Assembly (NCBI GenBank): GCA_947501685.1 | Contig: CANMWQ010000006.1 | Span: 62,001-126,000 of the forward strand | Reading direction: 5' to 3' | From: an uncultured Litoreibacter sp. | GTDB lineage: Bacteria > Pseudomonadota > Alphaproteobacteria > Rhodobacterales > Rhodobacteraceae | DNA: 64,000 nt | In this document: positions 1-64,000 of the stretch, in pieces | Layout of the letters: every line of letters begins with the position of its first letter | Position numbering within the stretch: position 1 is the stretch's first letter | The notes under the pieces: model-generated | The model's input: only the letters and a program-made list of their open reading frames with translations | Database searches by the model: none | What the model was told of the DNA's origin: nothing | Position numbers and translations under genes: made by a program

Positions 1-99
1 CTCCTCGTGGCGCGCGGCAATCACGTCGCCCCCCGCAAAGATCGCCGTGCCGCAATAGGGGCCGGATGTGTCGAAGGCGAGGATCATCTTGTCACTCAC
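1..99 (-). CDS. tsaB: tRNA threonylcarbamoyladenosine biosynthesis protein TsaB (N-terminus, cut by window edge)
   Basis: Only the first 33 codons lie in the window; the gene runs off the left edge. They read as an ASKHA-fold start, with MILAFDTSGPYCGTAIF near the N-terminus, which is the typical opening of TsaB. TsaB partners TsaD and TsaE in making the t6A modification of ANN-decoding tRNAs in the cytoplasm. The GTG at 97-99 is preferred as start because AGGAGG lies 6 bases upstream; an ATG at 85-87 in the same frame is the alternative. The start overlaps the end of the GFA gene by 8 bases, so it is the third gene of an nfu - GFA - tsaB operon. The family call rests on a short stretch. Confidence 0.75.
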   Translation of the reverse strand, partial: MSDKMILAFDTSGPYCGTAIFAGGDVIAARHEE

Positions 100-511
100 C
101 TGCGGCCTCCTGCAACACATCCGCTCCACTGTCGGTCACGCGGGGCAGGTCGTCTTGGATCACCAGCCACGGCATTCCCGATTGTACGTAGCAATGCAGG
201 CTGGGGGCCATGTCGGGCGCTTGGTCGAGCACACCAAGCGGCACATAGGTCTGATCCGGCAGATAGGCGAAACGCGCCTTCAAGGGCGAGCCGCAGCCGG
301 TGCAAAACCACCGCTCCACGCCCTCGAAATGCGAGACATGGCTGACTGGACCGCCGCTGAGCGTCACTGCGCCGCGCGCGAAGGCGGCAAAGGCGGTGAC
401 AGGCGCGCCGGTGAGGCGCCTGCAATCCACGCAGTGGCAATAGGTTGAGGTCTGGGGCTGGGCGGTGCTTTCGATCAAGACCGCGCCGCAATAGCAACGT
501 CCGGTGATCAC
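92..511 (-). CDS. GFA family (glutathione-dependent formaldehyde-activating enzyme-like / CENP-V) protein
   Basis: This 139-residue protein shows the zinc-binding layout of the GFA fold: CYC at residues 6-8, CHCVDC at about 25-30, and CTGC at about 70-73. Characterised members of the wider family bind glutathione adducts, but most, like this one, have no known substrate. The start is a GTG, four bases after the nfu stop codon, and the end overlaps tsaB, so the three genes are probably one transcript. Length is normal for the family. The fold assignment is firm; the enzymatic role is not. Confidence 0.8.
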   Translation of the reverse strand: MITGRCYCGAVLIESTAQPQTSTYCHCVDCRRLTGAPVTAFAAFARGAVTLSGGPVSHVSHFEGVERWFCTGCGSPLKARFAYLPDQTYVPLGVLDQAPDMAPSLHCYVQSGMPWLVIQDDLPRVTDSGADVLQEAAGE

Positions 512-515
512 CGCT

Positions 516-1073
516 TCAGGCGGCGACAGGGCGCACTTCCAGCACCTCGGGGATGTAATGGCGCAGCAGGTTCTCGATGCCCATTTTCAGCGTTAGTGTC
601 GAAGATGGGCAGCCCGCGCAGGCGCCTTGCATGTGCAGGTAGACCACGCCGCGGTCGAAGCCGTGAAAGGTGATGTCGCCGCCATCTTGGGCCACAGCCG
701 GGCGCACGCGGGTGTCGAGCAGCTCTTTGATCTGGCCCACGATCTCCCCGTCCTCGCCAGTGTGTTCGGCATGGCCCGAAGAGGCCTCCCCCTCGACCGC
801 TTTCGCGCCCGATTGGTAATGCTCCATGATCGCGCCGAGAATGGCTGGTTTGATGTGGTCCCATTCGACGCCGTCTGCCTTGGTGACGGTCACAAAGTCC
901 AGCCCCATGAACACGCCGGTGACGCCTTCAACGGTGAAAATGCGTGTGGCCAAGGGTGAGCTGTCCGCCGTGTCGGGCGACGGGAAATCAGCGGTGCCCA
1001 CCTCAAGCACGGACTGGCCGGGCAGGAATTTCAATGTTGCAGGGTTCGGCGTGGATTCTGTTTGAATAAACAT
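516..1073 (-). CDS. NifU family Fe-S cluster carrier (Nfu: Nfu_N plus NifU C-terminal domain)
   Basis: A 185-aa protein with an N-terminal Nfu_N domain (opening MFIQTESTPNP, ending near residue 90) and a C-terminal NifU domain carrying the cluster-binding CxxC (CAGC, residues 152-155). Proteins of this build accept 4Fe-4S clusters and hand them to client enzymes in the cytoplasm. The ATG at 1071-1073 is chosen because it begins the conserved Nfu_N opening; a TTG 12 bases upstream would add four residues without family support. It is the first gene of an nfu - GFA - tsaB operon. A probable Irr box 64 bases upstream suggests iron-responsive control. Confidence 0.92.
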   Translation of the reverse strand: MFIQTESTPNPATLKFLPGQSVLEVGTADFPSPDTADSSPLATRIFTVEGVTGVFMGLDFVTVTKADGVEWDHIKPAILGAIMEHYQSGAKAVEGEASSGHAEHTGEDGEIVGQIKELLDTRVRPAVAQDGGDITFHGFDRGVVYLHMQGACAGCPSSTLTLKMGIENLLRHYIPEVLEVRPVAA

Positions 1074-1136
1074 GGCGGAGACCAACCTTTTCTATCAGGC
1101 TTCAAATATGGCGATGGGAGGGGCAAAGGTCAAGAG

Positions 1137-1153
1137 TTTAGAACTGTTCTAAG
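1137..1153. promoter_or_regulatory. Candidate Irr box (iron control element) upstream of nfu
   Basis: The sequence TTTAGAACTGTTCTAAG is an inverted repeat, 7-3-7, differing at one end base from the alphaproteobacterial ICE/Irr consensus as I recall it (TTTAGAA-N3-TTCTAAA). It lies 64 bases upstream of the Nfu start, just past the end of the universal stress gene. Irr senses haem and iron status and often controls Fe-S and haem genes, so the target fits. Seen: the palindrome. Inferred: its identity and direction of control. Confidence 0.6.
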
Positions 1154-1158
1154 CTGAT

Positions 1159-1611
1159 CTAGCTGATCGCCTCCAGCTGCTCCTTGCTCAGCGTGCCGGG
1201 CACAATGGTGATCGGCATCGGCAGGGTGCCGGAGTTCCGCGTCATCTCGGTGACGAGCGGGCCGGGGCCGCCATCGGTGCCTGCGCCCAAGACCAGCACG
1301 CCGACCTCGGGGTCCTCCTGCACCTGCGCAAGAATTTCGCGCACTGCCTCGCCCTCGCGGATCACCAGCTCAGGATCAACGCCTTGCTTGTCACGCATCC
1401 ATTTGGCGAAGACCTCGAAATGGGCCACGATGCGCTCGCGGGCCTCCTCGCGCATGATGTTGCCCACGCCGATCCAGTGGTTGAATTCTTCGGGAGGGAT
1501 GACGGCCAGCACCTCGACCCCGCCGCCTGTCCGCGCGGCGCGCATGGCGGCAAAGCGCATGGCGTTCAGACATTCCTTGCTGTCGTCCAAAACGACCAGA
1601 AACTTGCGCAT
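1159..1611 (-). CDS. Universal stress protein (UspA family)
   Basis: A 150-aa single-domain Usp protein. It opens with MRKFLVVLDDSKE, the usual first strand and the acidic nucleotide-binding residues, and ends with a LGAGTDGGPG loop followed by PMPITIVPG, matching the glycine-rich ATP-binding motif of the ATP-binding Usp class. The start at 1611 is supported by GGGAG eight bases upstream; an earlier in-frame start would add 24 residues with no family match. It is transcribed towards the nfu operon with the Irr-like palindrome between them. Partner and stress signal cannot be read from the sequence. Confidence 0.88.
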   Translation of the reverse strand: MRKFLVVLDDSKECLNAMRFAAMRAARTGGGVEVLAVIPPEEFNHWIGVGNIMREEARERIVAHFEVFAKWMRDKQGVDPELVIREGEAVREILAQVQEDPEVGVLVLGAGTDGGPGPLVTEMTRNSGTLPMPITIVPGTLSKEQLEAIS

Positions 1612-1716
1612 GATACACTCCCTTGGCCGGCGGCCTTTGCGCGCGGCGAGCGCCATCATGCGGCAAGGGGGGGCGTGGCGCAACAGCGATCACGCCGGAT
1701 ATGGCAGGTTCGGAGG

Positions 1717-2745
1717 CTAAGCCAGCAAACGCGCTTCGCGGGGCTTCAAAGCGGGTCGGACAAAGACCGTATCTGTATCCCGGCTGACACCCATCAGCTC
1801 CATATCCAGCAGCGCCTCGTTCGTAAGATGCGTGGTTCCGGGGAAGAGGCTTTCGGTCTCGAGCCCGTTGACGATCAGAAGCTCATGGTTTTCCAACAGC
1901 AAGTGGCGATAGGTGACCTGTGGCCTGCCGGAGGTGAAGACGATGCTTGTCCCGTTTACGAGACTTGCGGCATTTGCCAACATCTCATCCTCGCCGAAGA
2001 GATATTGCGTTTGATCAGAGCGGATCAGAACCCGGTGCAAGGAGGAGACGGTCAGATCGGCCTTGGGCAAATCCGGGCCGAAGGCACCGCGCTTGATCGT
2101 GACCGGGGCAAGCTGCGGGAAGAAGGAAAACTCCAGTGCGCTTGGCCTCTTCTTGCCGGCCCAAAGAATTGGCTGCGGGCCATGATCGACTGTCATCACC
2201 AGATCACCTGCGCGCAGGTCTTCTATCGCAACAGGCCCATTTGGAGTTTCCACCATCGCGCCGTCCGTAAAGCACGGTACGTTTGTAATCGGAGTGGAGA
2301 TGGCGTCCCCATTCCCATTGGTCCTGTAGGTGGTGTTTGGCTCCGGCAGGACCGGACCCGAAATGCCGACATTGGTTCCGTCGATGCGGATCACCCAAAA
2401 GGTGTCTCCAGATGTAGTTGAGAAGGAAAACTCGAGCTCGACCTGCGAGCCCGCAGCGAATGTTGTCCCGTTGATAGTTACAGCCTGTGTAAGCACCTGG
2501 TCGTTATTGGCTGTCGATGGGGGAGAGCCGTCTCCGGGTGTATCGACAAAACCGTCAGAGAATTCGTTGTCCGGCGATCCTGACGGGTTTCCGTCGTCAT
2601 CTTGAACATTGATCACCGTCAGCTCGGCATCGGGGCGGAGGCGCAAACGCTGGTTGTTGCTATAACCGGTGGCGCTGTTTGTCTCTGCGGAGCGGTTCCA
2701 CTCGCTAAACGCGTATATCGGCACGGTAAAGTTGAATATTGCCAA
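1717..2745 (-). CDS. Hint-domain protein (Hint_2 type), cysteine-containing
   Basis: About 342 aa. The N-terminal 150 residues are a beta-rich, Asp/Asn/Thr-rich region of the kind seen in secreted Rhodobacteraceae proteins. The C-terminal half is a Hint domain: CFTDGAMVET with the block-A cysteine, VEDL-like AIEDLRAGDLVMT, a block-B histidine in SSLHRVLI, and a distal HELLIVNGLETESLFPG motif. Such Hint domains resemble intein and hedgehog autoprocessing domains, but their job in these bacteria is unknown. A TTG start at 2745 is preferred because GGAGG lies five bases before it and the product then opens MAIFNF; an ATG at 2757 lacks a ribosome-binding site. There is no N-terminal signal peptide. 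A second Hint protein lies at 55180. Confidence 0.85.
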   Translation of the reverse strand: MAIFNFTVPIYAFSEWNRSAETNSATGYSNNQRLRLRPDAELTVINVQDDDGNPSGSPDNEFSDGFVDTPGDGSPPSTANNDQVLTQAVTINGTTFAAGSQVELEFSFSTTSGDTFWVIRIDGTNVGISGPVLPEPNTTYRTNGNGDAISTPITNVPCFTDGAMVETPNGPVAIEDLRAGDLVMTVDHGPQPILWAGKKRPSALEFSFFPQLAPVTIKRGAFGPDLPKADLTVSSLHRVLIRSDQTQYLFGEDEMLANAASLVNGTSIVFTSGRPQVTYRHLLLENHELLIVNGLETESLFPGTTHLTNEALLDMELMGVSRDTDTVFVRPALKPREARLLA

Positions 2746-2936
2746 CACTGCCTCCATACGCAGCGACGCGCATATTCTCTCGCCTTTATAGAAAGTTTAA
2801 CTCAAATGCTAAGGCAAAAAAAGCCAACAAATGGTCTTAACAGGAAGTTGAGCATGGACTTGCCGACTTTGGTCCCGCATTTCGGTCTGTGCGGCGTACG
2901 CCCTACGCGAAGGTATCCGCGCAGGGCACATGGGAT

Positions 2937-3311
2937 TTAGCCGTCTTCCATCGGACCGCCGGCCTCTTTCCACTCGCCGATGCCGCCGATGTTGGTGACG
3001 TTGGTGTAACCCATTTCTTTGAGCGTCTTGCCCGCGAGCGCCGCTTGCCCGCCCGCGCCGCAGACGAGGCAGAGCTCGGCGTCTTTTTGCATGGCGGGAT
3101 TGTGGAATTTCATCTCTGGGTCGGCGGCAAATTCCATGAACCCGCGCGGGATCCGCACGGCGCCTTTGATGGTGCCGCTTTTGGCGATGTCGGCGCTGTC
3201 GCGCACATCAACAAACACCGTGGTGGTGCCATGTTTTGCGATAGCGTCGCCCCCGGGAATGCGAGGCACATCTGCGTTGGCGGCTTCCATATAGTCTTTT
3301 GCGGATTTCAT
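2937..3311 (-). CDS. Rhodanese-like domain protein
   Basis: A 124-aa single rhodanese domain with FVDVRDSADIAKSG at about residues 33-46 (the conserved D-R/acidic segment) and a candidate active cysteine at residue 84 in CLVCGAGGQAA. The usual CxxGxR loop has Q where R is common, so sulfur-donor specificity is uncertain. It is cytoplasmic, with no signal peptide. It follows ilvE and a 27-aa membrane peptide on the same strand, with AAAGGACC upstream of the ATG, so the three are probably co-transcribed. Role is likely persulfide transfer or sulfur relay, which is a family-level inference. Confidence 0.88.
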   Translation of the reverse strand: MKSAKDYMEAANADVPRIPGGDAIAKHGTTTVFVDVRDSADIAKSGTIKGAVRIPRGFMEFAADPEMKFHNPAMQKDAELCLVCGAGGQAALAGKTLKEMGYTNVTNIGGIGEWKEAGGPMEDG

Positions 3312-3332
3312 AAGTGAGGTCCTTTCACGTGG

Positions 3333-3416
3333 TTATTTTGAGCGCCCAAACAGCGCCAAGTACAATGCGACAAATACCAGAACGGCGAAGCGGAGCCAGA
3401 AGATCAGCCCGATCAT
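3333..3416 (-). CDS. 27-aa single-span membrane micropeptide coupled to ilvE
   Basis: The stop of ilvE (TGA at 3413-3415) overlaps an ATG (3414-3416) in the arrangement ATGA, opening a 27-codon frame: MIGLIFWLRFAVLVFVAL... ending in FGRSK. It is one long hydrophobic stretch with a single Arg inside and a basic tail, the look of a small bitopic inner-membrane peptide. Its stop is 21 bases before the rhodanese start, which has its own ribosome-binding site. The stop/start overlap and composition support translation; no homologue is known to me. It could be chance, since short hydrophobic frames occur in GC-rich DNA. Confidence 0.5.
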   Translation of the reverse strand: MIGLIFWLRFAVLVFVALYLALFGRSK

Positions 3417-4282
3417 GCAGCCCGCTCTGACTGCGCCCAGTCCCAGTACATTTCGCGCACCTGCTTGGTGAGGGGCCCGTGTTGGTAATGGGTGCCGTCA
3501 AACTCGGAGACCGGCGTGACCTTCATCATGTTGCCGGACATGAACACCTCATCGGCGGTGCGGAAATCGTCGAAGCTGAGCACCTGCTCATGTACTTTAT
3601 AGCCGTTGTCGCGCAGGTTTTTCATATGCCGCGCGCGTGTGATGCCAGCCAGAAACGTGCCGTTGGGAACAGGGGTAAAGACCTCGCCGTCACGCACCAT
3701 GAAGATGTTGGCGGTGGCGGTCTCGGCTACGTTGCCAAGCGCATCGGCGACCAACGCGTTGCCGTAGCCTTTGTTGCGCGCCTCGATCAGCATGCGGGCG
3801 TTGTTGGGGTAGAGGCAGCCCGCCTTGGCGTTGACCACCGCGTCCTCCATCACGGGGCGGCGGAACCGCGTGGTGGTCAGCGTGGTGGCTGCCGTGGCGG
3901 GCGCCATCGGGATTTCTTCGAGACAAAGGCAGAACCCTGTGGCCCCCGGTTTGGGGTCCACGCCCAGATCGCCGCCATCGAGCGCCCAGTACATGGGTCG
4001 GATATAAACGGTGGCGTCGGGCGCGTACATCGCCAGACCCTCTCGGGCAGCCTCGACCATGGCGGAGGCCTCCATGGTGGGCGTGATCATCAGTGCCTCG
4101 GCGGAGCGGTTCACCCGCGCGCAATGGGCCTCCAGATCGGGGGCAACGCCTTCAAAATACCTCGCGCCGTCAAAGACCGAGCTGCCCAGCCATGCGCCGT
4201 GATCGGCCGCACGGATGATGGCCGCGTCGCCGTCATGCCACTGGCCTTCGAAATAGGTCTTGATGTTGGTGCCGGTTGCCAT
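3413..4282 (-). CDS. ilvE: Branched-chain amino acid aminotransferase
   Basis: A 289-aa class IV PLP-dependent aminotransferase that swaps the amino group between glutamate and the 2-keto acids of leucine, isoleucine and valine. The PLP lysine is at about residue 153, in NAKAGCLYPNNARM, followed by the EARNKGYGNAL and VAETATANIFMV segments typical of the family; the phosphate-cup segment NGTFLAGITR follows. Length is normal. It heads a probable operon with the 27-aa membrane peptide and the rhodanese and is divergent from the transporter gene at 4413. D-amino acid transaminase and aminodeoxychorismate lyase share the fold; the motif set favours IlvE. Confidence 0.9.
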   Translation of the reverse strand: MATGTNIKTYFEGQWHDGDAAIIRAADHGAWLGSSVFDGARYFEGVAPDLEAHCARVNRSAEALMITPTMEASAMVEAAREGLAMYAPDATVYIRPMYWALDGGDLGVDPKPGATGFCLCLEEIPMAPATAATTLTTTRFRRPVMEDAVVNAKAGCLYPNNARMLIEARNKGYGNALVADALGNVAETATANIFMVRDGEVFTPVPNGTFLAGITRARHMKNLRDNGYKVHEQVLSFDDFRTADEVFMSGNMMKVTPVSEFDGTHYQHGPLTKQVREMYWDWAQSERAA

Positions 4283-4412
4283 CTGCGCCGCTCCTTCTTT
4301 GGCAAGAGCCTATGGGGCGGGCTCCGCCAAGGCAAGCAGGCCGAAGGGGGCTTGCCCCGCTTAGGCGGATGGGTCAGTAGGGCGCCTTACCCCTCGCACA
4401 CCCGGAGCCCGC

Positions 4413-5291
4413 ATGACCGCCACAGCCAACCAAAACCTGCGGGGCATCTGGCTGATGATTGCCGCGATGTTTGCCTTTGCGGTGACGGATACGTTGATCA
4501 AGTTTGCCGCCGGGTTGCTGACGCCCGCGCAGACGACCTTGCTGCTGACGGGCGGCGGGCTGGTGGTGTTTGGCGGTATGGTACTGGCGCAGGGCGCGCC
4601 GTTGCGGGTCAGGGACGCGGTCTCCCCGGTGATGCTGATCCGCTACGTTTCGGAGATTTGCGGCACGTTTTGCATCGTGCTGGCGCTGAGCTACGTGCCG
4701 CTCTCCACGGTGGGGGCGATCTTGCAGGCCACCCCGCTGGTGGTCGCGGCGGGGGCCGTGCTGTTCCTCAATGAAACCGTCAGCTGGCGCAGGTGGACCG
4801 CGATTGCAGTGGGGTTTGTCGGCGTGTTGATGATCATCAAGCCGGGCTCGGAGGCGTTTGATCTCAATGTGCTGTGGCCGGTGATTGCAATGATCGGGCT
4901 CGCGGGCCGCGATCTGACGACGCGGGTGACGCCGCCCGGCATGGCGTCGGCGGCGCTGGCGGGCTACACGATGGCCGCGCTTGTTCCGCTTGCGGTGCTG
5001 TGGTGCCTGCTCGCCGGGGACCCGCTGATCCCGGCAGAGCCGAACTGGCCTCTCTTCATCGCCATGATCGCAGGAGGGGCGATTGGCTACCTGCTGATCA
5101 TCGCCTCGGTGCGCGCGGCGGAGGTGTCGGTGGTGTCGCCCTACCGCTACTCGCGCCTGATCTTCTTGCTGTTCTTCGGGGTCACTTTCTTTGGCGAACG
5201 CCCCGACGCGCTGACGCTGTTGGGCGCGGCCATCATCATCGTCTCTGGCATCTACACTATGTGGCGCGACCGGCTGGCCAAGCAGGGCTAG
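4413..5291 (+). CDS. DMT superfamily transporter (two EamA domains)
   Basis: A 292-aa very hydrophobic protein with about ten membrane segments arranged as two EamA repeats of five. The first repeat ends with LNETVSWRRWTAIAVGFVGVLMIIKPG and the second with the matching GERPDALTLLGAAIIIVSGIYTMWR, the usual internal-repeat signature of drug/metabolite exporters. GGAG lies seven bases before the ATG. Substrate cannot be told from sequence; relatives move amino acids, nucleosides or other small metabolites, usually outward. It is divergent from ilvE and stands alone. Confidence 0.88.
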   Translation: MTATANQNLRGIWLMIAAMFAFAVTDTLIKFAAGLLTPAQTTLLLTGGGLVVFGGMVLAQGAPLRVRDAVSPVMLIRYVSEICGTFCIVLALSYVPLSTVGAILQATPLVVAAGAVLFLNETVSWRRWTAIAVGFVGVLMIIKPGSEAFDLNVLWPVIAMIGLAGRDLTTRVTPPGMASAALAGYTMAALVPLAVLWCLLAGDPLIPAEPNWPLFIAMIAGGAIGYLLIIASVRAAEVSVVSPYRYSRLIFLLFFGVTFFGERPDALTLLGAAIIIVSGIYTMWRDRLAKQG

Positions 5292-5471
5292 GCCGGGCTC
5301 ACTAATCCCGCCGAATAATCCCGGTGATCGCGGCAGCGCCCACAGCGGTAACGATCCAGCACAGCCCGCTTCGATGAATGGAACCGGCCGGTTAACAGCG
5401 GGTAAAGCCTTTTCATAATTTGTTCTTAAAACAAGTGCTTATCGAAACGCGACGCATGCGTCCCGACGCGG

Positions 5472-6488
5472 CTAGGCACCCACCATCCCGACAATCTCGT
5501 AGGTTTGTTTCAGGATCGGAGCGGCCAGAGCCCGGGCGCGTTCGGCGCCTCGGGCGAGGATCTTGTCGATCTCGTCCTGGTGCTCCATCAGGCGGGCCAT
5601 CTCGGATGAAATGGGCGACAGCTTGGCCACGGCCAGATCGGCCAGCAACGGCTTGAATTCGGAGAATTGCTTGCCGCCGACATCGGCCAGAACCGCCTCG
5701 ACGGTGCTGTCATTCATGGCGGCGAAGATGTTGACCAGATTGCGCGCCTCGGGGCGGTCTTTGAGCCCGTCGACCTCGGAGGGCAAGGCATCGGGGTCGG
5801 TGCGGGCCTTGCGGATTTTCTGGGCTATGGCGTCGGCGTCATCGGTCATGTTGATCCGGCTCATGTCGGAAGGGTCAGATTTCGACATCTTCTTGGAGCC
5901 GTCGCGCAAAGACATCACCCGCGTGGCCGCCCCTTCAATGACCGGCTCGGTGACCGGGAAGAAATCCACACCGTAATCATGGTTGAACTTCGCCGCGATA
6001 TCGCGCGTCAGCTCGACATGTTGTTTCTGATCCTCGCCCACGGGCACATGGGTGGCGTGGTAGACCAAGATGTCAGCGGCCATCAGCGCGGGGTAGGCGA
6101 AGAGGCCCACGGAGGAATTCTCCCGGTTCTTGCCGGCCTTGTCCTTGAACTGCGTCATTCGGTTCAACCAGCCCATGCGGGCGACGGTGTTGAAGATCCA
6201 GCCAAGCTGCGTGTGTTCGGGCACTTGGGACTGGTTGAACAACACGGAGCTTTCCGGGTCGATGCCCGATGCGATGAAGCCCGCGCAAAGCTCGCGGGTG
6301 TTCTTCCGAAGGTCAGCGGGGTCCTGCCAGACGGTGATCGCGTGCAGGTCGACCATGCAGTAGATCGTCTCGAATTCTGCCCCCTGCATGTCCACAAAGC
6401 GCTTGATGGCGCCAAGGTAGTTGCCGAGGGTCAGCCCGCCCGAAGGCTGGATGCCGGAAAACACGCGCGGGGTAAAAGTCGTGGCCAT
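5472..6488 (-). CDS. trpS: Tryptophanyl-tRNA synthetase
   Basis: A 338-aa class I aminoacyl-tRNA synthetase that charges tRNA-Trp. The HIGH-like signature is TLGNY at residues 20-24, within [17 protein letters not shown], and the second signature is KMSKS at 200-204. Other family marks are the CMVDLHAIT strand and [10 protein letters not shown]. Length matches bacterial TrpRS. The ATG at 6488 begins the conserved N-terminus. It is divergent from the rhomboid-like gene at 6567. About 180 bases without a gene separate its end from the transporter at 5291. Confidence 0.96.
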
Positions 6489-6566
6489 CAGGGGCGCTCC
6501 GTCTGGAATGTTGCTGCGTCATCGCTTACCGATGGGCCAAACAGAGGTCAACCGGAGCCACGCGAC

Positions 6567-7256
6567 ATGCATAACCCACATGCGGATGAAAGCCCGTTCA
6601 ACTCCGTGCCTGCGGTGGTGGTCGCGCTGGCTATGGTGATTGCGGCCGTGGAGATCGTGTTGCAACTGGGCGAGAGCGGTCTGGCGGGGCGCGCGCAGGC
6701 CATTGGCTGGCGGCTGGCGGCGCTGGAGGATTACGGGTTCCTGCCTGCGGTGTGGGAGTTCATGCGCTCCACCGGGCAATTCCCGGCAGAGCAAATGCTG
6801 CGCTTTGTGAGCTACCCGTTTTTGCACGGCTCCTTCACCCATGCGGCCTTTGCGGTGGTGATCGTGCTGGCGATTGGCAAGGCCGTGGGCGAGATTTTCG
6901 CAGCCTGGGCCGTGCTGGCGGTGTTCTTCGTGTCGTCGATCTTTGGGGCGTTGGTTTACGGGGAACTGGTCTCCGTCAACGCGCCGCTGATCGGGGCCTA
7001 TGCGGGCGGCTACGGGTTGATCGGGGCGTTCACCTTCCTGCTCTGGGTGCAGCTGGCGGCTGTCGGGGCCAACACGATGCGGGCGTTTACCCTGATCGGG
7101 TTCTTGCTGGCCTTCCAGCTGGTCTTCGGCATTTTCTTTGGCGCGGGTTATGACTGGATCGCGGATGTGGCCGGGTTCGTCGCCGGGTTCCTGTTGTCCT
7201 TCGTGGTCAGCCCCGGCGGCTGGGCACGGGTGGTGGCCAAGCTGCGGCGCGACTAG
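6567..7256 (+). CDS. Rhomboid-like membrane protein lacking the catalytic residues
   Basis: A 229-aa protein with six or more membrane segments in the rhomboid layout. The landmarks are recognisable but changed: the loop/TM2 motif reads FLHGSFTHAAFA (the usual Asn is Ala), the serine motif reads LIGAYAGGYGLIGA where active enzymes have GASG (Ser replaced by Tyr), and the TM6 motif reads IADVAGFVAG where enzymes have AHxxGF (His replaced by Asp). So it should not be a protease; a chaperone-like or trafficking role as in iRhoms is only analogy. The ATG at 6567 follows GGAG; earlier in-frame starts lie within trpS. Its end overlaps murJ by 4 bases, tail to tail. Confidence 0.75.
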   Translation: MHNPHADESPFNSVPAVVVALAMVIAAVEIVLQLGESGLAGRAQAIGWRLAALEDYGFLPAVWEFMRSTGQFPAEQMLRFVSYPFLHGSFTHAAFAVVIVLAIGKAVGEIFAAWAVLAVFFVSSIFGALVYGELVSVNAPLIGAYAGGYGLIGAFTFLLWVQLAAVGANTMRAFTLIGFLLAFQLVFGIFFGAGYDWIADVAGFVAGFLLSFVVSPGGWARVVAKLRRD

Positions 7257-8794
7257 CGGCGCAGGGAGGCTTTCAGATCCGCCGCGCTGAAGGCCCCGAT
7301 GGCCTTGCCGATGAGGTAATAGGCAAAGCCGCCCAGGATCAGCAACACGGCGAGGGCCGCATAGCGCCAGCCGGGCGTGCCCAGAAGCGGCAGGAGCATG
7401 ACCTGAAGCGCATAGAGCACCACGCCCAGCAGCACTGAGGCTATGATGATGCGCGGCATGCGCGACCTGAACCGCGCGTCAAAAGTGCCGGCCTGGCCAA
7501 ATTGGCGGCTGCCGCGCCAGAGCTGCCACGCCATGGTCCAGCCTGCCAAAGTGGTGGCCAACGCCGCCGCGAGATAGTCGAGATAGGGCCAGAGCCCCAC
7601 GGCGATCACCGCGTTGACGATCATGGAGACGAGCGCGAATTTGAACGGGCTCTTGGTGTCTTCGCGGGCGAAATAAAGCGGCTGGAAGATTTTCTGCAGC
7701 ACAAAAGCAGGCAGGCCCAGCCCGTAGACGGCCACGGCAAGTGCAGTTGCCGCGGCGTCGTCTGAGGTAAATTGCCCGCGTTCAAACAGCACGGAGATCA
7801 TCGGCAGCGGCACCACCATCAACGCCACGGCGCAGGGCAGGGTGAGGGCGAGGGCGACCTCTCCGGCGCGGCTATAGGCGTCTTGCCCTCCGGCGGTGTC
7901 GCCTGATTGCAGGCGGCGCGACAGCTCCGGCAGGAGCACCACGCCGATGGCGATGGCCACCACGCCCAAAGGCAGCTGGTAAAGCCGGTCGGCATAGTTC
8001 ACCCACGCGATGGCGCCTTCGGTCCAGCTGGCCACATTGCGGCCTACGAGAAGGTTGATCTGCACCACGCCGCCCGCCAACGCGGCGGGAGCGGCGATAA
8101 TGGCGAGGCGTTTGAGTTCGGGCGTCATGCGAGGGCGTTTGGGCACCAGCCGGTAGCCCGCGCGGGCGGCTGCAACCCAGACAAGGGCCAGCTGTGCTAC
8201 GCCTGCGACGGGCACGGTCCATGCCAGCGTCAGGCCGATATCCCAGCCTAAGAGATAGGCCGCGGTCACGGAGGAAATGAACAGGATGTTCAGCAGCACC
8301 GGGGCCGCGGCGGCGGCCACGAAGCGCCCGGTGGCGTTGAGCACGCCTGACAGCAAGGCGGCCAGTGAGATGAACAGGATATAGGGAAAGGCGATGCGGC
8401 CAAAGAGCGTGGCCAGCGGCAGGCGCTCATCTTCGGCAAAGCCGGAGGCCATCAGCAGCACCAGCGCGGGCATGAAGACTTGCGCCACCACGGTGAACAA
8501 GATCAGGAGTGTGGCCAGCCCGGTGAAGGCGTCGCGGGCAAACTCCAGCGGCGCTTCGCCGCTTTCGACCTTCTTGGAGAACATCGGCACGAAGGCCATG
8601 TTGAACGCGCCTTCCGCAAAGAAGCGGCGGAACATGTTGGGCAGGGAGAAGGCAATCAGGAAGGCCTCTGCCACTGGGCCGGAGCCCAGAAAACCCGCGA
8701 TCAGCACGTCGCGCACAAAGCCCGCGATGCGGGACAAAAGCGTCCAGACCCCAACGGTGGCAAAGCCGCGCATGAGGCGGATGGGTTTGCTCAC
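7253..8794 (-). CDS. murJ: Lipid II flippase MurJ (MviN)
   Basis: A 513-aa polytopic membrane protein of the MOP superfamily with about 14 membrane segments. Family marks include the opening SRIAGFVRDVLIAGFLG, AFLIAFSLPNMFRRFFAEGAF, and a conserved basic/acidic pattern in the central cavity helices. MurJ flips the peptidoglycan precursor lipid II across the inner membrane. The ATG overlaps the glnD stop as ATGA, so glnD and murJ are translationally coupled; this pairing is common in alphaproteobacteria. Length is normal and no defect is visible. Confidence 0.95.
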   Translation of the reverse strand: MSKPIRLMRGFATVGVWTLLSRIAGFVRDVLIAGFLGSGPVAEAFLIAFSLPNMFRRFFAEGAFNMAFVPMFSKKVESGEAPLEFARDAFTGLATLLILFTVVAQVFMPALVLLMASGFAEDERLPLATLFGRIAFPYILFISLAALLSGVLNATGRFVAAAAAPVLLNILFISSVTAAYLLGWDIGLTLAWTVPVAGVAQLALVWVAAARAGYRLVPKRPRMTPELKRLAIIAAPAALAGGVVQINLLVGRNVASWTEGAIAWVNYADRLYQLPLGVVAIAIGVVLLPELSRRLQSGDTAGGQDAYSRAGEVALALTLPCAVALMVVPLPMISVLFERGQFTSDDAAATALAVAVYGLGLPAFVLQKIFQPLYFAREDTKSPFKFALVSMIVNAVIAVGLWPYLDYLAAALATTLAGWTMAWQLWRGSRQFGQAGTFDARFRSRMPRIIIASVLLGVVLYALQVMLLPLLGTPGWRYAALAVLLILGGFAYYLIGKAIGAFSAADLKASLRR

Positions 8795-11559
8795 GGCGCA
8801 GCCCTTTCGACGCCTTGGGCGATGGCGGCGCGGAGGCGCTTTTCGATGGTGGCCTGCTTGTCCTTGGAGTGGAATTTCAGCCCAAACATGTCCTTGACGT
8901 AGAACGTATCGACCACCTGCGCGCCGTAGGTCGCGATGACGGCAGAGGCGATGTAGATGTTGGACGCGGCCAGCGTGTGGGTCAGGTCAAACAGCAGGCC
9001 GGGGCGGTCGCGGGTGTCGACCTCGATGATCGTATAGATCTCGGAGCCGTCATTGTCGAAAATGATGGAGGTCGGCACGGTGAATTTCGACTCGCGTTTC
9101 TTGACCTTGTCGCGGGTCTTGAGCGCGTCGCGGGTGATGACCTCGCCTTTCAGCGTCTTCTCGATCATGGTTTTCAGCCGGGGCAGCTTACTGGCCTCAT
9201 AGGGGCTGCCTTCAATGTCTTGGATCCAGAAGGCGGCCGTCGCGAAGCCGTCTTTGGTGGTGTAGGTGCGGGCGTCCACCACATTTGCGCCCACGAGTGC
9301 CAGCGCGCCGCACATGCGGCTAAAAATGCCGGGATGGTCGGCGATGGCAAAGCAGACGCGTGTGGCGTCGCGGTCCTCGTCAGGGGTCAGCTTGATGCGG
9401 ATTTGATCGGTTTCAAGCCCCAGCAGCAGCTGCGCAAAATCGACATGGGCCGTGACATGCAGGCCCTGCCAATAGGGCGGGTAATGCCGTGCCGTCTCGT
9501 GGCGCAGGTCTTTCTTGTCCCAATCGGGCAGGGCGGCGCGCAGGTTCTTTTTCGCCTCGGAGCCGCGTTCCTCGCGGTTGAGCGCCTCCATCCCGTTTTC
9601 CAGGCCGCGCTTGGTCTGGCGGTAGAGCGCGCGGATCAGTGACGCCTTCCAGTTGTTCCAGACGTCGGGGCCCACGCCACGGATGTCGCAGACGGTCAGC
9701 ACGCAGAGCAGGTCGAGCCGCTTGACGGTTTTGACCGCCTTGGCAAAGTCGCGCACGGTGCGGGGGTCGGCAATGTCGCGTTTTTGGGCCATGTCGGACA
9801 TCAACAGATGGTAGCGTACCAGCCATTCTACGGTCTCGCTTTCCTCCGCGCTCAGCCCCAGACGCGGGGCCACGGTGCGCGCGATTTTCGCACCCAGAAT
9901 GGAGTGGTCTTCCTTCTGGCCCTTGCCCAGATCATGCACCAAGAGGGCCACGTAGAGCACCTTGCGGTTGATGCCGCGTTTGAGGATGGAGGAGGCCACG
10001 GGCAGCTCCTCGATCAGCTCTTCGCGCTCGATTTGCGCCAAGACCGAGATCGTCTGGATCGTGTGCTCATCCACCGTGTAGCTGTGATACATGTTGAACT
10101 GCATCATCGCGATTATGTTGCCAAATTCGGGGATGAAGGCGCCGAGCACGCCCAGCTCGTTCATGCGGCGCAGCGCGCGCTCGGGGTTGCCGTTTTTCAG
10201 CAGCGTATCGAGGAAAATCTTGGAGGCGTCCTTGTCCCAGCGCGTCTTCTCGTCGAGCAAGTGCAGGTTCGCGTCGATCAGCCGCATAAGATTAGGGTGG
10301 ATCAGATAGCCGGTGCGCAGCGCCTCCTGAAAGACGCGCAACAGGTTCAGCGGATCGCGCAGGAAATCCTCCGGATCGGAAATGTCGAGCCGGTTATGGG
10401 TCAGCGCGTAGCCCGGTTTCAACTTCTTGCGCCGGGCGTTGCGGAACATGGTGATGATGGCGGGGGCCTGTTTGACGTGCTGCGCCTCAAGGTCAGTGAG
10501 CAGGATACGGGTCAGCTCGCCCACGCGGGTGGCGTGGCGAAAATAGTCCTGCATGAAATGCTCCACGGCGCGGCGTCCGCCATGGTCGCGGTACTGCATC
10601 CGGTCGGCCACCTCGACCTGCATGTCGAAGCTGAGCACCTCATTGGCGCGGTTGGCGGCGAGGTGCAGATGGGAGCGGGCGACCAGCAGGAAGTTCTCGG
10701 CGGCGGCGAAGTCGTCGCGCTCGTCCTCGGTGAACACGCCCGCATCGACCAGCGCGGATACGGTGGTCAGACGCCGGGTGTATTTTGCGACCCAGAGCAG
10801 CGATTGCAGATCGCGCAGCCCGCCTTTGCCCTCTTTGATATTGGGCTCAACCAGATAGCGCTGCCCGCCGTGACGGCGCAGCCGCTCGGCGCGTTCTTCG
10901 AGCTTGGCCTCGACGAATTCCCGCGCGGTGCCCGCGAACAATTCGTCCCAGAGGCGGCGGTCCAGCTCCTCGGCCAGAGGCGCGTGGCCTGCGATCAGGC
11001 GGTGCTCCAGAAGGGCCGTGCGGATCGTGTAATCTTCGCGGCCCAGCCGCAGGCAGTCCTGCACGGTGCGCGAGGCGTGGCCGACCTTCAGCTTGAGATC
11101 CCACAGAATGTAGAGCATCGACTCGATGACGCTCTCGGCCCAAGGGGTGATCTTGTAGGGCGTCAGAAACAGCAGATCGACATCGGAGAAGGGCGCCATC
11201 TCGCCGCGCCCGTAGCCGCCGATGGCCATCAAAGCCAGCCGCTCGGATTCGGTGGGGTTGGGCAGGGGATGCAGGTGGGTCAGCGCCACATGCAATGTTG
11301 CGCGCACCAGCCCGTCGGTGAGGTATGTGTAGGAATGGGTCAGCGGGTAGCCCGCCATGGGCTCGGCTGTGAAGGCCTCCGCCAGCACGTGACGTCCGGC
11401 CAGATTTGCCGCCTTCAGCTGCGTGACTGTCGTGTCACGTATCTCGCGGGCGGAGCTGCAATCGGCGATGGCGGCGTCCAGCTCTTGCGTGACGGCGGCC
11501 AGATCGAAAATGTCAGACGCCGGGCAGATCAAATCGCCCGGCGTCTGGGTGTTGGTCAT
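8791..11559 (-). CDS. glnD: Bifunctional uridylyltransferase/uridylyl-removing enzyme of PII proteins
   Basis: A 922-aa nitrogen-status sensor that adds or removes UMP on PII proteins according to glutamine. Domains in order: nucleotidyltransferase with GGYGRGEMAPFSDVDLLF (about residues 115-135), a GlnD PII-UTase middle region, an HD hydrolase domain with VHDLGKGQKEDHS, and two C-terminal ACT domains that bind glutamine. The ATG at 11557-11559 is chosen because it lies just after the end of the upstream lipoprotein gene at 11573; longer frames would run into that gene. It is coupled to murJ by an ATGA overlap. Confidence 0.95.
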   Translation of the reverse strand: MTNTQTPGDLICPASDIFDLAAVTQELDAAIADCSSAREIRDTTVTQLKAANLAGRHVLAEAFTAEPMAGYPLTHSYTYLTDGLVRATLHVALTHLHPLPNPTESERLALMAIGGYGRGEMAPFSDVDLLFLTPYKITPWAESVIESMLYILWDLKLKVGHASRTVQDCLRLGREDYTIRTALLEHRLIAGHAPLAEELDRRLWDELFAGTAREFVEAKLEERAERLRRHGGQRYLVEPNIKEGKGGLRDLQSLLWVAKYTRRLTTVSALVDAGVFTEDERDDFAAAENFLLVARSHLHLAANRANEVLSFDMQVEVADRMQYRDHGGRRAVEHFMQDYFRHATRVGELTRILLTDLEAQHVKQAPAIITMFRNARRKKLKPGYALTHNRLDISDPEDFLRDPLNLLRVFQEALRTGYLIHPNLMRLIDANLHLLDEKTRWDKDASKIFLDTLLKNGNPERALRRMNELGVLGAFIPEFGNIIAMMQFNMYHSYTVDEHTIQTISVLAQIEREELIEELPVASSILKRGINRKVLYVALLVHDLGKGQKEDHSILGAKIARTVAPRLGLSAEESETVEWLVRYHLLMSDMAQKRDIADPRTVRDFAKAVKTVKRLDLLCVLTVCDIRGVGPDVWNNWKASLIRALYRQTKRGLENGMEALNREERGSEAKKNLRAALPDWDKKDLRHETARHYPPYWQGLHVTAHVDFAQLLLGLETDQIRIKLTPDEDRDATRVCFAIADHPGIFSRMCGALALVGANVVDARTYTTKDGFATAAFWIQDIEGSPYEASKLPRLKTMIEKTLKGEVITRDALKTRDKVKKRESKFTVPTSIIFDNDGSEIYTIIEVDTRDRPGLLFDLTHTLAASNIYIASAVIATYGAQVVDTFYVKDMFGLKFHSKDKQATIEKRLRAAIAQGVERAAP

Positions 11560-11572
11560 GTCAGTCAGCGGA

Positions 11573-12745
11573 TCAGAACCCGCCGCCGGAGAAAGACTTT
11601 GGCGCTGCATCGACAATCCGAACCTGGCCGCTGGTAACCTGTGCAATCGCAAGGGCCCGTTCCACGGTGCCGTCGCGTTTGAGCCGGAATACCCCGTTCA
11701 CGCCTGCAAAACCAGAGCTTTGCGTCAGATTGCCGCCTGTGGCCTTCAGGTTTTTCGCGGCAAGCGCGCCGACAGCGGCCACCCCGTCATAGGCGAGGCC
11801 TGCCAGCGGATGCGGCGGGTTGCCATAGGCGATTTGGTAGCGGCCGTTGAACCGCGCCGTCAGGGATGGGTCTGGCAGGGCGAACCAGCCGCCTTCCAAG
11901 CCGCTCAGCGTCAGTGTTTGCGGAGGCACGTCCCAGCGCGTCAGCCCCATATATTTCACCGATGCCGGGTTGATGCCTGCGTCCGGCAGCAGCTCTGCCA
12001 GAAGCGGCAAGGCGCCCGCGCTGTCATCTGTCAGCATGATTGCCGTGGCCCCAGACGTGTTCACAGTTTGCGAGATCACGGGCACCGCGCTGGCAATGCC
12101 TTCTTGGCTGAACTCAAAAGAGCCGTCGCCCACAACCTGCACATTGGCGCCAGCCGCGGCGCGGGTGATCGAGGCTTTGGCGATCTCGCCCACCGGTGTC
12201 CGGGGGGAGACGACGACCACACGGTTGCGGCCCTGCGCGCCTGCATAGCGCATCATGCGCGCTGCGATGTTGTCGAATGTGTTGCCCAGCACGAAGAGAT
12301 TGCCGCCCGCGATGGAGGTGTTGTTCGAGAAGGCCAGCACGTTGACGCCGTCATCGCGCGCCGCCACGGCTGCCGCATTGGCGGCATCGGAGCGCAAAGG
12401 CCCGACAATCACCTGCGCGCCTTCGGCAATCGCCTGATCCGTTACGGCTGCTGCCGTGCCTGCCTGACCGGCGGTGCGGTAGATTTTCAGTTTAATGCTG
12501 CCGCCGAGATCGGCCTCCGCCAGACGGGCCGCGTTTTCCAAAGAGCGCGCGAGCCCCTCATCGCCCGGTGTGGGGGAGCCGTAAGGGACCAAAAGCGCCA
12601 CAGTGACCGCGTCGCCTGCGTTCAGCGCTTCGCCGCCCCCTGAGGCCGCGGGAAGCCCGACATCACATGCCGCCAGTGCGGCCGTCAGCCCGAGTGCCGC
12701 CACCAAGCTGCGTCCCTTGCGTGCCATTCCTAAAAGGTTGAACAT
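11573..12745 (-). CDS. LpoA/LppC-like penicillin-binding protein activator lipoprotein
   Basis: A 390-aa lipoprotein: signal peptide with LTAALAAC, so the lipidated cysteine is residue 27, followed by a periplasmic type-1 substrate-binding fold (VALLVPYGSPTPGDEGLARSL near the start of the mature part, then DQAIAEGAQVIVGPL). In gammaproteobacteria LpoA activates PBP1A; the alphaproteobacterial proteins share the fold but lack the TPR half. The start at 12745 has GGGAGAT upstream. It is divergent from rsmI, yraN and gshB, a gene order seen repeatedly in this lineage. It is probably an outer-membrane-anchored regulator of peptidoglycan synthesis; the amino-acid-binding alternative is less likely. 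Confidence 0.85.
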   Translation of the reverse strand: MFNLLGMARKGRSLVAALGLTAALAACDVGLPAASGGGEALNAGDAVTVALLVPYGSPTPGDEGLARSLENAARLAEADLGGSIKLKIYRTAGQAGTAAAVTDQAIAEGAQVIVGPLRSDAANAAAVAARDDGVNVLAFSNNTSIAGGNLFVLGNTFDNIAARMMRYAGAQGRNRVVVVSPRTPVGEIAKASITRAAAGANVQVVGDGSFEFSQEGIASAVPVISQTVNTSGATAIMLTDDSAGALPLLAELLPDAGINPASVKYMGLTRWDVPPQTLTLSGLEGGWFALPDPSLTARFNGRYQIAYGNPPHPLAGLAYDGVAAVGALAAKNLKATGGNLTQSSGFAGVNGVFRLKRDGTVERALAIAQVTSGQVRIVDAAPKSFSGGGF

Positions 12746-12855
12746 ATGCCATATCTCCCTGCTCACCGCAGACCCGCATTGTCGGGCCCCACTTATCGAG
12801 GGGCAAACTATGCGCTCTGGCGGGTCAAGTAAATGTGAAGGACCGCGCAAACATC

Positions 12856-13713
12856 ATGACAGCAGCAAATCGCGTAATTCTCCCCGCTGGGCTCTACTTT
12901 TTGGCGACGCCCATAGGCACCGCGCGCGACATTACGCTGCGGGCGCTCGATATATTGGCCTCGGCGGATGTGTTGGCGGCTGAAGACACGCGGTCCTTGC
13001 GCAAGCTGATGGATATTCACGGCGTCGCCTTGGACGGGCGAACGGTGCTGTCTTATCACGACCACAGCGGCGACGGGCAAAGGGCGCGGCTGCTGCGCGC
13101 CTTGGAGGAGGGAAAATCCGTGGCCTATGCCTCTGAGGCGGGCACGCCGCTGATTGCTGATCCGGGCTATCAGCTGGGCCGTGTCGCAGCTGAGGCAGGT
13201 CATCTGGTCACCGCAGCGCCGGGGCCGTCGGCGGTTCTTGCGGCTTTGGCCATCTCCGGTCTGGCCACGGACAGCTTCTTTTTTGCGGGGTTTGCGCCAA
13301 GCGCAAAAGGCGCGCGGCAAAACTATTTGCGCAGCTTGGCCGATGTTCCGGGGACGCTGGTGTTTTACGAATCCCCCAACCGGGTGGCCAAGTCTCTGGC
13401 GGATATGGTGGCGGTGTTCGGCCCCGACCGGGAGGCCGTGATGGCGCGCGAGCTGACCAAGAAATTCGAGGAGGTGCGCCGCGCGCCTTTGTCTGAACTT
13501 GCCTCCGAGATGGCGGAGCGCAGCCTGAAAGGCGAAGTGGTCTTGCTGGTCGCGCGGGGCGAGAAGGTCGAAATTGATGAAAGCTCTCTGGAAGATCTGC
13601 TGAAATCGGCGCTGCAAAGCGGCAGCGTTAAGGATGCGGTAGCCAATGTGGTGGAAGCTACAGGGGCGAAGCGCCGCGACGTGTACCAACTGGCTTTGAA
13701 ACTGGGGAAATAA
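12856..13713 (+). CDS. rsmI: 16S rRNA (cytidine1402-2'-O)-methyltransferase
   Basis: A 285-aa SAM-dependent enzyme of the tetrapyrrole-methylase fold that methylates the ribose of C1402 in the decoding centre. Marks: LYFLATPIGTARDITLRAL near the N-terminus, AAEDTRSLRKL, SYHDHS, SEAGTPLIADPGYQL, the AAPGPSAVLAAL loop, and a C-terminal VKDAVANV small domain. The ATG at 12856 is chosen with GAAGGA upstream; a GTG 21 bases earlier is possible. It is divergent from the LpoA-like gene and followed 5 bases later by yraN. Confidence 0.95.
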   Translation: MTAANRVILPAGLYFLATPIGTARDITLRALDILASADVLAAEDTRSLRKLMDIHGVALDGRTVLSYHDHSGDGQRARLLRALEEGKSVAYASEAGTPLIADPGYQLGRVAAEAGHLVTAAPGPSAVLAALAISGLATDSFFFAGFAPSAKGARQNYLRSLADVPGTLVFYESPNRVAKSLADMVAVFGPDREAVMARELTKKFEEVRRAPLSELASEMAERSLKGEVVLLVARGEKVEIDESSLEDLLKSALQSGSVKDAVANVVEATGAKRRDVYQLALKLGK

Positions 13714-13718
13714 TAAAC

Positions 13719-14072
13719 ATGAGTGGATCGACCAGTTTTCATGCGGGCCTGTCGGCGGAGAAGATGGTCGAGCGGGATTATGAGGCGCGCGGCTACACCA
13801 TTGCCGCAAGGCGCTTTCGCACCCGGCATGGGGAGCTGGATGTGATCGCCCAGAAAGACGGCTGCTGCGTCTTTGTCGAAGTGAAGAAAAGCCGGACCCA
13901 TGCCCGCGCGGCAGAACGGGTCTCCGCCCATCAAATGGCACGGCTTTTTAACTGCGCGCGGGTGTATCTGGCCGCACAACCGAATGGCCAGGACACGGAT
14001 TGCCGGTTTGACGTGGCCTTGGTGGACGAGGCGGGCCGGATTGAGTTGCTGGAAAACGCGCTGGCGGCCTGA
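13719..14072 (+). CDS. YraN family (UPF0102) nuclease-fold protein
   Basis: A 117-aa protein with a PD-(D/E)xK-like core: HGELDVIAQKDG (Glu39, Asp41) and VFVEVKKS (Glu54, Lys56), matching the UPF0102 pattern. Members look like Holliday-junction-resolvase-type nucleases but no substrate is settled. It lies five bases after rsmI and 86 bases before gshB, in the same transcript order found across proteobacteria. Residues 60-85 (RAAERVSAHQMARL) form the usual basic helix. It is named by family only. Confidence 0.9.
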   Translation: MSGSTSFHAGLSAEKMVERDYEARGYTIAARRFRTRHGELDVIAQKDGCCVFVEVKKSRTHARAAERVSAHQMARLFNCARVYLAAQPNGQDTDCRFDVALVDEAGRIELLENALAA

Positions 14073-14158
14073 TTGCACAGCCTCTCTGCGGTGATCAAAG
14101 ATTGCCTGTGCGGCAAGATCGCGTCATGTAGGCGTTGGAACACCGCAGGAGACCGCAT

Positions 14159-15106
14159 ATGGGCCTTAAAGTCGCCATCCAGATGGACCCGATCGACGCG
14201 ATTGATATCGACGGGGATAGCAGCTTTCGCATCGCCGAAGAGGCGCAAGCCCGTGGCCACAGCCTGTTTTTCTACACACCTGATATGCTGGCCTACCGGG
14301 AGGGCCGGGTGCTGGCTAAAGGCTGGCCCTTGGAGGTGCGCCGCGAGAAGGGCAACCATTTCACGCTTGGCGCTGTGGCTGAGATTGACCTCGCCGATTG
14401 GGATGTCGTCTGGCTGCGTCAAGACCCGCCTTTTGACATGGGCTACATCACCACCACGCATCTGCTGGACCGCATCCACCCCGAAACTTTGGTCGTCAAT
14501 GACCCGACATGGGTGCGCAACTGGCCTGAGAAACTGAAGGTTCTGGACTACCCGGACCTCACGCCTCCCACCGCGATTGCGCGGGATCTGGGCGCGTTGA
14601 CGGCGTTCAAGGAGGCGCATGGCGACGTTATTCTCAAGCCGCTTTACGGCAATGGCGGCGCGGGGGTGTTCAAGCTGACCAAGGAAGACCGCAACCTCAA
14701 CTCCCTGCATGAGCTGTTTGCCGGCATCAACCGCGAGCCGCTGATCATGCAGAAATTCCTGCCCGATGTGGCCAAGGGCGACAAGCGCGTGATCCTGATC
14801 GACGGGGAGCCTGTCGGCGGCATCAACCGGGTGCCTGCTGCGGGCGAGACGCGCTCGAATATGCATGTAGGTGGCCGGGCCGAGAAGACGGAGCTGACGG
14901 AGCGCGATCTGGAGATTTGCGCGCGCATCGGCAAGGATCTGAAAGATCACGGGCAGGTTTTTGTCGGCATCGATGTCATTGGCGGCTGGCTGACGGAGAT
15001 CAACGTGACCTCGCCAACGGGCCTACAAGAGCTGGAACGGTTCAATGGTGTGAATGTCACCGCCAAGCTGTGGGAAGCCATCGAGGGGCGCGTGGGCCGG
15101 GCCTAG
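14159..15106 (+). CDS. gshB: Glutathione synthetase
   Basis: A 315-aa ATP-grasp ligase joining gamma-glutamylcysteine and glycine. Marks: [17 protein letters not shown] at the N-terminus, [21 protein letters not shown]-like [15 protein letters not shown] (ATP-binding), and the C-terminal [13 protein letters not shown] metal/ADP segment. The ATG at 14159 has GGAG seven bases upstream; eight extra codons upstream are in frame but unsupported. It is last in the rsmI - yraN - gshB run and overlaps the comM stop by 4 bases, tail to tail. Confidence 0.96.
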
Positions 15107-16605
15107 CTTGCCACGCGGTAGCTGACGGCCTCCGCAACATGGTTGGAGGACACGCCCTCGCTGCCTGCCAAATCAGCAATCGTGCGCGCGACGCGTAGCA
15201 CGCGGTGGTAGCTGCGGGCCGAGAGGCTGTAATGCTCTGCCGCGCGCAGCAGCAAATCCGCGCCCTCGCTGTCGAGCGACGTGACCTTTTTCAGCAATTC
15301 CCCATCCACATCGGCATTCACCCGCACGTCGTCTATGCCGTCATAGCGCGCTGATTGTCGCTGGCGGGCTTGGGCGACGCGTTCGGATATCTCTTCTGAT
15401 GTGTCGCCGGAGGCGGGCAGGTCCAGATCGGTAAAGGCCACGGGCGGGACGTCGATGCGCAGATCGAACCGGTCCATCAGGGGGCCGGAAATCCGCCCCA
15501 TATAATCGTCCCCGCAGCCCGGCGCACGGGCGCAGGCGCGGGCGGCGTCGGTCATGTAGCCACAGCGACAAGGATTGGCGGCGGCGACCAGCATGAATTT
15601 GCACGGGTATTTCACATGGGCATTGGCGCGGGCCACGACAACGTCGCCGGTCTCGATCGGTTGGCGCAGGGTTTCAAGGACGGCGCGAGGGTATTCGGGG
15701 AACTCGTCCATGAACAGCACGCCGTTATGGGCCAGCGAAATCTCACCGGGTTTGGCCCCGCGCCCGCCGCCAACAATCGCAGCCATGGAGGCCGTGTGAT
15801 GCGGGGTCCTGAAGGGCCGGTCGCGCGATATGCCGCCCTCGTCCAGCAGCCCGGCGAGCGAGTGGATCATCGAGGTTTCCAACGCTTCCTCGGGCATCAG
15901 GGGCGGCAGAATGCCGGGCAATCGTGCAGCCAGCATGGATTTGCCGGAGCCGGGCGTGCCCACCAGCAGCAAGTGGTGGCGTCCGGCGGCGGCAATTTCG
16001 AGCGCGCGTTTGGCGCGTTCCTGACCTTTCACGTCGCGCAGGCATTTGGCGTGTTGGGACCGCGCGACCTCGCCGGGAACCGAGGGCTGCAAGGGCGCGT
16101 GCCCGTTGAAATGCTGAATGCAGGCATGCAGGGATTTGGCGGCGAGAACGCGGGTTGAATCGACCCAAGCAGCCTCCGCGCCGCAAGCGTCGGGGCAGAG
16201 CAGCGTGCAGTCTTCCTGAGCTGCCGCCAAGGCTGCGGGCAGGGTACCGATCACCGGGACGAGGGAGCCGTCGAGCGAAAGCTCACCCAAGGAGACCGTC
16301 GCCTGCACCTCATCTTGTGGCAAAATGTCGAGGGCTGCCAGCAAGCACAATGCGATGGGCAGATCGAAATGCGAGCCCTCTTTGGGCATGTCGGCGGGGG
16401 ACAGGTTGATGGTGATCCGCTTGGAGGGCATGGCGATGGACATGGCGGTCAAGGCGCTGCGGACCCGGTCGCGCGCTTCGCTGACGGCCTTGTCGGCAAG
16501 CCCCACGATGGAAAAGGAGGGCAGCCCTGCAGAAACCGCGCATTGCACTTCGACCATGCGCGCCTCGATCCCTTCAAAGGCGACCGTGTATGTCCGAGAC
16601 ACCAT
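15103..16605 (-). CDS. comM: YifB/ComM family AAA+ ATPase (Mg-chelatase-like)
   Basis: A 500-aa protein: an N-terminal ChlI-type (Lon-like) domain (residues 1-165), then an AAA+ domain with Walker A GTPGSGKS at residues 216-223 and a Walker B-like [10 protein letters not shown], and a C-terminal Mg-chelatase subunit domain. A cysteine cluster ([19 protein letters not shown]) follows the ATPase core. In naturally competent bacteria ComM is a hexameric helicase that helps branch migration during transformation. It stands alone between gshB and the glutathione transferase gene. Upstream DNA holds several TTAA tetramers but no clean CtrA site. Confidence 0.93.
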
Positions 16606-16666
16606 AGGTTTTTCCTCAACCGTTAAATCGGGCGTTAAAACGGGTTAACGGCTAAGGCGGTAAGGT

Positions 16667-17542
16667 TTATGAGTGGTAAATGGCCATGAATTTCGGCCAG
16701 GCCTCGGGGTCGGCCACGGTTTTGTCGCGGCAAAACGCGTTGCAGAAGCCGAAGATGCGACCGTCGATCTCGGCCAAATGGGTCACGGGCTTTTGCGAAT
16801 AGGGGCAGGCTGTGTTTTCCGGCGTGCCGTCCTGCACGGGTTTGGCGGCCAGTGGGTCCGGGCCGGGCCAGTCTGACAGGGTGTAGGGGCGCTTGTACCA
16901 TTCGAGCACTTCGCCAGATGCAAAGCCCATGGCGCGCCAGCGGCGAAAGGCTGGGTCTTGCAGATGGGCGTCGACATAGGCTTGTGCGTCAGCATTTACA
17001 GAAAGACCGTAACCCGCGATGCGGGCGGCCACCGGGGCGTAGAACGCGTCAGCGATGGAGTAATCCCCGGCGAGCCAAGGGCCCTGCGGATTGGTGGCTT
17101 GGCGCGCTTGGAACCAGATCACTTCCAGCCGGCGCAGATCGCGTTCTACCTCCTCCGGCACAGGCACGTCCTTATAGGCCAGCCGCAGGTTCATTGGGCA
17201 GAAATCACGCAAGGCCCCGAAGCCTGCATGCATTTCGGAGGCCAGATTTCTGGCCAAGGCGCGGGCGTTTGGGTCTGTGGGCCAGAGGCCAGCCTCGGGG
17301 TGGCGGGAGGCCAGTTCTTCGGCGATGGCAAGCGACTCGGAAACCACGATGCCGCTTTCTAGCTTCAACGCAGGGACGGTACGGGCCGGGGCGATTTCGG
17401 CCAATTGCGCGGCGACGCCGTCGGTTTTGCTGAAATCCACAAAATGGGAGCGGACGGGGATGTTGAATTTCTCGAACACCAGCCAGCCACGCAGGGACCA
17501 GCTCGAATAGCTGCGGTCGCCAAGGTAAAGATCATAGGTCAT
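16667..17542 (-). CDS. Glutathione S-transferase with a cysteine-rich C-terminal tail
   Basis: A 291-aa protein. Residues 1-80 are a thioredoxin-like GST N-domain (MTYDLYLGDRSYSSWSLR, then VPALKLESGIVVSESLAI with the cis-Pro), residues 90-215 the helical GST C-domain. The last 50 residues are an unusual tail: CPYSQKPVTHLAEIDGRIFG, then FCNAFCRDKTVADPEAW. This Cys...His...Cys-x3-Cys pattern recalls YHS/TRASH-type metal-binding or treble-clef motifs. A normal GST is about 205-230 aa. The tail may sense metal or redox state or act as a docking module; that is inference. It stands alone between comM and the cobalamin pair. Confidence 0.82.
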   Translation of the reverse strand: MTYDLYLGDRSYSSWSLRGWLVFEKFNIPVRSHFVDFSKTDGVAAQLAEIAPARTVPALKLESGIVVSESLAIAEELASRHPEAGLWPTDPNARALARNLASEMHAGFGALRDFCPMNLRLAYKDVPVPEEVERDLRRLEVIWFQARQATNPQGPWLAGDYSIADAFYAPVAARIAGYGLSVNADAQAYVDAHLQDPAFRRWRAMGFASGEVLEWYKRPYTLSDWPGPDPLAAKPVQDGTPENTACPYSQKPVTHLAEIDGRIFGFCNAFCRDKTVADPEAWPKFMAIYHS

Positions 17543-17601
17543 GAAAGGAGCCTAACCCGGAGCCAACCGGTTCAAGAAATTGTGATTTATGACGGGCCTC
17601 A

Positions 17602-18177
17602 TCACGGGATGTGATTGACGGAGGCCACGTTCCAAACTCCGGCATCATGGTGCAGCTCCGTCACGGAAAGCGGGTCGATGGGTTGGGCCAGCGTGTCATA
17701 GGCGGTCTTGCCGGAGGCGCGTTGAAGCTGGGTCAGGATGATGCCGAAATGGGCGACGGCGATGATGTCGCTATGCCCCTCATCATTGAGCGCGTCCACC
17801 ACTTGGGCGGCACGGGCGGCGGCGTCGTTCCAGCTTTCGCCGTCGGGTGCGCGCACGTCGCCGGGGGCCTCCCAATAGGTTCGCGACAGCTCCGGGTCGC
17901 GGGCGGCGACGTCGTTGAACATCATGCCGTCCCAGATGCCGAAATTCAGCTCCCGTAAGCGGGGCTCATGGGGCAGGCGGTGCTGTTTGGTCTGGATCGC
18001 ATCTGCCGTGGCGGCGGCGCGTTGCAGATCAGAGCTGATCAAGACGGCTGCATCTGGAAGATGGTCCATCAGCCGCGCAATTTGTGCAGTGTCGCTGAGG
18101 TCGGCAGGCACGTCGCGCCAGCCTGTAAGGGCTTTTTGATGCGTGGGCCCGTGCCGCACCCACCACCAGCGGGTCAT
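17602..18177 (-). CDS. Histidine phosphatase family protein, probably CobC-like (alpha-ribazole phosphatase)
   Basis: A 191-aa phosphoglycerate-mutase-like phosphatase. The phospho-accepting motif is RHG at residues 8-10, with the second basic motif SSDLQRAAATADAI, a catalytic ELNFGIWDG segment, and the second His in VAHFGI. Its ATG overlaps the cobU stop as ATGA, so it is translationally coupled to a cobalamin lower-ligand gene; that context is why a CobC role (removing phosphate from alpha-ribazole-5-phosphate) is favoured. By sequence alone, other small-molecule phosphatases of the superfamily remain possible. Confidence 0.78.
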   Translation of the reverse strand: MTRWWWVRHGPTHQKALTGWRDVPADLSDTAQIARLMDHLPDAAVLISSDLQRAAATADAIQTKQHRLPHEPRLRELNFGIWDGMMFNDVAARDPELSRTYWEAPGDVRAPDGESWNDAAARAAQVVDALNDEGHSDIIAVAHFGIILTQLQRASGKTAYDTLAQPIDPLSVTELHHDAGVWNVASVNHIP

Positions 18178-18710
18178 GTTTTTACCTCAGGCAGCTGACC
18201 TTTCAAGGCCAGCGGCAGACCTGCGGTGACCTGCACAACAAGCTCCGCGCGTCGGGCAAGGCGCTGGTTGAACCGGCCTTGAATGTCGACAAAGGCGCGC
18301 GCGAGATTATTCTCGGGAACAATTCCGTTCCCCAATTCGTTTGTGACGATAGTCACTGGCCCGGTCTGACGTTCCAGCTGGGCAAAGAACTGATCGGATG
18401 CACGCGAAATATCAGCCTCTGCCAGAAGTAGATTGGACAGCCAAAGCGTGGCGCAATCTAGCAAGATTGCGGTGCCAGTCGCCTGGGCCGAGAGAGCAGC
18501 GGGAAGGTCGACGGGCTCTTCGACCGTCTGCCAGCCGAGGCCGCTTCTGGTCTGTTGGTGGCGGGCAATCTTGGCGCGCATCTCAGCGTCAAACGCTTGC
18601 GCGGTGGCGATATATGTCCGCGGTAACCCGGTGCCGATCACGAGTTGTTCAGCGAAATCTGATTTGCCAGATGCGGCCCCACCAATCACCATTGAAATAT
18701 GCGGTATCAT
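18174..18710 (-). CDS. cobU: Adenosylcobinamide kinase / adenosylcobinamide-phosphate guanylyltransferase
   Basis: A 178-aa bifunctional enzyme (CobU/CobP) that phosphorylates adenosylcobinamide and transfers GMP to it in assembly of the B12 nucleotide loop. It shows the P-loop GGAASGKS at residues 10-17, RTYIATAQAFDAEM, RHQQTR, a LLDCATLWLSNLL strand and IVTNELGNGIVPEN, all family marks. The ATG at 18710 is preferred; an AAGGAAA element lies upstream. It is followed, with an ATGA overlap, by the histidine phosphatase and is divergent from rpoH. No other cob genes are in the window. Confidence 0.93.
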   Translation of the reverse strand: MIPHISMVIGGAASGKSDFAEQLVIGTGLPRTYIATAQAFDAEMRAKIARHQQTRSGLGWQTVEEPVDLPAALSAQATGTAILLDCATLWLSNLLLAEADISRASDQFFAQLERQTGPVTIVTNELGNGIVPENNLARAFVDIQGRFNQRLARRAELVVQVTAGLPLALKGQLPEVKT

Positions 18711-18729
18711 GCCCACTGATGGTTTCCTT

Positions 18730-18759
18730 TGATCCAGATCTCGATCTTGTCCGTAATGA
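18730..18759 (+). promoter_or_regulatory. Candidate RpoE (ECF) promoter upstream of rpoH2
   Basis: TGATCC at 18730-18735 and TAATGA at 18754-18759 are separated by 18 bases. In Rhodobacter, RpoE promoters (including the one for rpoH2) have TGATC and TAAGA-type elements at this spacing. The -35 match is exact; the -10 differs. Position fits: 50 bases before the rpoH2 start. Identity is inference from resemblance. Confidence 0.35.
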
Positions 18760-18810
18760 ACACGACTACCAAGTAAATCGCCACGCAAAATTAAGTATGG
18801 GGGATACGAC

Positions 18811-19692
18811 ATGGCGCTAGATGCAAATTACGACCGCACATTGTCCCGCACGGCAATGAAAGCCGAGTTGTTGGATGCCGAAACCGAGTTGAAGCTGGCC
18901 TATGCCTGGCGAGACGATCGGGACGAAGAAGCGCTGCATCGCCTGATCACCGCCTACATGCGCCTCGCGATTTCGATGGCCGCCAAGTTCAAACGCTACG
19001 GCGCTCCGATGAATGATTTGATCCAAGAAGCGGGCCTTGGTCTGATGAAAGCCGCTGACAAGTTTGATCCTGACCGTGGGGTGCGGTTCTCTACCTATGC
19101 GGTGTGGTGGATTAAGGCCTCGATCCAAGACCACGTGATGCGCAACTGGTCGATGGTGCGCACTGGCTCGACCTCCTCGCAGAAATCCCTGTTTTTCAAC
19201 ATGCGCCGTGTTCAGGCGCGACTGGAGCGTGAAGCGGCGCAGCGGGGCGAGGCTCTGGACCGCTACCAGATGCGCGAAATGATCTCCGTTGAGGTGGGCG
19301 TGCCGCTGCATGACGTCGAGATGATGGAAGGGCGTTTGTCCGGTTCCGACTTCTCCCTGAACGCCACGCAATCGACCGAGGATGAAGGTCGCGAATGGAT
19401 TGATGCGCTGGAAGATGAAGGCCCGCAGGCCGAGGAAACCGTTGCATTCAAACATGACAACGACGCGCTGCGCGGCTGGCTGGTGACCGCCATGACCAAG
19501 CTGAATGACCGTGAGCAATTCATTGTCCGGGAGCGCAAACTGCGCGAGACCCCAAGGACGCTGGAATGCTTGGGCAACGAGCTGGGCTTGAGCAAAGAGC
19601 GGGTCCGTCAGTTGGAAGCGGCGGCCTTTGCCAAGATGCGCAAGTCGCTGGAAACGGATGCCGCCGAGGTGCATGAGTTCCTCGCGCATTGA
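18811..19692 (+). CDS. rpoH2: RNA polymerase sigma factor of the RpoH family, RpoH2-like
   Basis: A 293-aa sigma-70 family protein with region 2 (RLAISMAAKFKRYGAPMNDLIQE..., residues 51 to about 115), an RpoH box QKSLFFNMRR at 124-133, and region 4 (ECLGNELGLSKERVRQLEAAA, about 255-275). The opening MALDANYDRTLSRTAMKAEL resembles the RpoH2 branch of Rhodobacteraceae rather than RpoH1. In Rhodobacter RpoH2 answers singlet oxygen and other oxidative stress under RpoE. It directs core polymerase to heat-shock-type promoters; the hsp20 gene at 49342 has such a promoter. It stands alone, divergent from cobU. Confidence 0.9.
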   Translation: MALDANYDRTLSRTAMKAELLDAETELKLAYAWRDDRDEEALHRLITAYMRLAISMAAKFKRYGAPMNDLIQEAGLGLMKAADKFDPDRGVRFSTYAVWWIKASIQDHVMRNWSMVRTGSTSSQKSLFFNMRRVQARLEREAAQRGEALDRYQMREMISVEVGVPLHDVEMMEGRLSGSDFSLNATQSTEDEGREWIDALEDEGPQAEETVAFKHDNDALRGWLVTAMTKLNDREQFIVRERKLRETPRTLECLGNELGLSKERVRQLEAAAFAKMRKSLETDAAEVHEFLAH

Positions 19693-19784
19693 TTTTGTGC
19701 GAGAGGGCTTAGGCCAGCAAATCATTGCTCCCGAGGCAAACAGGCCTTACCTGTCAATAGGTTGATAGGTGAAGGACCACGATT

Positions 19785-20978
19785 ATGCTTGCCGGAAAGC
19801 GCATTCTTCTGATCATCGGAGGCGGCATTGCCGCGTTCAAATCGCTCGACCTGATCCGCAAGCTGCGCGAACAGGGCGCGGAGGTGACGCCTGTTCTGAC
19901 AAAAGCGTCGGAGGAGTTTGTGACGCCGCTCAGCGCCTCCGCTTTGTCCGCCCAGAAAGTGTACCGCGACCTGTTCAACCTGACCGATGAGGCCGAGATG
20001 GGCCATATCGAGCTGAGCCGCGCGGCAGACCTGATTGTGGTGGCCCCCGCAACAGCGGATCTGATGGCGAAGATGGCAAACGGGCTGGCCAATGATCTGG
20101 CCTCCACTTTGCTTTTAGCGACGGATAAGCGCGTGCTGATCGCGCCGTCGATGAATGTGCGCATGTGGCAGCACCCCGCGACGCAGCGAAATCTGGCAGT
20201 GCTGCAGGCAGACGGCATCCTTGTGACCGGCCCCGACGAGGGCGACATGGCCTGCGGCGAATACGGGCCGGGGCGCATGTCGGAGCCTTTGGCGATTGTG
20301 GAGGCCGTGGCCGCAGCGCTGGTGGACGGGCCATTGAAGGGCAAGAAAATCTTGGTGACCTCAGGCCCAACGCATGAGCGGATTGACCCGGTGCGCTACA
20401 TCGCCAATCGCTCTTCTGGCGCGCAAGGCACGGCGGTGGCGCGCGCGCTGTCGGCGCTGGGCGCGGAGGTGACCTTCGTGACAGGCCCGGCTGATGTTGC
20501 GCCACCCGAGGGTGTGAAAGTCGTGGCCGTTCAGACCGCAGCTGAGATGCTGGAGGCCGTGCAAAACGCTTTGCCCGTGGACGCGGCTGTGTTTGCCGCC
20601 GCTGTCGCCGATTGGCGGGTGGCGAGCGCGTCTAACAATAAGATCAAGAAGAGCAAAGCCGGGTTGCCCAAGCTAGAATTTGCGGAAAACCCGGACATTC
20701 TGGCCTCAGTGGCGCAGATGAAAAAGGGGCGTCCGGGTTTGGTGGTGGGCTTCGCCGCCGAGACGCAGGACGTCATTGAAAACGCGACGGCCAAACGCGA
20801 CCGCAAAGGCTGTGACTGGATCATCGCCAATGATGTCAGCCCGGAGACGGGCATTATGGGCGGGGATGAAAACGCGGTGACGGTGATCTCGGACAAGGGC
20901 GCTGACAGCTGGCCGCGTATGAGCAAAGCCCAGGTGGCCGCGCGGATTGCGGCACAGATCGCGGAAGCGCTGGCGTGA
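19785..20978 (+). CDS. coaBC: Bifunctional phosphopantothenoylcysteine decarboxylase / phosphopantothenate-cysteine ligase
   Basis: A 397-aa two-domain enzyme of coenzyme A synthesis. Residues 1-185 are the FMN-dependent CoaC decarboxylase ([24 protein letters not shown]; the substrate clamp with catalytic Cys in [15 protein letters not shown]). Residues 190-397 are the CTP-dependent CoaB ligase ([21 protein letters not shown] and the KKSKAG-like loop). Its stop overlaps the dut GTG start as GTGA, so coaBC and dut are coupled, a common bacterial arrangement. Length is normal. Confidence 0.96.
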
Positions 20979-21433
20979 GCGTCACGGTGCAGGTCACTTG
21001 GGCCGAAGGCGCGGATCAGAGCCTTGGTCTGCCGCGCTATGAGACCTCTGGAGCTGCGGGGGCGGACCTGCGGGCGAACCTAGAAAACAAGGCCTCCGTG
21101 ATACTTGCGCCCGGCGCGTGGGCGCTGGTGCCCACCGGGTTAAAGATCGCGCTTACGCATGGGTTTGAGGCGCAGATACGGCCCCGTTCCGGCTTGGCGC
21201 TGAAACATGGGATCAGCCTGCCCAACACGCCCGGCACGATTGACAGCGACTACCGGGGCGCGTTGGGGGTGATCGTGATCAACCACGGCGACGCGCCTTT
21301 TGTCATCGAACATGGTGACCGGATCGCGCAGCTGGTGGTGGCCCCCGTCGTGCAGGCGCAGTTTGCGCAGGTCGATACGCTTGACGAGACGCCGCGCGGC
21401 GCGGGCGGGTTCGGCTCCACCGGGAGGGGCTGA
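20975..21433 (+). CDS. dut: dUTP diphosphatase
   Basis: A 152-aa trimeric dUTPase that hydrolyses dUTP to dUMP, keeping uracil out of DNA and feeding dTMP synthesis. The five motifs are visible: [10 protein letters not shown] (1), [11 protein letters not shown] (2), [12 protein letters not shown] (3), HGDRIAQLV (4), and [12 protein letters not shown] (5). The GTG start overlaps the coaBC stop (GTGA), and the stop overlaps the start of the thiF/moeB-like gene by one base (TGATG). The three genes form a tight operon. Confidence 0.96.
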
Positions 21434-22476
21434 TGGGCGTCGTTCTGCTGCTGGCCGCAGGGCTGTACGTGCTGGGCCGCGTCATGGGTGCGTCAAAACT
21501 GGCGCGATTGTTGCTGCCGGGCTTGGTCATTCTGGCGGTCGTAATCCTTCAGGCAACTTTGCCCGCCGGACATGCGCTGAAAGAGGCCACGGGCGGGTCC
21601 TTGGGCAATTGGCTGATAGTGCTGGGGCTGGCAGCGCTGGCGGGGGGCTACAGCTTTGCACTGGGCCTCTTGCGCGCGCGCCATGATAAGGCTGAGGCGC
21701 CTGCGCCTGTGTCCAGCGGCGCGTTCAGCAGCGCAGAGCTGGATCGCTACGCGCGCCATATTGTGCTGCGGGAGATCGGTGGTCCGGGGCAGAAGAAGCT
21801 GAAAGCGGCCAAAGTGCTGGTGGTGGGCGCTGGCGGGCTGGGGGCTCCGGCGTTGCAATATCTGGCGGCCGCCGGGGTTGGGACGATTGGGATTGTGGAT
21901 GATGACACGGTCTCTGTCAGCAATCTGCAACGGCAGGTGATTCACCGGGACTCGGATATTGACCGGCCCAAAACCCAGTCGGCGGCGGATGCGCTGCTGG
22001 CGCAGAACCCGTTCGTTGACGTGAAGCTGTACCAACGCCGTCTGGGCCGCGAGGACACGGCGGAGCTGGTCTCGGAGTATGACATCATGCTGGACGGCAC
22101 CGACAATTTCGAGACGCGCTACGCCGTGAATGCGGCTTGCGTTGCAGCGGGCAAGCCGTTGATTTCGGCGGCAATCACGCAATGGGAGGGGCAGATCAGC
22201 CTCTATGATCCCAGCGCGGATGCGCCCTGCTATGCCTGCGTCTTCCCCAAAGCTCCTGCGGCAGAATTGGCCCCGTCTTGCGCCGAGGCGGGCGTGGTCG
22301 GGGCATTGCCGGGCGTGATGGGCTCGATGATGGCGGGGGAGGCGATCAAGTGGATCACCGGGGCCGGACAAGGCTTGCAGGGGCGGCTGATGATCTATGA
22401 TTTGCTCTATGCGGAAAGCCGCGTGATCAAGGTGGCACGTCGCCCGGATTGCGCGGTCTGCGGGTCCGGTGGATAA
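21433..22476 (+). CDS. HesA/MoeB/ThiF family E1-like adenylyltransferase with an N-terminal membrane region
   Basis: 347 aa. Residues 1-80 hold two or three hydrophobic segments ([43 protein letters not shown]), then an E1-like domain begins at about residue 97: nucleotide-binding VVGAGGLGAPAL, DDDTVSVSNLQRQ, RPKTQSAA and DGTDNFETR. Two zinc-binding pairs are present, CYAC in the C-terminal third and CAVC at residues 340-343. MoeB and ThiF activate the C-terminus of the sulfur carriers MoaD or ThiS. The membrane-anchored front is not part of standard MoeB (about 250 aa). Whether it serves molybdopterin or another carrier is open. It is translated with dut. Confidence 0.85.
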   Translation: MGVVLLLAAGLYVLGRVMGASKLARLLLPGLVILAVVILQATLPAGHALKEATGGSLGNWLIVLGLAALAGGYSFALGLLRARHDKAEAPAPVSSGAFSSAELDRYARHIVLREIGGPGQKKLKAAKVLVVGAGGLGAPALQYLAAAGVGTIGIVDDDTVSVSNLQRQVIHRDSDIDRPKTQSAADALLAQNPFVDVKLYQRRLGREDTAELVSEYDIMLDGTDNFETRYAVNAACVAAGKPLISAAITQWEGQISLYDPSADAPCYACVFPKAPAAELAPSCAEAGVVGALPGVMGSMMAGEAIKWITGAGQGLQGRLMIYDLLYAESRVIKVARRPDCAVCGSGG

Positions 22477-22507
22477 CCTAGCGCCCTAGCGGTCACCCTG
22501 TGCAAAA

Positions 22508-22523
22508 CCACAATCTGTTGTGG
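22508..22523. other. Perfect 6-4-6 palindrome downstream of the thiF/moeB-like gene
   Basis: CCACAA-TCTG-TTGTGG forms a perfect inverted repeat 32 bases after the stop of the E1-like gene and 148 bases before ybjN. There is no T-run on the plus strand, so it is a weak terminator candidate; it could also be a regulator site for the ybjN gene. No family-specific site is recognised. Confidence 0.35.
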
Positions 22524-22670
22524 GTAACCCGAAATAAGCGCTTTACAGACAGGCCCCTAAAGCACACCATATTTGGTATGAGTTGGCGATGATCCTAGCC
22601 ACTCTTTGATTTGGACCCAGTGCTTAGTGGCGATCAACGTCACAGGCACCAGAGCAGTTAGGGGCCGCAT

Positions 22671-23174
22671 ATGACGCAGCTGGAACATTTCCTCGACACG
22701 GAGGATCTCCACCCGATTGATTTGGTGGAATCCCTTGCCGAACAGCATGAATGGGACTTCGACCGTGTCGCCGAAGACCAGATCGCCATGGCCATCGAGG
22801 GCCAGTGGCGGACCTATTCCATCACCCTTGCCTGGTCGAGCCATGACGAGACGCTGCGGATGGTCTCCACCTTCGAGATGGAGCCGCCGCCAGAGCGGCT
22901 GCCTGCGCTTTATGAGGTGCTCAACCGCGCCAATGACACGTGCTGGACCGGGGCGTTTAGCTATTGGCGGGCGCAAAAGCTGATGGTGTATCGCTACGGG
23001 TTGCTCTTGTCGGGCGGCGCGGGGGCGGGCGCGGATCAGATAGACCGGATGCTGGCTGCTGCGGTGCTGGCCTCCGAGCGGCTTTATCCGGCGTTCCAGC
23101 TGGTGTGCTGGGGCGACCGGACCCCCGCCGAGGCGATGCAGGTTGCCATTGCAGAGGCTTACGGGCGCGCCTAA
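22671..23174 (+). CDS. YbjN domain-containing protein
   Basis: A 167-aa cytoplasmic protein matching the YbjN family, a type III secretion chaperone-like fold. Marks are EQHEWDFDRVAEDQIAM near the N-terminus, the central ALYEVLNRANDTCWTGAFSYW, and the C-terminal LVCWGDRTPAEAM. In E. coli YbjN affects motility and stress phenotypes, but no biochemical function is settled. AGGGG lies ahead of the ATG. It sits next to proC, an adjacency I recall in many Rhodobacteraceae, with a gap of about 30 bases that suggests co-transcription. Confidence 0.88.
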   Translation: MTQLEHFLDTEDLHPIDLVESLAEQHEWDFDRVAEDQIAMAIEGQWRTYSITLAWSSHDETLRMVSTFEMEPPPERLPALYEVLNRANDTCWTGAFSYWRAQKLMVYRYGLLLSGGAGAGADQIDRMLAAAVLASERLYPAFQLVCWGDRTPAEAMQVAIAEAYGRA

Positions 23175-23203
23175 TCTTTGCCCCCAATGAACCGGGGATG
23201 GCG

Positions 23204-24013
23204 ATGGATTTAACGACAATTAACACGCGCGGGCTGGTGTTGCTGGGCTGCGGCAAGATGGGCTCCGCGCTGCTGGAAGGCTGGCTGGCGCAGGGCGTTG
23301 ATGCTGCCGCTGTCTATGTGATTGACCCCAAACCCTCGGACTGGCTGCTGGCGCAGGGGGTGCATGTGAACGCCGTGCTGCCGGACGCGCCTGCTTTGGT
23401 GTTGATTGCGGTCAAGCCGCAAATGATGGGCGACGCGCTGCCAGCGCTTCAGGGGTTCGGCGATGACACTGTATATCTCTCCATCGCGGCGGGCACGCCG
23501 ATTGCGGCCTTTGAGGCCGCGTTCGGACCGTCCGCACGGATCATACGGTCCATGCCCAACACCCCGGCAGCGATTGGCATGGGCATCACCGCGATTGTTG
23601 GCAATGCTCTGACCCGTGACAGCGATATGGATTTGGCGGAGGCCTTGCTGCGGGCCGTGGGCGAGGTTGTACGGCTGAATGATGAAGAAGATATTGACGC
23701 GGTGACCGGAGTGTCCGGCTCGGGGCCTGCTTACGTGTTTCACCTGATCGAAACCATGGCCGCAGCGGGGCAGGCGCAGGGCCTGTCGGCTGAGCTGGCG
23801 ATGAAACTGGCCAAGGCCACCGTGGCGGGTGCGGGCCAGTTGGCGATGCAGGCGGAGGACAGCCCGTCGCAATTGCGCGTCAACGTGACCAGCCCGAACG
23901 GCACCACGCAGGCCGCGTTGGAGGTGTTGATGGATGAAGACCGGGGCTTCCCGAAGCTGGTGGGCGAGGCCGTCGCCGCCGCGACAAACCGAGGCCGGGA
24001 ACTGCGCGGATGA
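23204..24013 (+). CDS. proC: Pyrroline-5-carboxylate reductase
   Basis: A 269-aa NAD(P)H-dependent enzyme making proline from pyrroline-5-carboxylate. The dinucleotide fold is LLGCGKMGSALLEGWL near the N-terminus; then LIAVKPQMM, RSMPNTPAAIGMGITA, and the signature VTGVSGSGPAYVFHLIE with the catalytic loop, and SPNGTTQAALEVL. The ATG at 23204 has GGGGA five bases upstream; an ATG at 23198 is equally in frame. Its stop overlaps csaA as ATGA. The proC - csaA - dehydrogenase genes are one coupled run. Confidence 0.95.
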   Translation: MDLTTINTRGLVLLGCGKMGSALLEGWLAQGVDAAAVYVIDPKPSDWLLAQGVHVNAVLPDAPALVLIAVKPQMMGDALPALQGFGDDTVYLSIAAGTPIAAFEAAFGPSARIIRSMPNTPAAIGMGITAIVGNALTRDSDMDLAEALLRAVGEVVRLNDEEDIDAVTGVSGSGPAYVFHLIETMAAAGQAQGLSAELAMKLAKATVAGAGQLAMQAEDSPSQLRVNVTSPNGTTQAALEVLMDEDRGFPKLVGEAVAAATNRGRELRG

Positions 24014-24342
24014 TCAGTTTTGACGATTTCATGAAGGTGGATATTCGCGTGGGCCAGATCACCCGCGCCGAGGCGTTTCCGGAGGCCCGCAAACCCGCGA
24101 TCAAGCTCTGGGTCGATTTCGGGAAAGAGCTGGGCGAGAAGAAAAGCTCCGCCCAGATCACCCGGCATTACACGCCTGAGGAGCTGCCCGGCAAACGGGT
24201 GATGGCGGTGGTGAATTTCCCGCCCCGCCAGATCGGGCCAGTGATGTCGGAGGTCTTGGTTTTGGGCGTGCCGGACGAAGACGGCGAGGTCGTGCTGCTG
24301 GTCCCCGACAAGGACGTGCCCATGGGTGGAAGACTGTATTGA
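24010..24342 (+). CDS. csaA: CsaA-like tRNA-binding domain protein
   Basis: A 110-aa stand-alone tRNA-binding (OB-fold) domain: FMKVDIRVGQITRAEAFPEA, then KLWVDFGKELGEKKSSAQIT, MAVVNFPPRQIGPVMSEVLVLG. This matches CsaA of Bacillus, a dimer with chaperone and tRNA-binding activity, and the C-terminal domain of methionyl-tRNA synthetases. The start overlaps the proC stop (ATGA), and the stop overlaps the next ATG by one base (TGATG). A clear function in alphaproteobacteria is not established. Confidence 0.9.
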   Translation: MISFDDFMKVDIRVGQITRAEAFPEARKPAIKLWVDFGKELGEKKSSAQITRHYTPEELPGKRVMAVVNFPPRQIGPVMSEVLVLGVPDEDGEVVLLVPDKDVPMGGRLY

Positions 24343-25292
24343 TGAAGACGCTGCTGATTTCCAAACGCCTGCCTGACAGCGTTTTGGCCGAGGCGCGAGA
24401 GCGCTACGACGTGACCCTGCGCGAGACGGAGGCGTCTATGAGTGCTGAAGAGGTCTCTGACGCGCTGGGGTCCTATGACGCGATCCTGCCGACGCTGGGG
24501 GATGATGTATCCGAGGCGGCGATCAGAGGCTGCGCGGATCTGCGCTGCGGGATCATCGCCAATTTCGGGGTCGGCTTTAACCATATCGACGTGGCGGCGG
24601 CGCAGGCGCGGGGGCTGGTGGTCAGCAACACGCCCGGCGCTGTCACCGATGCCACGGCGGATATCGCGATCACGCTGATGCTGATGACCGCGCGCCGCGC
24701 GGGCGAGGGGGAGCGGCTGGTACGCTCCGGCGGCTGGGGCGGCTGGCAGCCGACGCAAATGCTGGGGCTGCATATCAGCGGGAAAACCGTTGGGATCATA
24801 GGGATGGGCCGGATCGGGCAGGCCATCGCGCAGCGGTGTCATGGCGGATTTGGCTGCAGAATTGTCTTTGCGAACCGGTCCGAGAAGTCGGTGCCGCATG
24901 CCACGCAGCTGGGCTCAATGGCGGAGGTGGCGCAGGCCGCCGATATCGTGTTCGTGGCCACGCCGGGCGGCCCTGAGACGCGGCACTTGGTTGATGCCAA
25001 TGTGCTGGGGGCCATGCAGCCGCACGCCATTCTGGTTAACATTTCACGCGGCGATGTGGTGGATGAGACGGCGCTGATTGCAGCCTTGAAGGCCGGGCAA
25101 TTGGCAGGTGCCGGGCTAGACGTCTACGAGCATGAGCCGGTGGTGCCTGAGGCTTTGAGGGCGATGGAGAACGTCACGCTGCTGCCGCATCTGGGCACCA
25201 ATGCTTTGGAGGTCCGGGAGGATATGGGCCGCATGGCCTTGGCCAATCTACATGCGTATTTTGACGGAAAGACGGTGCCGAACCCGGTTTAG
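24342..25292 (+). CDS. D-2-hydroxyacid dehydrogenase (glyoxylate/hydroxypyruvate reductase type)
   Basis: A 316-aa NAD(P)-dependent D-isomer-specific dehydrogenase. The catalytic domain flanks a Rossmann domain with VGIIGMGRIGQAIA; substrate and catalytic residues are the Arg in NISRGDVVDE, a Glu in the DVYEHEP segment, and His in LLPHLGTN. Relatives reduce glyoxylate, hydroxypyruvate or other 2-keto acids. The ATG at 24342 overlaps the csaA stop by one base; a TTG three bases earlier is less likely. Exact substrate cannot be read from the sequence. Confidence 0.9.
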   Translation: MKTLLISKRLPDSVLAEARERYDVTLRETEASMSAEEVSDALGSYDAILPTLGDDVSEAAIRGCADLRCGIIANFGVGFNHIDVAAAQARGLVVSNTPGAVTDATADIAITLMLMTARRAGEGERLVRSGGWGGWQPTQMLGLHISGKTVGIIGMGRIGQAIAQRCHGGFGCRIVFANRSEKSVPHATQLGSMAEVAQAADIVFVATPGGPETRHLVDANVLGAMQPHAILVNISRGDVVDETALIAALKAGQLAGAGLDVYEHEPVVPEALRAMENVTLLPHLGTNALEVREDMGRMALANLHAYFDGKTVPNPV

Positions 25293-25312
25293 TTCTCAGT
25301 CTAGTTCGCGAT

Positions 25313-25891
25313 CTAGTTTCCTGTCGCTTCCCGCCAATGGCGTCTGCACAGCGACACGTAGGTTTCGTTGCCGCCCACTTGCACCTGCGCGCCGTCGGTC
25401 ACTGCCTCGCCGTCGGCCCCTTTACGGATCACCATCGTGGCCTTGCGCCCGCAATGGCAGATGGTGCGGACCTCGCGCATCTCGTCGGCCAGGGCCAGCA
25501 GGGTGGCGGAGCCGGGAAATAATTCTCCACGGAAGTCGACACGTAGGCCGTAGCACATGACCGGAACGCCCAGATCATCGACGGCGCGGGCAAGCTGCCA
25601 AACTTGTTCTTTGGACATCCATTGCGCCTCGTCGACCATGACGCAGGCGAGGGGGCCTTTGGCGATGCGGGCTTCGATGATCGCGAACAGATCGTCCTGC
25701 GTGCCGTAGGTGATGGCGGGTTTGGCAAAACCGATGCGGCTGCCGATTTGGCCGGTGCCCGCGCGGTCATCGAAATTGGCGGTGAGCAGCAAGCACTCCA
25801 TGCCCATTTCTTGATAATTATGCGCGGCTTGCAGCAGCAAGGTCGACTTGCCGGCGTTCATTGTGGAGTAGTGGAAATACAGCTTGGCCAT
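25313..25891 (-). CDS. tdk: Thymidine kinase
   Basis: A 192-aa type II thymidine kinase for the salvage of thymidine to dTMP. Marks: P-loop YSTMNAGKSTLLLQ near the N-terminus, Walker-B-like MVDEAQWM with the catalytic Glu, YGLRVDFRGELFPGS lasso-type segment, and zinc-binding cysteines (CHCGRKA and a C-terminal CRRHW). The ATG at 25891 is supported by the family N-terminus. It converges with the dehydrogenase gene ending at 25292 and is divergent from the small regulator-like gene at 26036. Confidence 0.95.
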   Translation of the reverse strand: MAKLYFHYSTMNAGKSTLLLQAAHNYQEMGMECLLLTANFDDRAGTGQIGSRIGFAKPAITYGTQDDLFAIIEARIAKGPLACVMVDEAQWMSKEQVWQLARAVDDLGVPVMCYGLRVDFRGELFPGSATLLALADEMREVRTICHCGRKATMVIRKGADGEAVTDGAQVQVGGNETYVSLCRRHWREATGN

Positions 25892-26035
25892 GGATCGCCG
25901 TCTAGCGTTCTTTGCGGTTCAGTTCAACGGGCGGTTGCCCGTACGTCAACCGGGTTCCGTCATGCCTTGGCAGGTGGATCGGAATAGTGCTATGAGCCTT
26001 TAAACTAATGATAATGATGCGATAAAGGGGAAAAA

Positions 26036-26494
26036 ATGTCGTCGCATTTCAAATATCTCAAGAAGCACACCGAGGCCCTCGTCAAAGACGTGGGCATTGA
26101 GGCTGCGTGCAAGCTGACGGGGCGCTCTAAGGCCACGTTGGGGCGCTATTACTCGGACAATCTTGAGCATACCGACCGCTATATGCCGATCGACGCCGTG
26201 GTTGCTTTGGAGGCGTCCGCAAGTTACCCCCACGTCACCACGGCGCTGGCCGAGGTGAACGGTAACACCTTGTCATCAAACGGAAATCGGCAGCGCAACA
26301 GCGAAAGCGTCAATTCGGATATCGTGGCGCTGGCGCAGCGGTTTGCGCTGTTGATGGGCGAATATAACCTGTCCATTGAGGACGGCGTGATCACCGCGAA
26401 CGAGGCCAAACGGATGCTGACGGAAACCCTCGCTTTGCAAAAGGTTCTGGTGGAGATGAAGCTGCATCTGGAAGAGGAATCCGGCCGCAGCTGA
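26036..26494 (+). CDS. Hypothetical protein with an N-terminal helix-turn-helix-like segment
   Basis: 152 aa, no family recognised with confidence. Residues 1-50 (SSHFKYLKKHTEALVKDVG, GRSKATLGRYYSDN, then MPIDAVVALEA) look like a phage-repressor-type helix-turn-helix: two helices and a turn around residues 24-40. The middle (75-90) is polar and Asn/Ser-rich; the C-terminal 60 residues are predicted helical with an amphipathic LALQKVLVEMKLHLEEE. This layout fits a small dimeric DNA-binding protein, perhaps of mobile-element origin. It lies at the edge of the accessory segment, with AAAGGGG before the ATG. Function is inferred from shape only. Confidence 0.7.
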   Translation: MSSHFKYLKKHTEALVKDVGIEAACKLTGRSKATLGRYYSDNLEHTDRYMPIDAVVALEASASYPHVTTALAEVNGNTLSSNGNRQRNSESVNSDIVALAQRFALLMGEYNLSIEDGVITANEAKRMLTETLALQKVLVEMKLHLEEESGRS

Positions 26495-26544
26495 CCCGGA
26501 TTTGGCGCGGCGTTAACCTTTCCCCGAAGCCGCCCAAGCCACAG

Positions 26545-26577
26545 ACACATCCCGTACACAACCTGTACACATCCCGT
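26545..26577. repeat. Two 11-bp direct repeats 22 bp apart upstream of the BrnA-like gene
   Basis: ACACATCCCGT occurs at 26545-26555 and again at 26567-26577, a period of exactly 22 bases, about two helical turns. The spacer also carries a second GTACAC pair. The site is about 95 bases upstream of the BrnA-like gene at 26671. Spacing on the same helix face is what one expects of an operator for a dimeric regulator; the binder could be the BrnA-like protein or the HTH protein at 26036. Seen: the repeats. Inferred: any regulatory use. Confidence 0.45.
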
Positions 26578-26670
26578 CGTGACAGCGTCCCGCAAACGGT
26601 GGGGTGACGGCTTGTTAACCTATTTGGCAGAGAACCCCCTGCGTTCCAGCAGCGAAAAGGGGGATATGTC

Positions 26671-27081
26671 ATGGAAGAGAAAACCGTCCGCGCCCGGATG
26701 ACGACGCCGCAAAGGCGGCATCACTACTTCCTGCTCGATCTGATGAAAGAGCTCAATTACGACCTGCATCACCAATTGCAGGCCGACCTGTTTGCGCTGC
26801 CTCAGGGCTGGCAGCAAATCGCGGACGCGCCACGGCGCGGGGTGAAGGAGCGGATGACGCTCAGGCTCGACAGTGACGTGGTGAAGTTTTTCCGCGGCAC
26901 GGGCCAAGGGTTTCAAAGCCGCATGAATGACGTGCTGCGCTGCTACATGCATGCGCGGCTGTCCAACTTGCTTCAGGACGGCGCGCGCTTCCGGGAGTAC
27001 GTCGATGATGAAGAGCACACGCGCCGGCCGCTGGTCGGGGACACGGAGAAGATGTGGACCAAGGCCTTCGCGCGGCGGTAA
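26671..27081 (+). CDS. BrnA-like antitoxin-type protein without a BrnT partner
   Basis: A 136-aa protein whose residues 57-100 match the BrnA antitoxin pattern: VKERMTLRLDSDVVKFFRG, then GFQSRMNDVLRCYMHARL, a ribbon-helix-helix-type DNA-binding and dimerisation segment. The first 55 residues (MTTPQRRHHYFLLDLMKEL) and the C-terminal 25 are not part of the family. No BrnT RNase-like gene is next to it: downstream is a gene fragment on the other strand, upstream an unrelated HTH protein. So it is a solitary regulator or the remnant of a toxin-antitoxin pair. Direct repeats upstream may be its operator. Confidence 0.75.
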   Translation: MEEKTVRARMTTPQRRHHYFLLDLMKELNYDLHHQLQADLFALPQGWQQIADAPRRGVKERMTLRLDSDVVKFFRGTGQGFQSRMNDVLRCYMHARLSNLLQDGARFREYVDDEEHTRRPLVGDTEKMWTKAFARR

Positions 27082-27114
27082 GACGACGCGGAGGGCTGAA
27101 ACAAGCGTTTTGCG

Positions 27115-27255
27115 CTACCTGCGGGGGATGGAATAGAGGATGTAGCCGTCTTTTCTGGCCACCTCCACAGCACCCGTCTCGGTGATGAAAACGCCGAGGT
27201 TTTCCGTGTCTTGCGGACAGCCGACAAGGTCGGCGGTGTTGAAGAGCAGGCGGTG
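27115..27255 (-). pseudogene. 3' remnant of a truncated protein-coding gene (C-terminal ~46 codons)
   Basis: Reading the minus strand from 27255 to the TAG at 27115 gives a clean, well-composed frame: HRLLFNTADLVGCPQDTEN, continuing GVFITETGAVEVARKDGYI and ending SIPRR. There is no start codon; an in-frame TAA lies at 27262-27264, inside the AT-rich sequence that precedes the methyltransferase. The composition is protein-like and GC-rich like the chromosome, while the DNA immediately upstream is AT-rich. This is best read as the tail of a gene whose front was lost or displaced when the methyltransferase segment arrived. The family is not recognised. Confidence 0.5.
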
Positions 27256-27362
27256 AGGAGTTTAGCTAGAAGTGATAGACTCCTTATTGCTATTCCTTTG
27301 CAATTATCTAAATATTAAGGTCATTGGAACAAACCGAAAACAGGTTTGGCTTGAGGATGGTT

Positions 27363-28511
27363 ATGCGGAAGCAGTTTGCAGAGTTTTTCGCTGGTGGTGG
27401 GATGGTAAGCAAAGCGCTTGGCTCTGACTGGGATTGCGTGTTCGCGAATGATTTTGATCCCAAGAAGACAGCTACTTACCGCGCAAACAATGCCCATTCT
27501 GACGTGTTGCTTGAGCGGGACATTGCGCTGGTGTGTGCTCAGGATGTCAGTGGCACGCCATCTTTGGTGTGGGGATCGTCGCCCTGCCAGGATTTATCTG
27601 TGGCTGGCAAGGGAGCGGGGCTGCGCGGTGGGCGATCTGGTACGTATTTCGAATTCTGGCGCGTGATTGACGAGCTCATTTGCGACAACCGTCAGCCCGA
27701 AATTGTGGCTGTGGAGAATGTAGTTGGTTCGCTAAAATCTAACTCTGGAAAAGATTTTGCGGAGATGTGTCGTGCATTTGAACGTAGAGGATATATTTTC
27801 GGAGCAATGATAATTGATGCAGTGCATTTTGTTCCGCAATCAAGACCAAGGCTTTTCATTGTAGGTGTGCGGAAACAGAACTCTAGCATTGGACGGTTGG
27901 TCGGAGACCAATCCAGAGTATGGCTTGGCGGTAAACGCATTGAAGATGCTTTTAAGAGTCTTCCAGAAACGCTGAAACAAAGCTGGGTTTGGTGGGATTT
28001 GCCCGCGTTCCAAGGCAAACCGCAGCCGATTTTCGAAATAGTTCAGAGTAACCCTTCAGACGTTCGTTGGCACACGAAGGACGAAACGCAAAGACTGATT
28101 TCGATGATGAGCGAAGTTAACCTTCGGAAACTTGTTGAAGCGGCAGCGTCCGGTCGCCGCGAAATTGGATTTGTGTACAAGCGCACACGGCTAGATGACA
28201 AAGGGCGAAAAGTTCAGCGTGCAGAAGTTCGGTTTGATGGCGTTTCCGGATGCCTTCGCACCCCCGGTGGAGGTTCAAGCCGTCAGTTGCTTGTTGAGGT
28301 GCAAGGCTCAGCCACTCGATCTCGGCTGTTAGGCGTCCGCGAGGCAGCGCGATTGATGGGGCTAGAAGATAGCTACAAGTTGCCGAACTCTTATAACGAA
28401 GGGTATCATATTATGGGGGACGGTGTTGCGGTACCGGTCGTGCGGTATCTGAACGACAATCTGTTTTCCAACCTACTTGCAGACCAGACATTGCTGGTGG
28501 CAGCGGAGTAG
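27363..28511 (+). CDS. DNA (cytosine-5-)-methyltransferase
   Basis: A 382-aa C5-cytosine methyltransferase. Motifs in order: I FAGGGMVSKAL (residues 9-19), the SAM-binding acidic segment NDFDPKKTATY, IV SSPCQDLSVAG with the catalytic Cys75, VI VENVVGS, VIII QSRPRLFIVG, then a target-recognition region and the C-terminal motif IX/X block (REAARLMGL, GDGVAVPVV). The ATG at 27363 has GAGG six bases upstream; TTG and ATG starts upstream at 27324 and 27357 are possible. It is AT-richer than its neighbours, a sign of horizontal gain. Its stop (TAG) overlaps the GTG of a GIY-YIG nuclease gene, the layout of a restriction-modification pair. Recognition site unknown. Confidence 0.92.
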   Translation: MRKQFAEFFAGGGMVSKALGSDWDCVFANDFDPKKTATYRANNAHSDVLLERDIALVCAQDVSGTPSLVWGSSPCQDLSVAGKGAGLRGGRSGTYFEFWRVIDELICDNRQPEIVAVENVVGSLKSNSGKDFAEMCRAFERRGYIFGAMIIDAVHFVPQSRPRLFIVGVRKQNSSIGRLVGDQSRVWLGGKRIEDAFKSLPETLKQSWVWWDLPAFQGKPQPIFEIVQSNPSDVRWHTKDETQRLISMMSEVNLRKLVEAAASGRREIGFVYKRTRLDDKGRKVQRAEVRFDGVSGCLRTPGGGSSRQLLVEVQGSATRSRLLGVREAARLMGLEDSYKLPNSYNEGYHIMGDGVAVPVVRYLNDNLFSNLLADQTLLVAAE

Positions 28512-29071
28512 TGGGTACTGATTTTGACTTTCGGCGCAAAGCGGTCGGAACCTTAACCAGAGAGATTGGCGTCTACGTTCTTGCTGACCTGGACAACGTA
28601 CCACTATATGTGGGCCAGTCCCGCGACTGAATTCGTCAACGAGTTCAGCGACATCTGACCTCAGCACGCTCTGATATTATAGCGAACCGCCAGATTGATA
28701 TATGGGAAGTTGCCTATGTATGGGCGTTCCCTTGTCCAGATAAAGAACAGCTGGGTTTGCTCGAGGCCGGACTATTCCATACCTATGACAACCAATCGCA
28801 GCTTATGAACGGGAAGATACCGCCTTTGCCGGAAGCCAACTTCACATTGCCCTACCCTGCCCAGCAAGTTCAGGTGATGAGTGAAAGAGAGTTGGCCGAC
28901 AAGCTATCGCCGGAACAACGCCTGCCTAGACAGGCGGACCACTATGCGGCGATCGTTGGACATTTCTTGGCGATCAAGAATTCTTCGGAAGTCTCGCGGG
29001 CAATGGACGCTCATTTTGACCGGCTTCAGTTATACCACAGTCAGATGCTGAAACTGGCTACAAAAGACTAA
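28511..29071 (+). pseudogene. GIY-YIG nuclease (probable restriction endonuclease partner), interrupted by one in-frame TGA
   Basis: The frame starts with GTG at 28511-28513, overlapping the methyltransferase TAG, and runs 186 codons to TAA. It opens VGTDFDFRRKAVGTLTREIG and shows GVY (20-22), PLYVGQS (31-37), then a TGA at codon 40 (28628-28630) exactly where relatives have Gly in the SxDGI turn; the frame then resumes IRQRVQRHLTSARSDIIAN with the catalytic Arg and continues to a Glu at codon 85 (LLEAGL) and Asn-rich NQSQL. One G-to-T change (GGA to TGA) explains the stop. Downstream sequence is intact, so decay is recent. A truncated product would lack the catalytic core. Sequencing error is the other explanation. 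Confidence 0.8.
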
Positions 29072-32000
29072 CCCTGCAACGCCATAACCCCGACATCCCC
29101 CTCAACCCTTGCCTGCATCGCCATAGCCGCGGCCTGTGTGCCTGCAGCCGTCGTGTAGTAGGGGATTTTGTCGTAGAGGGCGATGGAGCGGATGTCTCGG
29201 CTGTCCTCAACCGCTTGCGCGCCTTCGGTGGTGTTGAAGACCAGTGAGATGAGCCCGTCTTTGAGCTGATCGACCACGGAGGGGCGGCCCTCGTAGACCT
29301 TGTTCACCGTCTCGACGTCCAGACCGGCGTCCGTCAGCCATGCGGCGGTGCCGCGGGTGGCGAGGAGCTTGTGGCCCAGCGCGTGAACCGTTTGCACGGC
29401 TTGCAGCATGGCGGGGGTTTTGTCCTCGTTGCGGATGGAGATGAAGACCTTGCCGGTCCCGTTTTGCGGCAGCTCGGTGCCCGCGCCCATTTGCGCCTTG
29501 AGGAAGGCTCCGGCGAAGGTGGGGTCGGAGCCCATGACCTCTCCGGTGGAGCGCATTTCGGGGCCGAGGATGGTGTCGACGCCGGGGAAGCGGGCGAAGG
29601 GGAGCACGGCTTCTTTGACGGCGAAGCTGTCGATCATCGGGTCGACGAGGTCGAAGTCTTTCAGCTTTTCGCCAGCCATGACGCGGGCGGCGATGGCGGC
29701 GATGGGGGAGCCGACGGCCTTGGCGACGAAAGGCACGGTGCGCGAGGCGCGGGGGTTGACCTCGATCAGGAAGATCTCGCCTGATTTGATGGCGTATTGC
29801 ACGTTCATCAGGCCGACGACGTGGAGGGCCTTTGCCAGCGCCTCCGTCTGGCGGCGGATTTCCTGGATGATTTCGTCGGAGAGGGAGTAGGGCGGCAGGG
29901 AGCAGGCGCTGTCGCCGGAATGCACGCCCGCCTCCTCGATATGTTGCATGATGCCGGAGACGTGGACTTGCGTGCCGTCGCAGAGCGCGTCGACGTCAAG
30001 CTCCACAGCACCTGAGAGGTAGCTGTCGAGAAGCACGGGACTGTCGCCGGAGACGACCACGGCTTCCGAGATGTAGCGCTCTAACTGGGCCTGATCGCGG
30101 ACGATTTCCATGGCGCGGCCGCCCAAGACGTAGGAGGGGCGGATGACCAGTGGGAAGCCGATTTCTGTCGCTTTCTCAAGGGCTTCGGCGTCGGAATGGG
30201 CCAGCGCGTTATGGGGTTGCTTGAGGCCCAGAGATTGCACCAGCTGCTGGAACCGCTCGCGGTCCTCGGCCAGATCAATCGCGTCCGGGGTGGTGCCGAG
30301 GATGGGAATACCCTCGTCCTGCAGCGCTTGCGCAATTTTCAGCGGGGTCTGGCCGCCGAATTGGACGATAGCGCCGTGCAGCTCGCCTTTTTCCTGCTCG
30401 ACGCGGAGGACTTCCATGACGTGCTCGAAGGTGAGCGGCTCGAAATAGAGGCGGTCGGAGGTGTCATAGTCGGTCGACACGGTTTCGGGGTTGCAGTTGA
30501 TCATGATGGTCTCGTAGCCCGCCTTCGTCAGGGCATAGCAGGCGTGGACGCAGCAATAGTCGAACTCGATCCCCTGGCCGATGCGGTTGGGGCCGCCGCC
30601 GAGGATGACGACTTTTTTGGCGTCAGACGGCCGGGCCTCGCACTCGACCTCCCCCATCATCGGGGCCTCGTAGGTGGAATACATGTAGGGGGTCTGCGCC
30701 TCGAACTCGGCGGCGCAGGTGTCGATGCGTTTGAAGCAGGCGACCACGCCAAGGTTCAGGCGCGCCTTGCGGACGTCTTGCTCGTTGCGGCCCGTCAGCT
30801 TGGCCAGCCTTGCGTCGCTGAAGCCCATCATTTTCAGTTTGCGCAGGCCTTCTTCAGACATCGGCAGCCCGTCTTTGGCGACTTGAGCTTCGGCGGCGAT
30901 GATCTCGCGGATGCGGGCGAGGAACCACGGATCAAAACGGGTGATCTCGTTGATCTCGTCATTGGAGAAGCCAAAGCGCATGGCGTGGGCGATGACACGC
31001 AGGCGGTCTGGCGTGGGCTTGGCCAGCTCGCGGGTCAGGGTCTTGTCGATGGCGTCCTGCGCGGTGGCGGTTTTGCCGACCACGATGCGCGGGATGATGT
31101 CACTTTCCGTGGTCTGCCATTGGACGGCATCGGTGCCGGGCATGCCGTCGATCTCGATCTCGTCAAAGCCGGTCAGGCCGGTTTCCATAGAGGCGAGGGC
31201 CTTTTGCATCGACTCGTGGATGGTGCGGCCGATGGACATGGCCTCGCCCACGGATTTCATGGCCGTTGTCAGATAGGGCTCGGCGCCGGGGAATTTTTCG
31301 AAGGCGAAGCGCGGGATTTTGGTGACGACATAGTCAATCGTCGGTTCGAAAGAGGCGGGCGTGACCTTGGTGATGTCATTGTCTAGCTCGTCCAGCGTAT
31401 AGCCCACGGCCAGCTTTGCTGCGATCTTGGCGATGGGGAAACCGGTGGCTTTTGAGGCAAGCGCGGAGGAGCGGGAGACACGCGGGTTCATCTCGATCAC
31501 GACCATGCGCCCGTCAGCGGGGTTCACGGCCCATTGCACGTTGGAGCCGCCGGTCTCCACCCCGATTTCGCGCAGCACGGCGATGGAGTGGTTGCGCATG
31601 ATCTGGTATTCTTTATCGGTCAGCGTCAGGGCCGGGGCCACGGTGATGCTGTCGCCAGTATGCACGCCCATCGGGTCCACGTTTTCGATGGAGCAGACGA
31701 TGATCGCGTTATCTGCATGGTCGCGCACGACCTCCATTTCATATTCTTTCCAGCCCAGAAGTGACTGATCCACAAGGATTTGACCCACGGGGGAGGCGTC
31801 GAGGCCGGAATGGCAGATCGCCTCGTAATCGTCGCGGTTATAGGCCACGCCGCCGCCCGTGCCGCCCATGGTGAAGGCGGGGCGGATGATGGCGGGCAGG
31901 CCCACCTCTTCCAGCGCGTCGATGGCGATTTGCACGCCGGCTTTGACGTCATATTTGCCCTGCGCGTTCTTTGGCGCTGTGACGATGGTGGCTTTGGGGT

Positions 32001-32427
32001 TCTCAATGCCCAATCGGTCCATAGCCTCGCGGAAGAGTTTGCGGTCCTCGGCCATCTCGATGGCTTCACGGGTGGCACCGATCATCTCGACATTGTATTT
32101 TTCGAGGACGCCCATTTCTTCCAGCGCCAGAGATGTGTTCAGCCCGGTCTGGCCGCCCATCGTGGGCAGTAGCGCGTCGGGGCGTTCTTTTTCGATAATT
32201 TTGGCGACAATTTCAGGCGTGATCGGCTCGATATAGGTGGCGTCGGCCATCTCCGGGTCGGTCATGATCGTGGCGGGGTTGGAGTTGACCAAAATGACCC
32301 GGTAGCCCTCTTCGCGGAGCGCCTTGCAGGCTTGCGCGCCGGAGTAGTCAAATTCGCAGGCCTGGCCAATGATAATAGGACCCGCGCCGATGATCATGAT
32401 GGAATTGATATCGGTTCTTTTTGGCAT
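29068..32427 (-). CDS. carB: Carbamoyl-phosphate synthase large subunit
   Basis: A 1119-aa enzyme that makes carbamoyl phosphate for arginine and pyrimidine synthesis, using ammonia delivered by CarA. Two homologous halves each have a preATP-grasp and ATP-grasp domain (first: [21 protein letters not shown] and [10 protein letters not shown]; second: [20 protein letters not shown] and [14 protein letters not shown]), joined by an oligomerisation domain, and a C-terminal allosteric MGS-like domain ([13 protein letters not shown]). The ATG at 32427 is the family start (MPKRTDI). Its stop overlaps that of the broken nuclease gene tail to tail, so the accessory segment abuts it directly. carA is not in the window. 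Confidence 0.97.
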
Positions 32428-32546
32428 GATCCACGTCCCCAAGATTGTGCAAACCCATGTCGCGGCAGCAGCGCCGCGTCCCACAAATTATCGTGGGTTT
32501 AAGGAGTCGCCGGGGGGGGTGCAAGGCCCGAAGGGATTGGAACGGA

Positions 32547-33821
32547 TTAAAGCTCTGCGGATCGCCTGTTGAGCCTGTACGCGGCGGCCATCAGGCAGAC
32601 AAACAAAGCCACCAAAACGGCGACGTTCCACTGCACGGTGTAGAACTCTGCCTGGCCGAGCTGCTTGAGTGTTTCCTGCACAGGTGAGCTCCACGCGAGT
32701 GCGAAGGCTATGAACAACACAATTGCGACCGTCTGGGAAAAGAGGGTCGCGAGGCCGGGCAACAACAATATCAGCGGCAAGAAATAATGCCCCCAGCTGA
32801 GCGGACCGGTAAGATAGATCACGATAAAGAGGAGCGGCACCCAGACCCGGTAGCGGTCAGTGTCATCCAGCTTATGCCCGACCCACCATGCCCAAGCCAT
32901 GCCGATGAGCATGATGGCCAATGCCACCGGTTTGATCCAGCCGGCCTTTTGATAAACGATGGCCTCTTCATGGGCGAAGAGCATCTGCATCTGATCTGTG
33001 GCGAAAAACCAGCCGAGCAACGATTGCAGCGAGAAGTTGATATGCATCATCGGCAATACCGATTGCACCTGCGCGAGGCGCTCGAAAAATGCGGTATGCA
33101 GCTCGGTCGGAACCAAAAGCCAGCTGATCAGACCGAAGGCCGCCAGCCCGCATACCATTGCGCCCAAGGCGCGCCATTGCCGCTGTGCGACGAAGAGCAC
33201 CACAAACAAGACCGGAGTCACCTTCAGCGCGGCGGCCAGAGCCAATATCAACCCGGCTGACACCGGCGCGCCGTAGCGCAACCGCTCGATGCTAAAGAGC
33301 ACAAGAAACGAGACGAAGATCTGCGGCTGGTTGTGATAGAGCGACAGAATGCCGATGGTTGAGTTGGACAAAATCAGCACGCAAAGCAGCGCCCAAAGGG
33401 CGGCAGGGATTTTTGTGGGTGCCATGATCCGGCGCGCCAGAAAGATCGACGCACCAAGCGCCGCGATATGCGCCACGAAGACCAGTTTGAAAAAGACAAA
33501 GGGCGGCAGCGCCTTGGCGAAGGGCGCCAACACCATCACCCAGAGCGGGGGGTAGAGATAGGGCAGGATATCGGCCTCGGGATGACCAAGCTCGCCGGCC
33601 AGCGCGCGCCAGCTTTCCGCCTCAAGGTCCGAAAAGAAATGCACCGGGGCCGCATAGACCTCGGCCAGCTGCCCGTCGGCGTAAAACCAGGCGGCAAAGT
33701 AGAAGGCCGACAGGTCGGGGGGCCAGATGGGGGTAAAGCTGATAAAGGCGATATAGGCCGCGAAGCCGATCACCAACAGGGCGAAGACCAAGTCGAGTTG
33801 TCTCACACGTGTGCTTTGCAT
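32547..33821 (-). CDS. GT87-type (DUF2029) polyprenol-linked glycosyltransferase, membrane protein
   Basis: A 424-aa polytopic protein with about 11 membrane segments. The first periplasmic loop carries SAFYFAAWFYADGQLAEVYA, with the paired acidic and Tyr residues typical of GT-C enzymes, followed by LPYLYPPLWVMVLAP, a GT87 hallmark. Characterised relatives are alpha-mannosyltransferases (PimE type) that use polyprenol-phosphate donors. A second, related protein lies at 34605-35834. Substrate here is unknown; surface glycan or glycolipid decoration is plausible. It is divergent from the CPBP gene. Confidence 0.8.
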   Translation of the reverse strand: MQSTRVRQLDLVFALLVIGFAAYIAFISFTPIWPPDLSAFYFAAWFYADGQLAEVYAAPVHFFSDLEAESWRALAGELGHPEADILPYLYPPLWVMVLAPFAKALPPFVFFKLVFVAHIAALGASIFLARRIMAPTKIPAALWALLCVLILSNSTIGILSLYHNQPQIFVSFLVLFSIERLRYGAPVSAGLILALAAALKVTPVLFVVLFVAQRQWRALGAMVCGLAAFGLISWLLVPTELHTAFFERLAQVQSVLPMMHINFSLQSLLGWFFATDQMQMLFAHEEAIVYQKAGWIKPVALAIMLIGMAWAWWVGHKLDDTDRYRVWVPLLFIVIYLTGPLSWGHYFLPLILLLPGLATLFSQTVAIVLFIAFALAWSSPVQETLKQLGQAEFYTVQWNVAVLVALFVCLMAAAYRLNRRSAEL

Positions 33822-33969
33822 AGGAATTCAGTCTCTTAGGGCGCGCCGTTTGGACCTTGCGGCGACTTGCTCAGGCGCTATGTCTCAAGGTTCGTGCTGG
33901 GCGTTTTTGGTGCAATGCGCCATGCAAGGGCCCGCCTGTCAACGCGCAAGCCCGCGCAGCCGGAGAAAT

Positions 33970-34635
33970 GTGCCCACCGTGACCCGCCGGACTCAGCTGT
34001 TTTTGGAATGGGCGCTTTTCTTCGTGGCGCTGCCCGTGGGTATCGCCGTGGTGCTGCCGCCTGCGATGATGTTCCCGGCGCTGTTCACGCTGACGGGGGT
34101 GGGGCTGGTGCTGTTGTACCTGACGAAAGGCTTCCGCTGGGGCTCGCTCTGGCAAGGGATGGGGCGCATCTCATGGCCGCTGATTGGCGGGGTTGCTTTG
34201 GGGACTTTTGTGATCAGCTACGTTGTGCTGGCGCTGTGGCACCCGGAGCGCTTGTTTCAGCTTTTGGGCGAGGGCGCGCCGCGCACCGCGACGGGCTGGC
34301 CGATCATCTGGATCATTGCGCTGTTTTATCCGCTGGTCTCGGCGCTGCCGCAGGAGCTGGTGTTCCGCCCGCTGTTTTTCCGTAGGTATGGCGCGCTGTT
34401 TCCGCGCTGGGGGCTGTGGGTAAACGCCGCCGTATTTTCATTGGCACATCTGATGTATTGGAGCTGGGTCGTGGCCGCGATGACCTTTGTGGGCGGGCTG
34501 CTTTTCGCGTGGTCCTATGAGCGGCGCGGCAATTTTCCGGAGGCCGTGCTGGCCCATAGCGTCGCGGGCGTGGTGCTGTTTGCGGTTGGGATGGGGACGT
34601 ATTTCTACTCCGGCAACGTGGTGCGGCCGTTCTGA
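33970..34635 (+). CDS. CPBP family intramembrane metalloprotease-like protein
   Basis: A 221-aa protein with seven or eight membrane segments. The CPBP (Rce1-like) motifs read PQELVFRPLFF (first Glu of the usual EExxxR is Gln), FSLAH (second motif) and LAHSVAG with the third histidine. Q in the first motif occurs in a known subgroup, so activity is uncertain but not excluded. The GTG at 33970 is chosen for the GGAG four bases upstream; another GTG at 33979 is possible and longer frames have no ribosome-binding site. The end overlaps the second GT87 gene by 31 bases, tail to tail. Confidence 0.8.
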   Translation: MPTVTRRTQLFLEWALFFVALPVGIAVVLPPAMMFPALFTLTGVGLVLLYLTKGFRWGSLWQGMGRISWPLIGGVALGTFVISYVVLALWHPERLFQLLGEGAPRTATGWPIIWIIALFYPLVSALPQELVFRPLFFRRYGALFPRWGLWVNAAVFSLAHLMYWSWVVAAMTFVGGLLFAWSYERRGNFPEAVLAHSVAGVVLFAVGMGTYFYSGNVVRPF

Positions 34636-35834
34636 GGGCGCAGCCAGTAGAGCATGGCTGCAAAGATCAGTAGGGACGCCGAGCCGATGCAGATCAACAG
34701 CATGCCCGTGGGGGCGATGGCACCGATGGCGAAGGCGCTGCCCGTGAAGGTCAGCGCGAAGATGGCCGACAAGCCAAGGATCCCTGCGGGGCGTTGCAGC
34801 AGCAAGGGTGCGAAGGCCATGGCGGAGAGGAAATGGTAGCTCCAGCTGAGTGGGCTGAAATAGGACATGGCCACCAGCCAGATGGGGATGACGCAGCGAT
34901 AGAACTGGTCTGGCGTGGCGCGGCGTGCGGCCCAGATGGCGGCGGTGGCTGAGGCTAGCAGCATGAGCTTGTTCAGCGCGCCAACCCAAGGCGTGGTCTG
35001 TTTGATGCCGTCCGCGTTGGCCAAGCCGGTCAGGGTCCAGCCGTCCAGCAGCACGGTGAAATTGTAGCTCAGCAAAGTGTAGAGCACGCTGCCTGAGATC
35101 GTGGCGACCCGGCCTATGAATTGCAGATGCAGCTCTGGCCCCGCCAACAGGAATGAGGCCCCGCCAAGGGCTATCAGGGTTATCACGAAGGCCGGGATGT
35201 TGCGCAACTGGTCGCGGCGGGCGAGCCAGAGGACCAGCAGCAGCACGGGATAGAGCTTGATCGACGTGGCCAGCGCGAGGGCGATGCCTGCATGGGCGGG
35301 CGCGCCTGCGCGGGCGCGTTCGAGGGACAACAGGATCAGGAAAGACGTCAGAATTTGCCATTGGCCCTGCCGCAACGGGACGAAGCCGAAGGTGGTCGCG
35401 GCCAGAAAGATCACCCCGACCAGCAGCCAGAGGACCAAGGATTGCTGCGTGCGGGTGATGCGCCATGCCAATGCGACGGTGCCGATGAAAAGTGCCGCGT
35501 TGACGGCGCTGACAATGGGCAAAACGGTCTCCGGCGCGATCTGGGAGAGGGTCATGGCCGACAAGGCGGCCCAGATTGGCGGGTAGATATAGGGGTAGAG
35601 CGTCAGCTCGGGGTCGATGCCGGCCTCCGCCACGAGTGCGGTCCATGCAGAGGGGACATCAAGGCTGAACATCTCTGTCGCAGGGCCGTAGACGCTGGCG
35701 AAATCGCCCAAACCGAAAGCCTTGCCCGCCAGATAAACAGCGAAAAAGTCGTTGCCGCCGCCGATGCCCAGCACGACCTGCAACAGCACCCAAAGCACAA
35801 TGGCAATGATCCAAGCGCGGTGTGTATCGGTCAT
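34605..35834 (-). CDS. GT87-type (DUF2029) polyprenol-linked glycosyltransferase, membrane protein
   Basis: A 409-aa polytopic protein, the same architecture as the gene at 32547: a first loop with GGNDFFAVYLAGKAFGLGDFASVYG, then LYPYIYPPIWAALSAM, and a helix ending with a cluster of QGQWQILTSFLILLSLERAR like its partner (QPQIFVSFLVLFSIERLR). The two look like diverged paralogues. The ATG at 35834 is chosen; upstream codons begin with a TTG and lack support. It is followed by a 31-base overlap with the CPBP gene, tail to tail. Role likely in transfer of a sugar from polyprenol-phosphate in the periplasm. Confidence 0.8.
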   Translation of the reverse strand: MTDTHRAWIIAIVLWVLLQVVLGIGGGNDFFAVYLAGKAFGLGDFASVYGPATEMFSLDVPSAWTALVAEAGIDPELTLYPYIYPPIWAALSAMTLSQIAPETVLPIVSAVNAALFIGTVALAWRITRTQQSLVLWLLVGVIFLAATTFGFVPLRQGQWQILTSFLILLSLERARAGAPAHAGIALALATSIKLYPVLLLVLWLARRDQLRNIPAFVITLIALGGASFLLAGPELHLQFIGRVATISGSVLYTLLSYNFTVLLDGWTLTGLANADGIKQTTPWVGALNKLMLLASATAAIWAARRATPDQFYRCVIPIWLVAMSYFSPLSWSYHFLSAMAFAPLLLQRPAGILGLSAIFALTFTGSAFAIGAIAPTGMLLICIGSASLLIFAAMLYWLRPQNGRTTLPE

Positions 35835-35954
35835 GTCGGGGCCCTGCTCGCGGTTTTTGCGCAACCCTATGCGAGTCCGCGCGGCCGGGCTACAGCCCAG
35901 ACCGCGCGGCTGGTCCCTCGCGCGTCAGGTGCGACAAAAATGGAGCAGGGGCGC

Positions 35955-37208
35955 TTATTTGCGGGGCACGAAGCCTTCGGGGAAGGAGGAATGCGGCTGT
36001 GGCGCGCCGTCGACATACAGATAGTCGCGGGTGATCGGCACTGTGGTCTGATGCTTGTGCAGCTGCACATGGTAGAGCACATGCGGCATGTCGCTAAGGC
36101 TCAGCTCAGAGGCGATCAGGTAATAGCGCCACATGCGAATGAAGCGCTCGTCATAGTCCATTTCGCGCACCTCTTGGAGGCGGTCCTCGAAGCGGATCAG
36201 CCATTCGTAGAGCGTGCGGTCGTAATGCGTGCGCCAGACCTCGATATCAGCGGCCTCAAGGGAGGTCTTCTCGACCACGCGGACCACTTCGGACAGCGCG
36301 GGCGTGTAGCCGCCGGGGAAGATGTATTTCTGAAACCACGGGCTGAGATTGCCGGGCGGCCCCACGCGGCCGATGAAGTGGATCAGCGCCACGCCGTCTT
36401 CTTTAAGGTTCTTCTCTATCTGCTTGAAATATGTGGGATATTGCGGCTCGCCGACATGCTCCAACATGCCAACGGAGACGATGCGATCAAACTGTTCGGT
36501 CACGTGGCGGTAATCTTGCAGGCGGAACTCGACCAGATGGGAGACGCCGGCCTCCTCCGCGCGCAACGTCGCGGCTTTGCGCTGCTCGTCCGACAGGGTC
36601 ACGCCCACGACCTGCGCGCCGTAGTCTTTGGCCAAAGTGATTGCCAAGCCGCCCCAGCCGGAGCCGATATCGAGCACTTTCATGCCTGGCTTGATTAGCA
36701 GCTTGCCCGCAATGTGCTTCTTCTTGGCAATCTGCGCCTCTTCCAGCGTGTAGGAGGGGTCCTTGAAATAGGAGCAGGTATATTGCTTATCCTCGTCGAG
36801 GAAGAGGTAATAGAAGGGCGTCGAGATGTCGTAGTGATGCTCGGCATTGGATTTGGCGGTTTTCAGCGGGATATACTGATCCCATTTGCGTTTCGAGATC
36901 CGGGCCGCCCGCGCAATCTTCTGGCTCAGCGGAAGGTTGCCTTGCTGGAAATTGCGCACGATCAGGGTCAGAAAGCCGCGCACGTCGTCGCCGTCAATGG
37001 TCAGGCGCTCGTCCATATAGGCCTCGCCCATGGCGAGCTCCGGGTTCAGGATCAGCTTTTTTGTCAGAAAATGATCATGCAGCTCGACGCTGACTTTCGG
37101 CGCGGTGCCGTCGCCTGCGTGGATCACCTCGCCCGAGGGCATGCGCAGCGTCAGGTCGCCTTTTTTCAGAAGGTGGCGGACCATCGCCACGAAAATTCGA
37201 TCCCACAT
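35955..37208 (-). CDS. cfa: Cyclopropane-fatty-acyl-phospholipid synthase
   Basis: A 417-aa SAM-dependent enzyme that adds a methylene bridge to unsaturated acyl chains of membrane phospholipids, usually on entry to stationary phase or under acid stress. Marks: the N-terminal membrane-binding domain, AEHHYDISTPFYYLFLDEDKQYTCSYF, the SAM-binding VLDIGSGWGGLAI, DYRHV, and the IGRVGPPGNL and YIFPGGYTPALSEV active-site segments. Length is normal. It is divergent from aspS with 300 bases between. Confidence 0.93.
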   Translation of the reverse strand: MWDRIFVAMVRHLLKKGDLTLRMPSGEVIHAGDGTAPKVSVELHDHFLTKKLILNPELAMGEAYMDERLTIDGDDVRGFLTLIVRNFQQGNLPLSQKIARAARISKRKWDQYIPLKTAKSNAEHHYDISTPFYYLFLDEDKQYTCSYFKDPSYTLEEAQIAKKKHIAGKLLIKPGMKVLDIGSGWGGLAITLAKDYGAQVVGVTLSDEQRKAATLRAEEAGVSHLVEFRLQDYRHVTEQFDRIVSVGMLEHVGEPQYPTYFKQIEKNLKEDGVALIHFIGRVGPPGNLSPWFQKYIFPGGYTPALSEVVRVVEKTSLEAADIEVWRTHYDRTLYEWLIRFEDRLQEVREMDYDERFIRMWRYYLIASELSLSDMPHVLYHVQLHKHQTTVPITRDYLYVDGAPQPHSSFPEGFVPRK

Positions 37209-37508
37209 TTTTGTCTCGTATCATTCTGTATGCGCAAATACGCATTGGGGTCTCAATCAAAAAACCTGTCCGGACAAAACGCCGGAGAAAGGCCATTCTC
37301 AAATTCGTTAACCAAAATACTGTCGCAGCACGTTCTGTGCTATTTTTTGGGGGCGAGGTCAATGCGTGACGCTGCTGGAGCAAGCGACCTGATTTAGCGA
37401 AGGTTTTACCGGGTTGAATTGACCGCGATTGCGTGTTGTGCGCCTTGACTTCCCGGCGCAGCCCATGTGTATCAGGCCGACAGAAAACGCCGCCAAAGGG
37501 TTAACATC
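37209..37508. other. 300-base divergent intergenic region between cfa and aspS
   Basis: No gene is seen. The half next to aspS carries a good housekeeping-type promoter (listed separately). The half next to cfa is AT-richer, with runs such as ATTTTTTGGGGG, and may hold the cfa promoter, but no clear -35/-10 pair was found. No hairpin with a T-run was found. Confidence 0.6.
37445..37473 (+). promoter_or_regulatory. Probable sigma-70 promoter of aspS
   Basis: TTGACT at 37445-37450 is followed after 17 bases by TGTATC at 37468-37473. The strong -35 (CTTGAC) with a weaker, GTA-containing -10 is the usual look of alphaproteobacterial housekeeping promoters. It puts the transcription start about 30 bases upstream of the ATG of aspS (37509), whose ribosome-binding site is AAAGGG. 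Confidence 0.55.
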
Positions 37509-39284
37509 ATGCATGAGTTCCGAAGCCATACCTGCGCCGGGCTGAACAAATCGAATGTCGGCGACACGGTGCGCCTGTCGGGTTGGGTCCACCGGGTGCG
37601 TGACCATGGCGGCGTGTTGTTCATCGACCTGCGAGACCACTATGGCGTGACCCAGCTATTATGTGACCCCGACAGCCCGGTGTTCACCCAGATGGAGGCG
37701 GTCCGCTCGGAATGGTGCATTCGCATCGACGGCACGGTGAAGGCGCGGGATGCGGAGCTGGTCAATGACAAGATCCCCACCGGCGAGGTTGAGGTGTTCG
37801 TGCGCGATCTGGAGGTTTTGGGCAAAGCCGATGAGCTGCCGCTGATCGTGTTCGGCGATCAGGAATATCCCGAAGAGACCCGGCTGAAATACCGCTTTCT
37901 GGACCTGCGCCGCGAGGCGATGCAGAAGAATATGAAGCTGCGCTCCGATGTGGTGGCCTCGATCCGAAAGCGGATGTGGGATCAGGAGTTCCGCGAATAT
38001 CAGACGCCTATTATCACCGCCTCCAGCCCCGAGGGCGCGCGCGATTTTCTGGTGCCGTCGCGGCTGCATCCGGGCAAGTTCTACGCACTGCCGCAGGCGC
38101 CGCAGCAGTTCAAACAGCTGTTGATGGTGTCTGGCTTTGACAAATATTTCCAGATCGCGCCGTGTTTCCGCGATGAAGACCCGCGGGCGGATCGCTCGCC
38201 CACCGACTTCTACCAGCTTGATCTGGAAATGAGCTTTGTCACCCAGCAGGACGTGTTCGACACGATCCAGCCGGTGATTGGCGGCATTTTCGAGGAGTTT
38301 GGCGGGGGGCGGAAGGTCGACGCGGAGTGGGCGCAGATCTCCTATAAGGACGCGGCGTTGTGGTATGGCACCGACAAGCCCGACCTGCGCAACCCGATCA
38401 AGATGCAGGTGGTCTCTGAGCATTTTGCGGACTCGGGCTTTGCGATCTTTGCGAAAATTCTGGAGCAGGACGGCACTGAAATTCGCGCCATCCCGGCGCC
38501 GGGTGGCGGGTCTCGTAAGTTCTGTGACCGGATGAATGCGTTTGCGCAGAAACAAGGCTTGCCGGGCATGGGGTATATCTTCTGGCGGGATCAGGGTGAC
38601 GGGATGGAGGCCGCAGGGCCTCTGGCCAAAAATATCGGGCCGGAGCGCACGGAAGCCATTCGCCAGCAGCTTGGCCTTGAGGTTGGCGACGCGGCCTTCT
38701 TCCTGGGCGGCAAGCCGTCTTCGTTTGAAGGGGTTGCAGGGCGTGCGCGCACTGAGATCGGCACGGAGCTGAAACTGATCGACGAGGACCGTTTTGCCTT
38801 TGCGTGGATCGTGGATTTCCCGATGTATGAGGCGGATGAGGAGACGGGCAAGATTGACTTCTCGCATAACCCGTTTTCGATGCCTCAGGGTGGGATGGCC
38901 GCGCTTGAGGGCGATCCGCTGGAGGCGATGGGCTACCAATATGATCTGGCCTGCAACGGCTATGAGCTGATTTCGGGTGCCATTCGGAACCACAAGCCGG
39001 AGATCATGTTCAAGGCGTTTGAGCTGGCAGGGTACGGCGAAGACGAGGTGCGCAAGCGCTTTGGCGGTATGGTCAACGCGTTCAAATACGGCGCACCGCC
39101 GCATGGGGGCTGTGCGGCCGGGATTGACCGGATCGTGATGCTTCTGGCCGATGAGGCCAATATCCGCGAGGTGATCTTGTTCCCGATGAACCAGCGGGCA
39201 GAGGATTTGATGATGGCGGCCCCGTCAGAGCCGTTGCCGGATCAGCTGATGGAGCTGGGCTTGCGGGTCATTCCGCAGGACTAG
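37509..39284 (+). CDS. aspS: Aspartyl-tRNA synthetase
   Basis: A 591-aa class IIb synthetase charging tRNA-Asp (in this lineage often non-discriminating, also charging tRNA-Asn). Domains: N-terminal OB-fold anticodon-binding ([15 protein letters not shown]), catalytic domain with motif 2 [19 protein letters not shown], a GAD insertion, and motif 3 [14 protein letters not shown]. The ATG at 37509 is preferred, with AAAGGG nine bases upstream. Length and motifs are normal. It is divergent from cfa. Confidence 0.96.
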
Positions 39285-39383
39285 CCTCTGCGTAAAACCC
39301 TTTTCTTCGCCTCTTTCCAATAAGGGGCGGGTTTATTCATATCTGGTTTTGACGTCTGTGGCGTGGCGTCTACCAAGCCGGGT

Positions 39384-39572
39384 CTACCAGGCGGGGCCCA
39401 CGTTGACGGCCATTGTCGTGTCGCGCAGTTCGCCGGATGAAACGTTCATCCCGTTCGACACCAGAGTTGTCACTGCAATACATAGCCCCACGAGTGCGGC
39501 CATCAGCATGGTCATATCGACCACGGTTGCCCCATCTTCTTGGGCCAAAAAGGTAAAAATAGCTTTTTTCAT
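39384..39572 (-). CDS. Flp-type pilin (class IVb), solitary
   Basis: A 62-aa protein: short basic leader MKKAIFTFLAQEDG, a likely prepilin cleavage after the Gly, then ATVVDMTMLMAALVGLCIAV with a long hydrophobic helix. In Flp pilins the mature +5 residue is Glu; here it is Asp (ATVVD). GGAGAA precedes the ATG. Flp pilins are secreted by the Tad apparatus and form adhesive fibres, but no tad or cpa gene is in the window, so it is either exported by a distant system or repurposed. Assignment is by N-terminal pattern and length. Confidence 0.7.
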   Translation of the reverse strand: MKKAIFTFLAQEDGATVVDMTMLMAALVGLCIAVTTLVSNGMNVSSGELRDTTMAVNVGPAW

Positions 39573-39761
39573 TCTTAATTCTCCGCCCCGGAATGTTTCG
39601 AGCACAAGTTGGAATTTACGGTCTTGCCTCAAGTGTTGCCGTTGAAAGGGGGCAAGATTGCGACCATTTCGGGCTCGACTAGGGGTGATTTCACGGACAT
39701 TTTGAAGCGGTGGGGCGGCCATATCGGGGCGTCTAGGTGCCGTAGGGTCAGGGGTAGGGTC

Positions 39762-40472
39762 ATGGCTAGGAAAGAATTCGGGGTTGCGCTGCCGCAGTGG
39801 AGGCCGCCTGCACGGCCCGATATGCAGCCTATTGAGGGGAATTTCGTGTGTCTTGAGGCGCTTGACGCCGACGCGCATGCGGCGGACCTGCACCGGGCCA
39901 ATAGCGTGGATGACGCGATTTGGGATTATCTGCCCTACGGGCCGTTTCCCTCTGCGGCCAGCTATCATCGCTGGGTCAGGGACAGGGCGGCGGAGCAGGA
40001 CCCGCTGTTTTGGGCGATCCGCAGCAAGGAGACGGGCCAGTGCGGCGGCGTGGCCAGCTATTTGCGGATTGCGCCGGAGGCGGGCTCGATTGAGGTGGGG
40101 CATATCAATATTGCTCCTGAGTTGCAGCGCAGCCGGGCCTCGACGGAGGCGATTTTCTTGCTGATGGGATGGGCGTTTGACGCGGGCTACCGCCGGTTCG
40201 AGTGGAAATGCGACGCGCTGAACATGGCCTCGCGCCGGGCCGCGCAGCGGTTTGGGTTGAGCTATGAGGGCATGTTCCGGCAGGCCACCGTCTATAAGGG
40301 GCGTAACCGCGACACGGCGTGGTTTGCGGCCATCGACAGCGAATGGCCTGCGTTGAAGGAGGCCTATGCCGCATGGTTCAGCCCTTCGAATTTTGACGCG
40401 CAGGGCCAGCAGATCGAGCGGCTCGGTGCCTTCACCAGCCTGGTGCGGGTGGCCAGCGATCCGGCGCTCTAG
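39762..40472 (+). CDS. GNAT family N-acetyltransferase
   Basis: A 236-aa single GNAT domain of the RimJ/RimL-like acetyltransferase class. The start of the fold reads FVCLEALDADAHAADLHRAN; the acetyl-CoA loop is degenerate (PELQRSRASTEAIFLLM) and FEWKCDALNMASRRAAQRFGLSYEGMFR is the characteristic C-terminal block. The ATG at 39762 has GGGG upstream; an upstream in-frame extension is unsupported. Substrate is unknown. It converges with the response-regulator gene ending at 40490. Confidence 0.85.
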   Translation: MARKEFGVALPQWRPPARPDMQPIEGNFVCLEALDADAHAADLHRANSVDDAIWDYLPYGPFPSAASYHRWVRDRAAEQDPLFWAIRSKETGQCGGVASYLRIAPEAGSIEVGHINIAPELQRSRASTEAIFLLMGWAFDAGYRRFEWKCDALNMASRRAAQRFGLSYEGMFRQATVYKGRNRDTAWFAAIDSEWPALKEAYAAWFSPSNFDAQGQQIERLGAFTSLVRVASDPAL

Positions 40473-40489
40473 AGCGCCAAGATCGGCCT

Positions 40490-41215
40490 TTAGACCACTG
40501 GAACGGGCAGTTTGAGCCGGGTCTGGATCAGCGCCCGGATCTCCGCAATTGGGGAGGTCACATCCTTGCCGGCTGTACAGGCCTCAGACAGGGCGTCGGA
40601 GGCGGTCTTGAGCTGTTGGTCGCCCGCCAGCCGGGCCAGCCCTTGCAGGAACGGGGCCACATAGGAGAGCTGGTCGGGCTCCGTGCGCAACAGCTCGTCG
40701 AGATGGGAGAGGTCTTCGCGAAGCGACAGCGTGTCGGGCTGGATCACCTCGTCGCTGACCAGCCGAGGCCCGGAGGGGCGCATATCGGGCGGCAGATGGG
40801 CCAAAATGGCCTGCTGGAAGGCGCTGACCGTGTCGATGGGTTTGGCCAGAAACCCGTCCGCGCCTGCGTCTATGGCCTCTTGTTCCAGCCCGTCGCCATC
40901 TGCGCCGGAGGTGGCCAAGATGACGGGGCGGTCTGCCTGCTCCGCTTGGGTGATGTCGCGGACCAGATCAATGCCGCTGCCATCGGGCAGCCCGATATCG
41001 ATGATCACCACCGAGGGGCGATAAAGCTGCAAATGGCGGTGCGCGGCGGTCAGGCTGTCGGCGCGCCTGATGCGGGCACCGGAGCGAATGCACAGAAGCC
41101 GCACGGCTTCCGAGGCGAAACGGCTGTCTTCGACCACCAGCACGGTCAGGCCCAGCAGCGGGCGCATGGCGGTGGGATGGATGTTCATGGACAATTGGCC
41201 GAGGTCTTCAGGCAT
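40490..41215 (-). CDS. Response regulator with a receiver domain and an unrecognised C-terminal region
   Basis: A 241-aa protein. Residues 20-145 are a CheY-like receiver: VLVVEDSRFASEAVR (acidic pair), phospho-Asp in VVIIDIGLPDGSG, Thr/Ser at LATSGADG and Lys in FLAKPID. The remaining 90 residues are helical (LREDLSHLDELLRTEPDQL, FLQGLARLAGDQQLK), vaguely like an HPt or regulatory helix bundle, but without a clear phospho-His. There is no DNA-binding domain, so it probably works by protein contacts. No kinase gene is adjacent. The ATG at 41215 is favoured; longer frames upstream add low-complexity sequence. Confidence 0.82.
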   Translation of the reverse strand: MPEDLGQLSMNIHPTAMRPLLGLTVLVVEDSRFASEAVRLLCIRSGARIRRADSLTAAHRHLQLYRPSVVIIDIGLPDGSGIDLVRDITQAEQADRPVILATSGADGDGLEQEAIDAGADGFLAKPIDTVSAFQQAILAHLPPDMRPSGPRLVSDEVIQPDTLSLREDLSHLDELLRTEPDQLSYVAPFLQGLARLAGDQQLKTASDALSEACTAGKDVTSPIAEIRALIQTRLKLPVPVV

Positions 41216-41387
41216 GGCAGATGCTCCAATTCGGGGGCTGAGTCGCCCTAACTGGAAGAAGTGTCGCGCAACTTGCCTAACAGTTTGTGAACAGCTCTGC
41301 AGGGCCATGCGGCATGTCGGCCTCTTTGCTTTGGCCTCTGCTCTGCGCATAAGGGGCGGCAGAGATGACATAGACAGGAATCGCCCC

Positions 41388-41792
41388 ATGATTGGACGCC
41401 TCAACCACGTGGCCATCGCCGTCCCCGACCTGGACGCCGCCGCCGATCAATACCGCCATGTTCTGGGCGCCAATGTCGGCGCGCCACAGCCCGAGCCCGA
41501 CCACGGCGTGACCGTGATCTTCATTGAGCTGCCCAACACCAAGATCGAGCTGTTGCACCCGTTGGGCGATGACAGCCCGATCAACGGGTTTCTGGAGAAG
41601 AACCCTTCGGGCGGCATTCACCACATTTGCTACGAGGTGGACGACATTCTGGCCGCGCGGGACCGGTTGAAGGAGAGCGGCGCGCGGGTGCTGGGCTCAG
41701 GCGAGCCCAAGATCGGCGCGCATGGCAAGCCGGTTCTGTTCCTGCATCCCAAGGATTTCACCGGCACTTTGGTCGAGTTGGAGCAAGCGTAA
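41388..41792 (+). CDS. mce: Methylmalonyl-CoA epimerase
   Basis: A 134-aa vicinal-oxygen-chelate fold enzyme that interconverts the two epimers of methylmalonyl-CoA in propionate use. The metal ligands are His in LNHVAIAVPDLDAA (near residue 6), His in GGIHHICYEVDD, and Glu in GTLVELEQA, in the spacing of Mce. Length matches. The stop shares a base with the ATG of the DUF1467 gene (TAATG), as is usual in Rhodobacteraceae. The mutase genes are not in the window. Confidence 0.93.
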   Translation: MIGRLNHVAIAVPDLDAAADQYRHVLGANVGAPQPEPDHGVTVIFIELPNTKIELLHPLGDDSPINGFLEKNPSGGIHHICYEVDDILAARDRLKESGARVLGSGEPKIGAHGKPVLFLHPKDFTGTLVELEQA

Positions 41793-42067
41793 TGGCTGTC
41801 ACATCCATGGGCGTGGTCTTCGCCGTGATCTGGTTCATGACGCTGTTTGTGGTCCTGCCTTTGGGCAATAAATCACAGCGCGAGGACGGGCATGTGGCAG
41901 TTGGCACGCCGGCCTCCGCGCCGTCGAACCCGCAGATGCGGCGCAAATTTCGGATCACCACATTAATCGCGATTTGCCTGAGCATCCCGGTGATTTTGAT
42001 CATTCATTATGGCTGGATCAGCATTGATCAGATCGACCTGTTCAAACGGTTTGGCCCGGATGCCTGA
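41792..42067 (+). CDS. DUF1467 family small membrane protein
   Basis: A 91-aa protein with two hydrophobic segments: AVIWFMTLFVVLPLG (residues 10-24) and TTLIAICLSIPVILIIHYG (56-74), separated by a polar loop with GHVAVGTPASAP. This is the DUF1467 layout, usually found right after mce. The ATG overlaps the mce stop by one base, so the two are coupled. No function is known for the family; a membrane-assembly or regulatory role for propionate metabolism is only a guess from neighbourhood. Confidence 0.88.
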   Translation: MAVTSMGVVFAVIWFMTLFVVLPLGNKSQREDGHVAVGTPASAPSNPQMRRKFRITTLIAICLSIPVILIIHYGWISIDQIDLFKRFGPDA

Positions 42068-42102
42068 GGTCAGCGTATTTGTGACCAAATGGAGCGCCGG
42101 GC

Positions 42103-42789
42103 CTAGGCTTTGAGGCGGTGGGTCAGGTGGGTGAAGCCTGCCACGCCGATGATCGGCACGATCAGGTTCATGACCGGGATCGTCAGCGGGATCGCCATGC
42201 AGATACCTGCCAGCCAGATGGTGGTGGAATGACGTTTGCGAAAGGCGTGGACCTCTGTGCGGCTCATGCGGCGACGGGCCACGAGCGTGGCGTATTCGCG
42301 GCCCAGCATCAGACCGTTGACCCCCCAGAAGATCAGTGGCGCGAAGGGCGCGAAGATTAGGCAGAGGATCAGGGCTGCGAGGTTGACGAGCAGGAGGAGC
42401 CCGAGGAATTTCAGCGTCTCGGTGATGCTCTCGGAGAAGGGGACATGCGCCACGGGGGGCAGGCCGGGATAGTGTTTTGCCTCGACCGCATCGACCACGT
42501 CATCAAGGAAAATGGCCGTGAAGGCGGAGGCGACGGGGACCATCAGAAAGATGGATGCGATCAGCATGACGGGGATCACGGCGAGGGAGGCGAGGTTGTC
42601 GATCCATGTGATCTCCCCGATCCAGGGCAGGGCGAAGCTGTCGGGCACGATCAGGCCGACGGTCCACGCGAATGCGACCGTAAAGCCGAAGAGCAGCGCG
42701 ATGGTCAGGCCAAGGCCGAGGGCCAAGACACGCAGGAAGCGGCTGTCGCCGATTTGGCCCAGCGCTTTGAGGTAATCGGCGATGATCAT
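42103..42789 (-). CDS. EI24/CysZ-like membrane protein
   Basis: A 228-aa polytopic protein of the EI24 (PF07264) family, which includes sulfate transporter CysZ. It has four to six membrane segments with FLDDVVDAVEAKHYPGLPP and FWGVNGLMLGREYATLVARRRM, the paired family motifs. The ATG overlaps the nitroreductase stop as ATGA, so both genes are coupled. Whether it moves sulfate or another solute cannot be told; many Rhodobacteraceae copies are annotated only by the domain. Confidence 0.85.
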   Translation of the reverse strand: MIIADYLKALGQIGDSRFLRVLALGLGLTIALLFGFTVAFAWTVGLIVPDSFALPWIGEITWIDNLASLAVIPVMLIASIFLMVPVASAFTAIFLDDVVDAVEAKHYPGLPPVAHVPFSESITETLKFLGLLLLVNLAALILCLIFAPFAPLIFWGVNGLMLGREYATLVARRRMSRTEVHAFRKRHSTTIWLAGICMAIPLTIPVMNLIVPIIGVAGFTHLTHRLKA

Positions 42790-43361
42790 ATGCGCCACTC
42801 CGTGATTTGGGCCAGATCAGGGCGGGGGCGCTCGGGGGGCGTGGAGGTTTCGGTGCCCAGATTGATGAATCCTGCGACAAACTCATGTGGCGCGAGGCCG
42901 AGCCCGTTTGTGAGGAACGGGCGGTCATAGGCGGGCCAGCCGCTGAGCCAATTGGCCCCCCAGCCTGCGGCAAGGGCGGCGTTCAGCAGGCCAAGACAAG
43001 CGGCCCCGGCGGAGAGGGTTTGTTCGACCTGCGGGATTTTCTCTGATGCTTTGGGCGAGGCGATGACGGCCACGGAGAGGGGGGCGTTTTCAAGCATGGT
43101 GGCGGTTTTGGTGATCTGATCCGCGTCATGGCCCAGCTCTGCGCCGCGCGTGCGGGCGAGCGCGCCCAGAGTTTGCAGCGCGTCCGAGCCCAGCACGATG
43201 AAGCGCCACGGCTCCAGTTTGCCGTGGTCAGGCGTGCGGGCGGCAGCTGTGAGGAGCGGGGTAAGCGCGTCCTTATCCGGTGCAGGCAGGGTCAGGGTCT
43301 TATGCGGTCGCGAACGGCGGCTCAGCAAAAAGGCGAGCGCGTCTTGGTTTGGTGCGGGCAT
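42786..43361 (-). CDS. Nitroreductase family protein
   Basis: A 191-aa FMN-dependent nitroreductase-fold protein. Marks: LLSRRSRP at the N-terminus (FMN phosphate), AAARTPDHGKLEPWRFIVLG, and GAACLGLLNAALAAGWGANWLSG, then YDRPFLTNGLGLAPHEFVAGFINLG, in the layout of the YdjA class. The start at 43361 is well supported by AAGGAGGT just upstream, the best ribosome-binding site in the region. Substrate is unknown (nitroaromatics, quinones or an endogenous electron acceptor). It heads a two-gene run with the EI24 protein. Confidence 0.88.
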   Translation of the reverse strand: MPAPNQDALAFLLSRRSRPHKTLTLPAPDKDALTPLLTAAARTPDHGKLEPWRFIVLGSDALQTLGALARTRGAELGHDADQITKTATMLENAPLSVAVIASPKASEKIPQVEQTLSAGAACLGLLNAALAAGWGANWLSGWPAYDRPFLTNGLGLAPHEFVAGFINLGTETSTPPERPRPDLAQITEWRI

Positions 43362-43470
43362 GGGACCTCCTTCTCCTTGAGGTACCATGTGTTGGATCAG
43401 GCGCGCAGGTTCAAGGGGCGTGACCTGATTGAGGCGCATGCGCGCCGCTTTTTTGATTTTGGACGGGGTG

Positions 43471-43683
43471 GGTTGGGTGTGTGGTGTCAGGCAGGGGGGG
43501 TGTGTGGTTTGGCCAGCGGGGGAGCCTCCGGCGGGAGTATTTTTGAAGCAGTGATGGGGGGTGGGGCGGCTGCTGCGGGTTGGGCGGTGGCGTCAAGCAG
43601 GCGTGGTGTGTGGTTTGGCCTGCTGGGGAGCCTCCGGCGGGAGTGTTTTTGAAGCAGTGATAGGGGAGGGGGCCGCTGCTGCA
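43471..43683. repeat. Tandem duplication of a ~106-bp G-rich unit
   Basis: Two copies lie head to tail: 43471-43577 and 43578-43683. Both begin GGTTGGG, pass through TGTGTGGTTTGGCC (43501 and 43607) and GGAGCCTCCGGCGGGAGT, and contain TTTTTGAAGCAGTGAT before a GCTGCTGC end. Markers are 106 bases apart. Copies differ at a number of positions, so the duplication is not brand new. The core also appears inverted at 50041. The repeat sits between nitroreductase and topA and reaches into the end of the small topA-coupled gene. Confidence 0.75.
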
Positions 43684-43757
43684 GGTTGGGATTTGGCCCA
43701 GAGCAGCAGCGCCATCAGGAGGAGAAACAGCCCAAAGAAAATGGCGACGCCTTTCAT
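43593..43757 (-). CDS. 54-aa membrane protein coupled to topA
   Basis: The topA stop (TGA, 43754-43756) overlaps an ATG (43755-43757) as ATGA. The frame gives MKGVAIFFGLFLLLMALLLW, then a basic AKSQ and a Pro/Ala/Thr-rich tail (SPITASKTLPPEAPQQ) ending HTTPA. It is a single N-terminal membrane helix with a short tail. The last 28 codons come from the 106-bp tandem repeat, so the C-terminus may be a by-product of the repeat's arrival. The stop/start overlap and the membrane helix argue for real translation; I know no named family. Confidence 0.5.
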   Translation of the reverse strand: MKGVAIFFGLFLLLMALLLWAKSQPAAAAPSPITASKTLPPEAPQQAKPHTTPA

Positions 43758-46369
43758 TCCTTAGCGGCAGGCTTCTTTTTGGCGGCGGGTTTCTTTTTGG
43801 CTGCTGGTTTCTTCTTCGCTGGGGCTTTGCGCTTGGTGCCTTTCTTGGCGGCTTTTTCGTCCAACAGCTGCACGGCTTGATCAATGGTGAGCGCGTCAGG
43901 CTCGATATCCTTGGGCAGGGTCGCGTTGAGCTTTTCCCATTTCACGTAAGGGCCGTATTTGCCCTCCATGATCGCAATCGGGCCGCCCTGATCGGGGTGT
44001 TCGCCGAGGTCTTTGAGGGTTTTGGCAGCACCGCCGCGATTGCCGCGGGAGGCGATTTTGGCGGCCAGCAATTCGACCGCGTGATTCATGCCGACGGTGA
44101 AGACGTCCTCCATTGTGGGCAGGTTGGCATTGGTGCCGCCGCGCTCTGACGTGCTTTCGGCATGTTTCAGGTAAGGGCCGTAGCGGCCGATATTGGACCA
44201 GACATTGACGCCGTCCTCGGGGTGCTGGCCGATGAGGCGGGGCAGGGAGAGGAGTTTCAGCGCGTGTTCAAGGTCGATATTTTCGAGCGCGAAGCCTTCC
44301 TCCGGCCAGTCTTTGGGGACGGATTGGCGTTGCGGTTTCTTGTTCTCTTCGGTGACGTCGCCGCGCTGCACGTAAGGCCCAAAGCGGCCTTTATGGATCC
44401 AGATCTTATCCTCGCCATCAAGCCCGAGCATTTTGCCTTCTGGCGGGATGCCTGTGTCCTCGTCGCCACCGGGCGGGCCGAAAGCGCGGGTGTAGCGGCA
44501 CTCGGGGTAGTTGGAGCAGCCGATAAAGGCGCCACCGGCGCGGGCGGTGCGCATGCTGAGCCGCCCTTCGCCGCAATTGGGGCAGAGGCGCGGGTCGGTG
44601 CCGTCTTCATTGGGCGGGAAGATATGGGGGGCGAGTGCGTCGTTGATCTTTTCCAGCACTTCGGTGATTGAGAGGTCCATGGCCTCCGCGATGGCCACCG
44701 CGAAGTCGCGCCAGAACCGATCCAGCACGTTTTTGTAATTGCGGTTGCCGGCGGAGACGTCGTCGAGCTCTTCTTCGAGATTGGCAGTGAATTCGTAGCC
44801 CACATATTTGCGGAAGAAATTGGTCAGGAAGACCGTGACGAGCCTGCCTTTGTCCTCGGGGATCAGGCGGTTTTTCTCTTTGCGGACATAGTCGCGGTCC
44901 TGAATCGTGGTGACGATCGAGGCGTAGGTGGAGGGACGCCCGATGCCAAGCTCCTCCATGCGTTTGACCAGCGTGGCCTCCGTATAGCGGGGCGGGGGCT
45001 GGGTGAAATGCTGGTCGGGGGTGACGCTTTGGTTGCCCGTGGCCTCGCCTTCGTTGATCTGGGGCAGGGACTTGTCGTCATCATCGAGCACGGCGTCATC
45101 GTCGCGGCCTTCTTCATAGACGCGCAGGAAGCCGTCAAAGAGCATGACCTGACCCGAGGCGCGCAGCTCCACCTGACCATCGGCGGAGCCGATGATGGCG
45201 GTGGTGCGCTCCATCTTGGCGGCGGCCATTTGGGAGGCGACGGTGCGTTTATAGATCAGGTCGTAGAGCTTGCGTTGGTCGGCATCGAGGATTTTGAGGC
45301 TTTCGGTATCGGCCATCATGTCAGTGGGTCGGATACATTCATGCGCTTCTTGGGCGTTCTTAGCCTTGTTTTTATACATGCGCGGGCTGTCGGGCACGTA
45401 TTCGCCGCCGAATTTGGACTTGATCGCGTCGCGGGCGGCATGCACGGCCTCGGGCGCCATGTCGATGCCGTCGGTCCGCATATAGGTGATGTGGCCGGCC
45501 TCGTAGAGGCGCTGGGCGCTGGACATGGTTTGCCGCGCGCCCATGCCAAACTTGCGGCTGGCCTCCTGTTGCAGGGTCGAGGTCATGAAGGGCGCCGACG
45601 GGTTGCGGGAGGCGGGTTTGGCCTCCACGGATTTGACGGTGAGATCGCGCGACGAGATGGCTTGGACCGCCATTTCCGCAGCGGTTTCATTGGCCAGATC
45701 GAACTTGTCCAGCTTGTCGCCTGCCAGCGTGGTGAGGCGCGCCTCGAACTGCTTGCCGCGCGGGGTGGTGAGCATGGCTTTGACGGACCAGTACTCTTGG
45801 GCCACAAATTTCTCGATCTCCATCTCGCGCTCGACGATGATACGCAGGGACACCGATTGCACGCGGCCCGCGGATTTCGCGCCGGGCAGGCGGCGCCACA
45901 AAACGGGACTGAGCTTGAAGCCAACCAGATAGTCCAGCGCGCGGCGGGCGAGGTAGGCGTGGACCAGAGGCTCGTCGACTTGCCGTGGGTTTTTCATCGC
46001 CTCTGTCACCGCCGCCTTGGTGATCGCGTTGAACACCACGCGGCTGACAGGCGTGTCCTTCTTGATGGCCTTGCGGTTGCGCAGTGCCTCTTCCAGATGC
46101 CAGCTGATGGCCTCGCCCTCGCGGTCGGGGTCGGTGGCGAGGATCAGGTTATTGTCGTCTTTCAGCGCGTCGGCGATGGCTTTGACATGTTTCTTGCTGT
46201 CGGAGGCGATCTCCCACTTCATGTCGAACTCCGCCTCGGGGTCCACAGAGCCGTCTTTGGGCGGCAGGTCGCGCACATGGCCGTAGGAGGCCAGCACAGT
46301 GTAATCGGGCCCCAGATATTTGTTGATCGTCTTGGCCTTGGCGGGAGATTCGACGACAACAACGGGCAT
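43754..46369 (-). CDS. topA: DNA topoisomerase I
   Basis: An 871-aa type IA topoisomerase that relaxes negative supercoils. Domains: Toprim (MPVVVVESPAKAKTINKYLG...), the catalytic region with YMRTDGIDM (active-site Tyr), zinc-ribbon repeats in the C-terminal half (LCPNCGEG, IGCSNYPECRYTR), further C-terminal repeat modules, and a Lys/Pro/Ala-rich tail (KKPAAKKK repeated). The ATG at 46369 is the family start; longer frames run through intergenic DNA. A probable promoter lies 37 bases upstream. Its stop overlaps the small membrane gene as ATGA. Confidence 0.95.
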   Translation of the reverse strand: MPVVVVESPAKAKTINKYLGPDYTVLASYGHVRDLPPKDGSVDPEAEFDMKWEIASDSKKHVKAIADALKDDNNLILATDPDREGEAISWHLEEALRNRKAIKKDTPVSRVVFNAITKAAVTEAMKNPRQVDEPLVHAYLARRALDYLVGFKLSPVLWRRLPGAKSAGRVQSVSLRIIVEREMEIEKFVAQEYWSVKAMLTTPRGKQFEARLTTLAGDKLDKFDLANETAAEMAVQAISSRDLTVKSVEAKPASRNPSAPFMTSTLQQEASRKFGMGARQTMSSAQRLYEAGHITYMRTDGIDMAPEAVHAARDAIKSKFGGEYVPDSPRMYKNKAKNAQEAHECIRPTDMMADTESLKILDADQRKLYDLIYKRTVASQMAAAKMERTTAIIGSADGQVELRASGQVMLFDGFLRVYEEGRDDDAVLDDDDKSLPQINEGEATGNQSVTPDQHFTQPPPRYTEATLVKRMEELGIGRPSTYASIVTTIQDRDYVRKEKNRLIPEDKGRLVTVFLTNFFRKYVGYEFTANLEEELDDVSAGNRNYKNVLDRFWRDFAVAIAEAMDLSITEVLEKINDALAPHIFPPNEDGTDPRLCPNCGEGRLSMRTARAGGAFIGCSNYPECRYTRAFGPPGGDEDTGIPPEGKMLGLDGEDKIWIHKGRFGPYVQRGDVTEENKKPQRQSVPKDWPEEGFALENIDLEHALKLLSLPRLIGQHPEDGVNVWSNIGRYGPYLKHAESTSERGGTNANLPTMEDVFTVGMNHAVELLAAKIASRGNRGGAAKTLKDLGEHPDQGGPIAIMEGKYGPYVKWEKLNATLPKDIEPDALTIDQAVQLLDEKAAKKGTKRKAPAKKKPAAKKKPAAKKKPAAKE

Positions 46370-46405
46370 ATACGACCTCTGGTTGGAACACTGCTCTGGC
46401 GGCGA

Positions 46406-46435
46406 TACATGTGGCGTGGATGCAGGGGTTGTCAA
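46406..46435 (-). promoter_or_regulatory. Probable sigma-70 promoter of topA
   Basis: Read on the minus strand, TTGACA at 46435-46430 is a perfect -35 element, followed 18-19 bases later by a CATGTA/TACATG-like -10 at 46411-46406. The start codon of topA is at 46369, giving a short leader. The -35 match is strong; the -10 is weak, as usual in this lineage. Confidence 0.45.
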
Positions 46436-46548
46436 CAGCATGTGGCGTAACATCGCCGTAAAGGCTGCAAATCGACGTTGCGGCACCATCGCGGGAAATT
46501 GTGCAACTGCCGGATGAAACTTTAAAACCCCCGCTTTATATAGACCCC

Positions 46549-47334
46549 ATGACACGGGCTCGGCTTGTTCTTTTTTTACTGGTGATGTGGCCTGCGCAGG
46601 CGCTGGCGGATTGCGTCATCTTGCTGCACGGGTTGGCGCGGACCTCCTTTTCGCTCAGCGTGATGGAAGAAAGTCTGGAGGCCAATGGCTACCAGACGGT
46701 CAATCCGGGCTACCCCTCCACCTCCGACACGATCCGCGATCTTGCGGATCGGACCATTCCCGGCGCGGTTGCGGGGTGCGGGGACAACACCCCTGTGCAT
46801 TTTGTGACCCATTCCATGGGCGGGATTTTGGTGCGGGCATGGCTGGCGGAAAACACGCTGCCGCAGCTGGGCCGCGTGGTGATGCTGGCGCCGCCCAATC
46901 AGGGCTCCGAACTTGTGGACGAGCTAAGGGTGCTTGATCCGTTCGAATGGGTGAACGGGCCTGCGGGGTTGCAACTTGGAACCGGGCCGGGCTCCGTGCC
47001 GTCGCAGCTGGGGCGGGTGGATTTCCCGCTGGGCGTGATTGCGGGCAACCAGTCGCTGAACCCGGTCTATTCGGCGCTGATCACCGGGGAGGATGACGGC
47101 AAGGTCTCGGTGGAGAGCACAAAGGTGGCGGGCATGGCCGATCATGTGGTGCTGCCGGTGACCCATACATTCATGATGAACGCCCCGCTGGTGGTGGGGC
47201 AAACCGTGCGGTTTTTGCAGAACGGGCAGTTTCAGGATGACCTGTCGCTGGCTGATATTGTGGAGGACGTGACCGACGCCGTCACTGAGGGGACGATCTT
47301 GCAGGGTGGTTTGGGCGGCTCAGGCGGCGACTAG
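46549..47334 (+). CDS. Secreted alpha/beta hydrolase (lipase-like)
   Basis: A 261-aa protein with an N-terminal signal peptide (LVLFLLVMWPAQALA), then VILLHGLARTSFS (oxyanion strand) and the nucleophile elbow THSMGG with Ser near residue 90. The acid and the His appear in the C-terminal half (GMADHVVLPVTHTFMM). It resembles triacylglycerol-lipase-type periplasmic hydrolases. The ATG at 46549 is preferred: the product then begins with the signal peptide. It is divergent from topA, and its end overlaps purK by 4 bases tail to tail. Substrate is unknown. Confidence 0.85.
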   Translation: MTRARLVLFLLVMWPAQALADCVILLHGLARTSFSLSVMEESLEANGYQTVNPGYPSTSDTIRDLADRTIPGAVAGCGDNTPVHFVTHSMGGILVRAWLAENTLPQLGRVVMLAPPNQGSELVDELRVLDPFEWVNGPAGLQLGTGPGSVPSQLGRVDFPLGVIAGNQSLNPVYSALITGEDDGKVSVESTKVAGMADHVVLPVTHTFMMNAPLVVGQTVRFLQNGQFQDDLSLADIVEDVTDAVTEGTILQGGLGGSGGD

Positions 47335-48404
47335 CTTTTCGGGCTGATCCGGTTGATGTGACCCATCTTGCGACCCGGCTTGGCCTCCGCCTTTCCATAG
47401 AGATGCAGCGCGACATCACGGTCCGCAGCCAGCTCCGGCACGCGGTTCATGTCGTCGCCAATGAGATTTTCCATCATCGCGTCGGCATGGCGCGCCCCGT
47501 CACCTAAAGGCCAGCCCGTAACTGCCCGAATATGTTGCTCAAATTGGTCTATGACGCAGCCGTTTTGGGTCCAGTGGCCGGAGTTGTGCACACGCGGCGC
47601 AATCTCGTTGACCAGAAGCCCGTTTGGCGTGACAAACAGCTCCACACCCAGCACACCGATATAATCAAGCGCGTTCAATATCTTGCCGGCCATTATTACA
47701 GCATCCATGCGCTGTGACGCGCTCAGATTGGCGGGCACGGTGGTCGTATCAAGGATGCCGCTGACATGCACATTTTCGCCCGGATCGTAGCAGGAGACCT
47801 CCCCGTCAAGCCCACGCGCGCCAATGACGGATACCTCGTGGGAGAACTCTACAAACCCCTCCAGCACGCAAGGCGCGCTTTCCATTTGTGCCCAGATATC
47901 AGCCAGTTGCTCGCCGCCTTTAAGACGGATTTGACCCTTGCCGTCATAGCCCATCCGGCGGGTTTTCAGAATCGACGGCGTGCCAACGGTGGCAACGGCG
48001 TCTTGCAGCTCTTGCAGGTTTTCAACATTTGCGTAAGGCGCGACGGTCAGGCCCAAACTCTCCAGAAATTGCTTCTCATCGAGCCTGTCCTGCGACGTGG
48101 CCAGCGCCCGCCTATTTGGGCGGATCGGGGCGTGTTTCTCGATGATGTCGAGCGCGGATGTTGGAATGTTTTCAAACTCATAGGTGACGACATTGCAAGC
48201 CTTAGCGAAGGCCTCCAGCGCGCCCGCGTCATCATAGGGCTTTTGGAAGTGGTAATTTGCGACATGGCTGGCCGGGCAATCGCCGCCGGGCTCAAAAATG
48301 CAGGTTTTGAACCCCAGACGGGAGGCCGCAACGCTGAGCATCCGGCCCAGCTGGCCGCCGCCCAGAATGCCGATGGTGGCCCCGGTGGGCAGGGGCTCAG
48401 TCAT
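47331..48404 (-). CDS. purK: 5-(carboxyamino)imidazole ribonucleotide synthase
   Basis: A 357-aa ATP-grasp enzyme of purine synthesis, carboxylating AIR to N5-CAIR. Marks: [17 protein letters not shown] near the N-terminus, [24 protein letters not shown] (ATP-binding), and [30 protein letters not shown] (metal binding). The ATG at 48404 overlaps the end of purE by 8 bases, so the two genes are translated as a pair, the standard purEK arrangement. Length is normal. Confidence 0.95.
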
Positions 48405-48885
48405 CTTGCGGAACCTCCGGGATGGAGGCAGAGAGCGCCGCCCGCCACGCATCCAGCCGCTCGGCCAATGCGTCATCCTGAAGCGCTAGAATGCCCGCTG
48501 CCATCAGCCCGGCATTGGCAGCACCCGCGGCCCCGATGGCCATGGTGGCGACGGGGTAGCCCTTGGGCATCTGCACGATGGAATAGAGGCTGTCGACGCC
48601 CGACAGGGCCTTGGTCTGCACCGGCACGCCGATCACGGGGATGCGGGTTTTCGAGGCCATCATGCCGGGCAAATGCGCGGCCCCGCCTGCGCCCGCGATG
48701 ATCACTTTGAGGCCCCGCTCGGCGGCGGTCTTGCCGTAGTCCCAAAGCCGGTCCGGCGTGCGGTGGGCGGAGACGATACGGCTCTCATAGGACACACCCA
48801 ATGCGTCTAGCAGGGTGGCGGCCTCCTTCATGGTGGGCCAGTCGGACTGGCTGCCCATGATAATGCCTATGTCGATCTTGCCCAT
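48397..48885 (-). CDS. purE: 5-(carboxyamino)imidazole ribonucleotide mutase
   Basis: A 162-aa class I PurE that converts N5-CAIR to CAIR, working with PurK. It opens [21 protein letters not shown] and has [27 protein letters not shown] and [23 protein letters not shown], all core PurE motifs. The ATG at 48885 is the family start; a GTG at 48918 would add 11 residues. It leads the purEK run and has the small YdcH-like gene behind it on the same strand. Confidence 0.96.
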
Positions 48886-48936
48886 GGCCGAAATCCCATC
48901 CGTGAAAGGAAGCGGCACTATAGCCAGCCGCGCCCT

Positions 48937-49155
48937 TTACGCAATGATATCCGGCGTCAGCGTGTCCTCGATCACCTGAATGCGGTCTTTGAGGGAAAGC
49001 TTCTTCTTTTTCAGCCGCTTGACGGTCAGCTGGTCGGCCACGGCGCGCTCTTGCAAGGCGGAGATCGCCTCGTCCAGATCGCGATGCTCGCGCTTGAGCA
49101 CCTCCAGTTTGACCTGCAGCACTTCTTTTTGGCTCATATGGGCGGGTGTGTTCAT
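48937..49155 (-). CDS. YdcH family (DUF465) small coiled-coil protein
   Basis: A 72-aa helical protein of the DUF465/YdcH type: a long helix (VLQVKLEVLKREHRDLDEAI), a basic LTVKRLKKKKLSLKDRIQVI segment matching the family motif, and a short acidic tail. It is cytoplasmic and abundant in many proteobacteria; no function is known. The ATG at 49155 is used; an ATG at 49137 would shorten the protein by six residues. It is divergent from hsp20 and upstream of purE. Confidence 0.85.
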   Translation of the reverse strand: MNTPAHMSQKEVLQVKLEVLKREHRDLDEAISALQERAVADQLTVKRLKKKKLSLKDRIQVIEDTLTPDIIA

Positions 49156-49240
49156 CTGCGGGTGTGGGTCCAATGAAAGGGCGTGTGCGTTTAAGATAGG
49201 AGGATTCTCCCCGGCTACCAACCGTTGTGACGCGAAAGGG

Positions 49241-49268
49241 TTGCAAGACGGGGCCAGCCACCCCATCT
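49241..49268 (+). promoter_or_regulatory. Probable RpoH (sigma-32-type) promoter of hsp20
   Basis: TTGCAA at 49241-49246 is followed after 14 bases by CCCCATCT at 49261-49268, which fits the heat-shock -10 consensus CCCCATnT. The -35 is one base off TTGAAA. The transcription start would be near 49275, giving a leader of about 67 bases with stem-loop-forming GC stretches before hsp20. It is the clearest regulatory signal for the rpoH2 regulon in the window. Confidence 0.6.
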
Positions 49269-49341
49269 TTTTCTCAAGCGGGTCGCCATGTGACCGGGGC
49301 CCGCCCCGTGACAAGTCGCTTTGCTGAAAAGGGCTGCAGAT

Positions 49342-49755
49342 ATGACAAAACTGACCTTGGGATCGCATCCCTTCTTGCTGGGGTTTGACCAGCTCGAACG
49401 CCTTGTAGAGCGGACTGCCAAGTCCGGCAATGACGGCTACCCCCCTTTTAACATTGAACAATCCGGCGGACATGCGTTTCGCATCACGCTGGCTGTGGCC
49501 GGGTTCGGCGAGGCCGATCTGTCGATCACGGTGGAGGACCGCCAATTGGTTATTCGCGGCAAGCAGGCCGAAGAGCCCGAGGGACGCGTCTTCCTGCATC
49601 GCGGCATCGCGGGGCGGCAGTTTCAAAAGGCCTTCGTGCTGGCGGAAGGAGTGGATGTGGCCGGCGCCGTGACCGAGAACGGGCTGCTCCATATCGACCT
49701 GGAGCGCGCGGTGCCTGAAACCGTGGTGCAGCAGATCAAGATCAAGAAAGGATGA
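49342..49755 (+). CDS. Hsp20 family small heat-shock protein
   Basis: A 137-aa alpha-crystallin-type holdase chaperone. The N-terminus (PFLLGFDQLERLVERTAK) matches IbpA-like alphaproteobacterial proteins; the alpha-crystallin domain runs from about residue 34 to 122 (YPPFNIEQSGGHAFRITLAV, LVIRGKQ, GIAGRQFQKAFVLAEGV, NGLLHIDLER). The tail ends IKIKKG with the IxI motif. A heat-shock promoter lies upstream. It is followed four bases later by a DUF1150 gene, the usual pair in Rhodobacteraceae. The ATG at 49342 is used, following AAAAGGG. Confidence 0.93.
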   Translation: MTKLTLGSHPFLLGFDQLERLVERTAKSGNDGYPPFNIEQSGGHAFRITLAVAGFGEADLSITVEDRQLVIRGKQAEEPEGRVFLHRGIAGRQFQKAFVLAEGVDVAGAVTENGLLHIDLERAVPETVVQQIKIKKG

Positions 49756-49759
49756 TGCG

Positions 49760-49987
49760 ATGAATACCCAGTTTGACTTAAACACCGGTATGTCTGAGCG
49801 CATCGTCTATGTGCGCCCGGTCGAAGTGGCCGAGCTGCCAGAAGAGGTCCGCGCCCAGTCGCAGGGCCTTGAGAAAATCTACGCGGTGCATGCCCCTGAC
49901 GGGGCCCGGCTGGCCCTTGTGGCCAATCGCCAGATGGCGTTTGCGCTTGCGAGACAGAACGATTTCGCGCCCGTCACGGTGCATTGA
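49760..49987 (+). CDS. DUF1150 family protein
   Basis: A 75-aa protein with the DUF1150 core VYVRPVEVAELPEEVR, LEKIYAVHAPDGARLALV, and MAFALARQNDFAPVTVH. It directly follows hsp20 (four-base gap) as in many alphaproteobacteria, and shares its heat-shock promoter. No function is known; a role alongside the small heat-shock protein is the obvious inference. Its end is followed by a dispersed repeat and two hairpins. Confidence 0.9.
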   Translation: MNTQFDLNTGMSERIVYVRPVEVAELPEEVRAQSQGLEKIYAVHAPDGARLALVANRQMAFALARQNDFAPVTVH

Positions 49988-50040
49988 GCTGACTGCGCAC
50001 TCCTCGGTGACAGGCTCTCGCCCGTGATAGCCTCTCGCCT

Positions 50041-50062
50041 ATCACTGCTTCAAAAATACTCC
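50041..50062 (-). repeat. Inverted third copy of the repeat core found at 43534 and 43640
   Basis: ATCACTGCTTCAAAAATACT followed by CC is the reverse complement of the repeat core at 43534-43555 (exact) and 43640-43661 (one difference). The flanks diverge except for a few bases. A dispersed intergenic repeat in this genome is the simplest reading. It lies between DUF1150 and two hairpins. Confidence 0.75.
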
Positions 50063-50070
50063 GGAGGGGT

Positions 50071-50116
50071 CTGGGGAGGCAGAGCCTCCCCAGCCTGTCG
50101 GCGGGCCAAAGGCCCG
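50071..50116. terminator. Two adjacent hairpins between convergent genes (probable bidirectional terminator)
   Basis: CTGGGGAGGC-AGA-GCCTCCCCAG at 50071-50093 is a perfect 10-bp stem with a 3-base loop, and CGGGCC-AAA-GGCCCG at 50102-50116 is a perfect 6-bp stem. Both lie between the DUF1150 gene and the converging ATP sulfurylase gene. There is no strong T-run, so the first may act as a Rho-independent-like or processing stem. Confidence 0.55.
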
Positions 50117-50128
50117 GCGAAACCCGGA

Positions 50129-52201
50129 TCAGGCGGTGATCAGCCCCATTGATTCCAGCTTCAAGATCACCTGATGCGCACAGTTGTCGACCTCGACATT
50201 TTCGGTCTCGACAGACAGTTCAGGGTTTTCCGGCACGTCGTAAGGGTCTGAAATGCCGGTGAACTCCTTGATCTTGCCTTCGCGGGCCAGCTTGTAGAGC
50301 CCTTTGCGGTCTCGGCGTTCGCATTCCTCGATGGATGTGGCGACATGGACCTCGATGAAGGCACCAAAGGCCTCGATATCCTCACGCACGGCCCGGCGGG
50401 TCGTCGCATAAGGCGCAATCGGGGCGCAGATCGCGATGCCGCCGTTCTTGGTGATCTCAGAGGCCACGTAGCCGATGCGGCGGATGTTGAGGTCACGGTG
50501 CTCTTTGGAGAAGCCCAGCTCGGAGCTGAGGTTCTTGCGCACAATGTCGCCGTCCAGCAGCGTCACGGGGCGGCCGCCCATTTCCATCAGCTTGACCATC
50601 AGCGCGTTGGCAATCGTCGATTTGCCGGAGCCGGAGAAGCCGGTGAAGAACACGGTGAAGCCTTGAGAGGCGCGTGGCGGGCGCGATTTGCGCAGCTCGG
50701 TGACCACTTGCGGGAAGGAGAACCATTCGGGGATCTCCAGCCCTTCGGCTAGACGGCGGCGCAGCTCGGTGCCGGAGATGTTGAGGATGGTGACGTTGTC
50801 TTTGTCCTTGATCTCATCGGCGGGCTCGTATTGGGCGCGGTCCTGCACATAGACCATGTGCTTAAAGTCGACCATTTCGATGCCCATTTCTTCCTGATGC
50901 TCGCGGAAGAGATCCTGCGCGTCATAGGCACCGTAGAAATCCTCACCGGCAGAGTTCGCGCCGGGGCCCGCGTGGTCGCGACCAACGATGAAATGCGTGC
51001 AGCCGTGGTTTTTGCGGATCAGCCCGTGCCAGACGGCCTCGCGGGGGCCGGCCATGCGCATGGCAAGGTTGAGCAGGCTCATGGAGGTGGTGGAGGCCGG
51101 GTATTGGTCCAGCACCGCCTCGTAACAGCGCACGCGGGTGAAATGGTCGATGTCGCCCGGCTTGGTCAGGCCCACAACCGGGTGGATCAGCAGGTTGGCT
51201 TGGGCTTCTTTCGCGGCGCGGAAGGTCAGTTCTTGGTGCGCGCGGTGCAGCGGGTTGCGGGTCTGGAAGGCCACAACCTTGCGCCAGCCCATCTTGCGGA
51301 AATAGGCGCGCAGCTCGTTGGGCGTGTCGCGGCGGGCACGGAAGTCGTAATGCACGGGCTGTTGGATGCCGGTGATGGGACCGCCCAGATAGATTTTTCC
51401 GGCCTGATTGTGCAGGTAGTTCACCGCAGGGTGGGCCAGATCGTCTGCGCCGAAGACCTTTTCGGCCTCATGCGCTTTGTTGGGCTCCCAACGGTCGGTG
51501 ACGGTCATTGTGCCGAGGATCACGCCCTCTTGGTCGCGCAGTGCGATGTCCTGGCCAATCTCGATGCTGGCGGCGAAGTCTTCCGAGACGTCCAGCGTGA
51601 TCGGCATCGGCCACAGCTCACCTGTGGACAGGCGCATATTGTCGACGACGCCGTTATAGTCCTCTTCGGACAGGAAGCCTTTGAGCGGGTTAAACCCGCC
51701 ATTCATCAGCAGTTCCAGATCGCAGATCTGGCGCGGGGTCAGGTCATGCGATGTCAGCTCTGCGGCGTCCATCTTCATTTTCTGTGCGCTGTCGAAAGAC
51801 ACGTAGAGTTCGGGGATCGGGGCGAGGTTGTTCTGCATCAGTTTGGTCCTGTTGCTGAAAGGAGTAAATCCGGTATTGGTGCCGGTCAGTTCGGCATGGA
51901 GCGCGTCGTATTCCGCAAATTTTCGGGTCAGAAATGCGTTGGTCAGGCGGTTTTTCTCTGACGCACCGCGGGGTGTGAGCGAATAGGCGAAGCGCTTGCG
52001 TTTATCCGCGCCCGCGCGTTCGGTGATTTTCACGAATTTGGCGTCTATTGCCGCCTTGAGAAGTGCGTTGAGCTTGCCCAAAGACACGCCAACCGCCGCC
52101 GCCGTTGCCCGTTGGGAGGCATCGGATGCGATGTCCAGCTGGCGCAGAAGGCGGAAGCGCAGGTCTTCTTCCTCGGCATTCGGTTTTGGGTTGGGCGTCA
52201 T
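50129..52201 (-). CDS. ATP sulfurylase / APS kinase with an in-frame N-terminal MarR-like winged-helix extension
   Basis: One open frame of 690 codons. Residues 1-110 form a MarR-type (EPS-associated regulator-like) winged helix: EEDLRFRLLRQLDIASDASQ, AAAVGVSLGKLNALLKAAID, FVKITER, AYSLTPRGASEKN. Residues 122-510 are ATP sulfurylase (LYVSFDSAQK, QTRNPLHRAHQELTF, GRDHAGPG), and 515-690 APS kinase with P-loop FTGFSGSGKSTIANAL and DGDIVRKNLS. The usual enzyme is about 570 aa and starts at the internal ATG at 51838, which has AGGA eight bases upstream. So either a true three-domain fusion or a lost stop joins two genes. The product makes APS and PAPS for sulfate assimilation. Confidence 0.85.
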   Translation of the reverse strand: MTPNPKPNAEEEDLRFRLLRQLDIASDASQRATAAAVGVSLGKLNALLKAAIDAKFVKITERAGADKRKRFAYSLTPRGASEKNRLTNAFLTRKFAEYDALHAELTGTNTGFTPFSNRTKLMQNNLAPIPELYVSFDSAQKMKMDAAELTSHDLTPRQICDLELLMNGGFNPLKGFLSEEDYNGVVDNMRLSTGELWPMPITLDVSEDFAASIEIGQDIALRDQEGVILGTMTVTDRWEPNKAHEAEKVFGADDLAHPAVNYLHNQAGKIYLGGPITGIQQPVHYDFRARRDTPNELRAYFRKMGWRKVVAFQTRNPLHRAHQELTFRAAKEAQANLLIHPVVGLTKPGDIDHFTRVRCYEAVLDQYPASTTSMSLLNLAMRMAGPREAVWHGLIRKNHGCTHFIVGRDHAGPGANSAGEDFYGAYDAQDLFREHQEEMGIEMVDFKHMVYVQDRAQYEPADEIKDKDNVTILNISGTELRRRLAEGLEIPEWFSFPQVVTELRKSRPPRASQGFTVFFTGFSGSGKSTIANALMVKLMEMGGRPVTLLDGDIVRKNLSSELGFSKEHRDLNIRRIGYVASEITKNGGIAICAPIAPYATTRRAVREDIEAFGAFIEVHVATSIEECERRDRKGLYKLAREGKIKEFTGISDPYDVPENPELSVETENVEVDNCAHQVILKLESMGLITA

Positions 52202-52432
52202 AACGCGGCGACTCGTTTACTGTTCACAGGTGAACGTATTACGCGAAATGTGTGTTCATGCAAGAACAAACTTTTGGTGCCCCCATTTCACCGTCGGAAA
52301 CCCTCACTGTGTCGGCCTTGCGCCACATCGCGGCCAAGGCGCGGGCCGGGATGCCGAAGGCGCTGAATTTACGCTAGGCTATGTGCCGACAGGTCGTATC
52401 TCGCGCGACGCAGCAGTTCAGGACGCCTCCCT

Positions 52433-53560
52433 ATGCCCGCCACGCGCCGCGACCCTTGGATATTGAGCGCGTTAGGCCTTTTGCTGGCCGGGCTTTGGTT
52501 CCAAATCAGGTATTTGGCCCAATCCTGGCAGGCAGGAGGCCATGTCTGGCTGCAAGGCGATTGGCTGATCTCCTTGGCCGCTGGCCCCGTTCGGCGCGGG
52601 CCGTTTGGAGAAGGCCTGCTGCGCCTGTCTGACGCGCTGGGCCTGTCTCCGCTGGCTTTGCTCATCGGGCTGCAAGCCCTTCTGGTGGTGTTGATCTTCG
52701 CGGGTGTGGCGCGGCTGGTGGTGGTGCAGGGGCGCGGGGTGATGGCCATGGTGCTCTTTACCCCGGGCATTTTTGCGGTGGTCTGGGCGATTGACCCGAT
52801 CTCCGCGCTGCGCAAGGAAATGATCGCGCTATTGGCCCTGATCTGGCTGGCCCAGCCGGGGGGCGGATTGCGGCGCTTGGCCCTGACGGGCGCGTTGATG
52901 CTGGTGGGCGGTTTGGGCCATGAGATCACGATCCTGCTGCTGCCCGCCTGGGCCATAACCGCCAGTCTGCTGCACCCCCAACTTATACGCCGTCCCGCCG
53001 CTTTGGCGGTGATCGGTGTGGTGTTTTTGCTGGGCGCGGCGGAGTTGTTCTATGCGTTGCGCCATATGCGGCTGGAGGATGCGGGGCCGCTCTGTGCGGC
53101 TCTGACGCAGCGGGGCCTGTCGGCGGACGCGCTGTGTGGCGGGGCCATTGCGTGGCTGGCTGATCCGCAAAATGGCAGCGCAAAAGTCCGGCTGGCGATG
53201 CAGCGCAGCTGGACCGTCTGGCTGCACCCGCTGGCTTGGGCGCTCGCCGCGGCACCGCTGTGGCGGGTCTGGCGCAGCCATCGCCCGGCGCAGCCCCGGA
53301 GCGGCTTGCTGATCCTTCTGGCGGTGGCGCCGATTTGCCTGCTCTACCCGGTGGGGCTTGATTGGGGCCGCTGGTTCGCGGTGCAAATCACGGTGGCGGC
53401 GGTGATCATGCTGGGGTTGGCGCAGCGCGGCGTGCTGGCCGAGCACGCGCAGATCAAACCTGCCGAGCGCGCGCTCTGGCTGCTCAGTGCGGTCAGCTGG
53501 GGGTTTTTGCATGACCCGATCCTGACCACGCAGGGGCTGTTGGCCCGGATTTTCGGCTGA
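52433..53560 (+). CDS. Hypothetical polytopic membrane protein
   Basis: A 375-aa protein with about ten hydrophobic segments, e.g. ALGLLLAGLWFQIRYL near the N-terminus, then LALLIGLQALLVVLIFAGVA and a long LALTGALMLVGGLGHEITILL region. A conserved-looking polar patch DPISALRKEMIALLALIW resembles EpsG- or O-antigen-polymerase-like membrane proteins, but the family is not clear. GGTAGG-free upstream DNA has AGGA before the ATG. It is divergent from the MarR-like/ATP sulfurylase gene, and an exopolysaccharide-related job would fit with that, but it is only a guess. It converges with trxB. Confidence 0.7.
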   Translation: MPATRRDPWILSALGLLLAGLWFQIRYLAQSWQAGGHVWLQGDWLISLAAGPVRRGPFGEGLLRLSDALGLSPLALLIGLQALLVVLIFAGVARLVVVQGRGVMAMVLFTPGIFAVVWAIDPISALRKEMIALLALIWLAQPGGGLRRLALTGALMLVGGLGHEITILLLPAWAITASLLHPQLIRRPAALAVIGVVFLLGAAELFYALRHMRLEDAGPLCAALTQRGLSADALCGGAIAWLADPQNGSAKVRLAMQRSWTVWLHPLAWALAAAPLWRVWRSHRPAQPRSGLLILLAVAPICLLYPVGLDWGRWFAVQITVAAVIMLGLAQRGVLAEHAQIKPAERALWLLSAVSWGFLHDPILTTQGLLARIFG

Positions 53561-53561
53561 T

Positions 53562-54503
53562 TTACGCGTCTTCCGCCAAGAACCGCTCCGCTTCCAGCGC
53601 GGCCATGCAGCCCATGCCGGCAGAGGTCACGGCTTGGCGGTATTTGTGGTCGGTCAGGTCTCCGGCGGCGAAAATGCCGGGGATGGAGGTCTCCGTGCTG
53701 TCGGGTTTGGTCACGACGTAGCCGCCCATATGGGTCTCCAGCACGTCCTTGACCAGCTCATTTGCGGGGGCATGGCCGATGGCCACGAAGACGCCTTTGC
53801 AAGCGATCTCGGTGATCTCGTCGGTCTGCACGTTGCGCACGCGCACGCCTTCGACGGAGTTCGGGTTCTCCGTGCCGATGACCTCTTCGAGCTGGTGAAA
53901 CCACAGTGGCTCGATCTTGGGGTTCTTCATCAGGCGGTGCTGAAGGATCTTTTCGGCGCGCAGCTCGTCGCGGCGGTGGATCAGCGTCACTTTGGAGGCG
54001 AAATTGGTCAAGAACAGCGCCTCTTCCACGGCCGTGTTGCCGCCGCCGATCACCACGATTTCCTGACCGCGATAAAAGAACCCGTCGCAGGTGGCGCAGG
54101 CGGAGACGCCGAAGCCTTTGAATTTCTCTTCCGAGGGCAGGCCCAGCCATTTCGCCCGCGCGCCGGTCGCCAAGATCACCGCGTCGGCGGTGTAGGTCGT
54201 GCCGCTGTCGGATTGGCAGGTGAAGGGGCGCTTGGTCGTGTCGACGCTGGAGATGATGTCGCCAATGATCTCGCAGCCCATCGCCTTGGCATGCGCCTCC
54301 ATGCGGACCATCAGGTCGGGGCCTTGCACTTCGGTGTCGCCGGGCCAGTTCTCAACTTCGGTGGTGGTGGTCAATTGCCCGCCGGGCTCGATGCCTTGCA
54401 CGAGGATTGGCTCCAACATGGCCCGCGAGGCGTAGACGCCGGCGGTGTAGCCTGCGGGGCCGGAGCCGATGATCAGAACTTTGGTGTGACGTGTCTCGGC
54501 CAT
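53562..54503 (-). CDS. trxB: Thioredoxin-disulfide reductase
   Basis: A 313-aa NADPH-dependent flavoprotein keeping thioredoxin reduced. FAD motif [18 protein letters not shown] near the N-terminus, NADPH motif [14 protein letters not shown], redox-active CATC in [12 protein letters not shown], and the C-terminal [31 protein letters not shown]. The ATG at 54503 is preceded by AGGGGA. It is divergent from an Lrp/AsnC regulator, an arrangement common in alphaproteobacteria. Length is normal. Confidence 0.96.
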
Positions 54504-54675
54504 GGTGGTCCCCTGAGGTCTTAAAAAATGCAGCCAGACCGATATAGGACGGCCCGCAGGCAGGTGCCAGAGGGGCTGCGGCAATTCGTGCAATCAGTTT
54601 ATTATTGCGCGGTCGTGAAACATTGTTGCGCAGGCCTTCGTGTTTGGGTAAGTTATGGCCAGCTTAGGGGGTGAC

Positions 54676-55176
54676 ATGGCTATTTCAAAACTGGACGATA
54701 TTGATCGCAAGATTCTGGCAGAGCTGCAGGCGGATGGTCGCATGACCAATGTCGAGCTGGCCAAACGGGTGGGCATTTCCGCGCCGCCTTGTCTGCGCCG
54801 GGTGCGCACGCTGGAGGAGTCCGGCTACATCAAAGGCTACCACGCCGAGGTTGAGGCGCGTGCGCTGGGCTTTGAGGTGCAGGTCTTTGCCATGGTCGGG
54901 CTGCAAAGTCAGGCGGAGGCGGACCTGTCGGCATTCGAGAAGCGCTGCCATGACTGGCCGCTGGTCCGCGAATGCCACATGCTCAACGGGGAGGTCGATT
55001 TCATCCTGAAATGCGTGGCCCCCGACCTGTCGAGCTTTCAGAGCTTTTTGACCGAACAGCTCACTTCTGCGGAGAACGTGGCCAGTGTGAAGACGTCGCT
55101 GGTCATTCGCGGCTCAAAAGATGAGCCGGGTGTGCCGTTTGATGTGGTCGAGGAGCGGTTGAGCCAGATCAGCTGA
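54676..55176 (+). CDS. Lrp/AsnC family transcriptional regulator
   Basis: A 166-aa regulator: N-terminal winged helix-turn-helix (LDDIDRKILAELQADGRMTN, then KRVGISAPPCLRRVRTLEESGYI) and a C-terminal RAM/ligand-binding domain (VQVFAMVGLQSQAEADLSAF, HMLNGEVDFILKCVAPD). AGGGGGTG precedes the ATG. Lrp-type proteins sense amino acids and form octamers. Divergence from trxB, with about 170 bases between, makes trxB a plausible target, not a proven one. It converges with the second Hint gene. Confidence 0.9.
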   Translation: MAISKLDDIDRKILAELQADGRMTNVELAKRVGISAPPCLRRVRTLEESGYIKGYHAEVEARALGFEVQVFAMVGLQSQAEADLSAFEKRCHDWPLVRECHMLNGEVDFILKCVAPDLSSFQSFLTEQLTSAENVASVKTSLVIRGSKDEPGVPFDVVEERLSQIS

Positions 55177-55179
55177 GCT

Positions 55180-55956
55180 TCACGCCCCGTTGCGCAAAGT
55201 GCGGACCTCGAAGGAGGTCAGGCGCTGGGTCAGTTGAGGCCCGAAATCCGCCAATTCACGGGCTTGGGGGAACAGGCGCAGCAGGCTCCCCATCAGGTCG
55301 TGGTCCAGCAGGGTTTCTGCGAAAGGGCCGGGGTGGAAGCTTTCGACCTCCACGCCATTGGCGATGATCGTGGCCTGCCGGTCAAAGGCCAGATTATACA
55401 GTTGAATGCCGGAGATCGGCGTGATTGCCACCACTTGCAACCCGTCCTCAAAGGCGCGGATCGGGGCGAAGGCCAGATCGACGCCAAACAGCTCCCGGCA
55501 GGCGGCGTGGCGCATCAGGATATGGGAGCGCGGGGCCAGCATCAGGTCTGCGGCGGGTTTGGCCAAGCCGAAGGCGTCCGCCGTGACCCGGTAAAGCTTG
55601 GCGCTGTCCTGACCGGGCGCGTCGCTGCCCGCATGCATGGTCGAGCCTACCCATTTCAACGGCAGCGGGCCGTATTCGCTGGTCAGGATCCGGGTGCCGG
55701 GGGTCAGGTCTTCTACGGCGATGGGGCCTTTGGAGGTCGAAATCAACGTGCCGCGAGCGACATTGCCGCAAGCGGCCTCGATCATCGGCAAGGCGGGGGC
55801 CATGATGTTGGAGCTGCCCATCGTGCCATCGGGGTTCAACCAGCTGACATCGCAGGCCATCTTGGGCGCGATGTGGCGCTGCCCGAGAGACGAGGTCGCA
55901 GCGTCGGCCTGATGGCTGGCAGGCCATCTGCGTCGCACGGTGCGGGAATAGGTCAT
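55180..55956 (-). CDS. Hint-domain protein (Hint_2 type) without the block-A cysteine
   Basis: 258 aa. Residues 60-215 are a Hint-like fold: ACGNVARGTLISTSKGPIAV aligns with the CFxxGTLI.T.G block of the family, but the first-position cysteine is Asn (a Cys lies two residues before). Then VEDLTPGTRILTSEYGPLPL, ADLMLAPRSHILMRH (block-B His), YNLAFDRQATIIANGVEVES. AAGGACAG precedes the ATG. It should not self-cleave like an intein; such Cys-less members are common in Rhodobacteraceae and have no known function. It converges with the Lrp gene. It is related to the protein at 1717. Confidence 0.8.
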   Translation of the reverse strand: MTYSRTVRRRWPASHQADAATSSLGQRHIAPKMACDVSWLNPDGTMGSSNIMAPALPMIEAACGNVARGTLISTSKGPIAVEDLTPGTRILTSEYGPLPLKWVGSTMHAGSDAPGQDSAKLYRVTADAFGLAKPAADLMLAPRSHILMRHAACRELFGVDLAFAPIRAFEDGLQVVAITPISGIQLYNLAFDRQATIIANGVEVESFHPGPFAETLLDHDLMGSLLRLFPQARELADFGPQLTQRLTSFEVRTLRNGA

Positions 55957-56271
55957 GCGCTGTCCTTTTCAGGTCTTGCAAGCCTGCACGGTCCCCACCG
56001 TTATGCAGTATGTTTTGAGTGTGTGTGGCTAACAATACCACGCAAACGGGCATAAAAGTCAATGAAATGAGGTCAATAGACAAGGTATCGTCACCAATAA
56101 CAGTCAGTTGCGTCTATTGTTTCTGCGCAATGACTGAGTCCCGCCACAATTGCCCGTCGCAGTGTCAGCGCAGCTTTACAAGCCTTTCGAATACGCACGC
56201 GTTCGGGCGCGAATCGCGGATAGGCCCAGCCCGCGCTGGCCCAGCCTCCTTTGCCATGCTAGGCGACAGGG
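55957..56271. other. 315-base intergenic region upstream of the TPR-sulfotransferase gene
   Basis: No gene is supported. The stretch is AT-richer than its neighbours in the middle, with a direct repeat GTCAAT twice at 14-base spacing (GTCAATGAAATGAGGTCAAT, ending near 56083). It presumably holds the promoters of the Hint gene (minus) and the TPR-sulfotransferase (plus), but no clear -35/-10 pair stands out. Confidence 0.6.
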
Positions 56272-57936
56272 ATGATGACCCCAGAGATGATCAAAAAGAC
56301 CTATGCCAAGGCGTTGGCGGCCCAGCAGGCCGGACGGCTGGATGAGGCGCAAAAGGGCTATGCGCGGTTGCTCAAAGCCAACCCGAAGCTGGCCGAGGTG
56401 CAGTTTAACATGGGCCGGGTGGCCGCCGCCCGGCGTCAGATTGCCGAGGCCGCCACGCATTTCGAGGCCGCTTTGCGCCTGAAACCGCAAGAGCCCGCTA
56501 TCTGGCTGGCCTATCTGGAGATGGCCTCCCGGCATCCCAATATCGACAATCTGGCCAAGCTTCTGGCCCGCGCGGGCTCCGGAAAATCGACAGGGCTTGA
56601 CCGCTTTGCGGAGACGACCTTCTACAAAGGCCTGATCGCCGCCCGGCGCAACCAGCCGCAAGAGGCGCTGACACTGATCAGCGAGGCGCTGGACAAGGGT
56701 CTGAACTCTGCGCGCGCGCGTGTCGAGCTGGGCATGGTGCAGGCTTCTTTGGATGATCCCGACGCTGCCCTTGCCTCCTTTAACGCGGCTTTGGCGCTCT
56801 CGCCGGGCAACGATTTCGCATGGGCCCGTAAGGCCGCACTTCTGCGCGACACGGGCCGTACGGAGGAGGCTCTGGAGGCCGCGCGCGAAGCGATCAAGGC
56901 GGCCCCGAAGCAAGGCGCGCATTACCATGCCTACACGTCTGTCGCGAAAGTGCAGCCGCAGGACCCGGTGATCGCGCAGATCGAGGCGGCTCTGAAAAGG
57001 ACGTCGAAAAACGATCCGGGCCGGGTCTATCTGGGCCATGCTTTGGCCAAGGCGATGGAAGACACCGGCCAGCCCGACAAGATGTTCCGCGCGTTGGATC
57101 AGGCCAATGCGCAGCTGGCCAAGACCTACGCTTATGACGTCGCCGCAGATGTCGCGCAGATGGAGGCGTGGCAGGCGAAATGGGCCATGCTGGCCGCAGC
57201 GGACCTGCCTGAGGTGGCTCAACCCAAAGGCCCGACCCCGATATTTATCACCGGCATGCCGCGCTCCGGCACAACGCTGATCGAGCAGATCCTCGCCTCC
57301 CATTCGGAGTGCGCAGGCGCGGGGGAGCTTTCCGTTTTGGGCGGGTTGATGGGGGATGTTCTGGCGCAGGACCAAGACGCCGCTGCCCTGTCGCAGGGCT
57401 TGCAGAAGGCGGGGGCCACCTATCTCGACACGCTCTCCAGCCGCTACGCGGGCGCGCGTTTTGTCACCGACAAATCAATCAGCAGCTACAGTATGATCGG
57501 CTTCATCCGCCACGCCTTGCCGCAGGCCAGGATCATCGTGGTGCGCCGCGATCCGGGCGACAACGCGCTGTCACTTTACAAGAATCTCTTCGCTTTTGGT
57601 ACGCATCGCTACGCGGCCAGCCTGCACGGCATCGCGCAATTCATGACCCTGTTCGAGCGCCAGATTGATGCGTGGCGGGCCGCGCTGCCCGACGCTTTCT
57701 CGGAGCAGTCCTATGAGGCGCTGATTGCCGAACCCGAGGCCCAGACCCGCGCGCTGGTGGCCAAGGCCGGGCTGGATTGGCAAGAGGCCTGCCTGTCGTT
57801 TTATGACACGTCCCGCAAGGTCGACACGCTGTCCAGCACGCAGGTGCGCCAGCCGATCTATAGCTCGTCAGTGGGGGCATGGAAGCGGCATGAGGCCGAG
57901 ATGGCGCCGTTCTGGCAGCATTACAACGCGGAATAA
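56272..57936 (+). CDS. TPR-repeat sulfotransferase family protein
   Basis: 554 aa: residues 1-300 carry tandem tetratricopeptide repeats (LAAQQAGRLDEAQKGYARLL, AAARRQIAEAATHFEAALRL, ARVELGMVQASLDDPDAALA, and others). Residues 320-554 are a PAPS-dependent sulfotransferase domain with 5'-phosphosulfate loop FITGMPRSGTTLIEQI, SVLGGLM, the 3'-phosphate motif RIIVVRRDPGDNALSLY, and a C-terminal QPIYSSSVGAWKRHEAEM. Relatives in Rhodobacteraceae have no settled acceptor; protein, glycan or lipid sulfation is possible. PAPS could come from the ATP sulfurylase/APS kinase at 50129. The ATG at 56272 has AGG upstream. A bidirectional terminator follows. Confidence 0.87.
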   Translation: MMTPEMIKKTYAKALAAQQAGRLDEAQKGYARLLKANPKLAEVQFNMGRVAAARRQIAEAATHFEAALRLKPQEPAIWLAYLEMASRHPNIDNLAKLLARAGSGKSTGLDRFAETTFYKGLIAARRNQPQEALTLISEALDKGLNSARARVELGMVQASLDDPDAALASFNAALALSPGNDFAWARKAALLRDTGRTEEALEAAREAIKAAPKQGAHYHAYTSVAKVQPQDPVIAQIEAALKRTSKNDPGRVYLGHALAKAMEDTGQPDKMFRALDQANAQLAKTYAYDVAADVAQMEAWQAKWAMLAAADLPEVAQPKGPTPIFITGMPRSGTTLIEQILASHSECAGAGELSVLGGLMGDVLAQDQDAAALSQGLQKAGATYLDTLSSRYAGARFVTDKSISSYSMIGFIRHALPQARIIVVRRDPGDNALSLYKNLFAFGTHRYAASLHGIAQFMTLFERQIDAWRAALPDAFSEQSYEALIAEPEAQTRALVAKAGLDWQEACLSFYDTSRKVDTLSSTQVRQPIYSSSVGAWKRHEAEMAPFWQHYNAE

Positions 57937-57977
57937 AAAAAGCGCCCGCATGTGGGAGGACATGCGGACGCCTTTTT
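57935..57977. terminator. Bidirectional intrinsic terminator
   Basis: After the stop of the TPR-sulfotransferase, GCGCCCGCATGT (57942-57953) pairs with ACATGCGGACGC (57960-57971), a 12-bp stem with one mismatch and a 6-base loop, flanked by an A-run on the left and TTTTT on the right (57973-57977). The flanking runs make it a terminator in both directions, serving the sulfotransferase (plus) and the small gene at 57999 (minus). Confidence 0.8.
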
Positions 57978-57998
57978 GTGTCTGCGACATGGGGTGGC

Positions 57999-58169
57999 TT
58001 AGGCAGAAACCATTTCTGGTTTCTTCAAGGGGGGGGTCTTGAACACCTGAGCCGTGCAGACAAAACGGGTTTTCCAAAGGTCCGACTGACCACGGTTCCA
58101 CGGCATTAGGATATCGCAGGTCGCGCTCTCTTCAATCGCGGCTGTGATCCAACGTTTTTGTTTCGCCAT
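57999..58169 (-). CDS. Small conserved-looking protein (56 aa), MxxxKRWxTAAIEES type
   Basis: A 56-codon frame: MAKQKRWITAAIEESATCDI, then LMPWNRGQSDLWKTRFVC and a tail ending EMVSA. I recall short Rhodobacteraceae proteins with a similar N-terminal pattern (basic, then KRW, then an amphipathic helix, then MPW.RG); this is recognised by pattern, not by search. Composition is polar and soluble. It lies just right of the bidirectional terminator, transcribed leftwards towards it. Function is unknown; the gap from 58170 to 58475 holds its promoter. Confidence 0.6.
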   Translation of the reverse strand: MAKQKRWITAAIEESATCDILMPWNRGQSDLWKTRFVCTAQVFKTPPLKKPEMVSA

Positions 58170-58475
58170 GGTCTGCGTCCTTTGGTTAGTCGGCCCGGAC
58201 CTGCTGCCTTCGAGTACAGCCTATGGTCCGAGCCGGTTATGTCGCCCCAAGACAAGGAGCCCGTCCTGTATGCAAACCCATTCGGGCAGGAGAATGGCCG
58301 TGTACGAGAAACAATGCGCGCAATAGGGGCTCTTTGATCGCGAACTGTGGTCAGGCCAATGCGCCTTAAATTTAAGGAAAATTGCGTGTTTTTAGATGAT
58401 CTGCGGTGCCGTTTTGGGGCAGATTTGGGGCCTCAAACGCCCGGAAATTGTCACGATTTAAGAAACAATCACGCT
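58170..58475. other. 306-base intergenic region
   Basis: No convincing gene is seen. It holds the promoter region of the small protein at 57999 and an AT-rich patch (CCTTAAATTTAAGGAAAATT near 58363) that is a perfect CCTTAAATTTAAGG palindrome. The palindrome could be an operator; no family site is recognised. Confidence 0.5.
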
Positions 58476-59228
58476 CTAGAGTCGGATTGTCGCGATGAGT
58501 CGGCCGTAGTCGGCCTCCTTGTCATGGACTGAGCGGCGGTATGAAAAGAACCGCGCGGGGTCGCTATAGGTGCAATGGCGGGTCCATTCGGCGTGCACGC
58601 CCGCGTCGCGCAGCCGCTTCAACCCGTAACCCGGCAAATCGAACTGCACCCGGTCGCCTTTGCCTTGCGCAAAGAAACGTGCGTTCTCGGGGGCGTCGTC
58701 CAGAAACCTGTCCATATAATCGGGGCCGACCTCATAGGCGGATTGCGAAATGCACGGCCCGATCACAGCTTGGATGTGCTCGCGCTCGGCGCCCAGCGTC
58801 TCCATCGCGTCAACGGTGGCTTCCAGCACGCCGCCCAGCGCGCCGCCCCAGCCCGCATGGGCCGCGCCGATCACGCCGTTTTGGGCATCGGCAAAGAGCA
58901 CCGGCTGGCAATCGGCGGTCAGAATGCTGAGCGCCAGCCCCGGCGTGGCCGTGACCATCGCATCCGCTTTGGGCCGCACATCTGTTGGCCCCGTCATGTT
59001 GACCACCTCGGCGGAATGGTATTGATGCACGCCCACCAGCGCCACTGGCTCCACCTCCATGGCGTCCGCGACGCGGGCGCGGTTGGTGGCGACGACATCT
59101 CTTTGATCGCTGGAGCCGTAGCCGCAATTCAGCCCCTCGAACACGCCCGAGGACGCGCCGCCCCGCCGGGTGAAAAACCCGTGGCGGAAATCCGAGAGCG
59201 CGTCAGCAGTGATGATCTCAAGCGTCAT
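58476..59228 (-). CDS. pgeF: Polyphenol oxidase/YfiH family protein (purine nucleoside phosphorylase-like, PgeF)
   Basis: A 250-aa protein of the DUF152 (CNF1/YfiH laccase-like) family. Marks: GFFTRRGGASSGVFEGLNCG near the N-terminus, VHQYHSAEVV with the metal-binding His, TADCQPVLFAD with the Cys, GAAHAGWGGALGGV with the His, and VIGPCISQSAYEVG. Members cleave adenosine or inosine, and in E. coli PgeF edits misincorporated L-Ser in the cell wall. The ATG overlaps the stop of the MidA-like methyltransferase as ATGA, so it is coupled to lgt - midA - pgeF. Confidence 0.9.
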   Translation of the reverse strand: MTLEIITADALSDFRHGFFTRRGGASSGVFEGLNCGYGSSDQRDVVATNRARVADAMEVEPVALVGVHQYHSAEVVNMTGPTDVRPKADAMVTATPGLALSILTADCQPVLFADAQNGVIGAAHAGWGGALGGVLEATVDAMETLGAEREHIQAVIGPCISQSAYEVGPDYMDRFLDDAPENARFFAQGKGDRVQFDLPGYGLKRLRDAGVHAEWTRHCTYSDPARFFSYRRSVHDKEADYGRLIATIRL

Positions 59229-60310
59229 GGCAGCTTTCCGGTGTCAAATCCGGGCGGGGGCGGGGTTCCGTTTGGGTGGAACGCGATTGCTTTGAAAAGC
59301 GTCCCCATTTCGGAGGGCTCCGTCAAGCGGCGATAGGCGGCGAGATGGCTTTGCAGCGCATCTTCGCTGCCCTGCTCATCCAGCTTCTCCGCGAGAACCT
59401 GCGCGCGCGGCCCGATGCCCAGCCGGTGCAGCAGCGTGGCTTGCTCCACCATTGGGGTGGCCGCGCAGGCCGTCGCCGCCGCCAAGGCCGCGAAATCGAC
59501 ATGGGCGGTCAGGTCTGCCGCGCCGGGGTCTGCCAGCGGATCACAGGGCGCGTGGTCTCTTACTGCCTGGAACGTGTCCCCTTTTGAGCGCCAGTCGCCG
59601 TAATCCACCACAATCGCCGCGCCGCCATGCCGGGCAATCCGCTCTGTGACCTGCGCGATAATCGCCCCCGCCGCGGGGCACAGCTCCACCACGTCGCCAT
59701 CGGCTGTGTCGGCAAGCCGCTCGGCCAAAGCCTCCATCGGGGTGGGCTTGGTCAGGCCAAATTGCAGGGTGTCACCCTTGGCACCAACGCGGGCCTCGCT
59801 CCAGCCGCGGCCTGCGCGGGTAAACTGCCGGATGGGCAAAGCGTCGAAGAACTCGTTGGCCACCAGAAACAGCCGCGCTTGGGGTAGGGTGGAGACATCA
59901 TCATGCCATGTCACCTGATACGCGCTGAGCGTTTTGGCCTGCACGTCGCGCAAGGCGGGGCTGGCTTCCACCAGATGCAGCTCAGGCGCAAAGCCCGGCA
60001 CGCGCGCGGCTGCGCGCAGCATGTCGGCCATCAACGTGCCGCGTCCGGGGCCGAGCTCCGCCAGCACACATGGGCCCCCGCCCTGATCCTGCCAGGCCTG
60101 CACCAAGGCCAGCCCCAAAAGCTCGCCAAACATCTGGCTGATCTCCGGCGCGGTGGTGAAATCGCCCGCAGCGCCCAGCGGGTCGTGGGTGGCGTAATAG
60201 CCATGCTGCGGGTCCAGCAGGCAGGCCTGAATATAGTCCGACAGGCGCAACGGGCCGTCCAGCGCGATGCGCTGGAGAAGCTGCGCCTTCAGGCTCACAG
60301 CTTGGCTCAT
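59225..60310 (-). CDS. MidA/NDUFAF7 family SAM-dependent methyltransferase
   Basis: A 361-aa protein matching the MidA family. In mitochondria the homologue NDUFAF7 dimethylates an arginine of complex I subunit NDUFS2. Marks: [38 protein letters not shown], the SAM motif [17 protein letters not shown], and [14 protein letters not shown]. The ATG at 60310 overlaps the lgt stop as ATGA; upstream in-frame sequence is inside lgt. It is between lgt and pgeF in one coupled run. The target in bacteria is not established. Confidence 0.9.
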
Positions 60311-61209
60311 GGGCGGGGATGACGCGGGCGGCGGCGGGCGACGATGATGAACAACAGCCCTATGAGGATCATCGGGCTTGAGAGCAATTGCCCCATGGTC
60401 AGGCCCAGCTCGCCAAATTGCCATGCATAGCCCAGCGGGTTGGTCTCGGACACGAAATGCGCGTCGGGCTGGCGTACGAATTCCACCGCAAACCGCGCGA
60501 TGCCGTAGCCTGCCAGAAACACGCCGATCAGCGCGCCCGGCATTTTGAACCAGTGTTTGCGCACCGCCAGCCACAACAGCACCACGCCCAGAATCAGCCC
60601 TTCAAGCAGCGCCTCATAAAGCTGCGAGGGGTGGCGGGCGCAAAGCTGCTCCACCGTGGCGCAGGCCTGTGCCGCGTCGCCGGGGAAGATCACGCCCCAA
60701 GGCAGCTCCGTCTGGCGGCCCCACAGCTCTGCATTGATGAAATTGGCGATCCGGCCCAGCAAGATGGCGGGCGGGGTGCAGACCACGATCAGATCGCCCA
60801 CGCTGAGCGGCGAGACGCGGTTGCGCCAGCAAAAGATCAGCCCCGCGATCAACACGCCAAGTGCTCCGCCGTGAAAGGACATACCACCCTGCCAGATTTG
60901 CAGAATCTCGCCGGGGTTTCGGGCGTAGTAAGCCGGTTGATAAAACAGCACAAAGCCCAACCTGCCGCCCAAAACCACGCCCAGAATGATCCATGTGATC
61001 AGGTCGGACATCTGCTCGGAGGTCAGCGGGCGCGTGTTGCGCGGCCATAGGATCTCGCGGTTCAGCAGCTGTGTCGCCATGAACCAGCCGATCAGAATGC
61101 CCACGATATAGGCCATTGCGTACCAGCGCAGCGCAAACTCGCGGCCCATCAGCTCGATGGCGACAATATTGGGTCCGATATCGGGGAAGGGCAGGGTAAA
61201 AGCGGTCAT
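60307..61209 (-). CDS. lgt: Prolipoprotein diacylglyceryl transferase
   Basis: A 300-aa integral membrane enzyme with seven membrane segments that transfers diacylglycerol to the lipobox cysteine of prolipoproteins. Marks: [40 protein letters not shown] (with His), the Lgt signature [14 protein letters not shown], and [12 protein letters not shown]. The ATG at 61209 has GAGGT immediately upstream. It heads lgt - midA - pgeF. The LpoA-like lipoprotein at 11573 is one likely client. Confidence 0.95.
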
Positions 61210-61247
61210 ACCTCGTTGAGTGCGACGGGCCTGCGACGTTGTCAACC

Positions 61248-61276
61248 TTGAGAAACCCGTCCGGTGCCCCCATATA
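61248..61276 (+). promoter_or_regulatory. Probable sigma-70 promoter of ubiK
   Basis: TTGAGA (61248-61253) and CATATA (61271-61276) are separated by 17 bases, 30 bases upstream of the ubiK ATG. The spacing is ideal and the -35 differs from TTGACA by one base. It lies in the divergent region with lgt. Confidence 0.6.
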
Positions 61277-61305
61277 AGGTGCAGCAAAACGTGAGGTAGA
61301 AGACC

Positions 61306-61569
61306 ATGCAAACCCGGAACAGATTTTTCGACGACATGTCGCAGCTGATGACCAACGCCATGGGCGTGGCGCAAGGGGCCAAATCAGAGGCCGAAAATGC
61401 GATGAAGTCGATGATGGACCGCTGGCTGGCCGACCGCGATTTTGTCACCCGCGACGAGTTCGACGCCGTCCGCGCCATGGCCCAAAAGGCCCGCGAGGAG
61501 AATGAGGCGCTGAAAGCACGCCTTGATGCGCTGGAGACCAAGAAAAAGCCGGCTGCAAAGAAAAGCTAA
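61306..61569 (+). CDS. ubiK: UbiK/YqiC family accessory factor
   Basis: An 87-aa coiled-coil protein. N-terminal [20 protein letters not shown] and the C-terminal coiled coil [20 protein letters not shown] are the BMFP/YqiC pattern. UbiK helps ubiquinone biosynthesis by binding the lipid-binding UbiJ and related factors, membrane-associated. The tail ends in a Lys/Ala-rich [10 protein letters not shown] good promoter is 30 bases upstream. It converges with the MAPEG gene across a hairpin. Confidence 0.85.
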
Positions 61570-61582
61570 GGGCCTAAGGCAA

Positions 61583-61614
61583 GCGGCGGCGCGCCGACGC
61601 GAGCGCGCCGCTGC
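61583..61614. terminator. GC-rich hairpin between convergent ubiK and MAPEG genes
   Basis: GCGGCGGCGCGC (61583-61594) pairs with GCGCGCCGCTGC (61603-61614), a 12-bp stem with one mismatch and an 8-base loop. There is no T-run, so it is a weak intrinsic terminator; it may stall polymerase or protect 3' ends of both transcripts. Confidence 0.5.
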
Positions 61615-61625
61615 CAAATGAGCCG

Positions 61626-62027
61626 TCAGACGGTGCTCAGTAGCCGCAGCGCCATGATGATCGTGCAGCCCCATCCGATGGCAAATGTCACTGTGCGCAG
61701 CGGCGCGACGCCAGCCACATAGAAGACGAAATGCGCCAGCCGGGCAAAGAAATAGACCACGGCGGCGGTTGCCGTCGCGGCGGTGCTCACTTCCAGCAAA
61801 CCCACCAGCAATGCCACCGGGGCGAAGACCACGAGGTTTTCGACAGCGTTGGCGTGCGCTTTGCGGGCGCGCGTGGCCCAGGCCGCGTCAAAGTCGCGCC
61901 CTCCATTGGGGTCGGTCAGTGCGGCCACAAGACCCACTTGGCCGATCAGTTTCAGGATATAGGGCAGCCACAGGCAGGCGGTCATCACCACGGTCAGGGT
62001 CAGCCAGTAAAGTTCGGGGGAATTCAT
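61626..62027 (-). CDS. MAPEG family membrane protein
   Basis: A 133-aa protein with four membrane segments of the MAPEG fold (Membrane-Associated Proteins in Eicosanoid and Glutathione metabolism). Marks: YWLTLTVVMTACLWLPY, RARKAHANAVENLVVFAPV and YFFARLAHFVFYVAGV. GGAGG lies ahead of the ATG at 62027. Eukaryotic relatives are glutathione transferases or leukotriene synthases; bacterial members are undefined. It is divergent from an HxlR regulator, a usual sign that the regulator controls it. Confidence 0.88.
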   Translation of the reverse strand: MNSPELYWLTLTVVMTACLWLPYILKLIGQVGLVAALTDPNGGRDFDAAWATRARKAHANAVENLVVFAPVALLVGLLEVSTAATATAAVVYFFARLAHFVFYVAGVAPLRTVTFAIGWGCTIIMALRLLSTV

Positions 62028-62129
62028 GTCGTGCCTCCTCAAGGATTGATACGCGCAGCATAGGCTTGTAGAGGCTCTGCCGTAAGTAAGCACAAACCCG
62101 ACCCATACTACCCTATTGGATACCGCCCT

Positions 62130-62516
62130 ATGCGAAAGCAGCGCCACGACCCTGAACAACTTGAGCATTGCCCGATGGAGGCAACGCTGGACCTGATCGG
62201 CGGCAAGTGGAAAGGCGCGATCCTGTTTCGGCTGAGCGAGCGGACCCTGCGCTTCAACGAATTGGGACGGCTGTTCTACAAAATTACGCCACGCAGCCTG
62301 ACCAAGCAGCTGCGCGAGCTGGAAGCCGACGGGCTGGTGCATCGCGAAATCTATGCCGAGGTGCCGCCGAAGGTAGAATACAGTCTGACCGAAAAGGGCA
62401 AGACACTGGCCCCCGTTCTGGCCGCGCTCAAGACATGGGGCGAGGTCGAGGTGCTGGCGCCTCTCAAGGCGCAAGCGCAGGCGAAGGCAAAGCGTGGCGA
62501 CGGCTCGGCCGAATAG
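62130..62516 (+). CDS. HxlR family transcriptional regulator
   Basis: A 128-aa winged helix-turn-helix regulator: EHCPMEATLDLIGGKWKGAI, with the family Cys near residue 14, then LRFNELGRLFYKITPRSLTK and VHREIYAEVPPKVEYSLTEK. The Cys resembles the redox or reactive-carbonyl sensing Cys of the YodB/HypR subclass. It is divergent from the MAPEG gene with about 100 bases between, the expected place of its operator. A terminator follows at 62536. Confidence 0.9.
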   Translation: MRKQRHDPEQLEHCPMEATLDLIGGKWKGAILFRLSERTLRFNELGRLFYKITPRSLTKQLRELEADGLVHREIYAEVPPKVEYSLTEKGKTLAPVLAALKTWGEVEVLAPLKAQAQAKAKRGDGSAE

Positions 62517-62535
62517 CGGTCTCGCGCGCGCGCAT

Positions 62536-62569
62536 GAAAAAAGGGCGACCCCACAAGGTGTCGCCCTTT
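62536..62569. terminator. Bidirectional intrinsic terminator between hxlR-like and aqpZ genes
   Basis: AAAGGGCGAC (62540-62549) pairs perfectly with GTCGCCCTTT (62560-62569), a 10-bp stem with a 10-base loop, and an A-run on the left. The short T-run on the right is part of the stem. It serves the convergent HxlR-type and aquaporin genes. Confidence 0.75.
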
Positions 62570-62590
62570 GTTGATTGCTACGGCGTGAGG

Positions 62591-63316
62591 TTACGCCTTG
62601 GCGTCAACTTTCACATCCGTGTCCGGGGCCACTTCGGCGTCCAGCATGCCTGTTTTGAACAAGATACCCGCCGCAGCACCGCCGATCATGGGGGCCACGA
62701 TGAAGAGCCAAAGCTGCGCCATCGCCGTACCACCCGAGAAGAGCGCCGGTCCAATGGAGCGCGCAGGGTTCACCGACACGCCGGTCACGTTGATGCCCAC
62801 GATATGGATCACCACCAGCATCAGGCCAATGCCCAAACCCGCGATTGCGGTGGCCGCCCCTTGGCCGGTCGAGCCAAGGATCACGACGACAAAGAGGAAG
62901 GTCGCCACAATCTCGAAGATAAAGGCGGAGATCAGGCCGTATTCGCCCAGATATCCCTCGCCCCAGCCATTGGAGCCGTAGCCGCCGTCATAGCCGCCGA
63001 TCTTGCCGCTCATGATGAGCACCAGCATCAATGCGCCAATGATGGCACCCGCCACTTGAGCGACCCAGTATTTGATCATCTCGCCGCTTTCCATGCGGCC
63101 CGCGAGCATCGCGCCCAGCGACACGGCGGGGTTGATGTGGCAGCCTGAAACGGCGCCGATCCCGTAAGCCATGCCGATCAGCGCAAGGCCAAAGGCAAGG
63201 CTGATGCCAACGAGGCCCGGACCCAGATCCGGGTTAACAGTGGCCAGAACGGCTGAGCCGCAGCCCAGAAAGACCAGTGTGAAAGTGCCGATAAACTCGG
63301 CGAGCATCTTATTCAT
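62591..63316 (-). CDS. aqpZ: Aquaporin Z-type water channel
   Basis: A 241-aa MIP-family channel with six membrane segments. Both NPA boxes are present: SGCHINPAVSLG and VSVNPARSIGPALF. The aromatic/arginine filter (His and Arg near the second NPA) fits a water-selective pore. The ATG at 63316 follows GGAGGGGA; an upstream in-frame extension has no family match. A Gly/Tyr-rich loop (GGYDGGYGSNGWGEG) at the third to fourth segment is an insertion. It converges with the HxlR gene. Confidence 0.95.
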   Translation of the reverse strand: MNKMLAEFIGTFTLVFLGCGSAVLATVNPDLGPGLVGISLAFGLALIGMAYGIGAVSGCHINPAVSLGAMLAGRMESGEMIKYWVAQVAGAIIGALMLVLIMSGKIGGYDGGYGSNGWGEGYLGEYGLISAFIFEIVATFLFVVVILGSTGQGAATAIAGLGIGLMLVVIHIVGINVTGVSVNPARSIGPALFSGGTAMAQLWLFIVAPMIGGAAAGILFKTGMLDAEVAPDTDVKVDAKA

Positions 63317-63605
63317 TGGGTGTCCCCTCCCATTGAGATTACGTAATAAAGTTCTCGTGAGCGCACCATAGCGAGGGGGGATCAGCGCAATCATGGGGAA
63401 TAAACCGCGAGATATGACAGTAATCACGCCATCTTAAACCACGGCGCAAAGGGGAGCGCGCGTGGCCATGTACCCATTTGAGAGCGGCCAGGCTGCTCTC
63501 GTCGCCGGGGCTCGGGCGGCTCAAAAACAAATGCGCGACCGTGCGGCCTGACCCCTTGTGCGCGGGGGCAGCGCGGCTAGTTTAGGGACAAAGGAGACTC
63601 TCCGC

Positions 63606-64000
63606 ATGACCACCAATCCGCTTCTCGCCCCTTGGACCACCCGGTTCGAGCTGCCGCCTTTTGATGCTATTTCCGACGATGATTTCGAGCCCGCCTTTGC
63701 GCAGGCGCTCACGGAGGCGCGGGGGCAGTTGGCGGCCATCGCCGACAATCCGGAGCCTGCAACATTTGCCAATACAATCGACGCGCTGGCGCTGATGGGC
63801 GAGGGGATGGAGAAGGCGCTGTCGCCGTTTTACCTGCTGGCAGGCGTGGATTCGAACCCCAAACGCGAGGAATTGATGCGGGCGTTTTCGCCCAAGCTGG
63901 CCGCGTGGGGATCAGAGGTGATGATGAACCGGGCGCTGGCGGCACGCATCGAAACCCTCTGGGAGGCGCGTGACAGCCTTGGCCTGAGCGACGAACAGCA
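63606..64000 (+). CDS. M3 family metallopeptidase (oligopeptidase), N-terminal part only
   Basis: The first 131 residues of a gene running off the right edge. TTNPLLAPWTTRFELPPFDA and ISDDDFEPAFAQALTEARGQ, then ATFANTIDALALMGEG and YLLAGVDSNPKREELM, match the N-terminal helical domain of oligopeptidase A / peptidyl-dipeptidase Dcp. The HEXXH zinc site lies beyond the window. AGGAGA is nine bases before the ATG. Such enzymes degrade peptide fragments in the cytoplasm. Which of the two family names applies cannot be decided from the N-terminus. Confidence 0.85.
   Translation, partial: MTTNPLLAPWTTRFELPPFDAISDDDFEPAFAQALTEARGQLAAIADNPEPATFANTIDALALMGEGMEKALSPFYLLAGVDSNPKREELMRAFSPKLAAWGSEVMMNRALAARIETLWEARDSLGLSDEQ

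Follow-up and report, generated by a model that had tools for sequence, protein, structure and literature searches.

Does a nuclease gene carrying a single stop codon beside an open methyltransferase gene record a restriction-modification system that has just lost its endonuclease? The locus that raises this question lies in a 64,000-nucleotide stretch of an uncultured Litoreibacter sp. genome (hereafter the window; features in the table). We consider it probable that the two genes form a type II restriction-modification cassette, likely specific for GGCGCC, whose endonuclease gene was recently inactivated. The evidence consists of the stop, the intact methyltransferase frame, homology that continues across the stop, the pairing of the two genes in relatives and catalytic residues on both sides of the stop. 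From it we infer that the nuclease is the cognate restriction enzyme, that the site is GGCGCC, that activity has been lost while methylation continues, and that the event is recent. In the proposed mechanism, a C5-cytosine methyltransferase and a GIY-YIG endonuclease would form a two-gene cassette joined by a one-base overlap; the former would probably protect GGCGCC, and the latter would probably cut unprotected GGCGCC on incoming DNA. The TGA at codon 40 would end translation between the second catalytic tyrosine and the catalytic arginine, an inert 39-residue peptide would be expected from the stopped gene, and the methyltransferase would be left working alone. Loss of the methyltransferase before the nuclease would be lethal.

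Table. Features of the locus in window coordinates.
Feature	Coordinates	Strand	Remarks
CII-like regulator gene, left anchor	26036..26494	+	Weak matches to Pfam Phage_CP76 and NCBIfam YmfL, both below cut-off
BrnA-like antitoxin gene beside the cassette	26671..27081	+	Pfam BrnA_antitoxin, 56.1 bits (cut-off 26.1)
Cassette of methyltransferase and broken nuclease	27237..29068	.	Congener alignment breaks; lower GC
C5-cytosine DNA methyltransferase, intact frame	27324..28511	+	ORF from TTG 27324; likelier starts ATG 27357 or 27363
GIY-YIG gene, 5' piece	28511..28630	+	39 codons and TGA; Y22 28574-28576, Y33 28607-28609
Premature stop TGA, codon 40	28628..28630	+	Internal stop in 0 of 96 relative rows
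GIY-YIG frame, 3' piece	28631..29071	+	146 codons and TAA; R44 28640-28642, H48 28652-28654, E85 28763-28765, N100 28808-28810
Presumed carB, large subunit of carbamoyl-phosphate synthase, right anchor	29068..32484	-	1138-aa ORF; convergent with the nuclease gene

The methyltransferase matches Pfam DNA_methylase (E 6.4e-40, 138 bits), TIGR00675 dcm (143.7 bits, over cut-off) and PADLOC PDLC00028 (456 bits). Its sequence contains PCQ, ENV and QSRPR, which we take to be conserved motifs of C5-cytosine methyltransferases. Druantia type II is suggested by nothing more than a name (DruM2) on PADLOC methylase profiles; a PADLOC search of the genes at 26036-27081 and of the nuclease frame gave no Druantia effector match. 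The window methyltransferase deviates at 2 of the 86 columns that are at least 95% conserved, and the mean number of such changes is 0.95 in copies paired with a GIY-YIG gene and 3.3 in solitary copies. Over 27363-28508 it forms the longest end branch among 61 relatives, with conserved columns mostly kept, and the tree does not place it firmly. On relaxed constraint these two sequence measures pull in opposite directions: the long branch would speak for it, the few changed columns against it. Within the genus, a homologue (E up to 1e-10) occurs in 3 of 21 genomes, that of the window included.

The methyltransferase stop codon TAG (28509-28511) shares one base with the GTG start codon of the nuclease frame (28511-28513), as the first-pass annotation had described. 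Its account of a TGA at codon 40, followed by 146 codons that include the catalytic Arg and Glu, was confirmed from the sequence, and so was its assignment of the joined frame to the GIY-YIG nucleases. With X placed at the stop, the full frame reaches 27.4 bits with Pfam GIY-YIG, above the cut-off of 22.6, and two intact relatives score 27.1 and 32.0 bits; taken separately, the 39- and 146-residue pieces have no Pfam hit at E values up to 1. The domain is thus spread over an interrupted gene, which makes it a broken member of the superfamily. The frame closes with TAA at 29069-29071, where the convergent carB gene ends. Alignments with close relatives run through the stop at 46-68% identity, so the open frame that follows it is not due to chance. 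Y22, Y33, R44, H48, E85 and N100 are invariant in 57 relatives. Because the stop falls between Y33 and R44, with Y22 and Y33 on one side and R44, H48, E85 and N100 on the other, neither piece can hold a complete active site. Matched by eye, the six residues correspond to Y49, Y76, R104, H108, E142 and N154, the active site of R.Eco29kI according to excerpts of PMC1952068, and the R-x3-H spacing is common to both proteins.

The annotation had placed the stop at a conserved glycine codon, which is correct for the close subfamily only. The column holds Gly in 82 of 83 close rows (the exception, L084, is partial, lies at a contig edge and has Ser), but the eight distant rows carry Lys (6), Gln (1) and Ser (1). 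Glycine is therefore a subfamily trait, and the GIY-YIG fold does not demand it at this position. The absence of internal stops from the relative rows, among which a few genomes are counted twice, extends over the matched part only in distant relatives, whose GIY-YIG matches are partial; the '*' in L096 is a normal gene end. Apart from the stop, we saw no second lesion in the comparison of invariant columns. The window departs from the relatives' invariant residue at one column of 39, with I in place of V, and at least one such column is changed in 9 of 70 relatives. This comparison kept 78 of the 83 close rows, or 70 after removal of near-copies, and five rows were dropped for too many gaps or an early '*'. 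With one invariant column changed, there is no sign of progressive decay of the frame, and the view of a system in ongoing decay beyond a single change was not borne out.

A frame with no other damage suggests either that the event is recent or that the stop is a sequence error. In the latter case the organism would have an unbroken gene, and the two genes would make up a normal, functioning restriction-modification system. We regard this as unlikely. Such an error would leave a sole lesion in a frame otherwise conserved as in relatives, exactly as seen here, and the stop is known from one assembly, a 16-contig draft genome; yet neighbouring long frames, such as that of 1138 residues, are open, and single-base errors are rare in good contigs. 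The claim that the nuclease was freshly silenced beside an intact methyltransferase therefore stands on the stop and the lack of any further lesion, and is qualified by its dependence on that single assembly. Translation through the stop is a different matter. TGA is a leaky stop in bacteria and every catalytic residue after it persists, so that low-level readthrough would produce traces of full-length nuclease and attenuated restriction. The stop occurs in no relative row, however, and so is not a conserved device, nor is there an Rfam match at gathering score near it; we consider readthrough highly improbable. An in-frame TGA inside an otherwise conserved gene could finally code for selenocysteine. 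The genome has neither selB above cut-off nor tRNA-Sec above gathering score (best 45.2 versus 47, just below), in searches that gave hits in 14 of 14 control genomes, most of them below cut-off, and no relative row has Cys at the stop column. Selenocysteine was rejected on the missing SelB and tRNA-Sec, its probability being negligible.

How does the inactivated cassette compare with known systems? R.Eco29kI is likewise a GIY-YIG nuclease paired with a cytosine methyltransferase (PMC10855626, in excerpt). It and its relatives cut CCGCGG, whereas the window nuclease, of about 186 residues, has GGCGCC as its predicted site. Membership in the R.Eco29kI sequence family was rejected, as no Eco29kI chain appeared among PDB sequence hits up to E 10. 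No characterised GIY-YIG restriction enzyme gave a sequence match, the best PDB hit being UvrC (E 0.0042), and our literature search found no characterised member of the window's widespread GIY-YIG family. The second comparison is with KasI, whose site is GGCGCC. The KasI methyltransferase belongs to the same family as that of the window, and the site is probably common to both. The KasI-like endonuclease, at about 285 residues and with no Pfam domain recognised in it, is a different protein, and no match to it was found near the window pair (window 24000-34000).

Both nuclease types are present in gp32-gp35 of Burkholderia phage AH2, a module of methyltransferase, KasI-like nuclease, GIY-YIG protein and Vsr. 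Its methyltransferase is 50% and its GIY-YIG protein 57% identical to those of the window (66% for a Kozakia plasmid and 64% for a Sphingomonas plasmid GIY-YIG homologue), and the AH2 GIY-YIG gene is intact, unlike that of the window. Excerpts of the AH2 paper give gp34 64% identity to KasI, the source of our name KasI-like, and call it the restriction enzyme (PMC3483164). The GIY-YIG protein gp33 (L016 4001-4576), a member of the window's family, is annotated there as an excinuclease. This labelling favours a reading in which the GIY-YIG protein is an accessory nuclease, for example in repair, and the methyltransferase was already solitary or lost another partner. It gains from the loci in which both nucleases stand side by side, where the KasI-like protein could be the restriction enzyme. 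We nevertheless judge it improbable, given how rarely the two nucleases coincide and where GGCGCC is avoided, as set out below.

From a GTDB contig scan with 111 loci we retained the best 80, at 49-68% identity. A methyltransferase homologue accompanies the GIY-YIG gene in 78 of these 80 loci; the distance is within 1 kb in 77 and 2.6 kb in L065, and in the remaining two (L083, L084) the match lies at a contig end. A KasI-like gene stands beside the pair in 9 loci. No KasI-like match was found in the fetched stretch of the other 71, some of which reach contig ends, which counts against an accessory role of the GIY-YIG protein. The Loktanella salsilacus pair (L101) is one that lacks a KasI-like match in its vicinity. 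Distant-type GIY-YIG plasmid loci (H3, H5, H7-H13) were left out of the locus comparisons. Among 394 genomes of the organism's family, 11 including the window have a GIY-YIG relative (E up to 1e-8), with a stop in the window only, and 24 have the methyltransferase (E up to 1e-60). The partner is a GIY-YIG gene in 10 of these 24 (window included) and a KasI-like gene without GIY-YIG in 7; 7 have neither. Of the 17 partnered genomes, G426 alone has both nucleases, its KasI-like match being distant, and this too argues against the accessory reading. In the seven solitary genomes, none of GIY-YIG, KasI-like nuclease and Vsr was matched at E up to 1e-4 within the fetched 14-15 kb. Seven plasmids pair the methyltransferase with a KasI-like gene and gave no GIY-YIG match over the stretch fetched; they are 7 of 18 records and were picked since an earlier comparison had found them free of GIY-YIG matches. 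A quick tree of 102 methyltransferases requires a minimum of 9 changes of partner state, compared with a shuffled mean of 28.9, and well-supported branches alone force fewer than 9. Partners thus cluster on the methyltransferase tree, yet have probably changed more than once. Solitary cytosine methyltransferases are the expected functional state of the window, except that the solitary genomes have no nuclease gene nearby and the window still keeps a broken, nearly whole one.

If the nuclease restricts at GGCGCC, its carriers might avoid this sequence. GGCGCC was chosen because the methyltransferase family includes M.KasI relatives. Palindromes were counted against a maximal-order Markov expectation, and non-carriers were defined as genomes without this restriction system, whatever other systems they hold. 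Strong avoidance in GIY-YIG carriers was already suggested by a small-sample first count. In five close-type carriers pooled, the observed/expected ratio is 0.19 (52 found, 269.8 expected), rank 1 of 59 palindromes, and differs from that in 26 non-carrier genomes with a one-sided Mann-Whitney p of 2.4e-5; the genomes compared are phylogenetically non-independent, so that this and the following p-values are a rough guide. By genome, the close-type ratios range from 0.13 to 0.31, with rank 1 in G026 and G099 and rank 2 in G413 and G353; in G098 GGCGCC is just 11th of 54, several palindromes being lower. Four distant-type carriers pooled give 0.18 (8 of 45.4; rank 1 of 43), including G426, whose expected count is too low for a rank of its own, and 25 further Rhodobacterales loci also give 0.18 (rank 1 of 54). 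The ratio is 0.41 in seven KasI-type genomes (p 0.037; rank 4 of 54), and pooled values are 0.51 in 13 congeners and 0.69 in 13 other family genomes. CCGCGG is unremarkable in carriers (0.50-0.60 over pools).

Seven solitary-methyltransferase genomes reach 0.83, above non-carriers (two-sided p 0.0016). Since GGCGCC is not avoided in genomes that have the methyltransferase alone, its removal elsewhere would seem due to cutting rather than to methylation, with the proviso that these solitary genomes are GC-rich, so that the contrast may partly reflect lineage, and that their methyltransferases are diverged and may differ in site. Avoidance that is strongest where GIY-YIG is the only partner found, and absent with a solitary methyltransferase, also speaks against a merely accessory GIY-YIG protein. 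As a universal signal GGCGCC avoidance was ruled out: 48 loci outside Rhodobacterales, pooled, show no special avoidance (0.65, rank 19 of 62). Some groups among them are low, picked afterwards, such as the Rhizobiaceae loci L032, L037, L039, L040 and L045 (2 found versus 22.9 expected). The count of further loci used 73 of the 80; L082, L089 and L101 were left out because their genomes had already been counted, and four fell below 3 kb after masking. For the non-carriers, 13 of 20 family stretches were used; the seven others were shorter than 15 kb, and one of them, L265 (G061), went to the solitary group. Among congeners, G005, G008, G010, G011, G013 and G019 were left out, and G015 was placed in the distant-type group. 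In G015, the distant GIY-YIG type and methyltransferase (L024) lie on another contig than carB, and GGCGCC is strongly avoided, at 0.21 (4 found, 18.7 expected).

The window genome itself (464 kb) has a GGCGCC ratio of 0.41, rank 10 of 58, and two of the 13 congeners are lower. The restriction role that the first-pass annotation had assigned to the nuclease is thus backed by avoidance in Rhodobacterales carriers, but the window genome lies no lower than the genus background. A ratio like that of congeners leaves no trace of long restriction at GGCGCC and fits recent arrival of the system, early loss of the nuclease, or both. According to excerpts of PMC4687349, genomes avoid the sites of type II systems that have been resident for long but not those of recent ones. 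The ratio being higher than in any of the five intact close-type genomes also weighs against a sequence error at the stop, although a recently arrived working system would look alike. The most avoided palindrome in the 464 kb sampled is CCCGGG (0.20), a possible sign of a further restriction system that is present now or was so earlier.

The predicted site has an outside point of comparison in Rhizobium RCAM1026, where GGCGCC was found methylated by nanopore sequencing (PMC8709438, in excerpt). On its plasmid pRL11, a KasI-like gene adjoins that of a methyltransferase homologous to the window's (50%), and presumably these are the genes in the table of PMC8709438. The excerpt names the modified base 4mC, whereas 5mC would be expected of the window's methyltransferase class. 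In the partial texts that our literature search covered, we found no link between GGCGCC and a GIY-YIG nuclease.

Congener G018 aligns with the window up to 27236 and resumes from 29069, and the alignments stop at 27236 in G017 and already at 26963 in G006. This break and resumption mark the pair as an insert or replacement of about 1.8 kb. Its GC content is about 0.48-0.56, versus about 0.61-0.67 in most flanking windows. The gene to the right, which we named carB from our own reading of the sequence rather than by a family search, has its C-terminal part in all 21 genomes of the genus. Of 17 congener stretches, 16 have the CII-like gene at a distance of 0.8-2.8 kb from carB, the interval being occupied by other genes; the 10 kb fetched from G020 gave no match to it. 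BrnA-like homologues stand at the corresponding place in 5 of the 17 stretches, and in G011 a thymidine-kinase-like gene that flanks the spot directly follows carB. The cargo of this spot (26495-29067; congener loci L136-L152) varies. Defence-like matches occur in about 7 of 16 stretches, in a scan of 20 proteins with Pfam and 10 with PADLOC that included no control spot. They comprise a Thoeris-type TIR protein (ThsB), a deaminase with a strong PADLOC dCTPase match, two ImmA/IrrE-type proteins, a RES-domain protein, an HNH effector-like protein and a DUF4062 protein; the remaining cargo has weak matches, domains of unknown function or nothing. We suggest the spot between the CII-like gene and carB as a candidate defence hotspot of the genus.

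Taken with the partner comparison, these observations make a broader account somewhat more plausible than its negation. One GGCGCC methyltransferase family would be served by two unrelated, interchangeable restriction enzymes, GIY-YIG and KasI-like, that are gained, swapped and lost while the methyltransferase stays, and the window would show the step from complete system to solitary methyltransferase, one mutation old, in a defence-collecting spot beside carB. The broken gene is an ordinary kind of event, and the GIY-YIG family behind it is more interesting: this nuclease group, for which a site is predicted, and an unrelated nuclease seem to substitute for one another. If the broader account is true, the GIY-YIG restriction enzymes would include a family whose site is neither CCGCGG nor TCNGA. 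For this widespread family GGCGCC is a prediction that can be checked, and the phage AH2 copy, labelled an excinuclease, gains an alternative interpretation. Opinions differ on whether solitary methyltransferases originate from complete systems that decayed. A pan-genome survey states, in excerpt, that they rarely arise in this way (PMC4176335), and corrupted restriction-modification genes are said in excerpts of PMC4687349 to be numerous in REBASE. A one-lesion case with before and after states both present in relatives is a clean test object for such an origin.

Several related loci carry irregular nuclease genes of their own. In G201 (L182 7528-8323; an 80% complete genome), matches to the KasI-like gene next to an intact methyltransferase fall in three frames; another nuclease may have broken there while its methyltransferase stayed whole, or the draft sequence may contain errors. 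On a Kozakia baliensis plasmid (L014 2093-2948), the KasI-like gene lies in two frames and the GIY-YIG gene is intact. A Novosphingobium locus (L047 8865-9239) holds a Vsr homologue with an internal stop, and the adjoining KasI-like gene is matched in two pieces. In a Devosia MAG (L033 10053-10996), another GIY-YIG gene, of the distant type, lies a few kb from the close-type system, together with Vsr-like pieces of which one contains a stop. Downstream of the KasI-like system on pRL11 (L312), near record position 132416, there is a short distant-type GIY-YIG match that covers 30% of the query; the stretch around it is incompletely annotated. Three solitary methyltransferases (L187, L188, L189) come from three genera yet form one clade and have a common aminotransferase-like neighbour, which suggests a long-kept solitary copy.
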